A model generated the notes under the pieces. That model worked only from the letters and a program-made list of their open reading frames with translations, was not told the origin of the DNA and searched no databases. Of a stretch of DNA of 64,000 nt, positions 1 to 64,000 are shown one piece after another. The stretch is from Leptolyngbya sp. BC1307 (GTDB lineage: Bacteria; Cyanobacteriota; Cyanobacteriia; Phormidesmidales; Phormidesmidaceae). Where the stretch lies: positions 1 to 64,000 of the forward strand of contig NZ_NRTA01000010.1 in NCBI RefSeq assembly GCF_002286735.1, written 5' to 3'. Made by a program: the position numbers and the translations under genes. How positions within the stretch are numbered: the first letter of the stretch is position 1; every line of letters begins with the position of its first letter.

Positions 1-402
1 CGAGGCTTTGATGCCATCTTTGCACAGACCTTCGAGGACAATGCGCCCTTAAACGCGGTGCTCAAGCAGTTTACCAACCACAAGGCAGAACTCCTGCGCG
101 TCCTGGAGATGCCAGCGCTGCCTTTGCATACCAATGCCGCTGAATCTGATATTCGCGAGATGGTCACTCGTCGTAAGATTAGTGGCACCACTCGCCATGA
201 CTTGGGCAGGCAGGCGCGTGACACCTTTGTCGGCCTCAAAAAAACCTGTCGCAAGCTGGGCTTTTCGTTCTGGCAATATTTGACCTCCAGGCTCAAACAC
301 GATGACACTGTTCCCTTGTTGCCTGATGTCATTAGACAAAGAGCGGCTCAGGCAACGGCTCAGGCCCTGCCTGCTGAGTCGGCTTGTTTTGTTGCAAGCT
401 AA
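1..402 (+). CDS. IS66-like transposase, C-terminal fragment (cut by window edge)
   Basis: The frame is open from base 1, so the gene starts outside the window; the first internal start codon at 58 is not the real one. The visible part matches the end of a DDE transposase of the IS66 type: NAAESDIREMVTRRKISG carries the conserved Glu of the catalytic triad, followed by the basic stretch RDTFVGLKKTCRKLGFSFW typical of the family's C-terminus. It would cut and join DNA ends during transposition, together with accessory proteins not seen here. A 9-bp inverted repeat straddles its stop codon. Family assignment is from motif pattern; whether the element is complete upstream cannot be seen. Confidence 0.75.
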   Translation, partial: RGFDAIFAQTFEDNAPLNAVLKQFTNHKAELLRVLEMPALPLHTNAAESDIREMVTRRKISGTTRHDLGRQARDTFVGLKKTCRKLGFSFWQYLTSRLKHDDTVPLLPDVIRQRAAQATAQALPAESACFVAS

Positions 403-409
403 AACAAGC
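382..409 (+). other. 9-bp inverted repeat across the transposase stop codon
   Basis: GCTTGTTTT at 382-390 is perfectly complementary to AAAACAAGC at 401-409 with a 10-base loop containing the TAA stop. It lacks a following T-run, so it may be a weak terminator or part of the element's end; no flanking target duplication was recognised. Confidence 0.45.
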
Positions 410-519
410 TTGCCTTCTACCAGCGGTTATTGAGCTATTGCCATAAATCCTTAAAATTACGGTTATCAGCCAGCCACGTCCGCAACTACGTTAGTGCTAT
501 CTCTCGGAGGATAACAACC

Positions 520-894
520 ATGCCACGTAGAAAAAAGCAACGCTCGCTCATCATCGATAAAGCCCAGTCTCGCCAAGCCGCCCTGCTGTCAATCTCGCCC
601 GAACTAGACTTTGGCAACAGCCTCACCACCGATGCCTACGATCAGCTTCTAGAAGAAACCCGCGAAGCCCTCAAGACATACAACACCCAGCTCTCAGCAA
701 TCGATCAGGCTTACAACGACTTCAAAGATCTCGAAAAATCTCTAGCCGATATGTGCGATCGCATGTTAACAGGTGTCGCCGCCCAATTTGGCAAAAACAG
801 CAGCGAATATGAAATGGCAGGCGGCACGCGCAAATCAGAGCGACGGCGATCACGACGGTTAGCAGCAGATAAACCGGCTCCTGCATTGGTGTAG
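520..894 (+). CDS. Conserved cyanobacterial hypothetical protein (124 aa)
   Basis: Small, highly charged protein beginning MPRRKKQRS and ending in an Arg-rich tail (RKSERRRSRR). The middle, about residues 35-85, is predicted helical and could form a coiled coil. The start at 520 is preferred over the upstream in-frame codon at 430 because CGGAGG at 505-510 gives a Shine-Dalgarno nine bases before it. The segment ending in GKNSSEYEMAGGTRKSERRR resembles a widespread uncharacterised cyanobacterial family whose role is unknown; basic termini would allow nucleic-acid contact, which is inference only. It stands alone, followed by a hairpin at 927-956. Confidence 0.7.
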   Translation: MPRRKKQRSLIIDKAQSRQAALLSISPELDFGNSLTTDAYDQLLEETREALKTYNTQLSAIDQAYNDFKDLEKSLADMCDRMLTGVAAQFGKNSSEYEMAGGTRKSERRRSRRLAADKPAPALV

Positions 895-926
895 CTACAG
901 ATAAGAAGTGCTCTGTCAGTCAACAT

Positions 927-956
927 AGCGGCGTGCGGATAAATTCGCATGCCGCT
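927..956 (+). terminator. Hairpin downstream of the 520-894 gene
   Basis: AGCGGCGTGCG (927-937) pairs with CGCATGCCGCT (946-956) over 11 bp with one G-U and an 8-base loop. It begins 33 bases after the stop codon. There is no T-run, so it could be a Rho-dependent end or an RNA-stabilising hairpin. Confidence 0.5.
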
Positions 957-1043
957 AGTCATTTAGCCTATTGTTATACAAAGGTCCACTTGTAATACTG
1001 TGCTTCAGCCAAGCGACCAACGCAACTTCACCTGTCTACAGCT

Positions 1044-1586
1044 CTACGACCGCTGTCCGATAGCGACAATCTGATCAACAGCCAACGCCTGCTCCGGAAA
1101 AGTCAAAGACGCTAGCGACTGCCCTTGCTGGAATGCCTTTCCCGCCTGGTATTCTTCGCGCTCTAGCTCACAAACCCACACAGTTGGCGTCTTTGGGGAG
1201 CCAATAAACCGAACGCCGCCCAACGCGCGATAGTCAGCCACCCAGTATTCGGGCACACCTAATTTCTCGTACTCGGCTAACTTGGTCAGATAATCGTCTT
1301 GCCAGTTGGTGCTAACAACCTCAACAATTAGCTTAACCGGGTCACCGGTTGAAATGCTGGAGTACTTTTGCCAGTACGGATCTTCCTTTACTTTTTCTCT
1401 ATCTAAAACGATAATATCCGGCAGGTAGCCCTCCGTCTCTCTATAGGGCTTCACCAAGCAAGACTGTGGGATCAAGTAAGGCAGGCTTAAGCGCTCAATC
1501 TCAAAATCTAGCTTTCCGCGAATCAAGGCGATCACTTCTATCTCCTTCGGAGACGCTCCGCGAACGTGAGGGCCGATTGATCGCAT
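1044..1586 (-). CDS. Uma2-family (DUF820) putative endonuclease with rebuilt N-terminus
   Basis: Uma2 proteins have a PD-(D/E)XK nuclease fold and are strongly amplified in cyanobacteria. Seen here: the core with GYLPDIIVLDRE (active-site Asp), PVKLIVEVVSTNWQDDY (Glu of the ExK-like motif) and the closing GVPEYWVADY. The family normally carries about 30-40 residues before the EVIALIRGKL helix; here that part is absent and replaced by about 16 residues translated from a palindromic dispersed repeat at 1538-1567. Only 25 bases separate the start from the exosortase gene upstream, so no displaced N-terminus is left. It may be translated from the new ATG but is probably impaired; a pseudogene call is possible. 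Confidence 0.7.
   Translation of the reverse strand: MRSIGPHVRGASPKEIEVIALIRGKLDFEIERLSLPYLIPQSCLVKPYRETEGYLPDIIVLDREKVKEDPYWQKYSSISTGDPVKLIVEVVSTNWQDDYLTKLAEYEKLGVPEYWVADYRALGGVRFIGSPKTPTVWVCELEREEYQAGKAFQQGQSLASLTFPEQALAVDQIVAIGQRS
1538..1567 (-). repeat. Dispersed palindromic repeat inside uma2 5' end
   Basis: On the minus strand it contains GTTCGCGGAGCGTCTCCGAA and then GGAGATAG. It has nested hairpins (TCTCC-TTC-GGAGA). It closely resembles small dispersed repeats known from Nostoc-type and other cyanobacterial genomes. It is read in frame as VRGASPKEIE of the Uma2 protein. Confidence 0.65.
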
Positions 1587-1611
1587 CTCTACCTACATAA
1601 GGCAACAACCA

Positions 1612-2544
1612 TCACGTTACTGAAGAACTCGCTTGAGACCAACGGTTCGCCAACCACATCACCAAATAATAATAAACCGTAAACAGCACCCCCGAAAACA
1701 ACTGCCCGCCCCAAGGCCCGTGCCAAAACTGAAACCAGCCATGTCCCCAATACACCGAAGCCACCGCCAATAGCATCACCCTCGGCACATTAAAAATCAG
1801 CGATGCCACAATCCCAATCGCAATAAACCCTAAAATCCGCAGCCAACTCTGCTTCAAAAACAGACCCATGAACAGCCCGGCTACTGCCATCGTCAGCGCC
1901 ATATCAAACCCATTGCAACCCCAATAAACATCCACCGCGCCCTCCGGGAAAGTCACGAACGAGTCTGCTGCCGACGCCTGCCACCCCAACCCGCTCAGTG
2001 ATAAAGCGCCAGCCTGCGCCATCAGCCTTTCTAAAAACTGGTAGGGGGTTACCGCCTCCCACAGCAGTCGCGCCGTCACCGCTGGCTGAGGATATAGCGT
2101 CAGAAAAACTGACATAGCCAGCATCTTTTGCTCCGCAAAAAACTTCAGCCCCCAATGACTACAGGCTATACCTGCTAAAATTAGGCCCCATAGCAAGGCT
2201 TGAGGCCATATTGCAAACCGACAAAGAGGAAACAAACCCACTCCGCAAAGAATGAGGACATGGCCCAGTAAGCGATCTTCTTCAGAAGCCTCTAATGAAG
2301 TCAGCCGCTTGTGTTGTTTCCACAAAAGATAACCGCTCAGCCCTACAAAGCAAGCCGCCAGCGTAAACCCATCGGTACTTTGCGGGCCGCGATTTACTAA
2401 GCCGCTTACCCAGGCCGGAAGATACCAAAGCCCCACCGACAGCCCCAGCAAAGTTAGCCAGCCCTGAAGACTCCTAGTACAGCTTCGCAGCCCAGACAGA
2501 ACCGATGCCTTCCCTACCTGCCGGAGACGAACCATTTTATGCAA
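1612..2544 (-). CDS. Cyanobacterial exosortase
   Basis: Multi-pass membrane transpeptidase-like enzyme expected to cleave a C-terminal sorting signal and hand the protein to the envelope. The catalytic triad is visible: Cys210 in VYWGCNGFD, Arg255 in FNVPRVMLL and His275 in FWHGPWGG, each at a membrane-helix edge as in the EpsH/exosortase family. Length (310 aa) and about eight hydrophobic segments fit. Directly upstream in the same orientation lie an HpsJ-like protein (36-bp gap) and a protein ending in a PTPA-type sorting signal, so enzyme and substrate are adjacent. By neighbourhood it looks like the type called cyanoexosortase C; that subtype label is inference. Confidence 0.85.
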   Translation of the reverse strand: MHKMVRLRQVGKASVLSGLRSCTRSLQGWLTLLGLSVGLWYLPAWVSGLVNRGPQSTDGFTLAACFVGLSGYLLWKQHKRLTSLEASEEDRLLGHVLILCGVGLFPLCRFAIWPQALLWGLILAGIACSHWGLKFFAEQKMLAMSVFLTLYPQPAVTARLLWEAVTPYQFLERLMAQAGALSLSGLGWQASAADSFVTFPEGAVDVYWGCNGFDMALTMAVAGLFMGLFLKQSWLRILGFIAIGIVASLIFNVPRVMLLAVASVYWGHGWFQFWHGPWGGQLFSGVLFTVYYYLVMWLANRWSQASSSVT

Positions 2545-2580
2545 CCTCTTCTAAAAGCGGTAGTATTTCTATGAATTGAC

Positions 2581-3276
2581 TCATCGGCCACTAGCCATTC
2601 GTCGAGCACTCGTCAGCCCAAACCGACCTAGTCCAACTAGACCAGCGCCTACAGCGATCAAATTACCGATACTTGCTAGCCCTGCCTTAGTGATCCCAGT
2701 CTGGGCATTTTGCTTCAATTGCTCCGCCTGACTCGTCAATTGCTGCTCGGCCTGCGCAATTTGCTCTGGGGTAACTTCAGCCAGCAGCTCAGGACTGCCC
2801 TTACTCTCCTCAATCTGCGCCTGAAGCTGCTCCGCCTGAGTAGTGATATTGCCAACCGCCTGCTCCTGCAAAATTAAGCTATCGCGAATTATCAAAATGC
2901 ACGACAGCATAAAGGCAACGCCAACGCCCAGACAAATTAGTGATAGCGGCCTTGTGAGCCGCCGGTTGCCGAGCTGACTATAGAGCAGCAATGCAGATCC
3001 AAACAAAAGAATGATGCTGCGATCGCCCACCTGCTGCAAAAAGTTAACCCGCCACTGCAGATTGAACGGACTAGGCGGCAAGCCCAAAGTCAACGTATCA
3101 ATACAAAAACCAGCCAGACAGGTGAGCCCTACAATCAGACAAACCTGCTTAGCATTATAGGGGGAATCATTTTCGCTCTTAGGCTGGTTAGCGTACGAGG
3201 CTTGCGGTCTACGAATACTGGTCATACTAAAAACTGATAGAGAAGAGTAATCAAAGCTTAAAAAGAAAAACTCCAT
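2581..3276 (-). CDS. HpsJ-like, exosortase-associated membrane protein
   Basis: Membrane protein with four hydrophobic segments: two near the N-terminus, one around residues 110-130 and one near the C-terminus. Before the last comes a helical, Gln/Glu-rich, coiled-coil-like stretch (about residues 140-195, QAEQLQAQIEES and EQIAQAEQQLTSQ). This layout matches the HpsJ family that accompanies exosortases and hormogonium polysaccharide loci; no catalytic motif is seen. It lies 36 bp upstream of the exosortase and is very probably co-transcribed. The start is uncertain: the ATG at 3276 adds 17 unusual residues, and the ATG at 3225 (MTSIRRPQ) is a good alternative; neither has a strong ribosome site. 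Confidence 0.7.
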   Translation of the reverse strand: MEFFFLSFDYSSLSVFSMTSIRRPQASYANQPKSENDSPYNAKQVCLIVGLTCLAGFCIDTLTLGLPPSPFNLQWRVNFLQQVGDRSIILLFGSALLLYSQLGNRRLTRPLSLICLGVGVAFMLSCILIIRDSLILQEQAVGNITTQAEQLQAQIEESKGSPELLAEVTPEQIAQAEQQLTSQAEQLKQNAQTGITKAGLASIGNLIAVGAGLVGLGRFGLTSARRMASGR

Positions 3277-3333
3277 ACCGCTTCACTACAGCGCCTTTCC
3301 TTTCAGCTCATTAAAAATAGCTAAAGACAGCGA

Positions 3334-3357
3334 AAGAGGGCCAGATGCGACCCTCTT
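3334..3357 (-). terminator. Hairpin between PTPA protein and HpsJ-like gene
   Basis: AAGAGGG/CCCTCTT forms a 7-bp stem (3334-3340 with 3351-3357). Read leftward it starts just after the sorted-protein gene and is followed by a weakly T-rich stretch. It may partly terminate, leaving more transcript for the abundant substrate than for the enzyme genes; this is inference. Confidence 0.45.
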
Positions 3358-3367
3358 GTCAAATTAT

Positions 3368-3991
3368 TTAAGCATCAACAGAATTCGAAGCTTCCGCTTT
3401 CCGCTTGCGCAGTGTAGCAACGCCGATACCCACTAGCCCTGGCAAAAGAGCTGGCGTAGGAATTTCGGTAGCATCCACATCAAAAGAGAAGTTGTTGTTA
3501 AGGGGAGTTTCGACAGCAGCAATAGAAGCTGTAAAGTTGGCCAGCAAATCATTGCTGCCAACTCTTCTGATCGTACCAATCAGCGGTAGATCCGTGCTAA
3601 AAGTGCCGCCGCCGTTAGCCCCAATTGCTGCCTTGACCAGGTTTTCTCCGGCATTGAGGTTGAGTACCGCATCATTGCCCTTAAACTGAAAGCCGGTGAT
3701 AAACGGGAATACAGGCGAAGAGGTTGCGTTGAAGGTAGGTGCTATCCCTGTTAGCGTCAAGTCGTTAACCTTTAAGCCTGGCATGAAGGTGAAAGCGGAA
3801 TCGAAACCTTCAACAGGTGTTGCGTTCCGAAACTTCAGAGTCGTGTCTCCACTGGCAGGATTAGTGAAATCGACATTGCCGCCAACTGTGAACTTAGCCG
3901 TAGCAGCGATCGCGGGAGCGGTATCTAGAGCGACACCTGCCATGACACTAGCTGCCGTAGCTGCGCCAAGAGCGAATGTTTTGAGCATCAT
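3368..3991 (-). CDS. Secreted protein with PTPA-type C-terminal sorting signal
   Basis: 207-aa exported protein. It has a Sec signal peptide (residues 1 to about 29, ending APAIA), then an Asn/Gly/Thr-rich beta body without recognisable catalytic motifs. The C-terminal sorting signal is PTPA at 178-181, a hydrophobic helix LLPGLVGIGVATL and the basic cluster RKRK, followed by nine extra residues. This is the tripartite architecture of PEP-CTERM-like substrates, in the PTPA variant found in cyanobacteria. The gene for the likely processing enzyme is two genes downstream. Start codons at 3991 and 3988 are adjacent. The body is probably a surface or matrix protein. Confidence 0.85.
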   Translation of the reverse strand: MMLKTFALGAATAASVMAGVALDTAPAIAATAKFTVGGNVDFTNPASGDTTLKFRNATPVEGFDSAFTFMPGLKVNDLTLTGIAPTFNATSSPVFPFITGFQFKGNDAVLNLNAGENLVKAAIGANGGGTFSTDLPLIGTIRRVGSNDLLANFTASIAAVETPLNNNFSFDVDATEIPTPALLPGLVGIGVATLRKRKAEASNSVDA

Positions 3992-4020
3992 TGTTTTTTA
4001 CCGTCGGTTGAAGTAATTTG

Positions 4021-4048
4021 GATACAGTGATCGGATAGATACAGTGAT
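4021..4048 (-). promoter_or_regulatory. Direct repeat upstream of the sorted-protein gene
   Basis: GATACAGTGAT occurs at 4021-4031 and again at 4038-4048, with starts 17 bp apart, 30-57 bp before the start codon at 3991. Closely spaced repeats in this position could be operator half-sites or a duplication; no regulator is known. Confidence 0.4.
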
Positions 4049-4152
4049 TGAATTTCCAAAGAGCTCGTTTAGTTTCTCTTGCATCTAAACAAATCAGACA
4101 AGAACCTGAACCGCTCAGACAGCACTCCCTAACCTAAATATTCTGGTAATAG

Positions 4153-4195
4153 ATAGAGGGTCCGGATATAAAGTAATTTCACCCCCTATTTTTTT
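4153..4195 (+). terminator. Terminator-like hairpin in the leader before the GT-C-like gene
   Basis: ATAGAGGG (4153-4160) pairs with CCCCCTAT (4182-4189) with one mismatch, followed by seven Ts. It sits 160 bp upstream of the rightward gene at 4357 in a 365-bp gene-free stretch. It could end a short leader RNA or act as an attenuator. A second small hairpin (TAGCCA/TGGCTA) follows at 4205-4219. Confidence 0.4.
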
Positions 4196-4356
4196 AAGGG
4201 CTCCTAGCCATCTTGGCTAAAGCACCGCGCCCTTTATTCGGCCTAAACTTTGGCAGTAGAATCTTATCAAAGTAGTTCAGTTCACTGAAACCTTCCTGAT
4301 ACAGGCCGCAGCAGACAGAATCTAGAGACCAGTCTATAGCTGGCTCCTCACTGCTG

Positions 4357-5655
4357 ATGAATGTTCAATTTAGCCGCTCCCAGCAAAAGTTTCTTTTTAT
4401 ACTGGGTATCACAGCCACTTACATCGCGCTATTAGTCTGGCTCGATTTTTTAAAGGGGCCTAAGCTATGGGACGAAAAGACCTATTGGGAAACCATCTTA
4501 CAGTTTAGCGATCGCCTGATTCCCAGCCTTAATGATTTAAGAAACTACGGCGAACTCAACACCCCTTTACCATTTATCATCTTCGGCGCGATAGAACATC
4601 TCTTCCATCAGGGCATATTTGCAGGCCGACTGCTAAATTTTGTTTTATCTATCAGCATGGTCTTGATTATCGGCTGGCCTAGCCGAGACAAGCGCGGCAG
4701 AGCTATTCTATGTGTGATTGGCTTATTCTTTTGCCCGTACTATCTGTTTTTGAGCGGGCGCATCTACACCGAAATGATCGCCTGCTTTTGGATGCTAATG
4801 GGGCTGGTGAGCTATGTCCACAATCGCCATATTCTCAGCAGCCTTGCTTTTATTTTAGCGATCGCCTCCCGCCAATACATGCTGCCGTTTCCAGCGGCGA
4901 TCGCCACCTACGAATTCATAGTTGCGATCATCAACATTCGATATTTTCACAGTATTAGCCTGGTCGAGCAAAAGCGGTGGATAGCACCTCTAGTCGCAAC
5001 GCTCTCTATCTTCGGGTGGATTTACCTATTTCAAGGGCTAGCCCCCGAAATCGCAGTAGCCACTCGCAGCGTTCCTACCGTTCAAGAAACAACCTGGGCT
5101 TTCGCACCTAATACAGCCATTAATTTTCTAGCCTATATTGGCCTATACATCGTCATTCCAGAGTTTGTTCTATTTCAGCCACTCTCCAAGCTCCGGCGCT
5201 TAAGACAACGCTGGAGAAAAGCCGCGCTGATTGCAGTAGCCCTACTGATAGCGTATGCCGCATTTCCGCCGCAGATGGAAGCCCACGGCAACCTGATGAA
5301 TCTCCTAGATCTGCTGCCTAATCGTGCTCTACAGATGAGCGTGCTCTATGGCCTCTCTTTACTAGCCTGCCTGCGGTTTTCTCAGCCCAACCTCATGTTT
5401 TTCATTGTTCTATTCAACAGCCTACTCATGATCAAGGCTTATCCGTGGGATAAATACATCCTGCCACTAGCAGTAGCTTTCTGGTACTGGCAATCAACAG
5501 GCTTAGAAGGGAAGACAGACAAAATCACCTATTTAGCGGATCGTTCTTTTCGATTGTCTGCTAAGCACCTTGGGCACGATAGGGAGCGCGATAACTTAGA
5601 GGCGAAGACGCACCATGCTGGCGAGAATCTGGAGTGCTTCACTGATTGGAATTGA
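4357..5655 (+). CDS. Polytopic membrane protein, GT-C-like glycosyltransferase (tentative)
   Basis: 432-aa protein with about ten hydrophobic segments. The first loop holds KLWDEKTYWETILQF, with an acidic pair after the first membrane span, as in GT-C transferases that use lipid-linked sugars. A later loop has IASRQYMLPFP, similar to the RQTN-type signature of ALG10-like enzymes. These features suggest transfer of a sugar from a polyprenyl carrier at the outer face of the membrane, but the acceptor is unknown. It is divergent from the exosortase cassette, so modification of envelope proteins is conceivable. Its last 41 bases overlap the yifB gene in another frame, suggesting coupled translation or a recently extended C-terminus; the last 35 residues look unstructured and charged. 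Confidence 0.55.
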   Translation: MNVQFSRSQQKFLFILGITATYIALLVWLDFLKGPKLWDEKTYWETILQFSDRLIPSLNDLRNYGELNTPLPFIIFGAIEHLFHQGIFAGRLLNFVLSISMVLIIGWPSRDKRGRAILCVIGLFFCPYYLFLSGRIYTEMIACFWMLMGLVSYVHNRHILSSLAFILAIASRQYMLPFPAAIATYEFIVAIINIRYFHSISLVEQKRWIAPLVATLSIFGWIYLFQGLAPEIAVATRSVPTVQETTWAFAPNTAINFLAYIGLYIVIPEFVLFQPLSKLRRLRQRWRKAALIAVALLIAYAAFPPQMEAHGNLMNLLDLLPNRALQMSVLYGLSLLACLRFSQPNLMFFIVLFNSLLMIKAYPWDKYILPLAVAFWYWQSTGLEGKTDKITYLADRSFRLSAKHLGHDRERDNLEAKTHHAGENLECFTDWN

Positions 5656-7144
5656 TGCGCTAAAAGTGGGTGTAGAAGTCGATCTTTCAGGCGGATTGCC
5701 AGGAGTCGTCGTCGTGGGATTGCCGGATACGGCTGTGCAAGAATCGCGAGAACGGGTGCGAGCGGCGCTCAAAAATGCGGGCTTTGCTTTCCCAATGCGC
5801 AAGGTAGTGATCAACCTGACCCCGGCAGATGTGCGTAAAGAGGGGCCGATTTATGATTTGCCGATTGCGATTGGTATTTTGGCAGCTTCGGAGTCAGTAG
5901 ATGGCACGCTGCTAAATGACTATCTGTTGCTGGGTGAGATGTCTTTGGATGGAACGCTACGGCCAGTAGCAGGGGTGGTAGCGATCGCAGCAGCCACCCA
6001 AAAGCTCGGTCTCAAAGGGCTGATCTTGCCTGAGGGCAATGCTCAAGAAGCCGCCATCGTCCCAGGCATCAAGGTTTATGGCTTCAGACATCTCAGCGAC
6101 GTTGTCGATTTCCTAAATTGCCCCGAAAACCACCAGCCGGTCAGTAGTCATGAGTCGTTAGCTTTATTAGAAGCGCCGACCGCCGGTCCAGACCTGCGTG
6201 ATGTAAAAGGTCAGGCTCAAGCTCGCCGCGCCCTAGAGATTGCCGCCGCAGGAGGACATAACCTCTGCCTGATTGGGCCGCCGGGCAGCGGCAAGACGAT
6301 GTTAGCCAAGCGATTGCCAGGCATTCTGCCGCCTCTCACCTTTGCTGAGGCGCTAGAAGTCACTCAGATTCATTCTGTCGCCGGATTGCTGAAAGAAAAA
6401 GGCCGCCTGATTAATCAGCGGCCCTTTCGCAGTCCTCATCATTCTGCTTCTGGCCCCTCCCTCGTCGGTGGCGGCAGCTTTCCCAAACCCGGCGAAATTT
6501 CCTTAGCTCACCGGGGCACACTTTTCCTAGATGAACTAACAGAATTCAAGCGCAGCGTCCTCGAATTTTTGCGCCAGCCCTTAGAAGACGGCAAAGTCAC
6601 CATCTCTAGAACCCGCCAATCGGTAGAGTTTCCCGCCCAGTTCACCCTGGTATCTAGCACCAACCCCTGTCCCTGCGGCTACTTTGGCGATACCGTTCAG
6701 CCCTGCACCTGCACCCCGCGCAACCGCGAGCAGTACTGGGCCAAGCTTTCTGGCCCGCTGATGGATCGCATTGACCTGCAGGTGATCGTCGGTCGGCTCA
6801 AGCCCGAAGAAGTCACCCGTCAACCCGAAGGTGAAGCGTCAGCCACGGTCAGAGCGCGAGTAGAAGCCGCCCGCCATCGTGCCCAGTCCCGGTTTGCTGA
6901 AGAACCCGCCCTACAGTGCAACGCCGATATGGAGAGCCGTCACATTCGCCAGTGGTGCCCCTTTGACGAAGCCACTCGCAGCCTGATTGAAGGCGCTATA
7001 CGCAAGCTTGGTCTATCAGCGCGGGCCACTGATCGGATTCTCAAAGTAGCCCGCACCATCGCTGACCTGGCGGGCGACCCTGAGATTCAAATTCATCACG
7101 TAGCAGAAGCCATTCAATACAGAACCATTGATCGGATGCAGTAA
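5615..7144 (+). CDS. YifB/ComM-family Mg-chelatase-like AAA+ ATPase
   Basis: 509 aa, full length. The N-terminal ChlI-like domain (about 1-170) starts MLARIWSASLIGIDALKV, as usual for the family. The AAA+ core carries Walker A GPPGSGKTM near residue 225 and Walker B TLFLDEL near residue 310, with an internal zinc-like cluster CPCGYFG...CTC. The C-terminal helical lid includes LSARATDRILKVARTIADL. ComM is a hexameric helicase that promotes branch migration when foreign DNA is integrated during natural transformation; that role is known from Vibrio and Acinetobacter and is inferred here. The gene overlaps the upstream membrane-protein gene by 41 bp and is followed by a strong bidirectional terminator. 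Confidence 0.92.
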   Translation: MLARIWSASLIGIDALKVGVEVDLSGGLPGVVVVGLPDTAVQESRERVRAALKNAGFAFPMRKVVINLTPADVRKEGPIYDLPIAIGILAASESVDGTLLNDYLLLGEMSLDGTLRPVAGVVAIAAATQKLGLKGLILPEGNAQEAAIVPGIKVYGFRHLSDVVDFLNCPENHQPVSSHESLALLEAPTAGPDLRDVKGQAQARRALEIAAAGGHNLCLIGPPGSGKTMLAKRLPGILPPLTFAEALEVTQIHSVAGLLKEKGRLINQRPFRSPHHSASGPSLVGGGSFPKPGEISLAHRGTLFLDELTEFKRSVLEFLRQPLEDGKVTISRTRQSVEFPAQFTLVSSTNPCPCGYFGDTVQPCTCTPRNREQYWAKLSGPLMDRIDLQVIVGRLKPEEVTRQPEGEASATVRARVEAARHRAQSRFAEEPALQCNADMESRHIRQWCPFDEATRSLIEGAIRKLGLSARATDRILKVARTIADLAGDPEIQIHHVAEAIQYRTIDRMQ

Positions 7145-7357
7145 ACCTGACTGTACCGACGGAGTTTGCAGTTGGCTTCACCCTGCATTCACATAAAACC
7201 ATTCACAAAACCACTCACAAAACTATTGAGGCCGTGATATTGAGACTCTTTTGGAATTTTCGGCCATAGCCTTGCCATTGCCGCATCGCTACGTTGGGCT
7301 TACTCAGCTTTACGTAACAACCTTTCAACCTCTCTCTTGTGATATAGAGACAGATCT

Positions 7358-7400
7358 AAAAAAAAGCTCGATTATGGATAGCTATAATCGAGCTTTTTTT
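7358..7400. terminator. Bidirectional intrinsic terminator
   Basis: A perfect GCTCGATTAT/ATAATCGAGC stem with an 8-base loop is flanked by eight As on the left and seven Ts on the right, so it can stop transcription from both sides. The rest of the gene-free stretch 7145-7461 holds only the repeat-like AAAACCATTCACAAAACCACTC run and presumably the promoter of the antiporter gene. Confidence 0.9.
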
Positions 7401-7467
7401 GGTTATTCATAAGCATCAATGGCTAGGGACACTGTGTCTCTAGCCTTCTCTATAGGGAGAAATGGCC

Positions 7468-9594
7468 ATGTTTTTATTTTTAATGGAACCTGCTGCTGAG
7501 ACGCTGCAAGCGCCCATTGCTACTTTCGTACTGCTGCTGGCAATTGTGCTAATAACGCCGCCATTATTTGAGCGGGTGAAGCTGCCCGGACTGGTCGGGC
7601 TGATTGCAGCTGGCGTTGTTTTTGGCGGCAGTGGGCTGGGCTGGCTAAATGCTGACTCAGATACGATGAAGCTGCTTTCAGAGATTGGCAAAATCTATCT
7701 GATGTTTGTCGCTGGGCTGGAAATTGATCTGATTTTGTTTCAGCGAACGCGCGATCGCTCGATGGGCTACGGATTTCTGACGTTCGCTATTCCCCTAGCG
7801 GGCGGTATCGGCGTCGGGCTGCTGTTTGGCTTTGGCTGGCTCGCTGCCGTGTTGATCGGCTCTCTGCTGGCTTCGCATACGCTTTTGGCCTATCCCATTA
7901 TCCAGAGGCTGGGCGTAGTCGATGATGAAGCAGTCACGGTGACAGTTGGGGCGACCATCTTCACAGATATTGGCTCGCTGTTGGTGCTGGCCATTTGTCT
8001 GGGCATTAACCAGGGTGATTTTTCAGCAGTCAAGCTGCTGACGCTGTTAGGGTCGTTAGGGCTGTATGCGATCGCCGTCCTTATTGGCCTCAAGCAGCTA
8101 GGCAAACTCTTCTTTCGCAAAGTTGGCAAAGATGAAGCCAACCGGTTCTTGTTTGTGCTGCTGTCTGTTTTTCTATCAGCAGTAGTGGCGCAGCTGATCG
8201 GCGTTGAAAATATTATTGGTGCATTCTTAGCCGGGCTGGCTATCAACAGCGTCGTCGGCGATGGGCCAGTCAAGGAAAAAACAGAATTTCTGGGCAGCGT
8301 TCTGTTTATCCCTATGTTTTTTGTCAATATGGGCCTACTGCTCGACCTTGAGGCGTTTGGCGACATTCTGGCGTCGATTGGCCTGCCACTATTAATTGTC
8401 GGTATGCTGCTGGCTACCAAGCTGCTCGCGGCACTTGCGGCCCGGCAGCTATATCAGTACAGCTGGATACAAACTTGGGCAATGTGGTCGCTGTCGATAC
8501 CTCAGGTTGCGGCAACGCTGGCAGCCGCGTTAGTGGGCTACCAGGCAGAGATCATTAATACCGAAGTATTCAACAGCGTTATTTTGCTGATGCTGGTGAC
8601 GGCTATCTTAGGCCCCCTGGTCACGACTTACGCCGCCGGGCAACTGGCGCTCCAGAAGACCTTTGATGATTCTGACTCAGTAGACTGGCTACCGCCGCCT
8701 AGCGACGTGCCGGATTCTTTTGCGGTAGTGGTACCGGTTTATAACCCCGAAAACGAGCGATCGCTGATCGAACTCGCCGCTGCTGTTGCTCAGTACGCCA
8801 ATGGACGGGTAATTCCGCTGGCCGTTGCCCTAGCTCAGCCGGAGATGGATTCACCGCAGCTGACAAAAGCAGTGACCCGCAGCCGTCAGCGCTTAGAAGA
8901 GGCCCAGGCAATTGGCGATGAGTTTGAAACTACCATCGATCCCAGACTGCGAATTGACTATAGCGTGGCTCAGGCCATCTCTCACATTAGCCGCGAAGAA
9001 AGCGCAAACCTGATTGTTCTAGGATTGGCCCGGCAGTCGAGAATTGGCAGGCAGCTATTTAACAGTATTCAAGACGAGGTGATGAGAGCGGCCCACTGCC
9101 CCGTGGTGGTAGCCAAGCTGCTCAACCCCCCGGCTACCTTTAAAACGATTTTGATCCCCATCGAAAACCCGTCGGTGATGACGCTGCGCGTGCTGCGATT
9201 TGCTCAGGTGCTGGCGATCGCCAACCAGGCCAAAATCACGCTGCTGCACGTATGTAGCCCACGCACCTCAGAAATTCACCGAACCCGCTTAAAGAAACAG
9301 TTGGAGATTTTAGTAGATCGTTTGCCACCTGGCAGTCGCTCTATCAATATTGAGCTGCTAGTTCGGGAGAATGTGGTCTCGGCTATTGCTAAAGCAGCCC
9401 GTAGCTATGATCTGGTCATTGTGCGATCGCAGCGCCGTCGCAGCAGTAACGGTCTGACTATGGGTGCAAACACAACACCTTTACTGGAGCAACTGCCAGG
9501 ATCTACGATTTTGGTGGGTGAACCCCACCCCCAGCTACTTCGTCAACCGGTACGTTCCCCAATGCCGTCACCTCGGCTATCAGCAGCTCGCTAA
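7468..9594 (+). CDS. CPA2-family cation:proton antiporter with two C-terminal USP-like domains
   Basis: Residues 1 to about 395 form a Na+/H+-exchanger-type membrane domain with 12-13 hydrophobic segments, including GLEIDLILF and TDIGSLLVLA (the buried acidic site) and GAFLAGLAI. The soluble tail holds two universal-stress-protein-like domains: about 405-550 (ends VMRAAHCPVVVAK) and about 560-690 (TILIPIENPS, ends GSTILVGEP). Such fusions export Na+ or K+ for protons and may sense nucleotides through the tail. Two start codons lie six bases apart (7462, 7468). GGGAG at 7455-7459 is only two bases from the first but eight from the second, so 7468 is chosen. Confidence 0.88.
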   Translation: MFLFLMEPAAETLQAPIATFVLLLAIVLITPPLFERVKLPGLVGLIAAGVVFGGSGLGWLNADSDTMKLLSEIGKIYLMFVAGLEIDLILFQRTRDRSMGYGFLTFAIPLAGGIGVGLLFGFGWLAAVLIGSLLASHTLLAYPIIQRLGVVDDEAVTVTVGATIFTDIGSLLVLAICLGINQGDFSAVKLLTLLGSLGLYAIAVLIGLKQLGKLFFRKVGKDEANRFLFVLLSVFLSAVVAQLIGVENIIGAFLAGLAINSVVGDGPVKEKTEFLGSVLFIPMFFVNMGLLLDLEAFGDILASIGLPLLIVGMLLATKLLAALAARQLYQYSWIQTWAMWSLSIPQVAATLAAALVGYQAEIINTEVFNSVILLMLVTAILGPLVTTYAAGQLALQKTFDDSDSVDWLPPPSDVPDSFAVVVPVYNPENERSLIELAAAVAQYANGRVIPLAVALAQPEMDSPQLTKAVTRSRQRLEEAQAIGDEFETTIDPRLRIDYSVAQAISHISREESANLIVLGLARQSRIGRQLFNSIQDEVMRAAHCPVVVAKLLNPPATFKTILIPIENPSVMTLRVLRFAQVLAIANQAKITLLHVCSPRTSEIHRTRLKKQLEILVDRLPPGSRSINIELLVRENVVSAIAKAARSYDLVIVRSQRRRSSNGLTMGANTTPLLEQLPGSTILVGEPHPQLLRQPVRSPMPSPRLSAAR

Positions 9595-9865
9595 AGAGAC
9601 AGCTTCACGCCCTAAATTCCTTCGGCCCTAAATCCCTTCGATTTACCGTAAGCTAGCTATACCAATCAAGCAATCGTCATAATATATACCAAGAAATATG
9701 CTTGCTACGTATTTTGACGAGCGTTTTTTGTAGAAAACTGAGCCTGAGCACTTCTAAAGCAGGATTCTTCTCTATTTAGATAGAAACAAGTTAATAGGAT
9801 TCGCAGTAATCTTGAGATACGGATTGCGTGAACCGTATTTACAAATTTCTGAGGAGTGGTTTGAC
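9595..9865 (+). other. AT-rich upstream region of the outer-membrane protein gene
   Basis: No gene seen. It holds an imperfect direct repeat (CCCTAAATTCCTTCG, CCCTAAATCCCTTCG at about 9610-9640), AT-rich promoter-like tracts (ATAATATATACC near 9681) and a short inverted repeat ATACGG/CCGTAT at about 9816-9837. The last could regulate the downstream gene. Confidence 0.4.
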
Positions 9866-10768
9866 ATGTCTGCAAAGAAGGTTTTGTTAGGGTCGATGGG
9901 TTTATTGCTGCTGGTTACGGGGGCTCAGCTGCCCGTTAGAGCGCAGACTGTGCTTGAGAGCTTAAATCCGGTAGCTGAGTCAGCGCCGACAGAGGAGCAG
10001 CCTATCAACGGCGTCCGTGAGCTAGAGCAAGATGAATTGAATGCTAATAAGTCTAAGCCGGCTGAGGCGATGACAGACGAGCTGATGACAGACGAGCTAA
10101 GCGCTGAAGAGCCTGCCATAGGTGAGCTAGCTGATAGCAGCAATGAGCTTCCTGCAATGACCGCCGAGGCCATTTTTGATGAAGCTGAGCTTGAGGCTAC
10201 GCAGCCTGAAAACTTTTCACCTGAGAACTTGTCAGCAGACAGTCTAGCGCTCGGTGAAGGGGCTACGCCGGTTCTGCCGACTGCAGACGCTACCGAACTG
10301 ACTTATCCCACAGCTGAAGACCCTGCCGAGATTGCCCAGGCCCGCCGCCGCACCCGGAACGCTGTTAGCGGCAGCTCGGACTTTATCGGTATCGGCGCTG
10401 ACTTTGGGACAGCAGACGATGTTTCATTTGCGGTTATCAGCAAACTTTCTCTTAGCGACCAAATTGCTGTGCGCCCTTCTGTATTAGTCGGCAATGACTT
10501 TGCGGTTCTGGTGCCGGTTACCTATGAGTTCAGCCGGTTCACAACTAACGTTGAGAGCTTTCGAATTCTTCCCTACGCCGGTGTCGGGGCGTCTTATGTC
10601 GGTGGTAATGATTCCAACTTTGGACTGCTGCTGTCAGCTGGCGTAGATGTTCCGGTCGCTCGACAATTTACAGCCAACGCTCAAGCCAACTACTCAGGGC
10701 TGTTTAGCGATAGTGACAACTTTGGTGTGACAATCGGTGTGGGCTACAACTTTGGCGGATTCCGCTAG
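9866..10768 (+). CDS. Secreted protein with acidic linker and C-terminal beta-barrel (outer membrane)
   Basis: 300 aa. Signal peptide MSAKKVLLGSMGLLLLVTG to about residue 27 (VRAQ). Then an acidic, Glu/Ala/Pro-rich region to about residue 165, including a duplicated MTDEL. Then roughly 130 residues of alternating hydrophobic beta strands (DFIGIGADFGT, ILPYAGVGASYVGG, FGVTIGVGYNFGGFR) ending in an aromatic-rich strand, as in small outer-membrane barrels. The start at 9866 is supported by GAGGAG at 9851-9856 and by the signal peptide directly after it; the in-frame codon at 9812 is rejected. The substrate or partner is unknown. The acidic linker could bind cations or peptidoglycan partners; that is inference. 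Confidence 0.75.
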   Translation: MSAKKVLLGSMGLLLLVTGAQLPVRAQTVLESLNPVAESAPTEEQPINGVRELEQDELNANKSKPAEAMTDELMTDELSAEEPAIGELADSSNELPAMTAEAIFDEAELEATQPENFSPENLSADSLALGEGATPVLPTADATELTYPTAEDPAEIAQARRRTRNAVSGSSDFIGIGADFGTADDVSFAVISKLSLSDQIAVRPSVLVGNDFAVLVPVTYEFSRFTTNVESFRILPYAGVGASYVGGNDSNFGLLLSAGVDVPVARQFTANAQANYSGLFSDSDNFGVTIGVGYNFGGFR

Positions 10769-10821
10769 AGTGATTGACTAGCCGGCAGCGCAGCGCACAC
10801 AGTGCGTTAGCCAGAAATATG

Positions 10822-10857
10822 AAAGGCGACTGAGTGAATAGTCATTCAGTCGCTTTT
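10822..10857 (+). terminator. Intrinsic terminator after the beta-barrel gene
   Basis: GCGACTGAGTGA (10826-10837) pairs with TCATTCAGTCGC (10842-10853), one G-U, with loop ATAG. It is followed by TTTT and preceded by AAA, which extends the stem. Confidence 0.85.
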
Positions 10858-10968
10858 GCTATGCCTTTGCTATGTCGTTGCAGATGAGGTCTGATTAACC
10901 GTCATGCCAGCAGTATCTGTCGCGGTTAGCGGGGAACGCTGAAGACAGAGAATTTGGGTGCCAGAAAA

Positions 10969-12426
10969 ATGGCTGAGTCTACAGAAAACCCGAGCTGGGC
11001 AGCCGATATAGCTCGTCTGCGGGAAACTTTTAAAAAGGTGTGGGGCTACGAGGACTTTCGCTCGCCGCAGGGGGAGATTGCCCTGGCGCTTTTAAAGGGC
11101 CGAGATACGATCACGGTGATGCCAACGGGTGGCGGCAAGTCGGTTTGTTTTCAGCTACCGGCGCTGCTCAAAACGGGGGTGAGCCTGGTGATATCGCCGC
11201 TAGTGGCCCTGATGGAAAATCAGGTGCAGGAGCTCAGAGACCGGCAGTTACCCGCCGCCGCCCTACACAGTGAGCTAGATAGTCAGGTGCATTGGCGAGT
11301 ATTGAGAGCGCTCCAAAACAACCGCTTGCGTCTCCTTTATCTATCGCCCGAAACGCTGCTGAGCGAACCTGTCTGGCAAGTCCTCTGTCAGCCTCAGGTG
11401 AAGATCAATGCGCTAGTGCTCGATGAAGCGCACTGCCTGACTCAGTGGGGCGATCGCTTCCGGCCCACTTACCGCCGTTTAGGAGCCGTGCGCCCGGCGC
11501 TGCTAGCCTGTAAGCCTGCGGGAGAGAAAATTGCGATCGCTGCTTTCACGGCCACCGCCGATCCCACTACTCAGCAAGCCCTCAAGACCGTTCTCCAGCT
11601 ACAGCACCCTCAGATTATCCGTCTCAACCCCTACCGCAGCAATTTGCACCTGTCTGTGCAGACGGTCTGGACGCCGCGTGGTCGCAAGCGCGCGCTGCTC
11701 AATTTTATTCAGCGTCAGGGCAAGCAGCCAGGACTGGTATACGCCCGTACCCGCCGAGGGGCTGAGGCATTGGCGCAATGGTTCGTCAGTCAGGGCTACG
11801 CTGTGCGGGCCTATCACGGCGGGCTAGCAGCTCCCCAGCGGCGGGAGATAGAGGCGCAGTGGATCAGCGGCAACTGTCAGTTTGTGGTCTGCACCTCTGC
11901 CTTTGGCATGGGCATTAATAAGCCTGACTGTCGGTTTGTGGCGCACTACGAAGTGCCCAGCCTGATCGCAGAATACGTGCAGGAAGTAGGCCGTGGAGGG
12001 CGCGACGGTCAGCCGGCTCAGGCGCTGTCTTTTGTGAGTGAGCCAACTGGCCTGTTAGCACCCGAAGACAAGCAGCGCTGGCAGTTTTTTGAGCGGAAGG
12101 CTCAGCAGTTAGAGCAGGTTGCGCTGAAATTAGTGCGTCAGCTTCCGGCTGAAGGTCATATTAACGAGGTTCGCAGGCAGTTTCAGGAGGGCGATCAGGC
12201 ATTGGCCCTGCTGCACCGCCGGGGTCAGCTGCGCTGGCTAGATCCCTTTACCTACCAGCTAGAGACCCATAAACCAGCCCCGTTAAAACATCAGGCATCA
12301 GCCGCGAGCGTGATGAAACGCTATCTGTTTACCCGGCGGTGTCGCTGGCAGGTGCTGCTAGAAGAATTTGGCTTTACCCAAGAGGCCAAGGGCATGCGCT
12401 GCGGGCAGTGCGATCGCTGCCGTTAG
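10969..12426 (+). CDS. Short RecQ-type ATP-dependent DNA helicase
   Basis: 485 aa, a minimal RecQ. Superfamily-2 motifs seen: FRSPQGEIA (motif 0), MPTGGGKSVCFQLPA (Walker A), LVLDEAHCLTQWG (DEAH box), AFTATADP (motif III), and GRGGRDGQ (motif VI, Arg finger). The protein ends with the zinc-binding cysteines CRWQVLLEEFG...CGQCDRC. The winged-helix and HRDC domains of full-length RecQ are absent, as in other short forms. It unwinds DNA 3' to 5' during repair and fork rescue. The start is taken as ATG 10969 because the upstream TTG at 10954 is weaker; no strong ribosome site decides it. A toxin-antitoxin pair follows 58 bp downstream. Confidence 0.9.
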   Translation: MAESTENPSWAADIARLRETFKKVWGYEDFRSPQGEIALALLKGRDTITVMPTGGGKSVCFQLPALLKTGVSLVISPLVALMENQVQELRDRQLPAAALHSELDSQVHWRVLRALQNNRLRLLYLSPETLLSEPVWQVLCQPQVKINALVLDEAHCLTQWGDRFRPTYRRLGAVRPALLACKPAGEKIAIAAFTATADPTTQQALKTVLQLQHPQIIRLNPYRSNLHLSVQTVWTPRGRKRALLNFIQRQGKQPGLVYARTRRGAEALAQWFVSQGYAVRAYHGGLAAPQRREIEAQWISGNCQFVVCTSAFGMGINKPDCRFVAHYEVPSLIAEYVQEVGRGGRDGQPAQALSFVSEPTGLLAPEDKQRWQFFERKAQQLEQVALKLVRQLPAEGHINEVRRQFQEGDQALALLHRRGQLRWLDPFTYQLETHKPAPLKHQASAASVMKRYLFTRRCRWQVLLEEFGFTQEAKGMRCGQCDRCR

Positions 12427-12484
12427 CCTAGCAAGCGGTAAAATTGAGTTAGAACGGAAGCATTTAGACAAGGTTAAGGCAGCT

Positions 12485-12712
12485 ATGTTCAAAAGTTACG
12501 AAGCTATCTATGAAGCGGGTCAGGTAAAGTGGCTAACTGAAAAGCCCGATGTGAGTTCAGCCCGCATCATTGTCACCGTCTTAGAAGAAAGCCTTCCTAC
12601 AAAGGCTATTAGGCGGCGGTCACCACCTGCAGCTCTAGCCGGGAAGGTCAAGATTTTAGGAGATATTGTTGGCCCTATCGTTGACGAAGATGACTGGGAA
12701 TGTCTGAAATAA
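12485..12712 (+). CDS. Antitoxin of a VapBC-type pair
   Basis: 75-aa protein beginning MFKSYEAIYEAGQVKWL, with an N-terminal beta-strand pattern (EAIYEAGQVKWL...ARIIVTVLEE) like AbrB/AF2212-type cyanobacterial antitoxins, and an acidic C-terminus PIVDEDDWECLK that would wrap the toxin. It overlaps the toxin gene by 13 bp, the usual arrangement for tight stoichiometry. The start is set at ATG 12485; an in-frame extension to 12368 lies inside recQ and is rejected. It is expected to neutralise the PIN nuclease and to repress its own promoter. Confidence 0.75.
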   Translation: MFKSYEAIYEAGQVKWLTEKPDVSSARIIVTVLEESLPTKAIRRRSPPAALAGKVKILGDIVGPIVDEDDWECLK

Positions 12713-13101
12713 TCATTCTAGATACCCATATTTGGCTTTGGTTTATCAACGGCAACCTCGATAGAATTCCGCCAGGGTGGATAGAAAGAATAGAAGCTGC
12801 TGAACAAGTCGGGATTTCCCCGGTATCTTGCTATGAGATTGCTCTAGCTCATCAAAAAGGACGACTGGTTTTACCCGCCTTGGCCCAAGAATGGTTCGAC
12901 GCAGCGCTTGACGCTGTTGGCATCAAACTATTTCCTTTGACCGCTGAGGTGACTTGCCGAGCGGTCAGTTTATCACCCGTTCATAGAGATCCGTTTGACC
13001 GTATGATTATTGCCACAGCCCTGAGCTATGGTGCAAAGCTAGCGAGCGTAGATCGTTTGTTTCTACAGTATGCCGAGCTAGCCGATTGCCTGATGAGATA
13101 A
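12700..13101 (+). CDS. PIN-domain toxin (VapC-type)
   Basis: 133 aa. Shows the PIN nuclease acidic quartet: LDTHIWLWF (first Asp), SCYEIALAHQKGR (Glu), HRDPFDRMIIATAL (Asp pair) and KLASVDRLF (last Asp). VapC enzymes cut specific RNAs, often tRNA or rRNA, when the antitoxin is degraded; the target is not predictable here. The ATG lies inside the end of the antitoxin gene. Base composition resembles the neighbours, so there is no strong sign of recent arrival. Confidence 0.88.
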   Translation: MSEIIILDTHIWLWFINGNLDRIPPGWIERIEAAEQVGISPVSCYEIALAHQKGRLVLPALAQEWFDAALDAVGIKLFPLTAEVTCRAVSLSPVHRDPFDRMIIATALSYGAKLASVDRLFLQYAELADCLMR

Positions 13102-13111
13102 ATGATGACGC

Positions 13112-13891
13112 CTAAATCTTCTCAGGCTGCTTATCTTCACTGGCGACAGCTAGCGATTCATCCGCTGCGTCGGTGACTTCGCCAGACAGGTCAGGAATTG
13201 TGACCGTATCGGCGGTATCGTCTTCTGCCCGTTTAGAAAAGCCCCAGGCAAATAGAGCAAATATAAGACTGATCATCACCCACTCAGGCGGCACCCAATC
13301 GGGATTAATCACTCGCACCAAAAGGCGAATACCGACTAGGGCAACGGTGACAAAACCGGCGTCTTCTAAGCGAACGTAAATGTCTAGCCAGCGGATAAAG
13401 AGACCGGCCATGAAGCGCAGGGCGACAATGCCGATAGTGCCGCCTAACATGACAATCAAAACGTCTTTAGAAAGGGCGATCGCCGTTGTCACGCTATCTA
13501 GCGAAAAGGCCAAATCAGTCAGGGCAATCGTCGGAATTGCCTGCCATAGAGAGTTGAATCTTGGGCCGCGAGACTCGTCATCGTCGCTACCGGTCATAAA
13601 GTGCTGATAGACCAGCCACAGCAAATAAGCGGCTCCGGCCACTTCAAACTGCCAGTAGTTGAGCACCCAGCTAGCAGCCAAAATCAGCGTGATTCGCAAG
13701 ACGAAAGCCGCGACTAAGCCAATATCGAGCGCTTTTTTCTGTAAGGCTTCTGTCTGGAGTCCCTGAGCGATCGCCGCCAGCGCGATCGCATTGTCTGCTG
13801 AGAGCACCAGCTCCAGCATAATCAGCACGGGTAGCAGCAGTAGCGTATCTCCCCCTAGCGTAGGAGACATATCGAGCAAGCGATCTAACAT
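13112..13891 (-). CDS. TerC-family integral membrane protein
   Basis: 259 aa with about seven membrane segments. Conserved TerC features are PVLIMLELVLSADNAIALA near the N-terminus and ALTDLAFSLDSVTTAIAL in the middle, whose intramembrane acidic and Asn residues suggest metal passage. Members are linked to tellurite resistance, Mn2+ export and, in plants, thylakoid insertion. The last about 40 residues are acidic and cytoplasmic (AEDDTADTV...). It ends 10 bp from vapC in convergent orientation. The substrate here is unknown; Mn2+ homeostasis is a plausible role in a phototroph. Confidence 0.85.
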   Translation of the reverse strand: MLDRLLDMSPTLGGDTLLLLPVLIMLELVLSADNAIALAAIAQGLQTEALQKKALDIGLVAAFVLRITLILAASWVLNYWQFEVAGAAYLLWLVYQHFMTGSDDDESRGPRFNSLWQAIPTIALTDLAFSLDSVTTAIALSKDVLIVMLGGTIGIVALRFMAGLFIRWLDIYVRLEDAGFVTVALVGIRLLVRVINPDWVPPEWVMISLIFALFAWGFSKRAEDDTADTVTIPDLSGEVTDAADESLAVASEDKQPEKI

Positions 13892-14050
13892 GTATTAAGT
13901 ATGAGGAGTAATTCCTCTTAGATGAAACCCAGGACAGGCAAGAACTATCCTCCTTTGTAGCAAGATGAAGCCATGTCTGCCCTCTCCTATCTAGAATAGA
14001 CGAAAGCCAAAAGCTACACCGTTTCGGAATACCGTCACCTAGAGCCGCCT

Positions 14051-14656
14051 GTGGTCACGCCCCTTGAAAAATTTAGAATCCGCTATCCGGAAGGCTGTCT
14101 AACTGCAGATCTGGTCTCTATGTATGACGGTCAATATGTGGTGCGTGCCGCCGTTATGAACCAGGGCGCAACGCTGGCAACCGGTCTAGCTGCGAGCATC
14201 GATATTCAGATCGCTGAAGATAGAGCCCGCGATCGCGCCCTCGCCGTCTTAGGCATTTTGGCCGATAATGACGCCCTTCCTTCCGCGTTAGCCAACGGCG
14301 CGACGACCAGTCTCCCTACTGCTGAAGCACCTTCTACACCGCCTACAGATGAGGAGTTCTCAGAAATTGAGCAACCAGAAGAAGATATGGGACCACCCAT
14401 TGACGCGATTGAAGAGAGCCCGGTGACGCCTGCTCAGCCGTCTGCAGCGGCGATCGCCCTGGAAAATTTCAACGCCAGTGCCCTACCTGTCGATCTATCC
14501 GACGTGATTGCCCAAACTGATGTGGAGCTAAGGCGGCTCGGCTGGACCAGCGTTCAGGGCCGGGAGTATCTGGAGAAGACCTATGGCAAGCGATCGCGCA
14601 CTCAGCTCACTGATGAAGAGCTGATGAGCTTTTTACTATACCTGGAAGAGCAATAG
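14051..14656 (+). CDS. Conserved cyanobacterial protein of unknown function (201 aa)
   Basis: Begins at GTG 14051. Two conserved ends are joined by a Pro/Glu-rich linker. Residues 1-75 (LEKFRIRYPEGCLTADLVSM, then VVRAAVMNQGATLATGLA and AEDRARDRALAVLGI) resemble a single-strand-nucleic-acid-binding or dsRBD-like alpha/beta fold. The last 45 residues (LGWTSVQGREYLEKTYGKRS then LTDEELMSFLLYLEE) form a helical domain. The second pattern, a tip of R-x-x-L-T-D-E-E-L, is typical of cyanobacteria-only proteins. No function is known; DNA binding is a guess from shape only. Confidence 0.65.
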   Translation: MVTPLEKFRIRYPEGCLTADLVSMYDGQYVVRAAVMNQGATLATGLAASIDIQIAEDRARDRALAVLGILADNDALPSALANGATTSLPTAEAPSTPPTDEEFSEIEQPEEDMGPPIDAIEESPVTPAQPSAAAIALENFNASALPVDLSDVIAQTDVELRRLGWTSVQGREYLEKTYGKRSRTQLTDEELMSFLLYLEEQ

Positions 14657-14685
14657 CTGTCCTTAGCCAGACCGACCGCTACACC

Positions 14686-15153
14686 TTATTCGAGCGGTAC
14701 AGGCGGTAACGATTCGGGCAGTGGCCCTTCTGAGGCTGTATCTAGCTGATAGCAATGCCGCCCGGCTGGATGCCGCCACTGATTGTCAAACCACGACTGG
14801 TCTCTGGCATACTCGCTAGAGTCGGTAGCAAAGGTGGCGCATAGCTCGTAGGTAGTGTCACTCAGCCGCTGGTACTCATAAGGATCGCCGGTAACTGGAT
14901 CTTTATCGAACTGAAACTCTTCGGAAAGCTGCTCTGGCAGTTTGCCCTCGGGTTCGCTGACTCCCTGCTCTCGCATTCTCAGCTGCCGGGCGATGTTATC
15001 AAGATCTTGCACCCGCTCTTCATCTAAAGAAACTCGCCGCTGCTGACTAGGAGAACCGAGCATGCCGAAGCCAGCACCAATACCCGCTATCACCAGAAGC
15101 AAAGACGCAATCACAAAGGCTCGATCTATTAATCGGTTGCTTGTTTTGCTCAT
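14686..15153 (-). CDS. Membrane-anchored hypothetical protein (155 aa)
   Basis: One N-terminal membrane helix (about residues 11-32, FVIASLLLVIAGIGAGFGML), then a soluble domain with two Cys (ELCATF, GRHCYQL) that may form a disulfide outside the membrane, and a Pro-rich end. It overlaps the upstream DUF5671-like gene by four bases (ATGA), a sign of translational coupling, so the two products probably form one complex. The soluble part (DPVTGDPYEYQ) recalls pseudopilin-like proteins but lacks a prepilin cleavage motif; function is unknown. Confidence 0.6.
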   Translation of the reverse strand: MSKTSNRLIDRAFVIASLLLVIAGIGAGFGMLGSPSQQRRVSLDEERVQDLDNIARQLRMREQGVSEPEGKLPEQLSEEFQFDKDPVTGDPYEYQRLSDTTYELCATFATDSSEYARDQSWFDNQWRHPAGRHCYQLDTASEGPLPESLPPVPLE

Positions 15154-15839
15154 CGTCTTGTCCTGACGTTAGTGGGTGATCGCTGTAGCCAGTTGAGGTA
15201 GTAAAGGAAAATGCCGCCATCAATCACCAGCACAGTCAGCACTTTTAGCACAAACCGGGTCGTCAGCTCGCCGCGTAAAAAGGACGTGAGAAAGGCGATC
15301 AGCGTCCCAATTCCGATCAGGGCGACGATCAGCAGCGTCAGGTATGTTAACCACTTGCGTACGCCCGAAAAGTGCTTTTCACGATGACGGGCCAGCTCCC
15401 GATTGAGCAGACGCATCACCCACAGGTAGACCGGATAAGCCACAATTAGCCGGGCCAGACTAAAGGCCAGTTCGTAATAAGCGCCGTAGCTCGTTTGGGT
15501 GGCATCCGGCAGAGCCTGATTAATCACCACAAAGGCAATCTGCCCGAGCGCCTGCGACCACAGGCCCAACATGGCAAAAGCGAGCAGGTAAGAAAAGGCA
15601 TCTTTGGCCGATTCGCCACCGCCCAGGGGCGGCGCTGGCATAGGATAGCCGGTCAGCCGTTCGTATACTTCAAAAAAGGCCCGCTCAATGTTGCGCTCAG
15701 GCCAGCCGAAGCGCCGGAGTAAGTAGGTGATAAATTCGTCAGATGCGCCGCGATCGCGCGCCCGTTCAATAAAGGCGACGATCTCTGAAGCCTCTCCTGG
15801 AGTCCCTGGCGGCGGCGGATTCTCAGTTAAGTCAGCCAT
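15150..15839 (-). CDS. DUF5671-like membrane protein
   Basis: About 229 aa. A soluble N-terminal segment of about 70 residues (FIERARDRGASDEFITYLLR, a small helical domain) is followed by four to five membrane helices (DAFSYLLAFAMLGLWSQALG and later) and an Arg-rich end. The pattern fits the DUF5671 family, whose role is unknown. The ATG at 15839 is preferred to a GTG at 15848. It shares four bases with the next gene and is transcribed first. Confidence 0.65.
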   Translation of the reverse strand: MADLTENPPPPGTPGEASEIVAFIERARDRGASDEFITYLLRRFGWPERNIERAFFEVYERLTGYPMPAPPLGGGESAKDAFSYLLAFAMLGLWSQALGQIAFVVINQALPDATQTSYGAYYELAFSLARLIVAYPVYLWVMRLLNRELARHREKHFSGVRKWLTYLTLLIVALIGIGTLIAFLTSFLRGELTTRFVLKVLTVLVIDGGIFLYYLNWLQRSPTNVRTRR

Positions 15840-15848
15840 AGCAAACAC

Positions 15849-16283
15849 AAAACTCTTGGCTCGACGCTAGCACGCGATTTATCAACACAATCTATCGAGT
15901 AGACAGTTTTGCGTTAGGATTGCTGTCTATTTATTCTGTAACATCGGTTACCTAATTCTTAATTTGAGACCCATAATATTTTCAGGACTCATAAATCGAT
16001 TCAGCCTCTACTGCGATCTATGTGTTGTTACCCGCCACGTTACAGACTTTGAGCGAGCAGATGTTGCAATCCTCAATCCTTTTGAGGCCCGCGATTCAGC
16101 ACAAAAATAGAAGGTAAATAATTTTCGCTAGTCTGACCTAAGAAAGCACTCAATCGCCGCCGCCATCGGGACAGCGCGATCCATCATCCGAATCAATCCT
16201 GCTTAATCTCACAGCACCAACGACCAGGTTCTTGCGAAACAAAGCCGTATTCAGAACTTTACTTTCACTGCTTTCAGACTTAA
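15849..16283. other. Gene-free stretch between DUF5671-like gene and tRNA-Gly
   Basis: 435 bp with no convincing coding frame or RNA gene. It must hold the leftward promoter for the two-gene unit ending at 14686 and possibly the 3' trailer of the tRNA. A short hairpin CCTCAA/TTTGAGG lies near 16070-16086. Confidence 0.5.
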
Positions 16284-16354
16284 AGCGGGTGGGCGGAATC
16301 GAACCCCCATCATTAGCTTGGAAGGCTAAGGTTTTACCACTAAACTACACCCGC
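16284..16354 (-). tRNA. tRNA-Gly (UCC)
   Basis: 71-nt cloverleaf: acceptor GCGGGTG/CACCCGC with discriminator T, D-arm GTTT/AAAC, anticodon stem TTAGC/GCTAA around loop CTTCCAA (anticodon TCC), 4-nt variable loop TGAT, and T-loop TTCGATT. CCA is not encoded. The T-stem reads GGGGG/CCGCC and so has a central G-G mismatch, which is unusual (see findings). It reads GGA and, by wobble, GGG codons. Confidence 0.92.
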
Positions 16355-16424
16355 TCGTGGTGACGCTATCTCATATTAGCTTAGATACTCTATCACGCAG
16401 GGCCAGCTTTACGCCCAGACGCGC

Positions 16425-17459
16425 TCACCTCGATTCAGTCACTTCTACCGTCAATAGCAGGTTGTCATTGAGGATTGGCTCGCCCTCAATTCGCGCCGGT
16501 TCAAAGGCAAACCCCGCTGACTCTAGCAGACAGGCGATCGCTTTTTCCGAATCACTCAAATCCCGGCTTTCCCCTTCCGTCCAGGGGGTTGCTCGCGCCA
16601 TTGTGCCATCCGGGCGAATCGCTACTCGATAGGTCGCTAGCGGCTGAGGAAACGCTATCCGCTGACATTGGGACTCACTGGGTCGCAGCGTCACAGCGGT
16701 CGGAGCCGCGTCGTACAGGGGTACGGGCGGCGTATCGGTAATATCGAACTGGAACTGTTCGGGTACCTGCTGGTGGGAAACAATGCTGAGCGCGGCGGCT
16801 TGCTCACTCTCAGTACCCGCTGAGCGATCAGGCGACTCAAGCGGCTGGTCTCCAGATATCGTCGCTGGCCCTGAAGGTTCGTCGACTTGCGCCGGTGCAT
16901 CAGCTTCGCCTTGATCTTCTGAAGAGGCTTGATTCCCTAAAGAGGCTTGATCCTCTGAAGGGGCTTGGTCTGACACCGGTTGGTCTGGAGAGGGCCGATC
17001 ATCGGAAGATTCTGCCGACCCATCGCTCTCTGATATGTCTGAGTCATCGGGACCGGCGGGCTCTGGCTCTGAGCGATTAGGGCTAGGGCGACTTTCTACC
17101 GGATCGGGGGTAGGGCTCTCGGAGTCAGACAGCCCAGCACTAGCAGAATTACTCTCGGCTGGTGGTGTCTGTTCGACGCCGCTAGAAGCTTCAGGCGCTG
17201 TCTCCGTCAGGTTATCTGCAGTCTCTTCACTAGCCGCAGACGATGGTTGGGTGATGGGGTCATCTGCTGGGTCAACGACTACCAGCTCAACAGGGGTAGC
17301 GATCGCCGCCGAACGGTCTCCATTGGGCTGCATCAGCTCTAGCACATAGGGCAAACTCAGCCCCAGCAAACCGACATGGGTCAGTACCGAGAGCCCCCCC
17401 AATACCGGCCAGAGGTATCGAGGCTGCGAATGGTGCCAGGTTTGTAGAGGAGAGACCAT
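16425..17459 (-). CDS. TonB-like energy-transducer protein
   Basis: 344 aa. One membrane helix at about residues 17-40 follows a short cytoplasmic end, with PVELVVVDP after it. Then about 190 residues of low-complexity Ser/Pro/Asp/Glu sequence (SSEDQASLGNQASSEDQG and similar) span the periplasm. A C-terminal domain of about 110 residues contains FPQPLATYRVAIRPDGT, like the alpha/beta fold of TonB or TolA ends. It could link an ExbB/ExbD motor to outer-membrane receptors; no exbB, exbD or receptor gene is nearby, so the partner is unknown. The linker is acidic, unlike the usual basic Pro-Lys TonB linker. Confidence 0.6.
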   Translation of the reverse strand: MVSPLQTWHHSQPRYLWPVLGGLSVLTHVGLLGLSLPYVLELMQPNGDRSAAIATPVELVVVDPADDPITQPSSAASEETADNLTETAPEASSGVEQTPPAESNSASAGLSDSESPTPDPVESRPSPNRSEPEPAGPDDSDISESDGSAESSDDRPSPDQPVSDQAPSEDQASLGNQASSEDQGEADAPAQVDEPSGPATISGDQPLESPDRSAGTESEQAAALSIVSHQQVPEQFQFDITDTPPVPLYDAAPTAVTLRPSESQCQRIAFPQPLATYRVAIRPDGTMARATPWTEGESRDLSDSEKAIACLLESAGFAFEPARIEGEPILNDNLLLTVEVTESR

Positions 17460-17583
17460 GAATTGCGTCGCCAGGATCTAGGCACTACCCAGCCAGACTG
17501 TAGGCTAGCACTCGAAGGCGACCCCTGTGGTGAAAAGGTAGCAGCGGCTCGCTCACCCTCCTCTTCAAAGCAGCACACTCTGA

Positions 17584-20500
17584 TTAGTGAGACCTCGCCT
17601 CCAGGCTAGTCTTCACACCAAAGGTCAAGACCGTTTCATCAACGCCCTTGAGCTGCAGCGGCTCAAATTTGACAATTTCTTGCTCATCGAGATAATCAGC
17701 AACAGCTGCCGACACCAAAATCGTCTCAGCCGTCGCCGCTTCCTGAATCCGCGCGGCAATATTAACGCTGGGGCCAATTGCCGTGTAGTCTGAGCGCTCG
17801 GCGCTGCCAAACATGCCGACGACTGCGGTGCCCTGGTGAATGCCGCATCGAAACTGGACCGGGCCAATGCCCTGCGTCGCCCAGCGCTGATTGAGTCCCT
17901 CCAGGTCTTTATACATCTGGCGGGCAGAGGCGATCGCCCGCTTTACTTGCTCATTCGGGCTCATTTCTTCCGGCGCGCCAAACAGCGCCAGCACCGCGTC
18001 ACCCATAAACTTATCCACCGTGCCCCCATTGTTAAAAATGGCGCGGGTCATGGTCTCTAAGTACTCATTGAGCAGCTCGGCCACCCGGCGCGATCGCAAC
18101 GTATTTGAAAGCTGAGTAAAGCCGACAATGTCACTAAACAAAATAGTTACCAGGCGAGGCTCAGGCCGCAGGTCAAGCTGTAGGGTGCCTTCCTTCGCTT
18201 TTTGTACCAGAGACGGCGGCAAAAAGCGCTGCAATACCGACTCCGTCAGATACTCATTGAGCTGAGCGACTTTGCGCTCATTTGCTTTTAGCGCCAGCAG
18301 ATTACGGACTTCAGCTAGCAGCTCCCGGTCGTTAAAAGGCTTAGACAGATAAGCGTCGGCTCCCTGCTCCATCCCTTCCAGGCGCGTTTCATCATCCACC
18401 TTAGCCGTCAGCAAGATCACTGGCGTCCCCTGCAAGATCGTATCCTTACGAATTCGCTCAATCATCTCCAGCCCAGAAACTCCAGGCATCATCAGATCGG
18501 TAATAATCAAGTCAGGATTGTAGGCCGTCGCCATCTCCAGCCCGGCTGCGCCTTGCTCAGCCGTACGCACCTGATAGCCCTGACGCTGCAGCACACTAGA
18601 CACATAGGTCCGCAGATCGGGGTTGTCATCAACGACTAAAACTTGAGCCCCGGCAAAAGTCGCGCGCTCCGTCTGGCTCCCGGCGGCTTCTGGTGGCAAG
18701 CTGACAGCCTGATCAGCCGACGCTGACACCATCTCTACATCCGAAAGCTCAACAGCGGCGCGGCCCTTTTCAGCCGATAGCATCTGCTCAATCACCTGGC
18801 TCGGGGGCAGATGGCCAGCGCCCAACGGCAGGTCAATAGTAAACGTAGTGCCCTCGCCATAGACCGACTGTACCGTCACCTGGCCCCCATGTAGCGCCGA
18901 GAGTTCTTTCACCAGCGACAGCCCCAGTCCGGTGCCCTCGTAGCTACGGTTGGCCGAGCCATCAGCCTGCCGAAACCGCTCGAATAAACAGGGCAGTTGG
19001 TCAGCGCGAATACCGATGCCCTGATCTTGCACCTGTAGCTGAGCCTTACCGTTAGCTTCCTTGAGCCGCACGACAATTGACTTACCCGCCGGGGTAAATT
19101 TCATCGCGTTAGAAAGCAAGTTGTAAAGCACCTTGTCAAATTTTTCCAGGTCTAAGTAGACCGGTGAGCAGGCGGTAATATCTGTGCTGAGCGTAATCTG
19201 CTTGCGCTCGCAGTAAGTTTGAAACGCCTCTACCACCTCGTCGGTAAAGGTAGCCAGGTCACAGGGCCGGAAGGTGGGCTGCATTTTACCAGCGTCTAGC
19301 CGCTGCAAGTCTAAAAGCTGGTTGACCAATCGCAGCAGCCGCCGAGAGTTACGCAGGGCGATCACCGACTGCTCCGCGTTTAGGCCTTCTCCCCGTTCGA
19401 CTGCCGTCTCCAGCGGGCCAATGGTCAGCGTCAGCGGCGTGCGAAACTCGTGAGAAATATTTTGGAAAAAAGTGGTCTTTTGCTGGTCTAGCGCCAGCAG
19501 TTGGTCGGCCTGCTGGCGGGTTTTTTGGTAAAGGTTGGCCTGCTGTACGGCGATCGCCGACTGATTAGCGACGGCCTGGGCCAGATTAACTTCATCGCGC
19601 TGCCATCGGCGATCGCCGTGTATCTGCTGCAGCACAATACAGCCCGTTACGGTCGCATCGGCCAGCAACGGTACCGCTAGTAGCGCCGTTATGCCCGACA
19701 ACTCGGCGGCTTCTAAAGCTGCCCCGCCCGCTGTATTCACCAGCACTGGCTGCTTAGTCGCCAGTAGCTGAGCCAATATTTCATCGGCGGCAATCAGCGT
19801 CTTCATCTCGGGCAGCGTGGGCACCGTCTCAACGGTGGCATCATAGCGGCCTACACATTGAGAATGGGTCTCGCTCCATAGCGATAGCGTGCAGCTGTCG
19901 GCATACAGCGCCTGCCCTAGTTTTTGGGTAATCGCCGCAAAGATCTCAGCGGGCTCTAAACTAGCGTGAAGCGCCTGCGTGATCGTGTTAATCAGCACCT
20001 CGCGCTGAGCTAGCGCCTGCACTCGCTCATAAGTCCACGTCTGTGAAAGCGCCAGCGCCGCCTGGTCAGCCAGGGTCGTCAGCAGCTTGATTTCGCTAGC
20101 TTCCCAGGGCTTTTGGTAAGAGCACTTGTGCAGCGCTAAGACGGCTAAAGTATCTTGCTTACAGGTCAACGGGATCAGCAGACTGGCATGAATATCCAGA
20201 GCTGTGTAGGCGGCCACGCAGTCTGCTGTGGGCGCGGCGGCGGCCACCTCTTCAGCGGTTTCTAGGTGCTGAGTCAGGGGGGGCTGCCAGACGGTTTTGT
20301 CTAGCAAGGCTAAGTCATCTGGCGATCGCCTCTCGGCTGGCACCGCCGTACCTATGTAGTGAAACGCTGGAGAATTCATCTCCGCACCCGCCAGCGGCTT
20401 GACAATCCCATAATCGAGTTCAAAGGCTTTCCCCAGCGTCTCGATAATTGTCTTCAGCATCTCCTGAGAAGTCTGAGCGCTGCGAATCGTATTGGTAATC

Positions 20501-20967
20501 GCATTCAGCAGCGTTTCCTGCCGCACTACCCGATTGAGTTCTTGCGTCCGCGACTCTAGCAGACTGTGGGTGTCAATTGCCTGGCTCACAATAGTTCTGA
20601 GATCTGCCTCCTCCCAGGGCTTAGTTACATACTTAAAGACCTTGCCTTCATTGATCGCCTCGACGAGGTCTTCAACATCGGTATAGCCTGTCAGCATCAC
20701 CCGAATCGAATTGGGATAGCGATCTGCTGTCAGCCGTAGCAGCTCTGTACCGCTCATGCCCGGCATCCGCTGGTCAGAGATGATGACGGCAATATCACCT
20801 TCCTTAGCGAGCATTTGCAGCGCGTCATGACCGCTCTGCGCCTTAATTACCTGAAAATCTCGATAGAATGTCCGGTAGAGCAAATCTAAGTTATCGGGCT
20901 CATCATCCACCACCAAAATTTTGTGCTTAGATGCGCTTGTCCGCCTGCTACGCTCTCTAACTGCCAT
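17584..20967 (-). CDS. Hybrid histidine kinase with two receivers, GAF domains and a class III nucleotide cyclase
   Basis: About 1127 aa, six modules. Receiver 1 is residues 15-135 (phospho-Asp near 65 in IISDQRMP). GAF-like domains lie at about 165-310 and 325-475. The HisKA box is FFQNISHEFRTPL near 500, then an ATPase domain to about 715 (DQGIGIRADQ, GTGLGLSLVKEL). Receiver 2 spans about 765-885 (LIITDLMMPG). A class III cyclase domain (about 930-1110) has FSDIVGFTQLSN and GDAVLALFG, giving the two metal-binding Asp, and SVNIAARIQ. It couples phosphorelay to cAMP or cGMP synthesis. The substrate-defining Lys in DKFMGD favours ATP. The ATG at 20967 (MAVRER) is preferred. It stands alone. 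Confidence 0.9.
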   Translation of the reverse strand: MAVRERSRRTSASKHKILVVDDEPDNLDLLYRTFYRDFQVIKAQSGHDALQMLAKEGDIAVIISDQRMPGMSGTELLRLTADRYPNSIRVMLTGYTDVEDLVEAINEGKVFKYVTKPWEEADLRTIVSQAIDTHSLLESRTQELNRVVRQETLLNAITNTIRSAQTSQEMLKTIIETLGKAFELDYGIVKPLAGAEMNSPAFHYIGTAVPAERRSPDDLALLDKTVWQPPLTQHLETAEEVAAAAPTADCVAAYTALDIHASLLIPLTCKQDTLAVLALHKCSYQKPWEASEIKLLTTLADQAALALSQTWTYERVQALAQREVLINTITQALHASLEPAEIFAAITQKLGQALYADSCTLSLWSETHSQCVGRYDATVETVPTLPEMKTLIAADEILAQLLATKQPVLVNTAGGAALEAAELSGITALLAVPLLADATVTGCIVLQQIHGDRRWQRDEVNLAQAVANQSAIAVQQANLYQKTRQQADQLLALDQQKTTFFQNISHEFRTPLTLTIGPLETAVERGEGLNAEQSVIALRNSRRLLRLVNQLLDLQRLDAGKMQPTFRPCDLATFTDEVVEAFQTYCERKQITLSTDITACSPVYLDLEKFDKVLYNLLSNAMKFTPAGKSIVVRLKEANGKAQLQVQDQGIGIRADQLPCLFERFRQADGSANRSYEGTGLGLSLVKELSALHGGQVTVQSVYGEGTTFTIDLPLGAGHLPPSQVIEQMLSAEKGRAAVELSDVEMVSASADQAVSLPPEAAGSQTERATFAGAQVLVVDDNPDLRTYVSSVLQRQGYQVRTAEQGAAGLEMATAYNPDLIITDLMMPGVSGLEMIERIRKDTILQGTPVILLTAKVDDETRLEGMEQGADAYLSKPFNDRELLAEVRNLLALKANERKVAQLNEYLTESVLQRFLPPSLVQKAKEGTLQLDLRPEPRLVTILFSDIVGFTQLSNTLRSRRVAELLNEYLETMTRAIFNNGGTVDKFMGDAVLALFGAPEEMSPNEQVKRAIASARQMYKDLEGLNQRWATQGIGPVQFRCGIHQGTAVVGMFGSAERSDYTAIGPSVNIAARIQEAATAETILVSAAVADYLDEQEIVKFEPLQLKGVDETVLTFGVKTSLEARSH

Positions 20968-21200
20968 GTATCTATCTCTCATCTAGACCGAAAATGACAT
21001 GTCTATGCCGGAGGTTCGTTACAATCCATAAGTGTCTCTCTGTAGTACCTTAATTCAGGGCAACAGACTTATCTGGCTGGATTTCAGCGCATCTTTGTAG
21101 GCAAATCACTGAGAAAAAAGTCTCTCTGTGAACCTAAACGAGCGCTGCTGGCTAAAACAGCTCGATACCAAGCCCCGCCAAAACCCTCTATAGAAAATTG

Positions 21201-21242
21201 CCCGAGAAAGATTACCCGAGAAAAATCGCCTGAGAAAAATCG
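21201..21242. repeat. 14-bp tandem repeat, three units
   Basis: Units CCCGAGAAAGATTA, CCCGAGAAAAATCG and CCTGAGAAAAATCG lie in the 337-bp gene-free stretch (20968-21304) between the hybrid kinase and the acetyltransferase. No other feature was seen there besides presumed divergent promoters. Confidence 0.75.
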
Positions 21243-21304
21243 CCCGGCTGAGGTAGCTGTGTAACGTCTTACCTAAAGTGCCCACCCTCTTTCGAGTTTT
21301 TACT

Positions 21305-21895
21305 ATGTCGCAGGCCAATGCTGAGCCCGCCCTTTCTCCCGCTGATCGGCGATCGCCCTTCCGCATTCGAGCCGCCCAGCCCAAAGATCTCCCGGCTATC
21401 ACCGGGGTCTTACTGGCCAGCTTTTACCCTCAGGCCAAAGCCACCCGCTGGCTATACTGGCTGATGCGAATCGGCATTCAAGAAGACATCAAAACTCGCC
21501 TTAGATCTCCAGCTAGCCAATATACCTGCCTGGTCGCCACTACTATTCAGCCCGAGTCAGCTCAGTCGGGCGCGGTGATCGGTACGATTGAGATTTCCCA
21601 GCGCCCTTGCGAAGCCTGGCAGCTCTTTCCGACTAAGCGAGCTTATCTGTCTAACCTGGCTATTAGCCCAGCCCATCGGCGTCAGGGCGCAGCGCATCAG
21701 CTCCTGCTCACCACAGAAAGCATCGCCCTTAGCTGGGGCTTTCACCGCATTTACCTGCATGTTATGGCCGATAACCCGGCGGCTTATGCGCTCTACGTCC
21801 AGGCTGGCTATCAGCCCAGCGAAGTCAGCAATCCCATTCTCTCTGGGCTAGGCCTCAGACCTCGGCGCTTGCTGCTTTCAAAACACGTGCATTAG
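21305..21895 (+). CDS. GNAT-family N-acetyltransferase
   Basis: 196 aa from ATG 21305 (MSQANAEP); the codon at 21278 would add nine residues. The GNAT core is visible: YLSNLAISPAHRRQGAAHQL is the acetyl-CoA-binding strand-loop (R-R-x-G-A), followed by the C-terminal ADNPAAYALYVQAGYQP. An internal segment about residues 55-75 (ARWLYWLMRIGIQEDIKTRL-type) resembles cyanobacterial and plastid relatives of ribosomal-protein or thylakoid acetyltransferases. The substrate is unknown. Confidence 0.85.
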   Translation: MSQANAEPALSPADRRSPFRIRAAQPKDLPAITGVLLASFYPQAKATRWLYWLMRIGIQEDIKTRLRSPASQYTCLVATTIQPESAQSGAVIGTIEISQRPCEAWQLFPTKRAYLSNLAISPAHRRQGAAHQLLLTTESIALSWGFHRIYLHVMADNPAAYALYVQAGYQPSEVSNPILSGLGLRPRRLLLSKHVH

Positions 21896-22122
21896 CTTTT
21901 GTATTCTTCGTTTCGGATTAGGCGTATTTAGCGATATGTACGGACGCACTCAGCCGCTGCAGGTAGTTTTATGGCTATATGTGAAGGACTAATTGCCCAG
22001 TTATAAAGAATGAATAAAAACTATTTGTTCTTTAGTTATTTAGCGGAAATTCGTATCACAGTAACAGATATCATCCACCGACACGGCCCAACACGCTGAG
22101 TGAATACTCCCGTAACATAGAT

Positions 22123-22887
22123 ATGGATCTTAAGCCTACCGTTGAGGCAGTTGCCAAGCCAGCCCTGTCGCCGCAAGTGCCTGCTTGTGAGTCGGTAGAC
22201 CGCTCTGCTAATATCAGCTCGCAGCCGCGCGCTCAGATGGGACAGATCCAGGGAAGTCAAGCTCAGATGGGTCAAGCTCAGAACCCAGCTCGGAGTCAAG
22301 CGCAAAACAACGCTAACCACCCAAGACAGCCCGTATCTGTCAGAAAACCTGCCGGTAGCCGGGAGAAAGGCGAGAGCGGTAGTGCCCGCTCAGACTCAGC
22401 CGTCTTGCAGGTACCCAAAGCAGGAGACTGGAATTTTTTTGGCGCGACCGTGAATCAGAATCTGAAAGTTGACGAAGTGGTTGAAAAGATGGACAGTGGC
22501 AGGCTCTGGGTGGTCAACAGCCGTCGCCGTAACGGTCTGATCGTACTACGAGAATTCCATGCTGAGTTTGCAGGTCCCGGCGCAGCGGTAGGCGGCGATC
22601 TCGATAAAGACATTGTTAAAGTCATCCCCATCGGCAATCTATCTCTGCTAGCACCCGATTCGCAGGAGGCCCATCAGAACGCGATTAAAATTCGCCTGCA
22701 GTGGATTCGGCTCACGCAAAACTTTACTGACCAGCCCAACCCCGAGGACCGGGCGTGGATGATTTTAGAGCAGTTTAAGACCTACTTTGACCAGATGACA
22801 GTAGACCGGGTGCCCGATATGGCCTTTGCCATGTTAGTAGGCGTGCTGCCCCAGACGATTCGTCGAGTCAGATCGGGCTTTGTTTGA
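22123..22887 (+). CDS. Conserved hypothetical protein (254 aa) with Gln-rich N-terminus
   Basis: Residues 1-85 are low complexity, rich in Gln, Asn, Ala and Ser, with a duplicated AQMGQ motif. The remaining about 165 residues look folded (DWNFFGATVNQNLKVDEVV, GRLWVVNSRRRNGLIVLRE, then a helical end PEDRAWMILEQFKTYFDQ). The folded part seems typical of cyanobacterial unknowns; no catalytic motif was found. It is monocistronic and convergent with hisC. Confidence 0.6.
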   Translation: MDLKPTVEAVAKPALSPQVPACESVDRSANISSQPRAQMGQIQGSQAQMGQAQNPARSQAQNNANHPRQPVSVRKPAGSREKGESGSARSDSAVLQVPKAGDWNFFGATVNQNLKVDEVVEKMDSGRLWVVNSRRRNGLIVLREFHAEFAGPGAAVGGDLDKDIVKVIPIGNLSLLAPDSQEAHQNAIKIRLQWIRLTQNFTDQPNPEDRAWMILEQFKTYFDQMTVDRVPDMAFAMLVGVLPQTIRRVRSGFV

Positions 22888-22911
22888 TAGCGCTGCTGAG
22901 CTGCAGGAGAT

Positions 22912-24093
22912 CTAGCTGGCAACTTTTTGGGTAGCTATGTTGAGTCCTAATACCTGCTGCAGATTAGCCAGGGTGCGCTGATTTTCGGCGGCGGTGCCAA
23001 TGCTGATGCGCAATCCGCCGCCCGTGTGCCGAATGAGCGTGCCTTGAGACCGCAGCAATTTGAATAGTTTTGCCAAGCCAGCTGCCTGCTCGGTGACGGC
23101 TAGCGCTAATAGGCCGCGATCACTTAATCGCACATACACAAAGTTACCGGCACTGGGCCATACCTGCAGATAGGGATGGTCAGCGAGTGCCTGAAGCATT
23201 TGACGACGCTCGGCTAAGACGGGAGGAATTTGACTGAGCAGCTCCTCACTATGCGCCAAAGCGGTTTGCGCAGCTGCCTGAGAGAAGCTGGGCAGGTTGT
23301 AGGGCAGTCTGAGCTTTTCTAGGGCTGCAATCACCGTAGGATGGGCGATCCCATAGCCTACCCGGTGGGCTGCTAACCGAAAGGCTTTAGAGAAGGTCCG
23401 TAAAACAATCCAGTTGGGGCGACTCAGCGCCTCTGCTAGCGTGGTGTGGCCACTAAACTCGAAGTAGGCTTCATCAACGACGGCCAAAATACTGTCTGGC
23501 AGCTGCTTGAGCCAAGTTAGCTCGCGCTGGGTGAGGGCATTGCCCGTGGGCGAGTTGGGATGCACCATAAAGACAGCGCGAACCGGGAGGGAGGTAGTCG
23601 CGGCCTGCTCAATGGCTGACTGAGCGGCGGCAATATCTACTTCAAAGCTGTCTCGACGGGTGACGCTACGCACCGTGATACCCAGCGTATTTGCCAAAAT
23701 CGCATACATCGAGAATGTCGGTTCGGCCACCAGAATAGAGCCGTGACCGCCCAGACAGGTCGCCATCAGGACGGAGCGAATCAGCTCGTCGGAGCCGTTT
23801 CCCAAGGTGACATTTTCTACGCTGAGCGTCTCTGGCGGGACCTTTCCGGAGCGGGCAGCATAGGCAATAACGGCCTGTTTGAGCGCTAGCTGGCTGCCGT
23901 CAGGGTAGCGATTGGCGGCGATCGCTTCCTGATACTGACTTGCCAGGGTCGCTTTGATCGCCGCAGGCAGGTCAATCGGGCTTTCATTGGTATCTAGCGG
24001 GTCTAAAACGGGCGGCGCGGCCTCTGATTGAGCGCTGGGGTGAGGCGATTGATAGGCAGCTAGCTGGGCCAGGTCAGCGCGGAGAAAAGACAT
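22912..24093 (-). CDS. hisC: Histidinol-phosphate aminotransferase
   Basis: 393 aa, class I/II PLP aminotransferase that converts imidazole acetol-phosphate and glutamate to histidinol phosphate. Signatures: [13 protein letters not shown] (phosphate loop), [19 protein letters not shown], and the lysine that binds PLP in [17 protein letters not shown]. The start at 24093 ([11 protein letters not shown]) fits homologues; the upstream in-frame codon at 24150 would add 19 residues overlapping the divergent promoter. It is divergent from leuB with 66 bp between starts, so the two may share a control region. Confidence 0.9.
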
Positions 24094-24159
24094 AGATATA
24101 GTAAGAGAATAACCAGCGGGTTCAGGTATTATGGCACCCGTCCCCCTCACTCTGCGACT

Positions 24160-25260
24160 ATGCCTGCGACCCCGACAGCACCCTTCCGCATTACGCTACT
24201 GCCTGGAGACGGTATCGGCCCCGAAATCATCGCCGTAGCGGTGGCCGTCCTCAAGCAGGTGGGCCAGCAGCAAAATCTTCAGTTTGACTTTGCCGAAGCG
24301 CTAATTGGCGGCGCGGCGATTGATGCGACGGGTTCACCGCTGCCTGAAGCTACCCTGACCGCCTGCCGCCAGAGCGACGCGGTTTTGCTCGCCTCGATTG
24401 GGGGCTATAAGTGGGATACGTTGCCGCGATCGCAGCGCCCTGAAACCGGCCTGCTCGGACTGCGCTCAGGACTGGGCCTATTTGCCAATCTGCGGCCCGC
24501 TGTGATTTTGCCGCAGTTGCTCAGCGCCTCTTCGCTGAAGCCAGAAGTGGTAGAAGGGGTCGATATTATGGTGGTGCGCGAACTCACCGGGGGCATTTAC
24601 TTCGGTCAGCCCAGAGGTATTTTTGAGACAGAAGACGGCCAGCAGCGGGGCGTCAACACGATGGCCTACACCACTGGTGAAATTGATCGGATTGGGCGAG
24701 TCGCTTATGAAACGGCTCGCAAGCGGCAGGGGCGGCTGTGCTCGGTCGATAAGGCTAATGTGCTGGAAGTTTCGCAGCTGTGGCGCGATCGCATCACTGC
24801 TCTCCATGCCGAATACAGTGACGTTGACCTCTCGCACCTGTATGTAGACAATGCCGCCATGCAGCTCGTCCGTCAGCCCAAGCAGTTTGACACGATTGTC
24901 ACCGGCAATTTGTTTGGCGATATCTTATCCGATGCAGCGGCGATGCTTACCGGCAGCATCGGTATGCTACCATCTGCCAGTCTGGGCGAGAGCGGCCCTG
25001 GCGTGTTTGAACCGGTGCATGGCTCAGCGCCTGATATTGCCGGGCAAGATAAGGCTAATCCGCTGGCGCAGGTGCTGAGTGCGGCAATGATGCTGCGTTA
25101 CGGACTAAGCCTACCTGCCGCCGCTGACCGCCTTGAGCAGGCTGTGCTCACTGTACTCGACCAGGGTTATCGCACCGGCGATATTATGTCGGATGGGATG
25201 ACAGCGGTGGGCTGTGAGGGCATGGGGCAAGCGCTCGAAAAGGCGCTGAGTGCCAGCTAG
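24160..25260 (+). CDS. leuB: 3-isopropylmalate dehydrogenase
   Basis: 366 aa. NAD-dependent oxidative decarboxylation of 3-isopropylmalate in leucine synthesis. Seen: [13 protein letters not shown], the substrate loop [31 protein letters not shown], and the metal-binding and NAD region [18 protein letters not shown] with [10 protein letters not shown]. Full length. It is divergent from hisC. Confidence 0.95.
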
Positions 25261-25272
25261 CGCGCTGAACTG

Positions 25273-25305
25273 AGGCTTGGAGAAGGCTTGGAGAAGGCTT
25301 GGAGA
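25273..25305. repeat. 11-bp tandem repeat, three exact units
   Basis: AGGCTTGGAGA three times in a row, 12 bp after leuB stops. It probably arose by strand slippage. Confidence 0.85.
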
Positions 25306-25347
25306 ACGAACACCTGAAAATCTGTAGTTAGCGGGGAATCAATTGAG

Positions 25348-25692
25348 ATGAATGGAGCCTTTAAAGCAGCCAGAGAACCGGTAAAATCAGCAACAAGGAA
25401 TATGACATCATCCACTGCCTCACAAGCGATGCGCCCGCCTATGCACCCCCAAAATACTGACCGACTCGCCTTTGGCGGTAATTCAGCCCTGCTAGACCCG
25501 GAGCTTATCAAGGCAGCGCGGCATATTTATCGCACCTTTTACGAAGTCCACCCAGCAGTCATGCAGCGCCCGATCGGCGTTGCCATTGGCCGACTGAACC
25601 ACCGGGGCAAACTGGTATTTGGCGATAAGCCTGTCTTACTGCCGCAAGAATGCTTCATTCCCTTTAGCCAAATAGAGCCGGGCCTGATCTAA
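25348..25692 (+). CDS. Conserved cyanobacterial hypothetical protein (114 aa)
   Basis: The conserved-looking part is the last about 75 residues (LAFGGNSALLDPELIKAARH, then YEVHPAVMQRPIGVAIGRLN and VLLPQECFIPFSQIEPGLI), a compact alpha/beta fold without known motif. The first 35 residues are probably disordered and the start is uncertain: 25348 has GGGGA ten or more bases ahead, while ATG 25402 has AAGGA only two bases ahead. It is followed by an 11-bp tandem repeat. Function unknown. Confidence 0.55.
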   Translation: MNGAFKAAREPVKSATRNMTSSTASQAMRPPMHPQNTDRLAFGGNSALLDPELIKAARHIYRTFYEVHPAVMQRPIGVAIGRLNHRGKLVFGDKPVLLPQECFIPFSQIEPGLI

Positions 25693-25728
25693 GAACGACG
25701 TTAAGAACGGCGCGACTAAAATCAGCAT

Positions 25729-25750
25729 CAGCGAACAGTCAGCGAACAGT
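25729..25750. repeat. 11-bp tandem repeat, two exact units plus partial
   Basis: CAGCGAACAGT twice, followed by CAGCG, in the 150-bp gap before pilD. Confidence 0.75.
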
Positions 25751-25844
25751 CAGCGCGGATGATTTTTAGATGAGGAGTGCTGTCTCTATTCACCGTATCA
25801 ACTCTACGTGATGGGCTGGGCATCTTAAGCCAAGCTTCAGCCCT

Positions 25845-26678
25845 ATGAGAGTGTCTGACTTAGTGGATACTGTGGTTCCGGTTCTGATTATTTTTACGTT
25901 AGGCGCGGCAGTAGGCAGCTTCTTAAATGTGGTGGTCTATCGGTTGCCCGCAGGGCTGTCGCTGATACATCCGCCCTCGCGCTGCCCGCGCTGCCTGACC
26001 CGGCTCAAGTCTTATGACAATGTGCCGGTATTTGGCTGGCTTTGGCTCAAAGGACGCTGCCGCACCTGCCGAATGCCGATTGCGGCCCGCTACCCAATCG
26101 TAGAATTTGTGACGGGCTGTCTGTTTGTGTCGGTGTTTGCGACCTTTGGCACTACCTGGCAGACCCCTGGCCACTGGGTTTTTGTGTGCTGGCTACTGGC
26201 GCTGGCGCTGATTGATTTAGATACGATGATTTTGCCCAACAGCCTGACGGCTTCGGGGCTCTTGCTGGGCTGGGGCTTTCGGGGCTGGCTGAGCTATTTG
26301 GAAGTGCCGACGCTCAGCCATGTAGTCAGCGGACTGATTTCAGCGATCGCCGTCAGCATCTTTGGGCTATGGCTATTTGAGCTGATTGGAATAGCGGGGA
26401 GTCAGGCATTTGGCCAGCCCGCGATGGGCGGTGGTGATGCCAAGCTAGCGGCAATGATGGCCGCGTGGTTGGGCGGGCCGGGGCTGCTGCTCGCAACTTT
26501 TTTGGCGGCGACGATGGGCGCAGTGATTGGCGGCGGGGCGATCGCAATCGGGGCGCTCGGCCCCAAGCAGCACATTCCCTTTGGGCCTTATCTAGCACTG
26601 GGCGCGGTGCTGACGCTGTTTTACGGCGATCAGCTGATCAGCGCCTATGTGGCTGTTTTCTTTCCGCCGGGGCTGTAG
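25845..26678 (+). CDS. pilD: Type IV prepilin peptidase / N-methyltransferase
   Basis: 277 aa, bifunctional A24 peptidase in the inner membrane that cleaves the leader of prepilins and methylates the new N-terminus. Seen: GSFLNVVVYRLP, the cytoplasmic zinc cysteines CPRCLTRL and CRTCRMPI (needed for the methylase), the first catalytic Asp in ALIDLDTMILPN, and the second in GGGDAKLAAM. It has about eight membrane helices. Pili in cyanobacteria serve phototaxis and DNA uptake, in line with the ComM-like gene 20 kb away. Confidence 0.93.
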   Translation: MRVSDLVDTVVPVLIIFTLGAAVGSFLNVVVYRLPAGLSLIHPPSRCPRCLTRLKSYDNVPVFGWLWLKGRCRTCRMPIAARYPIVEFVTGCLFVSVFATFGTTWQTPGHWVFVCWLLALALIDLDTMILPNSLTASGLLLGWGFRGWLSYLEVPTLSHVVSGLISAIAVSIFGLWLFELIGIAGSQAFGQPAMGGGDAKLAAMMAAWLGGPGLLLATFLAATMGAVIGGGAIAIGALGPKQHIPFGPYLALGAVLTLFYGDQLISAYVAVFFPPGL

Positions 26679-26862
26679 CGCTCGGCGAGATTGCCGATGC
26701 AAATCTCTTACTAGATTCGCCACTGGGGGGGGCAACCCAGTAGGATAAATAAGGAATTTGCCGCTTTCAAAGCTGCGCATTCGGCTATCTTTGGGTCTTT
26801 TACCGACTCAGGTGGCTGACGTTTTGAAGCAGCGACTGAGGGCGGGATTGATGAGCGGAAAG

Positions 26863-27846
26863 ATGTCACTGTTTGACTGGTTTGCAAATCGTAAGAAGAC
26901 AGGGCTGATTAGCCATGATCGGCACGAGCGGGAAATTGCCGATGGTCTGTGGACCAAGTGCGAGCGCTGTGACGTGCTCACCTACACAAAAGACCTGTGG
27001 GCCAATCAGCAGGTGTGCCCTGAGTGCGGCTACCACCATCGCATTTTTAGTACAGCGCGTATCGAACAGCTGATTGACGCTGATACCTGGACGCCGATAG
27101 ATACTCAGATCTCACCCAAAGATCCGCTGCGGTTTCGCGATCGCAAAGCCTATGCCGACCGCATTCGCGACACTCAGGCTAAGACCAAACTGGTCGATGG
27201 CGTACAGACGGGCATGGGCAAAATCGACGGTGAGCAAGTCGCCCTAGGCGTGATGGACTTTCGCTTTATGGGCGGCAGCATGGGCTCTGTCGTGGGCGAA
27301 AAGCTGACCCGGCTGATTGAGCGCAGCAGCGCTGAACGGCTGCCGGTAGTGATTGTCTGTGCTTCTGGCGGGGCACGGATGCAGGAGGGCATGCTCAGCC
27401 TGATGCAGATGGCAAAAATTTCAGCGGCCCTGGAGCGTCATCGAGCCGCCCGGCTGCTCTACATGCCGGTGCTTACCCACCCAACAACCGGCGGGGTGAC
27501 TGCAAGCTTCGCCATGCTGGGCGATATCATTCTGGCTGAACCGGAGGCGACGATTGGCTTTGCCGGTCGCCGGGTGGTAGAGCAAACCGTTCGCGAAAAG
27601 CTACCCGAGGGCTTTCAAACGGCTGAGTATCTGTTGCGTCACGGCTTTATCGATAAAATTGTGCCGCGCCCGCAGCTCAAGCAAACGTTGGCTCAGCTGA
27701 TTCGCCTGCATCAGCCCGCTAATAAGGTTGCGATCAACGCTAAGCCCATAGACGCTAAGCATGTAGACGCTGAACATGTAGACGCTAAGCACGTAGACGC
27801 TAAGCACGTAGAGACGGTGTTAAACACCCTTGAACACGAGGGTTGA
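26863..27846 (+). CDS. accD: Acetyl-CoA carboxylase carboxyltransferase, beta subunit
   Basis: 327 aa from ATG 26863 ([12 protein letters not shown], the usual start); ATG 26851 is possible and the codon at 26758 is unlikely. AccD pairs with AccA to move carboxyl from biotin to acetyl-CoA, the first step of fatty-acid synthesis. Seen: the zinc ribbon CERCDVLTY...[31 protein letters not shown], and the crotonase-like core up to [13 protein letters not shown]. The C-terminus is odd: five 15-bp tandem units add [18 protein letters not shown]-type pentapeptides after the normal end. Confidence 0.94.
27736..27810. repeat. 15-bp tandem repeat in the 3' end of accD, five units
   Basis: Units follow GACGCTAAGCACGTA with 0-4 changes (the last two are identical). 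They keep the frame and encode D-A-K-H-V-like pentapeptides. Confidence 0.92.
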
Positions 27847-28001
27847 GTTGTAGATAGGCGCAGATGACTGAGAGGCTGTTTTTTGTCAAGAAGTGTAAAT
27901 AATCTGAGGAGACGCTGGCAGTCGCTGGTTTTTCTTCAGGTCTTCTGGGGGTATCTTGTCCCCCTGTCGCCCCATTCATGGCATGATAAGGAGACAATTT
28001 T

Positions 28002-28020
28002 ATTCAATCTAAAATTGAAT
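28002..28020. promoter_or_regulatory. Palindrome upstream of psbV
   Basis: ATTCAAT-CTAAA-ATTGAAT, a perfect 7-bp inverted repeat 38 bp before the psbV start. It could be an operator or a 5'-UTR hairpin that controls translation; AAGGAG lies just upstream (27988-27993) but too far from the start to be the ribosome site. Confidence 0.4.
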
Positions 28021-28058
28021 TACTGCTGTGTTGCGTGTCTGAGAAGCGAGCATAAAAA

Positions 28059-28577
28059 ATGAGAAATTTGTTTAAGAGATGCACCGGACTGATGGTCGCC
28101 GCTGTATTTTTTATGGCCAGTCTGTCTGGGGCTGGCTGGTTGGGAGGAAGTGCGATCGCCGCTGATCTAGATGCCTCAACCCGAACCATCAAGGCCAATG
28201 AGCAGGGCGATACCGTCACCCTCTCAGTCGAAGAGTTTACCCGAGGCCGCCGCAAGTTTAACGTGGCCTGCGCTACTTGCCACGTTGCGGGCGTTACCAA
28301 GACGAACCCCAACGTCGGCCTCGATACTGAGACGCTAGCAGGCGCTTTTCCCGCTCGGGACAATTTGGCTGCTCTGGTAGACTACTTGCACAACCCAACG
28401 ACTTACGATGGGCTCGTCGAAATTTCGGAACTACATCCGAGCACGAAGAGTACTGATGTCTATCCGAAGATGCGTAACCTCACTGAAGATGACCTGGAAG
28501 CTATTTCTGCTCACATTCTCCTAATGCCTAAGATCTTGGGAGATAAATGGGGAGCCGGTAAGACCAAGACGCTGTAG
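28059..28577 (+). CDS. psbV: Photosystem II cytochrome c550
   Basis: 172 aa precursor. Signal peptide to about residue 34 (GSAIA), then a mature protein of about 138 aa. Haem c is bound at CATCH (Cys71, Cys74, His75); the distal ligand is His126 in ELHPS, a bis-His pair typical of c550. Conserved KTNPNVGLDTETLA and NPTTYDG...MRNLTEDDLEAI. It sits on the lumenal face of PSII and stabilises the Mn4CaO5 cluster. The C-terminus ends GAGKTKTL instead of the common GGGK-x-YY, so it has diverged where the protein inserts near CP43 and D1. A hairpin terminator follows. Confidence 0.93.
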   Translation: MRNLFKRCTGLMVAAVFFMASLSGAGWLGGSAIAADLDASTRTIKANEQGDTVTLSVEEFTRGRRKFNVACATCHVAGVTKTNPNVGLDTETLAGAFPARDNLAALVDYLHNPTTYDGLVEISELHPSTKSTDVYPKMRNLTEDDLEAISAHILLMPKILGDKWGAGKTKTL

Positions 28578-28646
28578 ATTTGTTTTCAGACCTAGATCAG
28601 CAGGCATAGACCTAGGACTCAAATCGAACTTTAAGAGCTAGACTTT

Positions 28647-28678
28647 AGCGCAGGAGAGAGCTGTCTCTGCTGCGCTTT
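28647..28678 (+). terminator. Hairpin terminator after psbV
   Basis: AGCGCAG/CTGCGCT plus inner AGAGA/TCTCT, separated by a G-G mismatch, with a GCTG loop. The T-stretch after the stem is short (TT). Confidence 0.6.
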
Positions 28679-28737
28679 GCTACGGTTATAGCCAACCGGA
28701 TCACAGCGATGAGACACAAGGCGATAGCACAGAATCT

Positions 28738-29910
28738 ATGATCAATCGAAGAACGCTGCTTTTTGGAACCGCTGGGCTCGCTCTCAGCAGTCTGCTCACG
28801 GGCTGCGGAGCTACCGCTAATGCTCTGCGCGTGACGCTGCTAGAAGGTTCGGTGCCAGCTGAGGTTTTAAAGCGGTTTCGCCAGCAGGCGGAAAGCCCGG
28901 TTGATTTTCAGATGATTACTCAGCTAGAGACGGTGTTTCAACAGCTACAGCGCTGGCAGCTACCGCCGAAGGCACCGACTTTTTCACTGCGGCGTTTACC
29001 CTGGGCTCAGGGCGCGCCCCGCCCAGCTACCAGCAATTTGGTTAGCCTGGGCGACTATTGGCTGGCTGAAGCGATCGCTCAAGACCTGATCGAGCCGCTA
29101 GACCTGCCCACTGAGACCTTAGAAAAGCTACCGGTGGCCTGGCAGCAGTTTGTCAGCCGCGAGGCCCGTTCGGGCAGTGATCAGATAGCCGCAAATGCAC
29201 TCTGGGCCGCTCCCTACAAGGTACAGACACTGGTGATCGCCTATCGCCCGGATCAGTTTCCGCAGGCAGGGTCACGCTCGCCCTTTAAGACCTGGCGTGA
29301 TCTGCTCCAGCCTCAGCTGCGCCGTCAGCTAGCCTTACCCGACCATCCTCGAATCGTCTTGGGCCTGCTGCAAAAAATGCAGAGCGGCAGCTTTAATCCC
29401 AGTTTTGAAATGCCTGCCGACAGCGCTTCAGCCGCGCAGCTGACTGACTCACTCATTGAGCCTTTTACTCAGCTCAATCAGCAGGTGAGAACCTATGACT
29501 CCGATACCTCACTGAAGGCGCTGGTTAATCAGGATGTCGCCGCAGTCGTCGGCTGGTCGGGCGATGTGATGGCGGCCCTACAGCAGTACCGTGAGCTGAA
29601 GGTCGTCATTCCAGCAGAGGGCTCGCTACTGTCGGCTGATATGTGGGTGCGGCCCAAAGGCGCAGACATGAGCGCTGCCGCCAAAAAATGGATAGCGTTT
29701 TGCTGGCAGACCGGCCCGGCCACCCAGATTTCGATCGCTGGCAAGGGCCTATCGCCGATCTTTCTCGACCGGGGCGTTAGCTTGCCCGGTGCATTAGAAG
29801 ATAGCCCGCTATCTATAACAGCCATCCAAAATAGTGAACCGCTGTTGCCTTTACCGGCAGCCGTACAGACTGCGTATTTGAACCTGTGGCAGCAGGTTAG
29901 AACGGGCTAG
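28738..29910 (+). CDS. Extracellular solute-binding lipoprotein (orphan)
   Basis: 390 aa. N-terminus MINRRTLLFGTAGLALSSLLTGC shows an RR pair before a hydrophobic stretch and a lipobox LTGC at about residues 20-23, so it is probably a lipoprotein, perhaps Tat-exported. The body resembles periplasmic binding proteins of the PotD/AfuA type (ALWAAPYKVQTLVIAYRPDQ, AAVVGWSGDVMAAL, SADMWVRPKGADM), which bind polyamines or metal complexes. No permease or ATPase gene is nearby, so it serves a transporter elsewhere or a different role. Its 3' end overlaps the convergent next gene by 14 bp. Confidence 0.75.
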   Translation: MINRRTLLFGTAGLALSSLLTGCGATANALRVTLLEGSVPAEVLKRFRQQAESPVDFQMITQLETVFQQLQRWQLPPKAPTFSLRRLPWAQGAPRPATSNLVSLGDYWLAEAIAQDLIEPLDLPTETLEKLPVAWQQFVSREARSGSDQIAANALWAAPYKVQTLVIAYRPDQFPQAGSRSPFKTWRDLLQPQLRRQLALPDHPRIVLGLLQKMQSGSFNPSFEMPADSASAAQLTDSLIEPFTQLNQQVRTYDSDTSLKALVNQDVAAVVGWSGDVMAALQQYRELKVVIPAEGSLLSADMWVRPKGADMSAAAKKWIAFCWQTGPATQISIAGKGLSPIFLDRGVSLPGALEDSPLSITAIQNSEPLLPLPAAVQTAYLNLWQQVRTG

Positions 29911-30586
29911 GGCTAAGGTTAGGTCGGCGGATACGGCTGCTGCTGGCGTCATCCAGCACGATTGTACAGGGCAGCTTTGCCACCACTGACGGACTGAGCT
30001 GCCCGGCGGCCTGACTAAAATCGCAAAAGTGCCCGCCTCGCAGCACGACGCCCGCCCGGCTGCTGAAGATTCTACTGGCACTTCTACTGGTGCCTTCACT
30101 GGCTCTTCTATTGGCTCTGACATCGTTAACAGCAGCGACATCACCCGTGTGAAACACCCGCACGCTGTAGCCGTAATCTTCGGCAGCGGTGCCAAACTGC
30201 GAGACAAACGCATAGCGCTCAAAGTAGTTGAGCAAGCTCCAGATCTGCTCATTAACGATGATATCGACGTAGTTAGGACCATTGTCAACTTGATAGGCGC
30301 GCCAGTGCTCAACCAGGCGATCGCTGCCATAGCGCGCACTCACCTGATCGCGCATCCAGGTTAGGCTCGGTTGGCTAAACCGCACGGGGGAAAGCCGGTC
30401 ATCAGCCGCGACGAGGGTTCCCTGAGCAGCCGGCAGAAGTAGCGGAAACTGACCTAAATCTGATAGCTGGGCCTGTACCGCCGAGGGCTGAGCCCCTACC
30501 GCCCGGCTAAATAGCCCGCTCAGCACTAGGGCCGCGAGCACAGTGCCAACCATTTGTTTTATTCGCTTTGAGCGAGGTTGTGCCAT
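29897..30586 (-). CDS. Secreted hypothetical protein (229 aa)
   Basis: Starts MAQPRSKRIKQMVGTV at ATG 30586; a GTG at 30598 would add four residues. A signal peptide (about to AVGAQ) is followed by a folded domain of about 110 residues (SLTWMRDQVSARYG, NYVDIIVNEQIWSLLNYFER, YGYSVRVFHTGD). Then come a repeat-rich linker and a final part with two Cys (GHFCDFSQ, LPCTIVLDD) that may form a disulfide. Function unknown. The linker is encoded by 12-bp tandem units. It is convergent with the solute-binding gene, overlapping it by 14 bp. Confidence 0.6.
   Translation of the reverse strand: MAQPRSKRIKQMVGTVLAALVLSGLFSRAVGAQPSAVQAQLSDLGQFPLLLPAAQGTLVAADDRLSPVRFSQPSLTWMRDQVSARYGSDRLVEHWRAYQVDNGPNYVDIIVNEQIWSLLNYFERYAFVSQFGTAAEDYGYSVRVFHTGDVAAVNDVRANRRASEGTSRSASRIFSSRAGVVLRGGHFCDFSQAAGQLSPSVVAKLPCTIVLDDASSSRIRRPNLSPSPF
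30068..30115. repeat. Degenerate 12-bp tandem repeat inside the secreted protein gene
   Basis: Four units read like NNTTCTACTGGN (GATTCTACTGGC, ACTTCTACTGGT, GCCTTCACTGGC, TCTTCTATTGGC). The period keeps the reading frame. Confidence 0.7.
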
Positions 30587-30592
30587 TTTGCG

Positions 30593-30618
30593 CTTCACTG
30601 GCCTGCTTCACTGGCCTG
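30593..30618. repeat. 13-bp tandem duplication before the secreted protein gene
   Basis: CTTCACTGGCCTG occurs twice in tandem just upstream of ATG 30586. It covers the expected ribosome-site region and may affect translation. Confidence 0.75.
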
Positions 30619-30670
30619 ACTGATCGTGCTCTCATTTTATCCTCACCTAGCGGCGATCGCCCGGACGGGT

Positions 30671-33373
30671 TTACTCAGGCGCGCTCAAGATTAGCCGCAC
30701 CCGATGGATATGACCTAGCACAATTTCCTGGTCACTGACCGACTCCAGCATGGTGACAACTGCTTGAGGCCGCAGTAAGGTGCCGTCATTGCGGCAGCTG
30801 CCGGTATATCGGATGACCTGTCCAGTGGTCTCTACTGGGCTCAGGCGATCGCGCACCGCCGCTGGCAAATCCATCAGGATATCGGCTTCAGCTAGCGCCA
30901 GGGTGAAGAGACGCGATCGCAAATCCACTTCCTTAGTTTTGCCTGACTTAGTCGTTTTGGTCTGCATAATCTGCTCAGCAGCAAGCACCTGCTGCACCCA
31001 CTGCGCCCAGTCGCCCGTCCCGTCTTGGGTATCGACAGCGAGTAGATATTCAGCCTGATCGAGGCACTTGGTGGCAGAGGGCGTCTCTAGCGAGATGGCG
31101 GCTGTCTGATAGATCGGCACGCTTTCAGGCAGTTGCGCTTGCAGCCGGGCGCTGAAATCAGCTGGGTCAATCACTTCTGTCAGCTCAAAATCAATGATTT
31201 CACCTGTGCTGGTCAGCCCCAAAGGCAGCGCATTAGCCGGAGAAATTCGCGGCCCCGGATGATAGCCACCGGTAAAGGCAATCGGCAGCGCGGCCCGGCG
31301 AATGGCCCGGTCCATCAGCCTGGCAAAGTCCAGGTGGCCAATTAGCGCCATATCACCGAGCTTGCCGAGGGTGACGCGCAGCCGCTGAGCGCGGGTCTGG
31401 TTGGGCTGAAAGTGCCCAGCAAACTGAGGAATCGCCAGTGGCGGCACGACTATGTTATGGCCAAAGTCTGGCCCGCAGATGCCGCAGTGAGAGCAGCCTT
31501 CAAAAGAGCAGTCGGGCACAGTAGCCGCCGCAAGCGCTCGCTTGAGGTCGTCTTGCAACCACTGCTTCTCAATGCCGGTGTCGATGTGATCCCAGGGGAG
31601 CGGGCGATCTAGCATGGCGGTCATGGCCTCGTCTACGGCCTGACCCTCCCGTTCTGCAGTCGCAATATTGTCATCCAGGCTCCATTCACCGCTCTCGACC
31701 TGACGATATTTCCAGTCGAGACCGGCATCGGCGATCGCCTCAGTCCAGGCCCCATATGCTTTTTCTAAGCTCTCCCACCAGGCGTCCATTCCTGCGCCTA
31801 GCTCCCAGGCCCGGCGCACGACGGCAGAAAGACGGCGATCGCCCCGCCCGACAAAGTCTTCCATCGCCGAAATTCGCACGTCGGTAAAGTTGACCTTGAC
31901 GCCGCGAATCTGGTTGAACTCGGCCTGCAAGAGTGCCTGCTTACGCTTAAATTCGTCAGTAGAGACCGAGTGCCATTGAAACGGCGTGTGGGGCTTAGGC
32001 GTCAGGTTAGAGATAGTGATATTGAACTTGAGCGATCGCCGCCCCTTTTCAAAGCACTCTCGCCGCAGCCAGCGCACCGTTTCTGCAATGCCTAATACGT
32101 CTATATCGGTTTCGCCCGGCAGGCCGATCATAAAGTACAGTTTTACCCGCTCCCAGCCCTGCTCATAGGCAATTTTTACCCCGCGCAGCAGTTCTTCATT
32201 CGTGAGCCCTTTGTTGATGATATCGCGCATTCGCTGCGTACCGGCCTCAGGAGCAAAGGTCAACCCTGTCTGCCGCAGGCCGCCGACAATGTTCGCAATG
32301 TTTTCATCAAACCGATCTACCCGCTGGCTGGGCAGCGAGAGGTTAATATTCTCGTCTTTGAGCCGATTTTTGATTTCGACGCCCACCGCTGGCAGCGCCA
32401 AATAGTCTGAGCAGCTCAGAGACAACAGTGAAAATTCGCTGTAGCCGGTCTCTCGCATACCGCGCTCAATCGTGTCAATCACCTGCTCAGGCGGCACGTC
32501 TCGCGCCGGGCGAGTCAGCATACCCGGCTGGCAAAAGCGACAGCCTCGGGTGCAGCCCCGCCGAATTTCAACCGTCAGCCGGTCATGTACGGTCTCGACG
32601 TAGGGCACCAGGCCAATTGAGTACTCCGGCATGGGCGGCGCGACTCGACGCAGCACCCGCGCAGGCACATCGGGGCGGTTAGGCTGTACCGAGCCATCAG
32701 CCGCCATGTCATAAAAGCGGGGCACATAGACGCCCGGCACCTGAGCGAGATCGAGCAAGAGCTGCTCTCGGCTAAGGCCAGCGGCTTTGCCTTCTTCTAC
32801 TACTAAGCCAATTTCGGGCAGCAGTTCTTCGCCATCACCTAAGGCGACAAAGTCGAGAAATTCGGCGTAGGGTTCGGGGTTAGAGGTGGCCGTCTGCCCG
32901 CCCGCAAAAATCAGCGGCCAGCTGCCGGCTTCTACATTCCAGGGGCCTTCTGCGCTACGCGCCTGCCAGGTGAGGGGTACTTGAGCGAGAGAAAGCATTT
33001 CTAAGATATTAGTTGCCCCCAGCTCGTAGCTCAGGCTAAAGCCTAAGATGTCAAACTCACTCAGAGAGCGGCGAGACTCCACGGCGAATAGGGGCGTCTG
33101 GCTCTCTCGCAGCTTTTGGGTGAGGTCAGCAGCAGGGAGGTAAGCGCGATCGCACAGCTGTCGGGGCTGAGCGTTCAAAATGCTGTATAAAATGATGTGC
33201 CCAAGATTAGAGGCACCCACTTCATAAATCTCAGGATAGGTCAGCACCCAGCGAATATCAGCCGCTGCCCAGGGCTGACGTACCGCGCCGCGCTCGTTTC
33301 CCAGGTAGCGAGCAGGCCGAGAGATATCAGCGTTAATCAGGTCGGCGATCGCAATCGGTGCAGTAGTCGTCAC
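30671..33373 (-). CDS. B12-binding/radical SAM protein fused to a DUF2344 domain
   Basis: 900 aa. The layout matches a large radical SAM family (TIGR03960 type) fused to a TIGR03936/DUF2344 domain. Residues about 1-220 resemble a B12-binding Rossmann-like region (GASNLGHIILYS, LGFSLSYELGATN). The radical SAM core has the 4Fe-4S motif CTRGCRFC in VEIRRGCTRGCRFCQPG. A Cys-rich segment CSFEGCSHCGICG near residue 625 may hold a second cluster. The C-terminal about 240 residues are DUF2344. The reaction is unknown. It is monocistronic. Confidence 0.85.
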   Translation of the reverse strand: MTTTAPIAIADLINADISRPARYLGNERGAVRQPWAAADIRWVLTYPEIYEVGASNLGHIILYSILNAQPRQLCDRAYLPAADLTQKLRESQTPLFAVESRRSLSEFDILGFSLSYELGATNILEMLSLAQVPLTWQARSAEGPWNVEAGSWPLIFAGGQTATSNPEPYAEFLDFVALGDGEELLPEIGLVVEEGKAAGLSREQLLLDLAQVPGVYVPRFYDMAADGSVQPNRPDVPARVLRRVAPPMPEYSIGLVPYVETVHDRLTVEIRRGCTRGCRFCQPGMLTRPARDVPPEQVIDTIERGMRETGYSEFSLLSLSCSDYLALPAVGVEIKNRLKDENINLSLPSQRVDRFDENIANIVGGLRQTGLTFAPEAGTQRMRDIINKGLTNEELLRGVKIAYEQGWERVKLYFMIGLPGETDIDVLGIAETVRWLRRECFEKGRRSLKFNITISNLTPKPHTPFQWHSVSTDEFKRKQALLQAEFNQIRGVKVNFTDVRISAMEDFVGRGDRRLSAVVRRAWELGAGMDAWWESLEKAYGAWTEAIADAGLDWKYRQVESGEWSLDDNIATAEREGQAVDEAMTAMLDRPLPWDHIDTGIEKQWLQDDLKRALAAATVPDCSFEGCSHCGICGPDFGHNIVVPPLAIPQFAGHFQPNQTRAQRLRVTLGKLGDMALIGHLDFARLMDRAIRRAALPIAFTGGYHPGPRISPANALPLGLTSTGEIIDFELTEVIDPADFSARLQAQLPESVPIYQTAAISLETPSATKCLDQAEYLLAVDTQDGTGDWAQWVQQVLAAEQIMQTKTTKSGKTKEVDLRSRLFTLALAEADILMDLPAAVRDRLSPVETTGQVIRYTGSCRNDGTLLRPQAVVTMLESVSDQEIVLGHIHRVRLILSAPE

Positions 33374-33458
33374 AGTGAATCTCGCAAAAATCTAGACCTT
33401 CACTATATCGCAAACGTCCTGAGCCCAAAGCTGGACTTAGCTTATAGGAGGCACGCAT

Positions 33459-33489
33459 AAAAAAGCGCCCTCCCTACTCAGGAGAACGC
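33459..33489 (-). terminator. Terminator of the STAS gene
   Basis: On the minus strand GCGTTCTCC pairs with GGAGGGCGC (two central mismatches) over a 7-base loop, followed by six Ts. It lies 67-97 bp downstream of the STAS stop. Confidence 0.7.
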
Positions 33490-33497
33490 CCGTCACA

Positions 33498-33541
33498 CAA
33501 GTATTAGGCAGACTTTATTAGGCAGACAAGTATTAGGCAGA
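33498..33541. repeat. About 15-bp tandem repeat, three units
   Basis: CAAGTATTAGGCAGA, CTTTATTAGGCAGA and CAAGTATTAGGCAGA lie in a row between the STAS gene and its terminator. Confidence 0.8.
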
Positions 33542-33555
33542 TTTGGCAGGCGGCG

Positions 33556-33879
33556 CTAGGCGGCGATCGCAGCGGGAACCTGATCGATCATGGTGAAGAC
33601 CCGGTCGAGCTGAGTCATCTCAAAAACAATGCGAATAGCGGGCGGAGCAGAGCAGATGCTGAGGCGCTTGCTTCTAGACTTGGCCGCATTCAGGACCGAC
33701 ATCAAAGAAACCAGCCCCGCATTATCCAAAGATTCGACTTTACTCATATCAACTAGCAGCTCAGACGGGCAGTCACTGTTGATGGCAGAGACTAGCTGCT
33801 GCTCAAACCAGTTAGCGCTCTCAGCATTGAGAATGCCAAAAGGACAAATTACAGTCATCGGTGAATTAGGAATTGCCAT
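33556..33879 (-). CDS. STAS-domain protein (anti-sigma-factor antagonist type)
   Basis: 107 aa, a single STAS domain. Fold markers: N-terminal strand, ELLVDMSKVESLDNAGLVSL and the C-terminal LDRVFTMIDQ. Such proteins bind anti-sigma factors, usually controlled by phosphorylation of a Ser or Thr in the D-S-S/T-G-L loop. Here the loop is D-N-A-G-L, so the usual phospho-acceptor is missing and control may be by abundance. It is alone, with a 1.07-kb gene-free tract upstream and a terminator downstream. PP2C or kinase partners are not nearby. Confidence 0.8.
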   Translation of the reverse strand: MAIPNSPMTVICPFGILNAESANWFEQQLVSAINSDCPSELLVDMSKVESLDNAGLVSLMSVLNAAKSRSKRLSICSAPPAIRIVFEMTQLDRVFTMIDQVPAAIAA

Positions 33880-34950
33880 ATTAACTCTTTCCTCAGATCA
33901 GATTCTAATGAACTATCAATTACGGGAACTGCATCAATGCCAACGAGACGCTTCGGACAAGCGCTGCCACTGATAATTCGAAAATAATTCGCAAACCGGA
34001 CTCACGAACAAATCCTATGCTCATAAACTTACCGGTGATGAATTCGAATGGCGCAAGGTGCAGCAGCATGTTTGCTGAATCTTGACCTGTATCATCTCTT
34101 GTTTAAAGTTTTAGGTAAGTGACACTACTTAACTTCAACCTTATCTAGAAAATCCGTGTGCTTTGCTACAAAGCATGCCCACGTTTATTCAGATGTTTTC
34201 GCATCCTCATTTTCTACAGGTGATTCAACTCACAAAGTGCTCAGCGAGCTAAAGCGAAACCATCAACTCTTCGACTATTAAACCTCTAGCTACCCAACCA
34301 CTAAAGAACGAAGAATACATTCCTAAGCGACTGATTCGCAAGAAATTCAAGGTTAAACACCCTCTTATAGATGCATACAGACAGCTTTTGTTCCCCACGA
34401 ATTTCGATTTAGACCGTATCATTTATTACTTTTTGACCTTAACGTTTAATCAGGGACGAGACATTCAGGGCCAGCGGTATTGACTGATACAAATACACAT
34501 TTTTCTTGAGTACGCTTTGCTATAGAAACTGCAAGAATGAACTGCTGGCAGCTGCAAGACTAATTTAAGGAGCGCAGGTTGTTTTTATAATCGTCCCTTA
34601 ACTTAAGGAGTACTTTGATAACTCGAAAATCTCTCTAGAACGGGATGATTGCTGTTAACTTCATCCCTCAGATAGATTGATTCGAGAAGACGCTTCACAC
34701 TCCAAAAATGTATCAGTCGTTTTTAGAGATGATCGCTCACTCATACAGACCACCCATCAGCAAGTGGACTGAGCCGAGCAAAGAAACGAACATCGAAACC
34801 GTAAAGGATTCATAACTACTCACCGCCAATGGGTAGCCACATCAAATACAGGCACACTGGTTGAGCAAAGATGTCTGAATAGTGGCAGCAGCGCTTCTGG
34901 TGTATTCAGTTTGCCCACAGCAAGAAGGTTTATAGAAAGATCGGACCATC
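33880..34950. other. 1.07-kb gene-free tract, AT-rich
   Basis: No convincing coding frame on either strand. Composition is visibly more AT-rich than the neighbouring genes and HIP1 octamers are absent. Seen: hairpin GGGATGA/TCATCCC (34642-34667), the palindrome CCTTAACTTAAGG near 34596-34608, and repeats of TTAAGGAG. It must hold the STAS promoter at its left end. A decayed gene, a long leader or an unrecognised ncRNA is possible. Confidence 0.5.
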
Positions 34951-35382
34951 CTAAGAAGAGAGCTCATTTGCCTGAGTTAGGGTCTGAAAAACACTCATGT
35001 GCTTGTGCCAGAAGCTGCGAATAAATTCGTTTAGCTGGCCACTGCTACGGCGTAGCGCCATATCGTTAGGATTGATCTTCAGCTGAATCAATAGAGAGAA
35101 AAAGTCAACGTCGCAGGCAATTTGAAACAGCGTCAGCGGCCAGATCAAGTCAGGACAGTCCTCCAGGTCATAGAGCTGGAGAGAGGATAGATTAGGGGCG
35201 ATCGCCGCTGCCGAAATCATCTCCTGACGCGCCCCCTGCCCTTCGTCTTCGGGTAAGCCCTGAATCAGTAGCGTTGGCCTGGCCCAGCAGAGATGGCGGG
35301 TATCGATCACCTGAATCGCTTCAGCATATAGCCGCGATGAGCCGTGCTCTAGGTAAAGAATCTGGGAGGGAACAACGCTCAT
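34951..35382 (-). CDS. Conserved hypothetical protein (143 aa)
   Basis: The N-terminal half is beta-rich and hydrophobic (SQILYLEHGSSRLYAEAIQV, HLCWARPTLLIQGLP). The C-terminal half looks helical (LNEFIRSFWHKHMSVFQTL). No membrane helix or catalytic motif. Related unknowns appear common in cyanobacteria. Function unknown; it lies alone between two gene-poor stretches. Confidence 0.55.
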   Translation of the reverse strand: MSVVPSQILYLEHGSSRLYAEAIQVIDTRHLCWARPTLLIQGLPEDEGQGARQEMISAAAIAPNLSSLQLYDLEDCPDLIWPLTLFQIACDVDFFSLLIQLKINPNDMALRRSSGQLNEFIRSFWHKHMSVFQTLTQANELSS

Positions 35383-35425
35383 GGCAACGAGGGGTATTTA
35401 AAAAAATGCTGTATTTGCGAAACCG

Positions 35426-35457
35426 TCGGCCTGCTTAGATATCGGCCCGCTTAGACC
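35426..35457. repeat. 16-bp tandem duplication
   Basis: TCGGCCTGCTTAGATA then TCGGCCCGCTTAGACC, in the 378-bp gene-free stretch (35383-35760) between divergent genes. The rest shows only AT-rich promoter-like sequence. Confidence 0.65.
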
Positions 35458-35760
35458 TAGAGAACACCTGCCGCAGAACAGATGAGTTTATGCGGCGAAG
35501 GTGCAAACGGATAACCGTTAGGCTTTAGTTGCTGAGACTTGGTTTTAGCTAAGATATATTAAGAAACACGCTCATATTACCACTCAGGGAGGGTGATTTC
35601 AGTTTTCTTATAATGTCAGTATTGACGAATGACTCAATGACTGACGACAGGTGACAAGATTGCTAGAAGATAGAGTCTGAGCCACGGCTGCTGTCAGGAT
35701 GGCACCGCTCAGAGCCGTAAATATCAGATGTGTCAAGTCAGAGATGCGCAGATTAAACCC

Positions 35761-36057
35761 ATGCCTAATCCTTCTGTTGGAACCATTGAAAAGCCCGCTA
35801 TTTCAACCGTTCGCAAGCTCGCCCCGAGATACCGAGTTTTGCTTCACAATGACGACTTCAATGGCATGGAGTACGTCGTTGAATGTCTCTTGCAGACCGT
35901 GCCATCGCTTACGACCCCACAGGCGATTGACATTATGATGCAGGCTCACAACGCGGGCACTGGCCTGGTAATTATCTGTGAGCTAGAGCATGCTGAGTTT
36001 TACTGCGAGTCTCTCTGTAACAAAGGACTCGTTAGCACGATTGAGCCGGATGAATAG
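35761..36057 (+). CDS. clpS: Clp protease adaptor ClpS
   Basis: 98 aa from ATG 35761 (MPNPSVGTIEK); an upstream in-frame start at 35728 is less likely. ClpS binds N-terminal destabilising residues and delivers proteins to ClpAP-type proteases (ClpC in cyanobacteria). Seen: YRVLLHNDDFNGMEYVVECL, with the N-end-rule pocket Asn-Asp-Asp, followed by AHNAGTGLVIICELEHAEFY. The CPBP protease gene follows 36 bp downstream on the same strand. Confidence 0.92.
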   Translation: MPNPSVGTIEKPAISTVRKLAPRYRVLLHNDDFNGMEYVVECLLQTVPSLTTPQAIDIMMQAHNAGTGLVIICELEHAEFYCESLCNKGLVSTIEPDE

Positions 36058-36093
36058 GGCGAGGAGCCTGGCTGAAAGGGCTGGTCAGCGGCT

Positions 36094-36993
36094 GTGAGCA
36101 ACGCTGTAAAGCGAGCTGAGAACTGGGTCAGCCACCGAGGAGCCTGGCCCCGAATTTTTGTATTTTTGCTGCTGCTGGCGATCGCCTGGCTGCCGCTAGC
36201 GGCGCTGCTGTACTGGCTGGGCGACCAGTTTGACCGGTCGGGCACGGCTGAGATTGTGGCCCTGGCGCTGCTGTACGGTGGCTTTTTGTGGGGGTTGCCG
36301 CGCTGGGGCAACCGAATTCATCGCTGGCGGCGACCTTTGGAGCGCTGTGGTTTGCTTTTTCAAGCTCAGACCGGGCGCGATTTACTGCTGGCGCTAATCA
36401 TTGGCGTTTTCGGCGTATTCGCTCTTTTTGGGCTAGAGACATTGCTGGGTTGGGCTACACCCGTGGCGCCCAGCCCTAAGTTCGTCAGGTTTATGCTAGA
36501 AGGGCTGCTGATGGCACTGGCGGTAGGCTTTGCCGAGGAGATGCTGTTTCGGGGCTGGCTGCTGGCAGAGCTGGAGACCACTTACCGCTCCACCCCCGCG
36601 CTGATGATGAACGCGCTGTTTTTTGCGGCCACCCATTTCATTAAGCCGCTGCCGGAAATTATTCGCACTTTTCCCCAGTTTTTGGGGCTGGTGATATTGG
36701 GCATGGCGCTGGTCTGGGCAAGGCGATCGCCCACTGGCAGACCCACCATTAGCAAACGATTTGCTACGGCTGAGCAAGCACCCCGCAGTCGGCTAGGCTA
36801 CCCGATAGGCCTCCATGCTGGGCTGATTTGGGGCTATTACATGGTTGACGTCGGTGGGCTGAGTGAGTATACAGCGCGGGTACCCACCTGGGTAACAGGC
36901 ATTGACAGCAATCCGCTGGCTGGGCTTTTGGGTGTGATGTTGCTCAGTGCGATCGCCAGTCAATTTGCTCGAACTGCTCAGCCTAAGACTTGA
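36094..36993 (+). CDS. CPBP-family intramembrane metalloprotease
   Basis: 299 aa starting at GTG 36094, with about seven membrane helices. CPBP (Abi) motifs are clear: FAEEMLFRGW (Glu-Glu and Arg), AATHF (His), and HAGLIWGYYM (final His and Asn-like position). The family includes prenyl-protein proteases of eukaryotes and bacteriocin-immunity proteins; the substrate here is unknown. It lies close behind clpS and is probably in the same operon, which suggests a role in proteolysis or membrane quality control. It is convergent with argF. Confidence 0.88.
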   Translation: MSNAVKRAENWVSHRGAWPRIFVFLLLLAIAWLPLAALLYWLGDQFDRSGTAEIVALALLYGGFLWGLPRWGNRIHRWRRPLERCGLLFQAQTGRDLLLALIIGVFGVFALFGLETLLGWATPVAPSPKFVRFMLEGLLMALAVGFAEEMLFRGWLLAELETTYRSTPALMMNALFFAATHFIKPLPEIIRTFPQFLGLVILGMALVWARRSPTGRPTISKRFATAEQAPRSRLGYPIGLHAGLIWGYYMVDVGGLSEYTARVPTWVTGIDSNPLAGLLGVMLLSAIASQFARTAQPKT

Positions 36994-37002
36994 CACTCTC
37001 CG

Positions 37003-37926
37003 TCAGGTCGCACCGAGAACTTCGGCTAGCAGCGCCTGCTGAGCGTGCATCCGGTTTTCGGCCTGATTCCAAATGCGGGAGCGATCGCCCTCCATCACTT
37101 CTTCGGTAATCTCTTCACCGCGATGAGCCGGTAAGCAGTGCAGTACAATCACCTTCGGATCTGCCAATTCCAGCGCCGCCTGATTAATTCGATACGGTTC
37201 AAAAACGGGAATGCGAGTATCGGCAAAGTCTTCTTGTCCCATACTCGCCCAGACATCGGTATAGAGAACGTGAGACCCTTCTAGCCCGGCTTTGGGATCG
37301 TTGGTAATGACCACTTCACTGCGTCCCTGGCTGATAGCTTTGGCTTTTTCTAAAATGGCGGCATCCGGCTCGTAGCTGAGGGGAGTGGCGACTCGTACAT
37401 TCATCCCGACTAGCGCGCAGCCTAAAATAAGCGAATGGGCCACGTTGTTGCCGTCGCCGAGATAGGTCATGGTCAGCCCCTCACAGCTGCCAAATTCTTC
37501 TTGCACGGTGAGTAAGTCGGCCAAAATTTGGCAGGGATGCTCCAGGTCTGTCAGGGCATTGATCACCGGGATCTGGGCGTGGTGGGCAAAGGCTTCTACT
37601 TCGGCTTGTTCATAGGTGCGGATGGCGAGCACGTCGAGGTAGCGATCTAGCACTCGGGCGGTGTCGGCAGTGGGTTCGCCCCGGCCAATTTGAGTGAGGT
37701 TGGCATTGAGATCGATCACCTGGCCGCCGAGCTTGTACATAGCGGCAGAAAAGCTGACGCGGGTGCGGGTAGAGGCTTTTTTAAACACCAGTCCCAATAT
37801 TTTTTGCGGGCACTGCGGGTTGATTTCTCCTGATTTGATCTGGGCAGCGATCGCCAGCAGATGGGTGATTTCATCTGTCGTGAGGTCTGCCAGGCTCAGA
37901 AGATTTCGCCCTTTGAGTGCTGCCAT
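37003..37926 (-). CDS. argF: Ornithine carbamoyltransferase
   Basis: 307 aa. Makes citrulline from ornithine and carbamoyl phosphate in arginine synthesis. Signatures: KKASTRTRVSFSAAMYKLGG (carbamoyl-phosphate loop STRTR), HPCQILADLLT, DVWASMGQE (ornithine loop) and VLHCLPAHRGEEI. HCLPAHRGEE identifies it as OTCase rather than aspartate carbamoyltransferase. Its 3' end is 9 bp from the CPBP gene end. Confidence 0.94.
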   Translation of the reverse strand: MAALKGRNLLSLADLTTDEITHLLAIAAQIKSGEINPQCPQKILGLVFKKASTRTRVSFSAAMYKLGGQVIDLNANLTQIGRGEPTADTARVLDRYLDVLAIRTYEQAEVEAFAHHAQIPVINALTDLEHPCQILADLLTVQEEFGSCEGLTMTYLGDGNNVAHSLILGCALVGMNVRVATPLSYEPDAAILEKAKAISQGRSEVVITNDPKAGLEGSHVLYTDVWASMGQEDFADTRIPVFEPYRINQAALELADPKVIVLHCLPAHRGEEITEEVMEGDRSRIWNQAENRMHAQQALLAEVLGAT

Positions 37927-38074
37927 AGATTTTTCCCTGTGAAGTGTGACTTGAGGTGAACCGACCGGTGCTAGCGCAAAGTAAAACGCTACCAGAAGTT
38001 CTAAAAATAGGGAATAGGCACAGCGGAGTAAGCGCTAGCATCTTAAATAATTGCTCAATCGGGACAGCTCACAG

Positions 38075-38698
38075 ATGGGACTCTATTCGCGCTTAATATT
38101 TCCTCGGCTGCTGGAGCTATCGATGTCTTCAGAGTCAATGACGGCTTACCGCAAACAGCTACTGAGCGAGGTGCGGGGCGACGTGCTAGAAATTGGCTTT
38201 GGCACCGGGCTAAATTTGCCGCACTATCCGAAGACCGTTACGTCGCTGACGACGCTCGATCCGAATGAGGGGATGGATGCGATCGCCCAAAGCCGCATTG
38301 CCAAGAGTCCGATCTCCGTCACGACTCAACTGGCCAGCGGTGAAGATCTGCCCTTTGCCGATGAACGCTTTGACGATGTGGTCTGCACCTGGACGCTGTG
38401 CAGCATTCCCAATGCCCAAAAGGCGCTGAGCGAGGCTTACCGGGTACTTAAACCAGGCGGCAGATTTTTCTTCATTGAGCACGGTCTAAGCGACGAACCC
38501 GGCATTCAAACCTGGCAGAATTGGCTGACGCCTGTGCAGCGGGTCGTGGCCGATGGCTGTCACCTCAACCGCCCGATGGATCAGCTGGTGAAGACCGTTT
38601 TTGATCAGGTGCAGGTAACCGAGTTTTACGCGCCAGACTTGCCTAAGGTAATGGGATATTTTTATCAGGGGGTGGCCGTCAAAAGCCCAACTGACTGA
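38075..38698 (+). CDS. Class I SAM-dependent methyltransferase
   Basis: 207 aa from ATG 38075 (MGLYSRLIFPRLLEL); a TTG at 38051 is less likely. Rossmann-like fold: VLEIGFGTGLNLPHYP (SAM loop), LTTLDPNEGMD, LPFADERFDDVVCTW and EAYRVLKPGGRFFFIEHGLS. It resembles the UbiE/phosphatidylethanolamine-methyltransferase-like group. The substrate is unknown. Confidence 0.85.
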   Translation: MGLYSRLIFPRLLELSMSSESMTAYRKQLLSEVRGDVLEIGFGTGLNLPHYPKTVTSLTTLDPNEGMDAIAQSRIAKSPISVTTQLASGEDLPFADERFDDVVCTWTLCSIPNAQKALSEAYRVLKPGGRFFFIEHGLSDEPGIQTWQNWLTPVQRVVADGCHLNRPMDQLVKTVFDQVQVTEFYAPDLPKVMGYFYQGVAVKSPTD

Positions 38699-38702
38699 AC
38701 CT

Positions 38703-39188
38703 TTACTTTTTCTTGCCGGGTGGATTGAGAGCGGCGTCTAGCGTTTCGCGAGCTGACTCGGCTTCGTCTTTGGCATCGCGGTAGCGCAGATTGGTCTGAG
38801 CGAAGGTCTTCAGGGTCTTAAAGCCGCTGTTGAGTTCTTCGATTTGTTCTTCTTCGATCACTTCATCGGTAAACAGCAGATCGACTAATTCGCGCACTTT
38901 TAGCGCCTCTTCGCGAGAGCCCTGCACTTTGACCTTGAGCTTGGCTAAGTTGCTGAGGGTTTGGACTGCCTCGACGACTGCGTTTTCTTCAGCAGACGGG
39001 TCTGTCTTGGGCTCTTTCACTTCGATAAAATCCTTGGGATTAAAACCATCGTCCAGTTCGGTGGGCAGATCGCCATCATCCATCAAAGACACCAGCTGAT
39101 CCATCGCCTTCTCACGCGCTTTATTAGAATCACGACCTGGCACATCAATGAAAACTTCGGGGCTTTGGGCAAGCGTATATTGAACCAT
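38703..39188 (-). CDS. Conserved cyanobacterial hypothetical protein (161 aa)
   Basis: From ATG 39188 (MVQYTLAQSPEVFIDV). Soluble and acidic, mostly helical after residue 70, with EEALKVRELVDLLFTDEVIE resembling a conserved helix pair and a Lys-rich tip GKKK. No known motif. It ends 4 bp from the convergent methyltransferase gene. Function unknown. Confidence 0.6.
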   Translation of the reverse strand: MVQYTLAQSPEVFIDVPGRDSNKAREKAMDQLVSLMDDGDLPTELDDGFNPKDFIEVKEPKTDPSAEENAVVEAVQTLSNLAKLKVKVQGSREEALKVRELVDLLFTDEVIEEEQIEELNSGFKTLKTFAQTNLRYRDAKDEAESARETLDAALNPPGKKK

Positions 39189-39343
39189 GATCACAAGTAG
39201 TATGTTTGTATTGTCATCTTAGAAGGTAGAGTCGCATTTGGGAACTGGCCGCTAGAGCAGTCGTCAAACCAGTTAACAGAGTGATACAGGCTACGCCTTT
39301 TTTCTAAGCCTTTTTGCGCTTCAGTGCAACTATCAATACAGCT

Positions 39344-39391
39344 GGCAACACAACCGGCAATGCAACCGGCAATACAACCGGCAATGCAACC
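39344..39391. repeat. 12-bp tandem repeat, four units
   Basis: GGCAACACAACC, GGCAATGCAACC, GGCAATACAACC and GGCAATGCAACC, in the 306-bp gap (39189-39494) upstream of the SGNH-like gene. Nothing else is recognisable in the gap. Confidence 0.85.
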
Positions 39392-39494
39392 AGTTGATTA
39401 AAACCCATTAACGGGGTGTTTGATCAGGAGAGCTGCTCTATAAAATTGGTAGCGGCAGCTAGCGGCCTATGCTCGGGAATGCTGTCGTCAGAAT

Positions 39495-41000
39495 GTGTCT
39501 TGTGAATGGCTTGTGAATCGAACTAACGCTACGGCTACAAGCCATCTTCGGCGGTTTCGGCATTTAAGCGGCCGCTTAGGACTGGTCATTTCTGGGCTGA
39601 CCGTTTCAGGTCTCGCCGTCTTGGGTCTGATGGTAGTCAACTTAAATCATTCGCTAGAGGCAGTCGCTGATAGATTGCCTGATGCCGCCCCTGATAGCTT
39701 GCCGGAGACCTTACCTGACGAACCCGCTCAGATGCCAGCGGCGGATTCTGCCTCGGAGAATTCTGCCGCTGCCGATAGTTTGCAGCTTGCTGCCGATCAA
39801 GCGACCCAGGCCGAATTGCTAACGCAAACAGCGACCTCAGCCGCCGATTGGGATCGGGTGGCGGCTACCTGGCTAGAGGCGATCGCCCTCGCCCAAGCAA
39901 TCCCCCCTGAGAGCCCAGCGCGCATCTTAGCCCAAAGGCGACTGCGCGGCTACTTACAGCAACTGTTAACGGCGCAGCAGCGCACCGAGCAGGCCAGTCC
40001 GGTCACTGGCATTCCGAGCTTGGGCAGCGCTGTGTTTGACGATCAGCTAGCAGGCTACCTGTCGTATGTCGCCACGGTTGGCCCGCCCGATATTTTGATT
40101 GTGGGTAGCTCGAGATCGCTCCAGGGCATCGACCCGGCAGCTTTGCAGCAGACGCTAGCGGCTAAGGGCCTGCCCGACCAGCGCGTGTTTAACTTCAGCG
40201 TGAATGGGGCCACTGCCCAGGTGGTGAACTTTGTGCTGAGCGAACTGCTGCCCGCGCCGCTGCCCCCGGTGATTATCTGGGGAGATGGGTCACGCGCTTT
40301 TAATGACGGTCGGCGCGATCGCACCTGGGAAAGCTTAGCGGCTTCTCCCGGCTACCAGGTCATTCACGGGGGCACCCTACCAGCGACCTCACTGCTAGAG
40401 CAGTTAGCGGCCCCGACGACTGATCGCCCGGTGAATATTGTCACGGCCCGTTCTCCGCTGAATCCGAAGCTGGATGGGTTGGATGCGCTCGGTTTTTTGG
40501 CGGTGAGCGATCGCTTCGATCCCCCAACCTACTATCAGCAGTTTCCTAAAGTGAATGGCCGCAATGACGGAGCCTATGTGCCCTTTACCCTAAATGGCAA
40601 TCAAAGTACGGTGCTCGGGCAGCTTGCCCGCTTTGTCACCGGCCAAAATTCTCAGCTGATCTTTGTCAATTTGCCACTGAGCGGGAGCTACTTAGATGAC
40701 TTTCGTCTGACGCATGAGCGGCAGTTTCAGCAATTTTTACAGGCTCAAAGCCAGACTCAGGGCTTTGCTGTGATCGATTTGCTCACCCAATGGCAGGCGC
40801 AGCCCGCTTTATTTGCCGATCCTAGCCATGTCAATCAAGAGGGGGCAGCAGCGATCGCCATCCAGCTAGCCAACCATCCCCAGATCCGCTCGGCCCTGAC
40901 GCCGCCCGCTCAGGCAGCGCCGCCGCCAGCACCCCCCTCAGAGCTACCGCCAGACGAGCTCTTAGATCGATTGCTAGAAGGTCAGCCAAACAAGCCGTGA
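39495..41000 (+). CDS. Membrane-anchored SGNH/GDSL-like hydrolase
   Basis: 501 aa; the GTG start is not certain. An N-terminal membrane helix (about residues 28-50, LVISGLTVSGLAVLGLMVV) is followed by an acidic Ala-rich spacer and a helix-rich part. Next is an SGNH-type domain with ILIVGSSRSLQGID (nucleophile Ser), VFNFSVNGA (oxyanion Gly/Asn block), IIWGDGSRAF, and near the C-terminus PALFADPSHVNQEG (Asp/His pair). It ends with a Pro-rich tail. Such proteins in cyanobacterial envelopes are thought to modify polysaccharide (acetyl groups). Substrate unknown. Confidence 0.65.
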   Translation: MSCEWLVNRTNATATSHLRRFRHLSGRLGLVISGLTVSGLAVLGLMVVNLNHSLEAVADRLPDAAPDSLPETLPDEPAQMPAADSASENSAAADSLQLAADQATQAELLTQTATSAADWDRVAATWLEAIALAQAIPPESPARILAQRRLRGYLQQLLTAQQRTEQASPVTGIPSLGSAVFDDQLAGYLSYVATVGPPDILIVGSSRSLQGIDPAALQQTLAAKGLPDQRVFNFSVNGATAQVVNFVLSELLPAPLPPVIIWGDGSRAFNDGRRDRTWESLAASPGYQVIHGGTLPATSLLEQLAAPTTDRPVNIVTARSPLNPKLDGLDALGFLAVSDRFDPPTYYQQFPKVNGRNDGAYVPFTLNGNQSTVLGQLARFVTGQNSQLIFVNLPLSGSYLDDFRLTHERQFQQFLQAQSQTQGFAVIDLLTQWQAQPALFADPSHVNQEGAAAIAIQLANHPQIRSALTPPAQAAPPPAPPSELPPDELLDRLLEGQPNKP

Positions 41001-41246
41001 AAAAACGTCCTGAGAGAAAAAACCGCAGATAGCCCAAAAGTGTTGCATAGAGCACAGCCACGATTAGATAGGGCCACTATATTGACATCAATTCTTGAGC
41101 TAGATAGCGCTGCTCCAGCGCTACGTGATGACCTCACACGCTAGCTGAAGAAAGCTTTCTAAGAGAGGCTCAACGCCCTCTTGGCTCTTAAATACGCTAC
41201 TTAAAGGCAACTTTAGATCCTACATTTAATCATTCATGGAACCCTC

Positions 41247-41276
41247 GGGCTCGATTTTTATCGGGCTCTTTTTTTT
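41247..41276 (+). terminator. Intrinsic terminator upstream of the M1 peptidase
   Basis: GGGCTCGAT pairs with ATCGGGCTC (two G-U) over a TTTT loop, followed by eight Ts. It lies 247 bp after the SGNH-like stop and 140 bp before the peptidase start. It may end the upstream transcript or a small RNA from 41080 onward. Confidence 0.8.
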
Positions 41277-41415
41277 GCGGCTAGTCTGGCACAGGCACAG
41301 CTCCAGCCAGGCTATAGGGTCAGCTCGGCGATAAGAACCCGAAAGAAAGCGTTAATCTAGACTTGAAGCTTGGCTTCGTCGCCTTTGGGCGCGCACCTTC
41401 TATATTTTTATTCCT

Positions 41416-44013
41416 ATGGCAAGCGTCTCTTCGTCTCTCTTTGATCAGATCAACCGCAAGTCTTTTGAGCTGCCGGGCGCGTATCCTCACTACAATCCTG
41501 ACCGGCCCGGCCAGGTCGAACATATCGCGCTGGATCTGGTCTTTGATATTCCGCATAAGCGCTACAGCGGCACCTGCAAAGTGCGAATCGCGCCTGTAGT
41601 AGATGGCCTTGAGCGGCTAACGCTCGACGCGGTAGATTTGCAGATCAAGGCGGTCAAAGTTGGCAACACTAAGCAGACTTTTGACTATGACGGCGAGCAA
41701 CTGCAAGTCACGCTCAAAAGCCCGATGCAGTCGGGCAAACCCTTCACCCTGACAATTGATTACGCTGTCGAAAATCCGCAGCGCGGCATCTACTTTGTCG
41801 GCCCCACTGAGCACTACCCCGATAAGCCTGTGCAGGTATGGACACAGGGCGAAGATGAAGACTCTCGCTTCTGGTTTCCCTGCTTTGACTATCCTGGTCA
41901 GCTCGCAACTTCAGAGATTCGGGTGCGCGTGCCCAAAAAATATACCGCCGTTTCCAATGGTGAGCTGGTCAGCACAGAGACCGAAGGCAGCGACAAAATC
42001 TATCACTGGAAGCTAGAAAAAGTCCATCCTAGCTATCTGATGACGCTGGCCATTGGCAGCTTTGATGAGATTAAAGACGAGTGGCAGGGCAAGCCGGTCA
42101 GCTACTACTTTGAAAAAGGGCACAAGGCTGAAGCCAAGCTGACTATGGGCAAAACGCCGCAGATGATGGATGCCTTGAGCAAGTGGTTTGGCTATCCCTA
42201 TCCGTTTTCTAACTATGACCAGGTGTGCGTCAGCGATTTTATCTTTGGCGGCATGGAAAATACCACCACTACTCTGCTAACCGACCGCTGCCTGATTGAT
42301 CAGCGCGCCGCCATTGACAATCAGCGGTCTGAAACGCTGGTTGCCCATGAGCTGGCTCACCAGTGGTTTGGCGATTTGATTGTGATCAATCACTGGTCTC
42401 AGGCTTGGGTAAAAGAGGGCGCGGCTACTTACTCAGAAGTGCTCTGGCTAGAAGAAACGCTGGGTAAAGAAGAGGCGCTGTACTACCATCTCAACCACGC
42501 CCGCGCCTATCTCAGTGAAGATAAAAGCCGCTACCGCAGACCGCTAGTCACTCACATTTACCGGGAAGCAATCGAGCTGTACGACCGGCATATCTATGAG
42601 AAAGGGTCTTGTGTGTATCACATGATTCGCACGGAGCTGGGCGATGAACTGTTTACGCGATCGCTGCGCACCCTTTTAGAAAAGCACGCTCACGGCACCG
42701 TCGAAACCATTGACCTGCTGCGGGCAATTGACCAGGCGACCGGGCGCAATCTGCGGTTTTTGTTTGATCAGTACGTGTATCGGGGCGGGCACCCAGACTA
42801 TAAGCTGGGCTATAGCTGGGATGGGGAGAGCCATCTGGCCAAGCTAACGGTCACCCAAACGCAGGTAGAAGACGGCAAATCGCAGGTGCAAGAAGGGCTG
42901 TTTGATCTGAAGGTGCCGATTGGGTTTGGCTATGTGAAAGAAGGCAAAGCTGAGGTCAAGACCTTTAAGGTGAGAGTGCATGAGCGAGAGCAGGCGCTGT
43001 ATTTCCCGCTGGAGAATAAGCCCGATTTCGTCAGCTTTGATGTCGGCAACCATCTGCTCAAGACCGTAGAGCTGACCTATCCGGTGGCCGAACTCAAAGC
43101 GCAGCTCGCTCACGACCCCGACCCCATTTCTCGGCTGTTCGCCGCTGAAGCCCTGGCTAAAAAAGGAAGTTTGGAAGCGATCGCCGCCTTAGAAACTGCC
43201 CTTAAAACCGATCCCTTCTGGGCCGTACGGGCCGAAGTTGCCGAACAGCTTGGCTCAGTACAGCTCGCTCAGGCAGAAGCCGCGCTGATTGCCGGGCTGA
43301 AAGATGCTCACCCCAAGGTCAGACGGGCGGTGGTAGAAGCCTTGGGTGGCGTGAAGACAATAGAGAGCTACAAGGCACTCAAGAGCGTTGTGGATAAAGG
43401 CGATGAGAGCTACTACGTGGAGTCGGCAGCAGTGCGATCGCTGGGCAAAGTCGGCACCGCCACCCTAGAGGGCAAGTCCCGAGAGAAAAAGACGCTAAAA
43501 GTACTAGACACCGTGCTCAAAGAGCGGGCCGGATGGAATGAAGTCGTCAGAGGCGGGGCGATTTCGGGACTCAGCCAGTTCAAATCTTCAGCCGCTGCTC
43601 TAGATTTGCTGCTGCCCTACACCGAGCTAGGCATCCCTCAACCGCTGCGCCTGTCGGCCATTTATGCCCTGGGGGCAATCTCTACCGGGCAGGAAAAAAC
43701 TGCCGTTGATCGCATCTTAGACCGGTTAGAAGCGCTTGCTAGAGAAGACTTTTTCTTAACGCAGATAGCGACCGTCGGGGCGCTGGCAAAAATGGAAGTG
43801 CGCGGGGCAGTCTCGATCTTGCGCGGGCTAGCTGAACACAGTCCGGATGGTCGGGTGAAGCGCCGGGCTGATGAAGCGGCGCAGAAGGTGCAGAAGAAGA
43901 TTGGCTCAGATCAGGCATTAGCCGATTTGCGTCAGGAGCTTGACGAGGTAAAACAGACGAATAAAGATCTCAAGAGCCGTCTGGAAAACTTGGAGGCGAA
44001 GGCAAAGTCATAG
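41416..44013 (+). CDS. M1-family aminopeptidase with HEAT-repeat C-terminus
   Basis: 865 aa. N-terminal beta domain about 1-200; catalytic domain with FGGMENTTTT (substrate N-terminus anchor) and HELAHQWFG followed by 18 residues to Glu, giving the zinc site HExxH-x18-E in the segment ending AWVKEGAATYSE (KEG rather than the usual NEG). After about residue 560 come alpha-helical HEAT-like repeats (ISRLFAAEALAKKGSLEAIA, PKVRRAVVEALGG) and a final coiled coil (LADLRQELDEVKQTNKDLKS). It would remove N-terminal residues from peptides in the cytoplasm. The HEAT part replaces the usual ERAP-like C domain. Confidence 0.9.
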   Translation: MASVSSSLFDQINRKSFELPGAYPHYNPDRPGQVEHIALDLVFDIPHKRYSGTCKVRIAPVVDGLERLTLDAVDLQIKAVKVGNTKQTFDYDGEQLQVTLKSPMQSGKPFTLTIDYAVENPQRGIYFVGPTEHYPDKPVQVWTQGEDEDSRFWFPCFDYPGQLATSEIRVRVPKKYTAVSNGELVSTETEGSDKIYHWKLEKVHPSYLMTLAIGSFDEIKDEWQGKPVSYYFEKGHKAEAKLTMGKTPQMMDALSKWFGYPYPFSNYDQVCVSDFIFGGMENTTTTLLTDRCLIDQRAAIDNQRSETLVAHELAHQWFGDLIVINHWSQAWVKEGAATYSEVLWLEETLGKEEALYYHLNHARAYLSEDKSRYRRPLVTHIYREAIELYDRHIYEKGSCVYHMIRTELGDELFTRSLRTLLEKHAHGTVETIDLLRAIDQATGRNLRFLFDQYVYRGGHPDYKLGYSWDGESHLAKLTVTQTQVEDGKSQVQEGLFDLKVPIGFGYVKEGKAEVKTFKVRVHEREQALYFPLENKPDFVSFDVGNHLLKTVELTYPVAELKAQLAHDPDPISRLFAAEALAKKGSLEAIAALETALKTDPFWAVRAEVAEQLGSVQLAQAEAALIAGLKDAHPKVRRAVVEALGGVKTIESYKALKSVVDKGDESYYVESAAVRSLGKVGTATLEGKSREKKTLKVLDTVLKERAGWNEVVRGGAISGLSQFKSSAAALDLLLPYTELGIPQPLRLSAIYALGAISTGQEKTAVDRILDRLEALAREDFFLTQIATVGALAKMEVRGAVSILRGLAEHSPDGRVKRRADEAAQKVQKKIGSDQALADLRQELDEVKQTNKDLKSRLENLEAKAKS

Positions 44014-44114
44014 CTGCCAGGCAAGATCTAACCGGAAAAACAAAAGTTGAGGCTGAAGTCTATCGTGAGTTCGGCAGGATTGTTGTGAATTTCTATTGTT
44101 CTTAACTGTTGCGC

Positions 44115-45728
44115 ATGAGTAGCCAGGTACTTGCAGATCGCTTTGAGATTAAACAACAGCTCAGCCGAACTGACTTTAGTACGGTGTATTTGGCAAGCGA
44201 TCGCCACAACCCGCACAGGCCGCTCTGCCGAATAACAGCGATTAGCTATTCTCAGCCAGAGATTCATCGTCGCTTAGAACAAGAAGCGCGAATGCTAGAG
44301 TGCTTGGGTCATCATCCCCAGGTTCCTGAGCTGCTGGCTTACTTTCATCCGCCCCAGCCCAAAAAACAACTCACTGAATCTTCTCTAAAAGTCTTCTATC
44401 TTGTTCAAGATCAAATTGTGGGCCATCCGCTGAGCGAAGAGATCGCCCTCTCTAAGCCGCTCAGCGAAAGCTATGTGATTAAGCTGTTGCAAGATCTGCT
44501 CACCGCCCTCGCCTTTGTCCATCAGCAGAACGCAGTTCACCAAAACCTGCATCCTCGTTACCTGATCCGGCGGGCCAGCGACGGTCAGGTTTTTTTGACT
44601 CAGTTTGGCGCAATGTCGCAGCTAGCGAAGGGGGCGATCGCCGCCAATAATATCCAAAACAGCCCCATTCTCGTTGCGCCCCAGCCCTATGCTGCCCCCG
44701 AGCAGATGCAGTCGTCTTCACCCCGACCTGCCAGCGATCTCTACGCCCTCGGCCTGATTGCCATTGAAGCGCTGACCGGCCAGCGGCATCAAGACTTTAC
44801 TTACGATCCGGGGAGCGATCGCCTCCTATGGCGGCAGCAAACCGAAGTCAGCCTGCCCCTGGCCGAATTTATCGACCGGCTGGTACGTCACCGCTGGCAA
44901 GATCGCTTCGCCAACGCTCACGAAGCGCTAATCACGCTAGAAGTAGAAAGCAACCGCCACCAAATCGCCCACGACAGCCGCCTGCCCACCGTCATCGCCG
45001 CCCCCGGCCAACACCGCCGCCCTACTCAACCCGCTCCCCCAAACTCCCCCTTTTCCCCTTCCTCCTTCTCCCATTCCCCTTCCCCATTCCCCCCCTCATC
45101 CCAAAGCCAACCCACCAAACTCCCCATCCGCTCCATCCTGAAATTCACAACCCGCAGTCTCGCCGTCTTACTCGCCATAGGCATGAGCGTCAAAGCCTAC
45201 CAGTGGAGCGAATACCGGCTCAGCCAGCTATCTCAAACCTGGCCTCAGACTTGGCCCCAGACCTGGCAAACCTGGAAAGATTCTCATATTTCTCTTCCCA
45301 AACCCGCCGACTTCTTCAAGACTGACAGCGTCAAAGCCGATGCTCCAGAAGCCGCCGCGACGCCTCAAGATCTGACGCCGCTACTGGCAGATGGCAGCAT
45401 TTTACTCAGGCCCGATGCCGCCGAAGCCTTCTGGCAAATGGTAGTCGCCGCCCGAGAGGCAGATGTTGATCTCTATCCGCTCGCAGGCTACGCCGCCAGC
45501 TCAGACGCTGCGCCATCAGCAGATTATGCCAGTGGCTATGCGCTCGATATTGGTGGGGCCGACTCAACGACAGACCAGCAGGCCAGCTTTGCGCAGACAG
45601 ACGCCTTTCGCTGGCTCCAACAAAACGCGCAGGACTACGGATTTGCGCAGTCTTCGCCTAAAAAAGGGCTGTTTGGCATCGGTTCAGAGCCCTGGCACTG
45701 GCGATACGGGGGCAATTCGCAAAGCTAG
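44115..45728 (+). CDS. Pseudokinase fused to a VanY-like D,D-carboxypeptidase-related domain
   Basis: 537 aa from ATG 44115. A kinase-like fold (about 8-275) has degenerate active sites: no Gly loop, Thr41 at the VAIK Lys, HQN at 142-144 for HRD, QFG at 163-165 for DFG; APE (194-196) remains. A Pro/Ser-rich linker (about 300-335), one membrane helix (about 347-360) and a Trp-rich stretch (QTWPQTWPQTWQTW, 374-387) follow. The VanY-like domain (about 415-537) has SADYASGYALDIG where the family has SxHxxGxAxD, so Tyr471 replaces a zinc His; Asp478 and EPWHW (525-529) remain. It may sense peptidoglycan outside and signal by binding inside. Kinase-only or enzyme activity is unlikely. Confidence 0.85.
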   Translation: MSSQVLADRFEIKQQLSRTDFSTVYLASDRHNPHRPLCRITAISYSQPEIHRRLEQEARMLECLGHHPQVPELLAYFHPPQPKKQLTESSLKVFYLVQDQIVGHPLSEEIALSKPLSESYVIKLLQDLLTALAFVHQQNAVHQNLHPRYLIRRASDGQVFLTQFGAMSQLAKGAIAANNIQNSPILVAPQPYAAPEQMQSSSPRPASDLYALGLIAIEALTGQRHQDFTYDPGSDRLLWRQQTEVSLPLAEFIDRLVRHRWQDRFANAHEALITLEVESNRHQIAHDSRLPTVIAAPGQHRRPTQPAPPNSPFSPSSFSHSPSPFPPSSQSQPTKLPIRSILKFTTRSLAVLLAIGMSVKAYQWSEYRLSQLSQTWPQTWPQTWQTWKDSHISLPKPADFFKTDSVKADAPEAAATPQDLTPLLADGSILLRPDAAEAFWQMVVAAREADVDLYPLAGYAASSDAAPSADYASGYALDIGGADSTTDQQASFAQTDAFRWLQQNAQDYGFAQSSPKKGLFGIGSEPWHWRYGGNSQS

Positions 45729-45847
45729 GCGATCGCTAGCCTCAAAGGTTAGTGAACTGTCTGTAACACTACCAACCTGACTGGGAGTTCGGTGATACGC
45801 TCCGATTATTAGCGATTAGATCGAACTTTTGATGGGACTCAATCTTC

Positions 45848-46285
45848 ATGCAGCGCAACCTTTTCAGAAAAGTTCCTGAGGCGTCATCACAACCTAATCA
45901 GCCTGACCCACGGCATCTGACGGCTTATTTCAAAACAGCGGTGGGCGGCTCTTTGCTGGCGGGCGGCGGCCTATGTACGGTGTTTGGCCTGTCGGCAGGA
46001 GTGCAGGCTCATCAAGTTTCGACTCTAGCGGCTATTGGCGTTTTGGTATCTTTGCTGGGCTGGGTGTGTTTGCGCCGCCCCTATTTTTTGCTAGAGCCGC
46101 ATCAGCTCACGGTTTATGGCCTGTTTGGTATGCCTACCCGGCGCTATACCTTTGAGTCTTGGGATGTGGTTAAGGCGGATAGCCGGCACATCTATATTGA
46201 CGATGGCGGCATTACTAAAAAGGTGCCGGTGCTGCCCTGGCTGGTCAAAACGGGTGATTGGCTGACGCTGCGTGAGCTGCTGTAG
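45848..46285 (+). CDS. Small membrane protein with PH-like domain (145 aa)
   Basis: Two membrane helices (about residues 38-56 and 59-75) are followed by FLLEPHQLTVYGLFGMPTRR, then YTFESWDVVKADSRHIYIDD, a strand pattern resembling bacterial PH-like (DUF304-type) domains. No catalytic motif. It stands alone and is convergent with the DedA gene, 18 bp apart. Function unknown. Confidence 0.6.
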   Translation: MQRNLFRKVPEASSQPNQPDPRHLTAYFKTAVGGSLLAGGGLCTVFGLSAGVQAHQVSTLAAIGVLVSLLGWVCLRRPYFLLEPHQLTVYGLFGMPTRRYTFESWDVVKADSRHIYIDDGGITKKVPVLPWLVKTGDWLTLRELL

Positions 46286-46303
46286 CGCGATCGCTTGCCC
46301 GCA

Positions 46304-46924
46304 TTAAGGTATCTCACTGTTCTTACGCTGCTGATATACCACCCAACCTACCAAGAGAACGACTAGCAAGACAAGAACAACTTTGCCGACTGGCCCCAAA
46401 AAAGCGGCGACTTTGTCATAGCTGGCCCCGAGCCAAAACCCGGCTAGCGTCAGCAGCGTAATCCAGCCGAGCGATCCGACGGTGGAGTAAAACAAAAAGC
46501 CGAGCATCGGCATGTTGGCGATGCCAGGGGGCACTGAGATATAGGTGCGAATGCCGGGAATGAGTCGCCCCAAGCCCACTGCCCAATAGCCACCGCGCCG
46601 GGAAAACCACCCCTGCACTGACATCACTTCCTGGCTGGATATCCCTAGCCATTTGCCGTGGCGGTCGGCCAGGTTGCAAATGCGAGTGAGCCCCAGCCAT
46701 TTGCCGACGTAGTACCAGACCAGCGCGCCCAGAACAGACCCGAAGGTACCAGCAGCGATCGCACTCACCAGATTCATCTCACCTTGAGCCGCAGCAAACC
46801 CAGCCAGCGGCATAATCAGCTCTGACGGAATCGGGGGAATGACGTTTTCTAACAGCATCAGAAAGGCGATGCCCCAGTAGCCAAAGCTGGTGATTGCGGT
46901 CGTGATGTAGTCAGAGATATTCAA
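46304..46924 (-). CDS. DedA-family membrane protein
   Basis: 206 aa, about five membrane segments. Signature features: FLMLLENVIPPIPSELIMPLAG near the N-terminus (acidic Glu and PPxPSE), GSVLGALVWYYVGKWLG, and RLIPGIRTYISVPPGIANM (the amphipathic Arg-rich loop). DedA proteins flip undecaprenyl phosphate or phospholipids and support proton-motive force. It is divergent from the CheB/CheR hybrid with 202 bp between starts. Confidence 0.92.
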   Translation of the reverse strand: MNISDYITTAITSFGYWGIAFLMLLENVIPPIPSELIMPLAGFAAAQGEMNLVSAIAAGTFGSVLGALVWYYVGKWLGLTRICNLADRHGKWLGISSQEVMSVQGWFSRRGGYWAVGLGRLIPGIRTYISVPPGIANMPMLGFLFYSTVGSLGWITLLTLAGFWLGASYDKVAAFLGPVGKVVLVLLVVLLVGWVVYQQRKNSEIP

Positions 46925-47126
46925 GGTAAGTGTTTAGGTGGGTAGACAATACAGGACTATACGACCTGACTTCGGGCGATGTCATCTGCCGACAAGCGCA
47001 TTTTGCGCCCCACTCACCGCATAAAGACATAAAAAGACATAAGATGATGAAGACATGGATGAACAGATGCTCTACTGATGATTTAATAGGGTAACTTAGC
47101 AACTTTTTCGTACTCAACACGCTGCC

Positions 47127-50100
47127 ATGTCTCAAAATGACGATTTACAGCCACCGACTGACAGCGGTTTTCCGATTGTCAGTATTGGCGCGTCGGCAGG
47201 GGGCATAGCAGCCTGCTCAGATCTGCTGCGGGCGCTGCCAGTCGATACGGGCATGGGATTTGTCATCATTCAGCATTTGGCTCCCGATTCGCCCAGCATG
47301 TTGAGCCAAATTTTGGGTCGGGTAACGGCGATGCCTGTGGCTGAAGCTACGCAAGATGTAGAGGTAGAGCCCGATCACGTCTATGTGATCCCGCCCAATA
47401 AACAGATGACTATCGCTGATGGGCGGCTTCAGCTCGCGCCGAGACCGTCTGGCCCAAAGCAGTTTAAGTCGATTGATATCTTCTTTAAGTCTCTCGCTGA
47501 AGACGGCGACAATCGGGCGATTGGCATTGTCTTGTCGGGGCTAGATGGCGACGGCGCTCAGGGGCTAAAAGCGATTAAGCAAGCGGACGGCATTGCCTTT
47601 ACCCAAACGCAAAATACGGCCCAGTATGGTAGCATGCCTAACTCTGCGGTTGAAACTGGCCTGGTGGATTTCATCCTGTCGCCGGTTGAGATTGCCCGCC
47701 AGCTGACGAGCATCGCTCAGCACCCTTATGTCTCTCGGCCAGTGCCGCAGGCATTTCCGTCTATAGAAAGCGACTCCTCTGCTGAAGCCGGTCTGTCAGC
47801 GGTTTATGCTTTGCTGCGAGCTGCGACTGGCATTGACTTTAGCCAGTACAAACGCGCCACCTTTGAGCGGCGGATGGCCCGACGGATGGCGCTGCACCGG
47901 CTGAATACGGTTGAAGCCTACGCTGAGTATCTGCAAGACCACCCGGCTGAGGTTAAAGCGCTTTACCACGATGTGCTGATTACGGTGACCAGCTTTTTTC
48001 GCGATCCGGAGGCGTTTGTCTTTTTGCAAGAGACGGTCTTTCCTTCGCTGATTGAGCAAAAGGGGCTGGAGTCTTCTATTCGCATTTGGGTGGCGGGCTG
48101 CTCTACCGGTCAAGAGTGCTATTCGATTGCGATCGCCCTGTTTGAATATCTCTCTGAGCAAAACCTCAATCTCTCCATTCAAATCTTTGGCACAGATGTC
48201 AGCGAAGAAGCGATCAGTATCGCTCGTCAGGGCATCTACGCTGAAAATCAGGTGGCCGGCGTTTCACCCGAGCGACTACAGCGCTTTTTCACCCAGACCG
48301 AGGGGCGCTATCAGATCAGCAAAGCCGTGCGCGAGCTTTGTGTCTTTGCCCGCCAAACCCTGGGCAACGATCCGCCGTTTTCTAACATCGATCTGATTAG
48401 CTGTCGCAACGTCATGATCTACTTTGCGCCCGCTTTGCAGCAGCGCGTGCTAGCCGTTTTTCATTACAGCCTGAATGCTGGCGGGCAGCTCTGGCTGGGC
48501 AGCTCTGAGAGCGTCGGCGAAACCTCTAAGCTGTTTGCTGTCGTTGATAAAAAGCACAAAGTCTACAGCCGTGACACGGCTGCCAACCAAATTAACTTTG
48601 ACTTTGTCACTAGCGACTATAGCGCCCTCACCGCCACCGCCACCGCCAAAGGTGAGCCTGCAGCAGCCGCCTCTAGCCACTCTAACGTGCAGCGTCAGGC
48701 CGATCAGATTGTGCTTAGCCGCTACGCCCCGGTCGGCATCGTCATCAACGAACAGCTCGATATCCTGCATTTTCGCGGCGATACCAGCGCCTACCTGCGA
48801 CCTGCTCCCGGCGAACCCAGCTTTAGCCTGCTCAAAATGGTACAGCCAGGCCTATTGCTCGAACTGCGATCTGCCATAGACGAGGCGAAGACGCAGCGAG
48901 TTGCCTCGCGCCGAGAGAGATTGCAAATTGAAAACAACCCGCGATATATCCATATTGAGGTGACGCCAATTCGCAATCCGCTCTCCAAAGAGCGCAGCTA
49001 TCTGGTCCTTTTTGAAGAAGGCGCGCTGATTGCATCTGTGGCCGCTGAGCCCTCTGAACCGGGCGGCGAACCCTCTCCCCCGGCTAGCGCCGAAATCGCC
49101 CGGTTCAAGCAAGAGCTAGCCGCCGCCAGGCAAGAACTGCTCGATACTCAGGCTTATTTGCAGGCCACTATCGAAGAACACGACGCGACGAATCAGCAAC
49201 TGACGACGGCTAACGAAGAAATCTTATCGAGCAACGAAGAGTTGCAAAGCACTAACGAAGAATTGCAAACCGCTAAGGAAGAAATACAGGCTGCTAACGA
49301 AGAACTTACAACCACTAACGAAGAACTGCAAAGCCGTAACGCCGATGCGCGCTCTACTAACGACGATCTGCTCAACCTGCTCAACAATGTCAACATTCCG
49401 ATCGTCATGCTCTCTGACGATCTGCGGATTCGGCGATTTACGCCCACCGCTCAGCGGCTGTTTAACCTGATCCCGACCGATGTGGGTCGGCCTGTTAGCG
49501 ACATTCGCATCGATATTGACATCGACAACCTGGAATCGCTGATTTCAGAAGTGATTGGCACGCTCGATACGCAAGATCTAGAGGTGCAAGACAATGAAGG
49601 CCACTGGTACCGGCTGCGCATTCGCCCTTATCGCACGGCTGACAACCAGATCGACGGGGCGGTGATCGCCCTGGTCGATATTGACGCTATGAAGCGCACG
49701 CTCCAGCAGCTAGAAATGTCGCGGCTGTACGCTGAGCGCATTGTTGAAACGGTGCGATCGCCCCTCGTCGTACTCACTGCCGACCTCCAGGTGAAGACCG
49801 CCAACTACGCCTTTTATGAAACCTTTCAAGTCTCTCTATCCGAAACTGAGGGACGAGAACTGTTTGAGCTAGGCAACGGCCAGTGGGACATCCCTGTACT
49901 GCGAGCTGTCTTAGAAACGCTCTTGGCCGACAGCTTACAAGTGCAAGACTTCGAGATTGACCACGAGTTTGATCAGATTGGCCGCAAAATTATGCTGCTC
50001 AACGCTCGTGAGATAGAACAACCCCCGGCAGAGCGACTGATTCTACTCTCCATTGAAGATATTACCAAGCGCAAGCGGGCCGAGGCGCAGCGGATGCAGC

Positions 50101-51254
50101 TGACGCAAGAGCGTACCGCCCGGGTCGAGGCCGAATCTGCCAACGCCAGCAAAGACGAATTTTTGTCAGTGCTCTCTCATGAGCTGCGCACGCCGCTCAG
50201 CGCCATCATCGGCTGGATTAGCATCCTTTTGAGCCGCACCGAGCCCGACCCGACGCTGCTCCACCGCGCCCTCACCAGCATTGAGCGCAGCGCCCGCACC
50301 CAAACCCGCATTATTGAAGATCTTTTGCAGGTATCACGGATTATTCAAGGCCAAATGGAATTGCAGCGGCAGGCTGTGAATCTGAGCGATCTGGTCAAGG
50401 CGGTGGTGGAGAGTATGCTGCCTACCGCCGAGAAAGCCGGCATTCAGCTCATTGCCATGCTCGACGAACCCCCCGACTATTTTTACTTTGATCCTGACCG
50501 TTTGCAGCAGGTTTTTAGCAACGCCCTTGCTAACGCGATTAAGTTTACGCCCAGAGACGGGCAGATCACCACCCGGCTCACCTACAGCGTCGATCAAGCT
50601 CAGGTACAAATCACCGATACAGGCCGAGGCATTGATGCTGACTTTTTACCGCATGTGTTTGATCGGTTTCGGCAGGCAAACAGCTCAAGTGCTCGCGAAT
50701 ATGGCGGTCTGGGCATTGGGCTAACGATTGTCAAAACCTTTGTTGAAGCGCACAATGGCACTGTCCGTATCAGCAGCCCCGGCATTGGCATGGGCACAAC
50801 GCTGACGGTGGTGCTGCCGCTGACAGCAGCGATCGCCCCAGTTCAAACCGCCGTACCGCTGCCGCCCGGCGACGATCTGCTGTCAGGTTTGCGCATATTG
50901 ATTGTTGAAGATGACGCCGATAATCGAGAGATCTTGACCATCGTCTTAGAAGAGCAAGCAGCCACTGTCATCCCGGCCAGCTCTGTTGCTGCCGCCATCG
51001 AACAACTCACTGACGAAGAGACACCCGACCTGCTGATTAGCGATATTAACTTGCCAGGCCGAGATGGGTTTGAGCTGATTGACTGGGTGCGATCGCGCGC
51101 TCCCGAGCAGGGCGGCGATTTGCCTGCGATCGCCCTCACCGGCTATGCTGGCAGCGAACATACCGAAAGCACATTGAAGGCGGGCTTTCAGGCCCATCTG
51201 GTCAAGCCCATCAACACCGATGAACTCATGGTTACCATCGTAAATTTGGTTTAG
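47127..51254 (+). CDS. CheB/CheR fusion hybrid histidine kinase
   Basis: 1375 aa. CheB methylesterase (about 10-190; Ser in SIGASAGGIA, IQHLAPDSPSML, SGLDGDGAQG). CheR methyltransferase (about 225-480; IRIWVAGCSTGQECYS is the SAM loop). Then a PAS-like region, a long Asn/Glu coiled coil (about 665-750, repeated NEELQSTNEELQTAKEE), two PAS-like domains, HisKA (FLSVLSHELRTPLSA near 1015), ATPase (TDTGRGID, GLGIGLTIVK), and a C-terminal receiver (ISDINLPG). CheB lacks its usual receiver. Such fusions are thought to handle Glu residues of an unidentified protein and phosphorelay together; the link to taxis is inference. The next gene is another kinase. Confidence 0.92.
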   Translation: MSQNDDLQPPTDSGFPIVSIGASAGGIAACSDLLRALPVDTGMGFVIIQHLAPDSPSMLSQILGRVTAMPVAEATQDVEVEPDHVYVIPPNKQMTIADGRLQLAPRPSGPKQFKSIDIFFKSLAEDGDNRAIGIVLSGLDGDGAQGLKAIKQADGIAFTQTQNTAQYGSMPNSAVETGLVDFILSPVEIARQLTSIAQHPYVSRPVPQAFPSIESDSSAEAGLSAVYALLRAATGIDFSQYKRATFERRMARRMALHRLNTVEAYAEYLQDHPAEVKALYHDVLITVTSFFRDPEAFVFLQETVFPSLIEQKGLESSIRIWVAGCSTGQECYSIAIALFEYLSEQNLNLSIQIFGTDVSEEAISIARQGIYAENQVAGVSPERLQRFFTQTEGRYQISKAVRELCVFARQTLGNDPPFSNIDLISCRNVMIYFAPALQQRVLAVFHYSLNAGGQLWLGSSESVGETSKLFAVVDKKHKVYSRDTAANQINFDFVTSDYSALTATATAKGEPAAAASSHSNVQRQADQIVLSRYAPVGIVINEQLDILHFRGDTSAYLRPAPGEPSFSLLKMVQPGLLLELRSAIDEAKTQRVASRRERLQIENNPRYIHIEVTPIRNPLSKERSYLVLFEEGALIASVAAEPSEPGGEPSPPASAEIARFKQELAAARQELLDTQAYLQATIEEHDATNQQLTTANEEILSSNEELQSTNEELQTAKEEIQAANEELTTTNEELQSRNADARSTNDDLLNLLNNVNIPIVMLSDDLRIRRFTPTAQRLFNLIPTDVGRPVSDIRIDIDIDNLESLISEVIGTLDTQDLEVQDNEGHWYRLRIRPYRTADNQIDGAVIALVDIDAMKRTLQQLEMSRLYAERIVETVRSPLVVLTADLQVKTANYAFYETFQVSLSETEGRELFELGNGQWDIPVLRAVLETLLADSLQVQDFEIDHEFDQIGRKIMLLNAREIEQPPAERLILLSIEDITKRKRAEAQRMQLTQERTARVEAESANASKDEFLSVLSHELRTPLSAIIGWISILLSRTEPDPTLLHRALTSIERSARTQTRIIEDLLQVSRIIQGQMELQRQAVNLSDLVKAVVESMLPTAEKAGIQLIAMLDEPPDYFYFDPDRLQQVFSNALANAIKFTPRDGQITTRLTYSVDQAQVQITDTGRGIDADFLPHVFDRFRQANSSSAREYGGLGIGLTIVKTFVEAHNGTVRISSPGIGMGTTLTVVLPLTAAIAPVQTAVPLPPGDDLLSGLRILIVEDDADNREILTIVLEEQAATVIPASSVAAAIEQLTDEETPDLLISDINLPGRDGFELIDWVRSRAPEQGGDLPAIALTGYAGSEHTESTLKAGFQAHLVKPINTDELMVTIVNLV

Positions 51255-51328
51255 ACGCAACTGTATGAGGGCAGTAACTCCTGCTAAGCTAGGGAGTGAT
51301 TCTTTAAGCTCATCGGGGTGAAGCAACT

Positions 51329-52567
51329 ATGAAAGATCCCGGTCAGGCACTGCTCGACAAGGTTGACATTATCATCGATGCCTGGATAAAAGAAGTTCGC
51401 CGCGATATCGACATCGATAGCACCCAAGAACTGACCTACATAGAGATTCGTGACGGGCTGCCAGGCATGTTGCAGGCGATGGCCACGCTGCTCACTCCCA
51501 GCCCGCTAGACGACCAAGATCAAGCGTTTAAAGACACCGCCCTAGAACACGGCACCGTCCGCGCCCAGCAAGGCTTTGACACCGCTGAAATCGTCCGAGA
51601 ATACCGAGTTTTACGCAATGTTATTTTAATGGTATTAGAACCTGAATTAAGTTCAGGCACGGTTAAACAAGCGCTCACTGCCGTCCGTAAGATTGACCAT
51701 ATACTCGACAGCGCAGTTTTGATATCGCTAGACAGCTACATCAAACATCGCTTCGATACGCTAGAGCAGATGCAAGGGCAGCTACTGCTCACCAATCAGG
51801 AGCTAACCCGCCTGGTGCAGAGCCAAAAAGACAATCTGTCTCACCTGGCCCACGAGCTAAAAAATCCGCTGAACGCCATGCTAGGGTTCTCCTCAATTTT
51901 GCTGCGCAAGCAAAGAAAGCAGCTCACCCCAGAAGCCGGCTCGTCTATGGAGATAAAGCAAATTGAGCGGGTGATCAGCAACGGCAGACAACTGCTGCGC
52001 CTGATCAACAACACGCTAGAAGCCTCCCGTCAGGAGTCTCAACAGATAGTCCTGACGATGGAATTAGTGCCCGTACCCGACCTGGTGCAGGCCGTGATTG
52101 AGACCCTGGCTCCCACTGCTCAGTTAAAAGCACTCACTCTGGCCGCAAATTGCGATCGCGCTCCCCAGCAGATCACTACCGATGCCCTGCGGCTGCAGCA
52201 GGTTCTCACTAATTTAATCAGCAACGCCATTCGCTACACCGATAGCGGCTCAGTTGACGTAACCTGTTACGAAGTCGAGGGCGGGCAGTGGGCGATCGCC
52301 GTTCGCGACACCGGCAGAGGCATCAGCCCCGAGCAGCACGCTCAGATCTTTGAGCCTTACTTCCGCGCTGGCGGCGAAGGCAGCTACGCCCCCGAAAGCA
52401 GCGGCTTAGGGCTGACCATCGTCAATAAGCTTGTGCGGCTCTTACAGGGGAGAATTGAGCTGGTCTCAGCAGTCGGCGAGGGATCAACATTTACGGTTTT
52501 TTTGCCGGTTGAAATGGAAGGGGATACAGGAGATAAGATACAGAAGATAGGAGACAGGGGTCAGTAG
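51329..52567 (+). CDS. Sensor histidine kinase with RsbRD-like N-terminal domain
   Basis: 412 aa, soluble. Residues about 5-150 form a helical domain similar to the RsbRD sensor (WIKEVRRDIDIDSTQELTY, VRAQQGFDTAEIVREYRVLR). HisKA with LSHLAHELKNPLNAMLGFSS (His near 172), then ATPase (AVRDTGRGISPEQ, SSGLGLTIVNKLV). It starts 75 bp after the CheB/CheR hybrid and probably shares its transcript. It could feed the hybrid's C-terminal receiver. Its last five codons lie inside a 35-bp duplicated unit, so the C-terminus GDKIQKIGDRGQ may be recently changed. Confidence 0.9.
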   Translation: MKDPGQALLDKVDIIIDAWIKEVRRDIDIDSTQELTYIEIRDGLPGMLQAMATLLTPSPLDDQDQAFKDTALEHGTVRAQQGFDTAEIVREYRVLRNVILMVLEPELSSGTVKQALTAVRKIDHILDSAVLISLDSYIKHRFDTLEQMQGQLLLTNQELTRLVQSQKDNLSHLAHELKNPLNAMLGFSSILLRKQRKQLTPEAGSSMEIKQIERVISNGRQLLRLINNTLEASRQESQQIVLTMELVPVPDLVQAVIETLAPTAQLKALTLAANCDRAPQQITTDALRLQQVLTNLISNAIRYTDSGSVDVTCYEVEGGQWAIAVRDTGRGISPEQHAQIFEPYFRAGGEGSYAPESSGLGLTIVNKLVRLLQGRIELVSAVGEGSTFTVFLPVEMEGDTGDKIQKIGDRGQ

Positions 52568-52611
52568 ACGGAAGACAGAAGATAGGAGATAGGGGTCAGT
52601 AGACGGAAGAC
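52542..52611. repeat. 35-bp tandem repeat at the kinase 3' end, two units
   Basis: 52542-52576 and 52577-52611 differ at one base. The first copy contains the stop codon of the kinase gene; the second lies outside. It may also hold T-poor spacer sequence but no hairpin. Confidence 0.9.
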
Positions 52612-52626
52612 TGAAGGTAGTTCCCG

Positions 52627-52669
52627 GCTACTGATTACTGCCTACTACCCACTGCCCACTGCCTACCCC
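52627..52669. repeat. Degenerate 7-8 bp repeat (CTACTGC type)
   Basis: Runs of CTACTGATTACTGC then CTACTACCCACTGCCCACTG are typical of short tandem intergenic repeats in cyanobacteria. It lies between the kinase and thiC ends. Confidence 0.55.
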
Positions 52670-52699
52670 CTAAAGTGTTCTACTTACGCAAACTCTCCC

Positions 52700-54244
<1,545 letters not shown>

Positions 54245-55840
54245 TCAGCGCCCGGATGGCGTGGCCTCTGAGGGCTGAGAACTCGCGGTGTAAGACCGCA
54301 CGTTCTTAAGATCGCCATAGTTAAAGGACGCAGTTTTGCTCTTGGCAGCTTTACTTTTACTGACTGCATTCCACAGTAGGGAGATCGCCATCGAAGTCAG
54401 CAGGGCAGCCGCAAAGCTGTTGAGCAAATCACCGCCGCCCGGCACATTGACCAGCGGACTAAAGTCGGGCTTAGGAAAGAACAACACCCCGACTGCGATG
54501 CCAGCAAGAGAACTCCAGAAGGCATTACTCGCCGTCTGATAGCGGCTATAAAAGCTAAAAACAACCGGGAACAGCAGCGCCGCGCAGAGCAAGTCGGCAA
54601 TAAAGAACAGATAGAGAACGCTGTAGCCTTGTGAGGCGATCGCCACCGCCGGAATCCCAACCGCTACCGTCAGCAGCCGCGAAATTAGCAGCACCCGACT
54701 TGGCTGATTCGAGAGCCTGAGCAAATCGCCAGTAAAGACAGCGCTAATGCCGTTTAGCAGCGTATCCATACTGCTCATTACCAGCGCCATCGCCAGTAAA
54801 ATCACCGCCCCCAGCAACCAAAGAGGAATGTTTAGACTTTGCAGTAAATCGAAGAAAGCCGTCGTACCGCTCAGGTCAAAGCCAGCCGCAATCAGACCCA
54901 GCAGCCCCGAGAGAAACAACAGCGGCAATATCACCAAAGCCGACCCGAGAAAAGAACGGCGCACCGTCTGATCGCTGCGACAGGCATACACCCGCTGCCA
55001 GTTGCCCTGGTTGAACAGTTCGGCAGCGACTACAGCAATGATCAGCGTTGCGCCAAACCGCAGCCCGTCGATGTTGCCTAGCGAGAGTAGCTCTGGCAGT
55101 TTTTCCGCCACCGGACCAAAAGCAGCGCCAAACCCACCCAACAGCGCAATTGTCATGCCAAAGCAAATCAGCAGCAGCGGCACAATCAGCGCAAACTGTA
55201 GGGCATCTGTGATGATGGTGACCTTGAGGCCACCGTAAGCGGTATAGAGAAAAACTGCCGTAATCACCACCAGCGAGGTCACCAGTAGTGGCACATCGGC
55301 CACTAGCTGAAGGACTTGGGCGATCGCCGTGAGCTCTGCTGCCAAATACACAAACATATACAGCAGCATCACGACCACCGTCAGCCAGTACATCGCCTTG
55401 CCAATCGACCCGCCAGTCTGACCACCCGATTGACTGCCAGCCTGACTGCCAGCCTGACTGAGGCCCAACGGCACCGCCCCAAAGCGATAGCGCACATACT
55501 CATTGAGCGAGTGACCCCACGGCATAATCTGCCGCAGCCTCGGCCCCACAAAGACAAACGTCAAGACAGCCGCAGCCGACCCCACACAGTAGCCCAAGAT
55601 CGCCGTCAGCCCGCCAAAAGCCGACCCAGCCTCTGGTGGACTGAATAAAATCCAGGCACCCAGAGCCGACGCCGTCACCGTTGCGAGCGCCATCGGGCCG
55701 CCAACTTGGTTACGGCTCACCATGTAGTCTTCTAAATCGATAGCCTGCCCTGATTGCCGCCCTAGCTGTGAAATACCTACCAGGGCAAACGTCGCCGCTG
55801 CCGCTAGCATCACAATTAGCGCCACTGCTCCTACAGACAT
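54245..55840 (-). CDS. Sodium:solute symporter (SSS family), TPP-riboswitch controlled; putative thiamine-related transporter
   Basis: 531 aa with about 13 membrane helices. SSS features: ATVTASALGAWILFSPPEAG, a Gly-rich entry region, ELFNQGNWQRVYACRSDQT (typical Q-N/R-V/Y-A motif) and ALVMSSMDTLLNGISAVF. The loop after helix 3 contains GLSQAGSQAGSQSGGQTGGS, from a 12-bp tandem repeat (55431-55460), absent in typical members. GGGAGG lies eight bases before ATG 55840. The preceding TPP riboswitch and following thiC argue for import of thiamine or its pyrimidine, as proposed for ThiV-like SSS proteins; PanF or proline-type substrates cannot be ruled out. Confidence 0.85.
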   Translation of the reverse strand: MSVGAVALIVMLAAAATFALVGISQLGRQSGQAIDLEDYMVSRNQVGGPMALATVTASALGAWILFSPPEAGSAFGGLTAILGYCVGSAAAVLTFVFVGPRLRQIMPWGHSLNEYVRYRFGAVPLGLSQAGSQAGSQSGGQTGGSIGKAMYWLTVVVMLLYMFVYLAAELTAIAQVLQLVADVPLLVTSLVVITAVFLYTAYGGLKVTIITDALQFALIVPLLLICFGMTIALLGGFGAAFGPVAEKLPELLSLGNIDGLRFGATLIIAVVAAELFNQGNWQRVYACRSDQTVRRSFLGSALVILPLLFLSGLLGLIAAGFDLSGTTAFFDLLQSLNIPLWLLGAVILLAMALVMSSMDTLLNGISAVFTGDLLRLSNQPSRVLLISRLLTVAVGIPAVAIASQGYSVLYLFFIADLLCAALLFPVVFSFYSRYQTASNAFWSSLAGIAVGVLFFPKPDFSPLVNVPGGGDLLNSFAAALLTSMAISLLWNAVSKSKAAKSKTASFNYGDLKNVRSYTASSQPSEATPSGR

Positions 55841-55905
55841 AGCCGCGCCCTCCCGTCAGAGAGCATGTCGTAGCCGCAGCTAGTATTGATCACATTCAAA
55901 ACTTT

Positions 55906-55983
55906 CAAGCTTTCCTCTGCTGGCATTACCCAGGCTCAGGTTCAAAGGGTATGTTCTCAGCCCTTGCGGGCACCCCTAGCGAT
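55906..55983 (-). promoter_or_regulatory. TPP riboswitch (THI element)
   Basis: Minus strand reads GCTAGGGGTGCCCGCAAGGG, CTGAGA, ACCC, GAACCTGA, GGGTAATGCC, GCAGAGGAAAGC, matching the conserved blocks of the TPP aptamer (P2 GGGGTGCCC/GGGCTGAGA, P4 and P5 around GAACCTGA, P1 closing GCT/AGC). About 65 bases follow to the symporter ATG without a T-run. CTCTC-TGAC-GGGAG next to the start can hide the ribosome site, so control is probably of translation initiation. TPP binding would repress symporter and, through coupling or RNA decay, thiC. Confidence 0.95.
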
Positions 55984-56002
55984 TAGGCGCTCATAGTATC
56001 AC

Positions 56003-59000
56003 TTAGTTAACAGTCGGCACAACCACTGTGATAAAAACAGTGCCCTGCCCCACGCCCCCGCTGCCATCGGTAACCGTATATTTAAAGCTGCTGCGATAAG
56101 TACCCGATGTTCCGTTTGCCCCAGTCTGAGAAGGTCTGTAAGTGACCGTGCCATCCCCATTGTCTTCTATCTGGCCGCTACCGGAGAGCGCCGCTATCTC
56201 CAACAAACTGACGACATCGTTAGGGTCAGGATCATAGGCACCTTGCAACAGATCAATCGTCAGGGGTTCACCCGGTCGTGTCTCAAAGTAGTGATCGATA
56301 GCCACCGGGTTTCGATTGACTGCCTGTGGCGGACCGTCGGCTGCGACGGTGATATTGACTGTGGCTGTCGCGATTTGGCCTGCCGCGTCACGCACCCGGT
56401 AGGTGAAGCGATCGCTCGATCCGCTGCCAGTATGAGAATAGGTGATCTGCCTACCGTCAGTTGCTGTCTGCCCCGATTCGCCCGGACTCACTTCAACAAT
56501 GGTGAGCTGACTACCGGCTGAAGCCCGGTCATTCTTCAACACGTCGATCACAACTGATGACTCTGCCGCTACGGTAGCACTGTCGTTATTCGCCTGGATA
56601 GAGAGACTCTCGGCAGGCGGGGTAGCCGCAGGCGAGCGATCAGGCTCCCCGGCAGGTGGGCTCTCAGTCGGTGTTTCTGCAGGCAAGTCCTCGTCAGGCC
56701 CCTGCGGGCCACTGCGACTGACCCCGATTCCCTTCAAAGAGAGCATGCTGTCAGTATCGGCATTGCTTTTTACCACCAGCCGCGCCGTGCGATCGCCCGC
56801 CGCCGTCGGCTCAAACCACAGCTCCACTTCACAGATCTCCTGCGGCGCTAACGTAGCCGTCGTACAGCTCTGGTCAACTAGCCCAAACTCTCTGCCCTGC
56901 CTGCCAACGATGTCAAAAGCGGCAATACTCAGCGGCGCGCTGCCGCTGTTAGTAATGGTAAAAGACTGGCGCTGCCTCTCTTTAAGAAAAGCCTTTTCAA
57001 AATCAACCATCGTCACCCCAAACGCTACATTAGGAACCGGCTGAGGGGTGCCCATGCCGCTGAGTAAAACGGTGTGTGATTTAGGTTTTCCGGCGCTGCT
57101 GGTTATGCCATCTGCCAGGCTGGTGACCAGCCGAATCTGAGCGCTGCGATCGCCAGTCACTGTCGGTGTAAAGACCGCTGTAATGGCACAGTCCATTCCC
57201 GGGGTTAGCACCAGCTCGACGCGGCAGTCTCCCGGCTGGGCCAGAGCAAAGTCCTCATCGCCCGACAGCGTCAGTTGGCGAATTTGCAGGGGGGCTTTGC
57301 CCTGATTGGTCAGGGTGACGGCTTGGGGCGCGCTCGTAAGTGCTAATGTCTGCGTACCAAAGGCGATCGCTGTTTCACTCAGCCTGGCCCGGGCGTTGAG
57401 CTGTCCTGACGACTGACTCAGATAGCGCTGAGCTAACAGTAGCCCGCTGCTCAACACGCCTAGCAGGAGGCTGCCAGCAATCACGGCTAAGGGCCAGCGG
57501 CGGCGCATCCCGCCTCGTCTGAGCAGGCGATCAGGCGCAGCAGTCACGCCTCCGACGAGAGGGGGCATGATCAGCCCCAGGTTATGGCGAGTCACCGCCG
57601 CACCCGCGTAGTCACCGAGTCGCTCGCGCTGCCGCACCGCCCTTCCTAGCCAGGCTTCAGCCCGCCCGATTTCGCCCAGCGCCAGTGACCGCGTTCCCAG
57701 CTGATGCAGCGACCATGCCTGTGTTGCACCATCGCCTAGCTGTTCTGCTGCTCGCAGGCCATAGATCAGCACCTGCTGCCACCGCTCCCACCGGCCACCG
57801 AGCGCTAGCGTCTGGTCCAAGCCACGAATCAACGCCACACACTCTTGCCAGCGGCCCGTGCGCTGCGTCCACTCCACCAGATGCATCGCAGCATCGACAC
57901 TTTTAGCCGGAAGCATCCCTTGGGCTGCCACTTCAGCGGTAAAGTACTCAGTCGCCTGACTCAACCAGGATGGCGGATCAAACCCTGGCAGCACGCTCTC
58001 TATCAGGTCAGCACTGAGCTGATAGTAGCCACCCGTTAGCTCACGACCCTGCGGGCTACGCTCAGCAGACTCTAACAACCGCATCGCAGTCAGCTCTTTT
58101 AGGATGTCAGCAGCCTTGGGCAAGCGCGTTATCGCCTGCACCTGCTCGGCGCTCAAGAGCACACCGCCCATCGCCGACATCAGGGCCAGCACATGACGCT
58201 GGTCGGGAGAGAGCCAATCGACTATTTTTTGAAACAGCGATCGCCCAGAAATAGTCTGTGCCGAGGCAGTTTGCAGAGACTGCGTCAGATCTACTAAAGA
58301 TTGGTCAGCAGCGCGGGCCTGAGCAGCAGCGCGCCTGAGCTGGAGTGGATTACCTGAGAGAGCTGTCCATAGCGTTTTTGCAGCGGCTTGCTCAGGCTCT
58401 GAAAGGGCATACCCCAGCTCTTTTTGCATGAGCTTAACCGACTCGGGAAAGGGGAGTCCTTTAAGGGCGATCGCCTCCCCTTCCTGCCAGTAAAAGCGAG
58501 CGTCAGAGACCAGTACAAACGTGCAGCCCGGCAGCGCCGCTAGCAGCCATTCCATCTCAGCTTTATCTAGCGTGAGGCCGTTCAAGATAATCAGTGCCCG
58601 CCGCTCTTTTAGCGCCTGCTGTACCTGACCGTAACTAGGTTTAAAGGGCGGGTTAGCCTCATAAAATATGTCGTATAGAGACTGCAGCAAATCTGCCGAC
58701 GGCTGGCCGTGAGCAGATAGATAGACAATGCCAGCAGAAAATCCTGCTACGACCTGGCTTTCATGAGCCAGATGTCTTATCAGTGCCGTCTTACCAAAAC
58801 CTGCTTCTCCATAGATCTCTACAGTGAGTAAAGATTTCAGAGCATCTCGCACCAGAGGCAGCACCGTCTGCCGATCTAACAACTCAGCAAAGGGGCGGGG
58901 CCGCAAGTCTAAAGGCAGGGGCCGGGGCTGCACAACCGGCGCAGCCGCTACATTGAGCACACCGCCGTGAGCTACGTTATGGATGTAGCTGTGATACTCC

Positions 59001-59509
59001 TGGCGGTTGTGGTCGCCTACAATCAGCTGGCCAGTGAGGTCGCCGCTAATCTGCACAGTCACATCGCCTGCCGCATCGCGCCGATCTCCCTCTGTGAGGT
59101 TGACGCGGGTAGATAGCGCTGGCGGGCTCAGAGTGGGCTGTGGCTGCATCAGGGTGCGGGCGATCGCTACCGACGAGCGAAACAGCAGCTCTTCTTGCCA
59201 TAGCGGTACGCGCTGAGCGGGCAGATGAGCGCTCACTTTCACCAGCTTGAGCCACCCCAGGCCCAGATTCGCTTTAAAGTCTGTCAGCGTCTGCTGAAAT
59301 ATCGCTAGCAAAGGCTCAGCGTCTAGCAGTGCAGCATAGGCAGGCGGCGCGCCGGGTTCACTGCCCCCGGTCGGCACGAGCGCTATGTACAGCAAATTCT
59401 CGCGCTGGCGCACCCCCACCTTCGCAGTTAGCGGGCGATCGCCCAATACCCCATTTAGCGCTACCGCAATCCGCCTGGCATAGATATTTTGAGTATTGCC
59501 CTCAGTCAT
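56003..59509 (-). CDS. STAND-type NTPase-like protein with TPR, membrane helix and ASH/cadherin-like extracytoplasmic half
   Basis: 1168 aa. Residues 1-135: novel N-terminal domain. 148-166: ISGDLTGQLIVGDHN, a short motif frequent before STAND modules. About 205-400: NB-ARC-like with P-loop GEAGFGKT (234-241), but Walker B reads LIILNG (306-311), lacking the usual Asp pair. About 425-510: winged-helix-like. 540-650: TPR-like helices. 672-694: membrane helix. 705-930: two ASH-like (choice-of-anchor D) modules (APQAVTLTNQGKAPLQIRQL; ITNSGSAPLSIAAFDI). Then a Pro-rich linker (about 935-985) and two cadherin/VCBS-like modules (DRFTYRVRDAAG; YRSSFKYTVTDGSG). Likely an inside-out or outside-in sensor; partner unknown. 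It stands alone behind aspS in divergent orientation. Confidence 0.8.
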   Translation of the reverse strand: MTEGNTQNIYARRIAVALNGVLGDRPLTAKVGVRQRENLLYIALVPTGGSEPGAPPAYAALLDAEPLLAIFQQTLTDFKANLGLGWLKLVKVSAHLPAQRVPLWQEELLFRSSVAIARTLMQPQPTLSPPALSTRVNLTEGDRRDAAGDVTVQISGDLTGQLIVGDHNRQEYHSYIHNVAHGGVLNVAAAPVVQPRPLPLDLRPRPFAELLDRQTVLPLVRDALKSLLTVEIYGEAGFGKTALIRHLAHESQVVAGFSAGIVYLSAHGQPSADLLQSLYDIFYEANPPFKPSYGQVQQALKERRALIILNGLTLDKAEMEWLLAALPGCTFVLVSDARFYWQEGEAIALKGLPFPESVKLMQKELGYALSEPEQAAAKTLWTALSGNPLQLRRAAAQARAADQSLVDLTQSLQTASAQTISGRSLFQKIVDWLSPDQRHVLALMSAMGGVLLSAEQVQAITRLPKAADILKELTAMRLLESAERSPQGRELTGGYYQLSADLIESVLPGFDPPSWLSQATEYFTAEVAAQGMLPAKSVDAAMHLVEWTQRTGRWQECVALIRGLDQTLALGGRWERWQQVLIYGLRAAEQLGDGATQAWSLHQLGTRSLALGEIGRAEAWLGRAVRQRERLGDYAGAAVTRHNLGLIMPPLVGGVTAAPDRLLRRGGMRRRWPLAVIAGSLLLGVLSSGLLLAQRYLSQSSGQLNARARLSETAIAFGTQTLALTSAPQAVTLTNQGKAPLQIRQLTLSGDEDFALAQPGDCRVELVLTPGMDCAITAVFTPTVTGDRSAQIRLVTSLADGITSSAGKPKSHTVLLSGMGTPQPVPNVAFGVTMVDFEKAFLKERQRQSFTITNSGSAPLSIAAFDIVGRQGREFGLVDQSCTTATLAPQEICEVELWFEPTAAGDRTARLVVKSNADTDSMLSLKGIGVSRSGPQGPDEDLPAETPTESPPAGEPDRSPAATPPAESLSIQANNDSATVAAESSVVIDVLKNDRASAGSQLTIVEVSPGESGQTATDGRQITYSHTGSGSSDRFTYRVRDAAGQIATATVNITVAADGPPQAVNRNPVAIDHYFETRPGEPLTIDLLQGAYDPDPNDVVSLLEIAALSGSGQIEDNGDGTVTYRPSQTGANGTSGTYRSSFKYTVTDGSGGVGQGTVFITVVVPTVN

Positions 59510-59740
59510 CGCGTCGAGCCTGCGCTAATCTCGCCACTGGTCAAATTTACTTCTCTTCAAACATAGACCAGTAATGTCTCATCGTCGGATTCTGCTAGCG
59601 CAATTCTTCACCTGCCATAGCTAGCGGTGGCGGATTCAAAGGCTCCGAATCAAATCAGACGAACATTGTGCGCCATAGTTACCTGCATTCATCCATAATG
59701 TAAAGGTTTTATCTTTGGTATTCCCTACCTCCTTCTCGCC

Positions 59741-61540
59741 ATGCGTAGCCTTTATTGCGGTCAACTCCGAGCTGAGCACATAGAAAAGACGGTCACGCTC
59801 TATGGCTGGGTAGATCGTCGCCGGGATCATGGCGGGGTGGTGTTTTTGGATTTGCGCGATCGCACTGGTACCGTACAAATTGTCAGCGATCCCGAGCGCA
59901 CCCCGGCTTCGTATCCGGTGGCTGAAGAAGTACGGAATGAATATGTCGTCAAAGTCGTGGGCCGGGTGACTCAGCGCCCAACCGAATCGCTCAATGACAA
60001 GCTACCGACCGGGCAGGTAGAGGTTTACGCGGACGAGCTGATCATTCTCAACGCTGTGCGTAAGCAGATGCCTTTTCAAGTGTCTACTGCCGACGACGAA
60101 AATGTGCGCGAAGAGCTGCGGCTAAAGTATCGCTATCTAGATTTACGGCGCGATCGCATGGCCCGCAATATGCGCCTGCGGCATGAGGTGATCAAAGCCA
60201 TTCGTCGCTTTTTAGAAGATACCGAAGACTTTATTGAGGTAGAAACGCCCATTCTGACCCGCTCTACACCCGAAGGGGCTAGAGATTTTATCTTGCCCTC
60301 ACGGGTCAACGAGGGGGAGTGGTTTGCCCTGCCGCAGTCGCCGCAGCTCTTTAAGCAAATTTTGATGGTGGCAGGCATGGATCGCTACTACCAAATTGCC
60401 CGCTGCTTTCGCGATGAAGATTTGCGCGCTGACCGTCAGCCCGAATTCACTCAGCTCGATATGGAAATGAGCTTTATGGACGAAGAAGAAATTCTCGCCC
60501 TGAATGAACGGCTGATGGCTCACATTTTCAAAACCGTCAAAGGAATTGAGCTGCCGTTACCCCTGCCCCGGCTCACCTATGCTGAAGCCATAGATCGCTA
60601 CGGCTGCGATAAGCCCGACACGCGCTATGCCCTGGAGCTGGTCAACGTCTCAGATATTGTCAAAGACTCTGGCTTTAAGGTGTTTTCAGGTTCAGTAGCC
60701 AGCGGCGGTCAGGTGAAGGTGCTGCCGATTCCCGGCGGTAATGACGCCATTTCTAACGTGCGGATTAAGCCGGGCGGTGACCTGTTTAAAGTGGCGACCG
60801 ATGCGGGCGTGCGCGGGGTAGCCTACATCCGCGTGCGAGAAAACGGCGAAATTGACACCATTGGTGCAATTAAAGACAATCTCACCGCTGAGCAAAAGCA
60901 AACGCTGCTAGAGCGCACTGGGGCGCAGCCGGGCCATCTGCTGCTGTTTGGCGCAGGCGATGTCAGCACCGTCAATGCCACACTAGACCGGCTGCGGCAG
61001 GCAGTAGCTCAGGAACTCGGCTTAATTGACGAGAGCAAAACCAACCTGCTCTGGGTCACCGACTTCCCCATGTTTGAGTGGAATGCCGACGAAAACCGCT
61101 ACGAAGCGCTGCACCATCCTTTTACTGCGCCCAATCCCGAGGATGACGAGCTAACGAACGCCAGGGCGATCGCCTACGACATTGTCTACAACGGCTACGA
61201 AATCGGCGGCGGCAGTCTGCGGATCTACCAACCCGATGTGCAGGCCAAAGTGTTTGAAACTATTGGTCTATCTGAGGCAGAAGCGCAAGATAAGTTTGGC
61301 TTCTTGCTCGAAGCCTTTGAGTTTGGGACACCGCCTCATGGGGGCATCGCCTATGGTTTGGATCGACTGGTGATGCTGCTGGCCGGAGAGCAGTCAATTC
61401 GCGATGCGATCGCCTTCCCAAAAACCCAGCAGGCCCGCGATCTGCTAACCAATGCGCCCTCCTCTGTAGATGCCAGCCAGCTCAAAGACCTGCACGTCAC
61501 CTCTACCTTTAAGCCGAAGGCTAAGGAAAATCCAAGCTGA
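59741..61540 (+). CDS. aspS: Aspartate--tRNA ligase
   Basis: 599 aa, class II. N-terminal OB fold ([20 protein letters not shown]), motif 2 [18 protein letters not shown], the GAD insertion domain (about 290-430), and motif 3 [17 protein letters not shown]. The [16 protein letters not shown] core is typical. Whether it is Asp-specific or also charges tRNA-Asn is not decidable by eye. The start is ATG 59741. Confidence 0.95.
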
Positions 61541-61669
61541 GGAGAATGGAGTGATCGCCTGCCTTTGCCTCAAGCGCAGGCTCGCAAAATCTAATGCCCA
61601 GGCATGAAATCTCATCCTTTCGCCGGTCAACTGGGTTAGGATCAGCAGCAGTCTCCTGTCAGTTTTTTC

Positions 61670-62002
61670 ATGCTCATCGCTCTGATTATCGTCATTGGCC
61701 TGATTCCGGCTACTGTCTCACTTTTAGTTGGGTGGCGATGCGCCAGAGAAGCGACACCGCCTATCAACCGGCAGTTTCAGCAAAATTTTCTCTTAGCGAC
61801 TGACCAGGTCGCTACCGAACGAATCCGCCGCCTCTCTACCCGCACCCGCCATCCTGACGAACACTACGTCGATGGCATGGGCCTGGTGATTGGCGATATT
61901 ACCTGCCAGCTCAATGCTCGCTCTCCCTACATTCGCTGCGCTGCCAATCCATCTGGCCCCTGCAAAGGCTGCCGCGAATACGAAGGCAGAGAATACGATT
62001 GA
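61670..62002 (+). CDS. DUF6464-like small protein (110 aa)
   Basis: An N-terminal hydrophobic helix (about residues 2-22, LIALIIVIGLIPATVSLLVG) is followed by a domain ending YVDGMGLVIGDITCQLNARS, PYIRCAANPSGPCKGCREYE. The four Cys (TC, RC, PC, GC) could bind metal or form disulfides and are typical of this cyanobacterial family. Function unknown. It is convergent with the REC-GAF gene. Confidence 0.7.
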   Translation: MLIALIIVIGLIPATVSLLVGWRCAREATPPINRQFQQNFLLATDQVATERIRRLSTRTRHPDEHYVDGMGLVIGDITCQLNARSPYIRCAANPSGPCKGCREYEGREYD

Positions 62003-62046
62003 TTTTTTGATGTCTGTACCGGGTGTTTTAGCTAAGGCGCTGCGGA

Positions 62047-62961
62047 TTACAGCATCGCCGCCTTTAAAAACAGCGCGACCTGAGGGCCGATGACATCGAG
62101 TAGCTGAGTGACGTCCTCTACAGTGTCGTAGGCCCTGTCCCACTGGAGAGACAGCACCGCCAGGGGTTCACCCTGATAGACAATGGGGGTAACGACATGA
62201 CATTCTGTGCCGCTGGCATAGAGCGCATCGCTCGCTGCTGCCTGGTCGGACTGACGCGCCGCCTGAATATTCACAGCTGACTGGGTGGTCTGAGTGGAGA
62301 TCGCTGCTGCAACTAATTCACTAGCGGCAACAGCGGCGACCTCTGCCGGGCCATAACAACTGCTGCCACGATCTTCTGACAGCAGCAGCGTGCAGGCATC
62401 GGCTGCCAAAATCTGACCAAAGCCATCCGCCAAAAACTGCAGGGCATCGCTAGCTGGCATCGTCTGCGCAGCCAATTGACCGACCGTCACCATCAGCTTG
62501 GTTTGCTTTTCGGCCCGGTGTAGCTGTTCATTTTGGCGTTTGAGCACGTCGTAGGTTTCTGAGGCGCGCTCGACGACATGCTTGAGCTCGTCCGGATCCC
62601 AGGGTTTGGTAATGTAGCGGTATACCTGCCCGGCATTGATGGCTTCTACCAAATCTTCGACATCGGTAAAGCCGGTGAGGATAATCCGCACGGTATCCGG
62701 GAAATCGGGTACCGTCTTGCTCAAAAACTCGGTGCCCTTCATCTCCGGCATGCGCTGGTCAGAGATAATCACCGCGACTTCGCCCTCGCTAGAGAGCACC
62801 TTGAGCGCCTCAATGCCACTTTCTGCCCGCAGCACCTGAAAGTCACGTCGAAAAGTGCGATACAGCAAATCCAGATTATCGGGCTCGTCATCGACAACAA
62901 GCATCCGAGGCTTTTTAGACGGTTTGAAGCTAGCCAGGGTTAGCGGACTGATAGTGCTCAT
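62047..62961 (-). CDS. Response regulator with C-terminal GAF-like domain
   Basis: 304 aa. Receiver (about 18-135) with MLVVDDEPDNLDLLYRTFRR, phospho-site IISDQRMPEM and the Lys in YITKPWDPDEL. A coiled segment (ASETYDVLKRQNEQLHRAEK) leads to a GAF-like domain (about 160-304; ILAADACTLLLSEDRGSS). There is no DNA-binding or output enzyme domain. The receiver is nearly the same as the N-terminal receiver of the 17584-20967 hybrid kinase, so the two share ancestry and may share a kinase. Confidence 0.88.
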   Translation of the reverse strand: MSTISPLTLASFKPSKKPRMLVVDDEPDNLDLLYRTFRRDFQVLRAESGIEALKVLSSEGEVAVIISDQRMPEMKGTEFLSKTVPDFPDTVRIILTGFTDVEDLVEAINAGQVYRYITKPWDPDELKHVVERASETYDVLKRQNEQLHRAEKQTKLMVTVGQLAAQTMPASDALQFLADGFGQILAADACTLLLSEDRGSSCYGPAEVAAVAASELVAAAISTQTTQSAVNIQAARQSDQAAASDALYASGTECHVVTPIVYQGEPLAVLSLQWDRAYDTVEDVTQLLDVIGPQVALFLKAAML

Positions 62962-63108
62962 GCTTTATAAGTGGCTTTCAGCGAGAAAGTAAACGAGATA
63001 ATGAGTGCAACAGGGCTGCCTATAGACGCACGGGGGCTTCTCCCTTCAGTAAACCCGACCACCCGGCAAAAATAACCTCGGTAACTATCAGAAGTTCTAG
63101 CGCTCAGA

Positions 63109-63134
63109 CAGGTTAGCTGTTCAGGTTAGCTGTT
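63109..63134. repeat. 13-bp tandem duplication over the VOC stop codon
   Basis: CAGGTTAGCTGTT occurs twice in tandem (63109-63121, 63122-63134). The second copy contains the TAA stop of the VOC gene. Confidence 0.85.
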
Positions 63135-63494
63135 CACTTGCAGTAGCTCTACCACGTTGCCATCTGGGTCTTTGACAAAGAGCGCCGCTCTGCCAGACGA
63201 ACTCATCTGAAAAGGCATACCCTGTTCGCGGAGAGACTGCTTAACCGCCTCTAAATCTCGAATGGCAAAGGTAATGTGAGGATGCCGTCCCCATTTCTCC
63301 TCGCGAACAGGGTTGCTTGCCCACTCACTGACGATCAGATGCAGCTGAAAATCGCCAACCTGATACCAGGTGCCTGCAAAGGTGAGCGATCGCTCTACCT
63401 GCTTTAGCCCAATTACCTGTGAGTAAAACGCCTCTGCCCTAGCCAGATCGCTAACCTGTACGGCTACATGCAGCGGATATAAAATGTCTGCCAT
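63126..63494 (-). CDS. VOC-family (glyoxalase/bleomycin-resistance-like) protein
   Basis: 122 aa from ATG 63494 (MADILYPLHVAVQVSDL); an earlier in-frame codon at 63548 is not needed. beta-alpha-beta-beta-beta modules with metal-site-like His/Glu: HVAVQVSDLARAEAFYSQVI, HPHITFAIRDLEAVK and LFVKDPDGNVVELLQV. The family covers lyases, dioxygenases and drug-binding proteins; substrate unknown. Confidence 0.82.
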   Translation of the reverse strand: MADILYPLHVAVQVSDLARAEAFYSQVIGLKQVERSLTFAGTWYQVGDFQLHLIVSEWASNPVREEKWGRHPHITFAIRDLEAVKQSLREQGMPFQMSSSGRAALFVKDPDGNVVELLQVNS

Positions 63495-63637
63495 AATGTT
63501 TAAGTTTTTGCTATCAAAGGTTAAGCCCTTAGCCCTGTAAAGGGTCAATTCACCTTATTATCTACAGGTTCATCAAGTGAGGTGACAGTCGGTGAGACGA
63601 TGCGTTTGCCTGCTGGCCTGTCGGTAGCTCTTTGTCT

Positions 63638-64000
63638 ATGAAATTATTGATATTGCTAGGGGCGATCGCCGCCGCGCTGCTGCTGGCTGAAATCGGGCTC
63701 CGGCTAGGCTTTGGCTTTGGCAATCCGCCTCTCTATTTAGCCGATGACAAGATTGGCTATCAGCTAGCACCCAATCAGCATCTGCGTCGCTTTGGCAATC
63801 GTATTCACATCAATGAATATTCTATGCGGTCAGCGGCCATTACCCCGCTACCGGCTGACGGCACGCTGCGACTGTTTTTGCTGGGAGATTCTCTTGCCAA
63901 CGGTAACTGGTGGACCGATCAGCCCGATATTCTCTCAGCGCTGATTGCCCGTCATTTGCAAGAGGCTCTGCCCCAAGGCTACAGCCAGGTAGAAGCGCTG
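63638..64000 (+). CDS. SGNH/GDSL hydrolase-like protein, N-terminal part (cut by window edge)
   Basis: Begins at ATG 63638 and stays open to base 64000 (121 codons). A short signal anchor (MKLLILLGAIAAALLLAEIG) is followed by a segment with YQLAPNQHLRRFGNRIHINE and LRLFLLGDSLANGNWW, the GDS block with the nucleophile Ser. It resembles cyanobacterial envelope SGNH hydrolases that may modify polysaccharide. The end and the Asp/His pair are outside the window. Confidence 0.75.
   Translation, partial: MKLLILLGAIAAALLLAEIGLRLGFGFGNPPLYLADDKIGYQLAPNQHLRRFGNRIHINEYSMRSAAITPLPADGTLRLFLLGDSLANGNWWTDQPDILSALIARHLQEALPQGYSQVEAL

Follow-up and report, generated by a model that had tools for sequence, protein, structure and literature searches.

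The window, a 64,000-nucleotide stretch of the genome of Leptolyngbya sp. BC1307, carries a gene for a protein of 537 amino acids whose start methionine is common to its orthologues (Table 1). Pfam recovered a protein kinase domain (Pkinase, 5e-17, residues 11-265) and a VanY domain (2e-16, residues 471-533) in this protein, both above the curated cut-offs; the PF02557 score was 60 bits against a cut-off of 25. A linker, a lone hydrophobic helix at approximately residues 341-362 and a stalk lie between them. AlphaFold2 gave confident models for both folded parts (most blocks at least 90), with a disordered linker (residues 290-333) and a weakly predicted stalk. In Foldseek searches the structures nearest to the kinase half were PknB and PknA (TM-score up to 0.81 by target length, for PknB), and homology to protein kinases in sequence and fold covered both lobes. 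The isolated outer domain was nearest to the VanY-like BaLdcB (4mph; 6e-8, TM-score 0.73 by query length), with a Hedgehog signalling domain as a more distant fold match, and its profile alignment to YodJ (4ox3) had an E value of 2e-17; the domain is homologous to the M15B (VanY/LdcB) fold. Judged by homology, the protein is a Hanks-type kinase domain joined through one membrane helix to a VanY/LdcB-type (M15B) domain, and it is predicted to span the membrane with the kinase half inside and the VanY half outside.

Table 1. Coordinates of the kinase-VanY fusion gene, its parts and related loci
Feature	Residues	Position	Strand	Basis or remark
Whole gene, 537 aa: kinase-like domain, linker, one membrane helix, stalk, VanY-like domain	1-537	44115..45728	+	ORF translation, Pfam
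Pseudokinase domain	11-265	44145..44909	+	Pfam; AF2 pLDDT mostly >90; nearest folds PknB/PknA
HQNLHPRYL replacing HRDxKPxNL	142-150	44538..44564	+	Alignment
LTQFG replacing LxDFG	161-165	44595..44609	+	Alignment
Juxtamembrane motif DSRLPTVIAAP, mostly in predicted disordered part	287-297	44973..45005	+	Motif scan, column identity
One transmembrane helix, with a conserved YQW edge	341-364	45135..45206	+	Hydropathy; model helix 338-375
Trp-rich imperfect repeat SQTWPQTWPQTWQTW, particular to window copy	373-387	45231..45275	+	Comparison with orthologues
Pseudo-VanY domain	419-536	45369..45722	+	Pfam, alignment, structure models
SADYASGYALDIG: Tyr471 at zinc His, Asp470 at Glu, zinc ligand Asp478 kept	468-480	45516..45554	+	Alignment
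EPWHWRY: retains catalytic Glu and second zinc His	525-531	45687..45707	+	Alignment
145-aa membrane protein, possible partner		45848..46285	+	~120 bases downstream of fusion
G077 fusion and nearby second, ordinary kinase gene		L157:4654-6255 and L157:2191-3801	-	
Standalone pseudo-VanYs (Okeania, Trichodesmium, Hydrocoleum)		L109:5677-6495, L111:5821-6711, L114:5656-6537, L099:1667-2548		

The Trp-rich stretch that follows the membrane helix had been suggested in the initial annotation to be a membrane-interface element. We found that it is encoded by a short imperfect DNA repeat coding TWPQTWPQTWQTW, which is expanded in the window copy only, the orthologues having a single TWQxW-like piece at this position. 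Being peculiar to this copy, the stretch does not represent a conserved element of the membrane interface. The small membrane protein encoded downstream adjoins the fusion in 6 of the 7 genomes of the genus, most of which have a second, distant copy elsewhere; it was not found outside the genus within the order and matched no Pfam or NCBIfam family above cut-off. Fusion neighbourhoods are conserved within genus g3, where they consist of ordinary genes, and differ between genera, and this genus-specific protein was the only candidate functional link to emerge from them. In G009, approximately 1 kb separates the fusion from a gene for a LysM and M23-type peptidase (L149:4567-6627, + strand).

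Catalytic and ligand-binding residues of the two halves

An active Hanks-type kinase carries the VAIK lysine, the HRD aspartate, the asparagine that follows it and the DFG aspartate. At these four positions the window kinase has threonine (Thr41, in RITAI), asparagine, tyrosine and glutamine, and its G-loop reads SRTDFST, with the glycines gone. The APE motif, DLYALG and the alpha-C glutamate are kept. Translation and numbering agree with the initial annotation, which had reported HQN for HRD, QFG for DFG, threonine at the VAIK lysine and an intact APE. As a control, we inspected approximately 18 other kinase-like genes of the same genome, all of which keep the catalytic aspartate, so that the losses are more than chance; joint loss of the lysine, catalytic aspartate, asparagine and DFG aspartate occurs in the window gene alone among them. 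Motif loss by itself is no proof of inactivity, given that SpkE of Synechocystis, a kinase that is missing conserved residues, was described first as inactive and subsequently as active (PMC2176072, PMC11863333).

For the VanY half, we aligned the fusions with 22 canonical cyanobacterial VanYs, none of which varies at the Ser, Arg, Gln, S-E-H, Asp, Glu and His. LdcB structures place the zinc between His153, Asp160 and His207 (PMC4087270), and an active M15B enzyme combines these three ligands with a catalytic glutamate. The first zinc histidine, present in all 22 canonical proteins, is tyrosine in 16/16 fusions. The initial annotation had described Tyr471 in place of this histidine with Asp478 and EPWHW kept, which was confirmed, and the substitution proved to be general. 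The residue after the tyrosine was considered as a stand-in for the lost ligand and rejected; it is histidine in 9/16 fusions and alanine in the window copy, and is not conserved. Of the remaining zinc and catalytic residues, the aspartate ligand is retained in 8/16 fusions, and the catalytic glutamate and the second zinc histidine in 14/16 each; the SAPPG loop that precedes the zinc motif is deleted throughout. Three residues are fixed across the fusions but not among the canonical VanYs: the Asp-Tyr pair that replaces Glu-His (16/16) and a tryptophan in the first helix (16/16). This points to re-purposing rather than mere decay.

It is highly improbable, in our view, that one or both halves have an unconventional activity, be it another transferase chemistry or a reaction with the tyrosine as metal ligand. 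The window copy does keep three of the four zinc and catalytic residues (Asp478, Glu525 and His528), and kinase-fold proteins with other chemistry exist, such as SidJ (PMC12599244), but across the family the aspartate ligand has been lost in 8/16 fusions, the glutamate in 2 and the second histidine in 2, and the window kinase has lost its G-loop, lysine, HRD aspartate, asparagine and DFG aspartate together.

We also compared the residues that hold the stem peptide. In LdcB, Arg120 is salt-bridged to the carboxylate of the product, the terminal D-Ala is served by Ser151 and Gln125, and Glu204 together with Arg120 adjoins the water (PMC4087270). The counterparts of LdcB Arg120, Gln125 and Ser151 in the fusions, assigned by motif spacing and profile alignment to YodJ (Arg70, Gln75 and Ser103 in alignment A3), are retained in 4, 9 and 9 of the 16, respectively, and all three are absent from the window copy. 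The specific binding of D-Ala-D-Ala stems suggested in the initial annotation was not borne out by these residues, which the window copy has lost and which are retained irregularly in the family as a whole. Because they are gone here, we rank only as a rival, and an unlikely one, the proposal that the protein is a peptidoglycan-fragment receptor, in which the pseudo-VanY cleft would bind stem peptides uncut and signal inward as a cyanobacterial counterpart of the PASTA kinases. The retained VanY fold would fit such a receptor, as would the glutamate and second histidine kept in 14/16 fusions and the presence of Gln75, Ser103, Glu160 and His163 (A3 numbering) in the mostly intact-kinase genus g3. 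Against it stand, besides the losses in the window copy, the missing SAPPG loop in all 16 and the copy of G002, which is also without the catalytic glutamate and second zinc histidine, yet is under selection.

Distribution, order of losses and selection

Full-length fusions were found in 16 genomes, all of the same family as the window and within one order. All 7 genomes from the window's genus have it, as do 6 from genus g3, while g4, g6 and g13 contribute a single genome each; the fusion copy of G004 is cut by contig ends. A profile search for both domains in one protein had been proposed in the initial annotation; the gene is not a one-off. No fusion was found outside the order in 390 genomes of the class, whether searched with the outer-half profile (matches listed down to approximately 6e-36) or with the full-length query, nor among the best 80 loci in a scan of approximately 85,000 species genomes; weaker fusions may lie beneath these listing limits. 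Kinases of genus g29 that match beyond the kinase domain (for example, L015) have a different C terminus and no VanY, and a G054 kinase with repeats and another tail was a chance extension; both were set aside. The fusion of G077, the only one found in its genus, retains all its kinase motifs and reads EPWRW in place of EPWHW. We also noted standalone membrane-anchored VanYs in Okeania, Trichodesmium and Hydrocoleum, with tyrosine at the zinc histidine, in the sequence GEY(I/V)TGYAVDIGD, and with EPWHWRYVG kept. These proteins resemble the fusions in having His changed to Tyr in the same motif, but they lack a kinase, keep the glutamate before the tyrosine and group with the canonical VanYs, forming a branch (support 100/99) separate from the fusions.

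In trees, the fused VanY halves formed one group (100/99), as did the fused kinase halves (96/93), and the fusion has a single origin. The full-length tree split the window's genus, g4 and g6 from g3 and G077 (97/95), a division that was recovered with other kinases as outgroup; some branches of the degenerate-kinase clade are long, and such branches may attract one another. A minor conflict came from the VanY-only tree, which places G009 with g3 (90/79). No member of the window-containing clade has the catalytic aspartate or the DFG aspartate; kinase residues have also been lost in part, and separately, in G032 and G063. By contrast, the lysine, catalytic aspartate, asparagine and DFG aspartate are all kept in G008, G021, G028, G060 and G077 (5/15 readable orthologues), so that the loss of the kinase residues is clade-specific and later. 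Since tyrosine replaces the zinc histidine in every fusion, the peptidase half was disabled by the time of the common ancestor. The fusion ancestor thus had an intact kinase and, by parsimony, already a tyrosine at the zinc histidine; the peptidase half died first, and the kinase half later in one branch.

To estimate selection, we compared G002 and G003 (76% identical, both halves dead), for which dN/dS was 0.114 in the kinase, 0.111 in the VanY half and 0.27 in the linker, values that are approximate with a dS above 1; neighbouring genes had 0.03-0.09. In a decaying gene dN/dS would tend to 1. Both halves are under purifying selection, with dN/dS of approximately 0.11 each, and a decaying gene without remaining function is nearly excluded: many catalytic residues have been lost, and the losses differ between copies, but the reading frame is open in all 16 fusions, dN/dS is low, some residues have become newly invariant and the linker contains a conserved motif. 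That selection keeps both halves despite the lost catalytic residues suggests that the protein is probably a signal relay or scaffold, not an enzyme. The double pseudoenzyme of the initial annotation, which by prediction crosses the membrane, was upheld as conserved in that losses are common to orthologues and both halves are under purifying selection; the sharing is complete for the zinc histidine, which no fusion has, and did not hold for the kinase residues in the five orthologues named above.

The juxtamembrane motif and known systems

Directly after the kinase domain, 15/16 fusions carry the motif [DN]-S-x-[LIFVM]-x-T-x-[VIM] (DSxLPTxVAA), in which Ser288 and Thr292 are invariant among the 15. 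It was found in 0/35 other cyanobacterial kinase loci scanned (two genes of the same genome counted twice). With a mean column identity of 0.77 for residues 286-297, compared with 0.59-0.67 for the domains and 0.40 for the remaining linker, it is the best conserved among the segments examined. The motif is kept in both the intact and the dead kinase versions, so a catalytic role is unlikely, and we conjecture that it may be a docking or phospho-acceptor site. The pseudokinase tail of MviN is phosphorylated by PknB and recruits an FHA protein, FhaA (PMC12599244); the genome studied here has nine FHA matches.

MviN (Mycobacterium tuberculosis, family ActPs3) is, like the window protein, a membrane pseudokinase, and is tied to cell-wall synthesis, but it has a multi-pass membrane part and a carbohydrate-binding domain and no VanY, and may be of a different family. 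The PASTA kinases (PknB, PrkC and Stk1) share the plan of a Hanks-type kinase inside, one helix and a cell-wall-related domain outside. The window protein differs from them in its pseudo-VanY ectodomain, its lack of PASTA repeats and the loss of kinase residues in its clade; the NCBIfam model NF033483 matched only the kinase part, at 66.6 bits against a cut-off of 450. With the M15B enzymes VanY/LdcB (BaLdcB, 4mph; BsLdcB, 4ox3) it has in common fold and sequence homology, EPWHW and Asp478, and it is set apart by the tyrosine at the zinc histidine, the lost stem-binding Arg, Gln and Ser, the deleted loop and the fused kinase. CP1 pseudokinases of cyanobacteria and proteobacteria, the only published pseudokinase family that we noted from cyanobacteria, have no transmembrane region and a linked COG3899 domain (PMC12599244), whereas the window protein has one predicted membrane helix and only kinase and VanY domains in Pfam, and does not fit the CP1 definition. 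A 2007 survey of cyanobacterial kinases listed 14 additional domain types, with VanY unmentioned (PMC2176072). We found no description of a kinase-VanY fusion in the open-access literature, in line with the statement in the initial annotation that no characterised example was known.

A further parallel is offered by the inactive LytM factors (EnvC, NlpD and DipM), which likewise retain a dead cell-wall metallopeptidase domain, in their case as a regulator (PMC10336132), but belong to the M23 family and have no kinase half. On this model the fusion would act in the periplasm to activate or titrate a carboxypeptidase or hydrolase that is a working enzyme, and the kinase half would anchor it on the cytoplasmic side. 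Another VanY is encoded in all 16 fusion genomes, and an intact one in the genome of the window copy; however, such a VanY is just as present in genomes without the fusion, so there is no specific co-occurrence, and no hydrolase gene neighbours the fusion except the M23 gene in G009. We regard a role of this kind as rather doubtful.

A receptor-type scaffold as the proposed function

The reading that we favour, and to which we give roughly an even chance, is that the window protein is a receptor-type pseudokinase, a transmembrane scaffold descended from a receptor kinase whose ectodomain was a pseudo-VanY. One fusion event brought together a Hanks-type kinase and a VanY/LdcB-type domain, the kinase of the early members being apparently intact; in one clade, which includes the window copy, the kinase later lost its catalytic residues, and both domains still fold in models and are under selection. 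The periplasmic pseudo-VanY may recognise a protein partner or some component of the cell wall, rather than a substrate to be cut, and the single membrane helix would relay the state of this domain to the cytoplasm. In the ancestral protein that state would have tuned the kinase, in the manner of the PASTA domains of PknB and PrkC (PMC5786024, PMC6428115). In the window form it would instead change how the kinase-fold surface and the DSxLPTxVAA motif are presented, the motif perhaps being phosphorylated by another kinase of the cell and read by an FHA-type protein, in the manner of MviN and FhaA. More tentatively, and with the balance tilted against it, we propose that the fusions constitute a new class of receptor: a bacterial receptor Ser/Thr kinase would have acquired a dead M15 domain, in one event, as its sensory ectodomain, the kinase would then have died in one clade, and the cytoplasmic output of the doubly dead protein would be the juxtamembrane Ser/Thr motif.

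If this scaffold reading is true, the family would provide a natural series for how receptor kinases keep a job after losing catalysis, running from an intact kinase (Leptolyngbya sp. PCC 7375, MAG.088) through a partly eroded one (Adonisia, L. cf. ectocarpi) to a fully dead one (the Phormidesmis-like clade). Intact-kinase and dead-kinase versions both occur in living species and are open to direct comparison. It would also add a cell-wall-enzyme fold to the ectodomains of bacterial receptor kinases.
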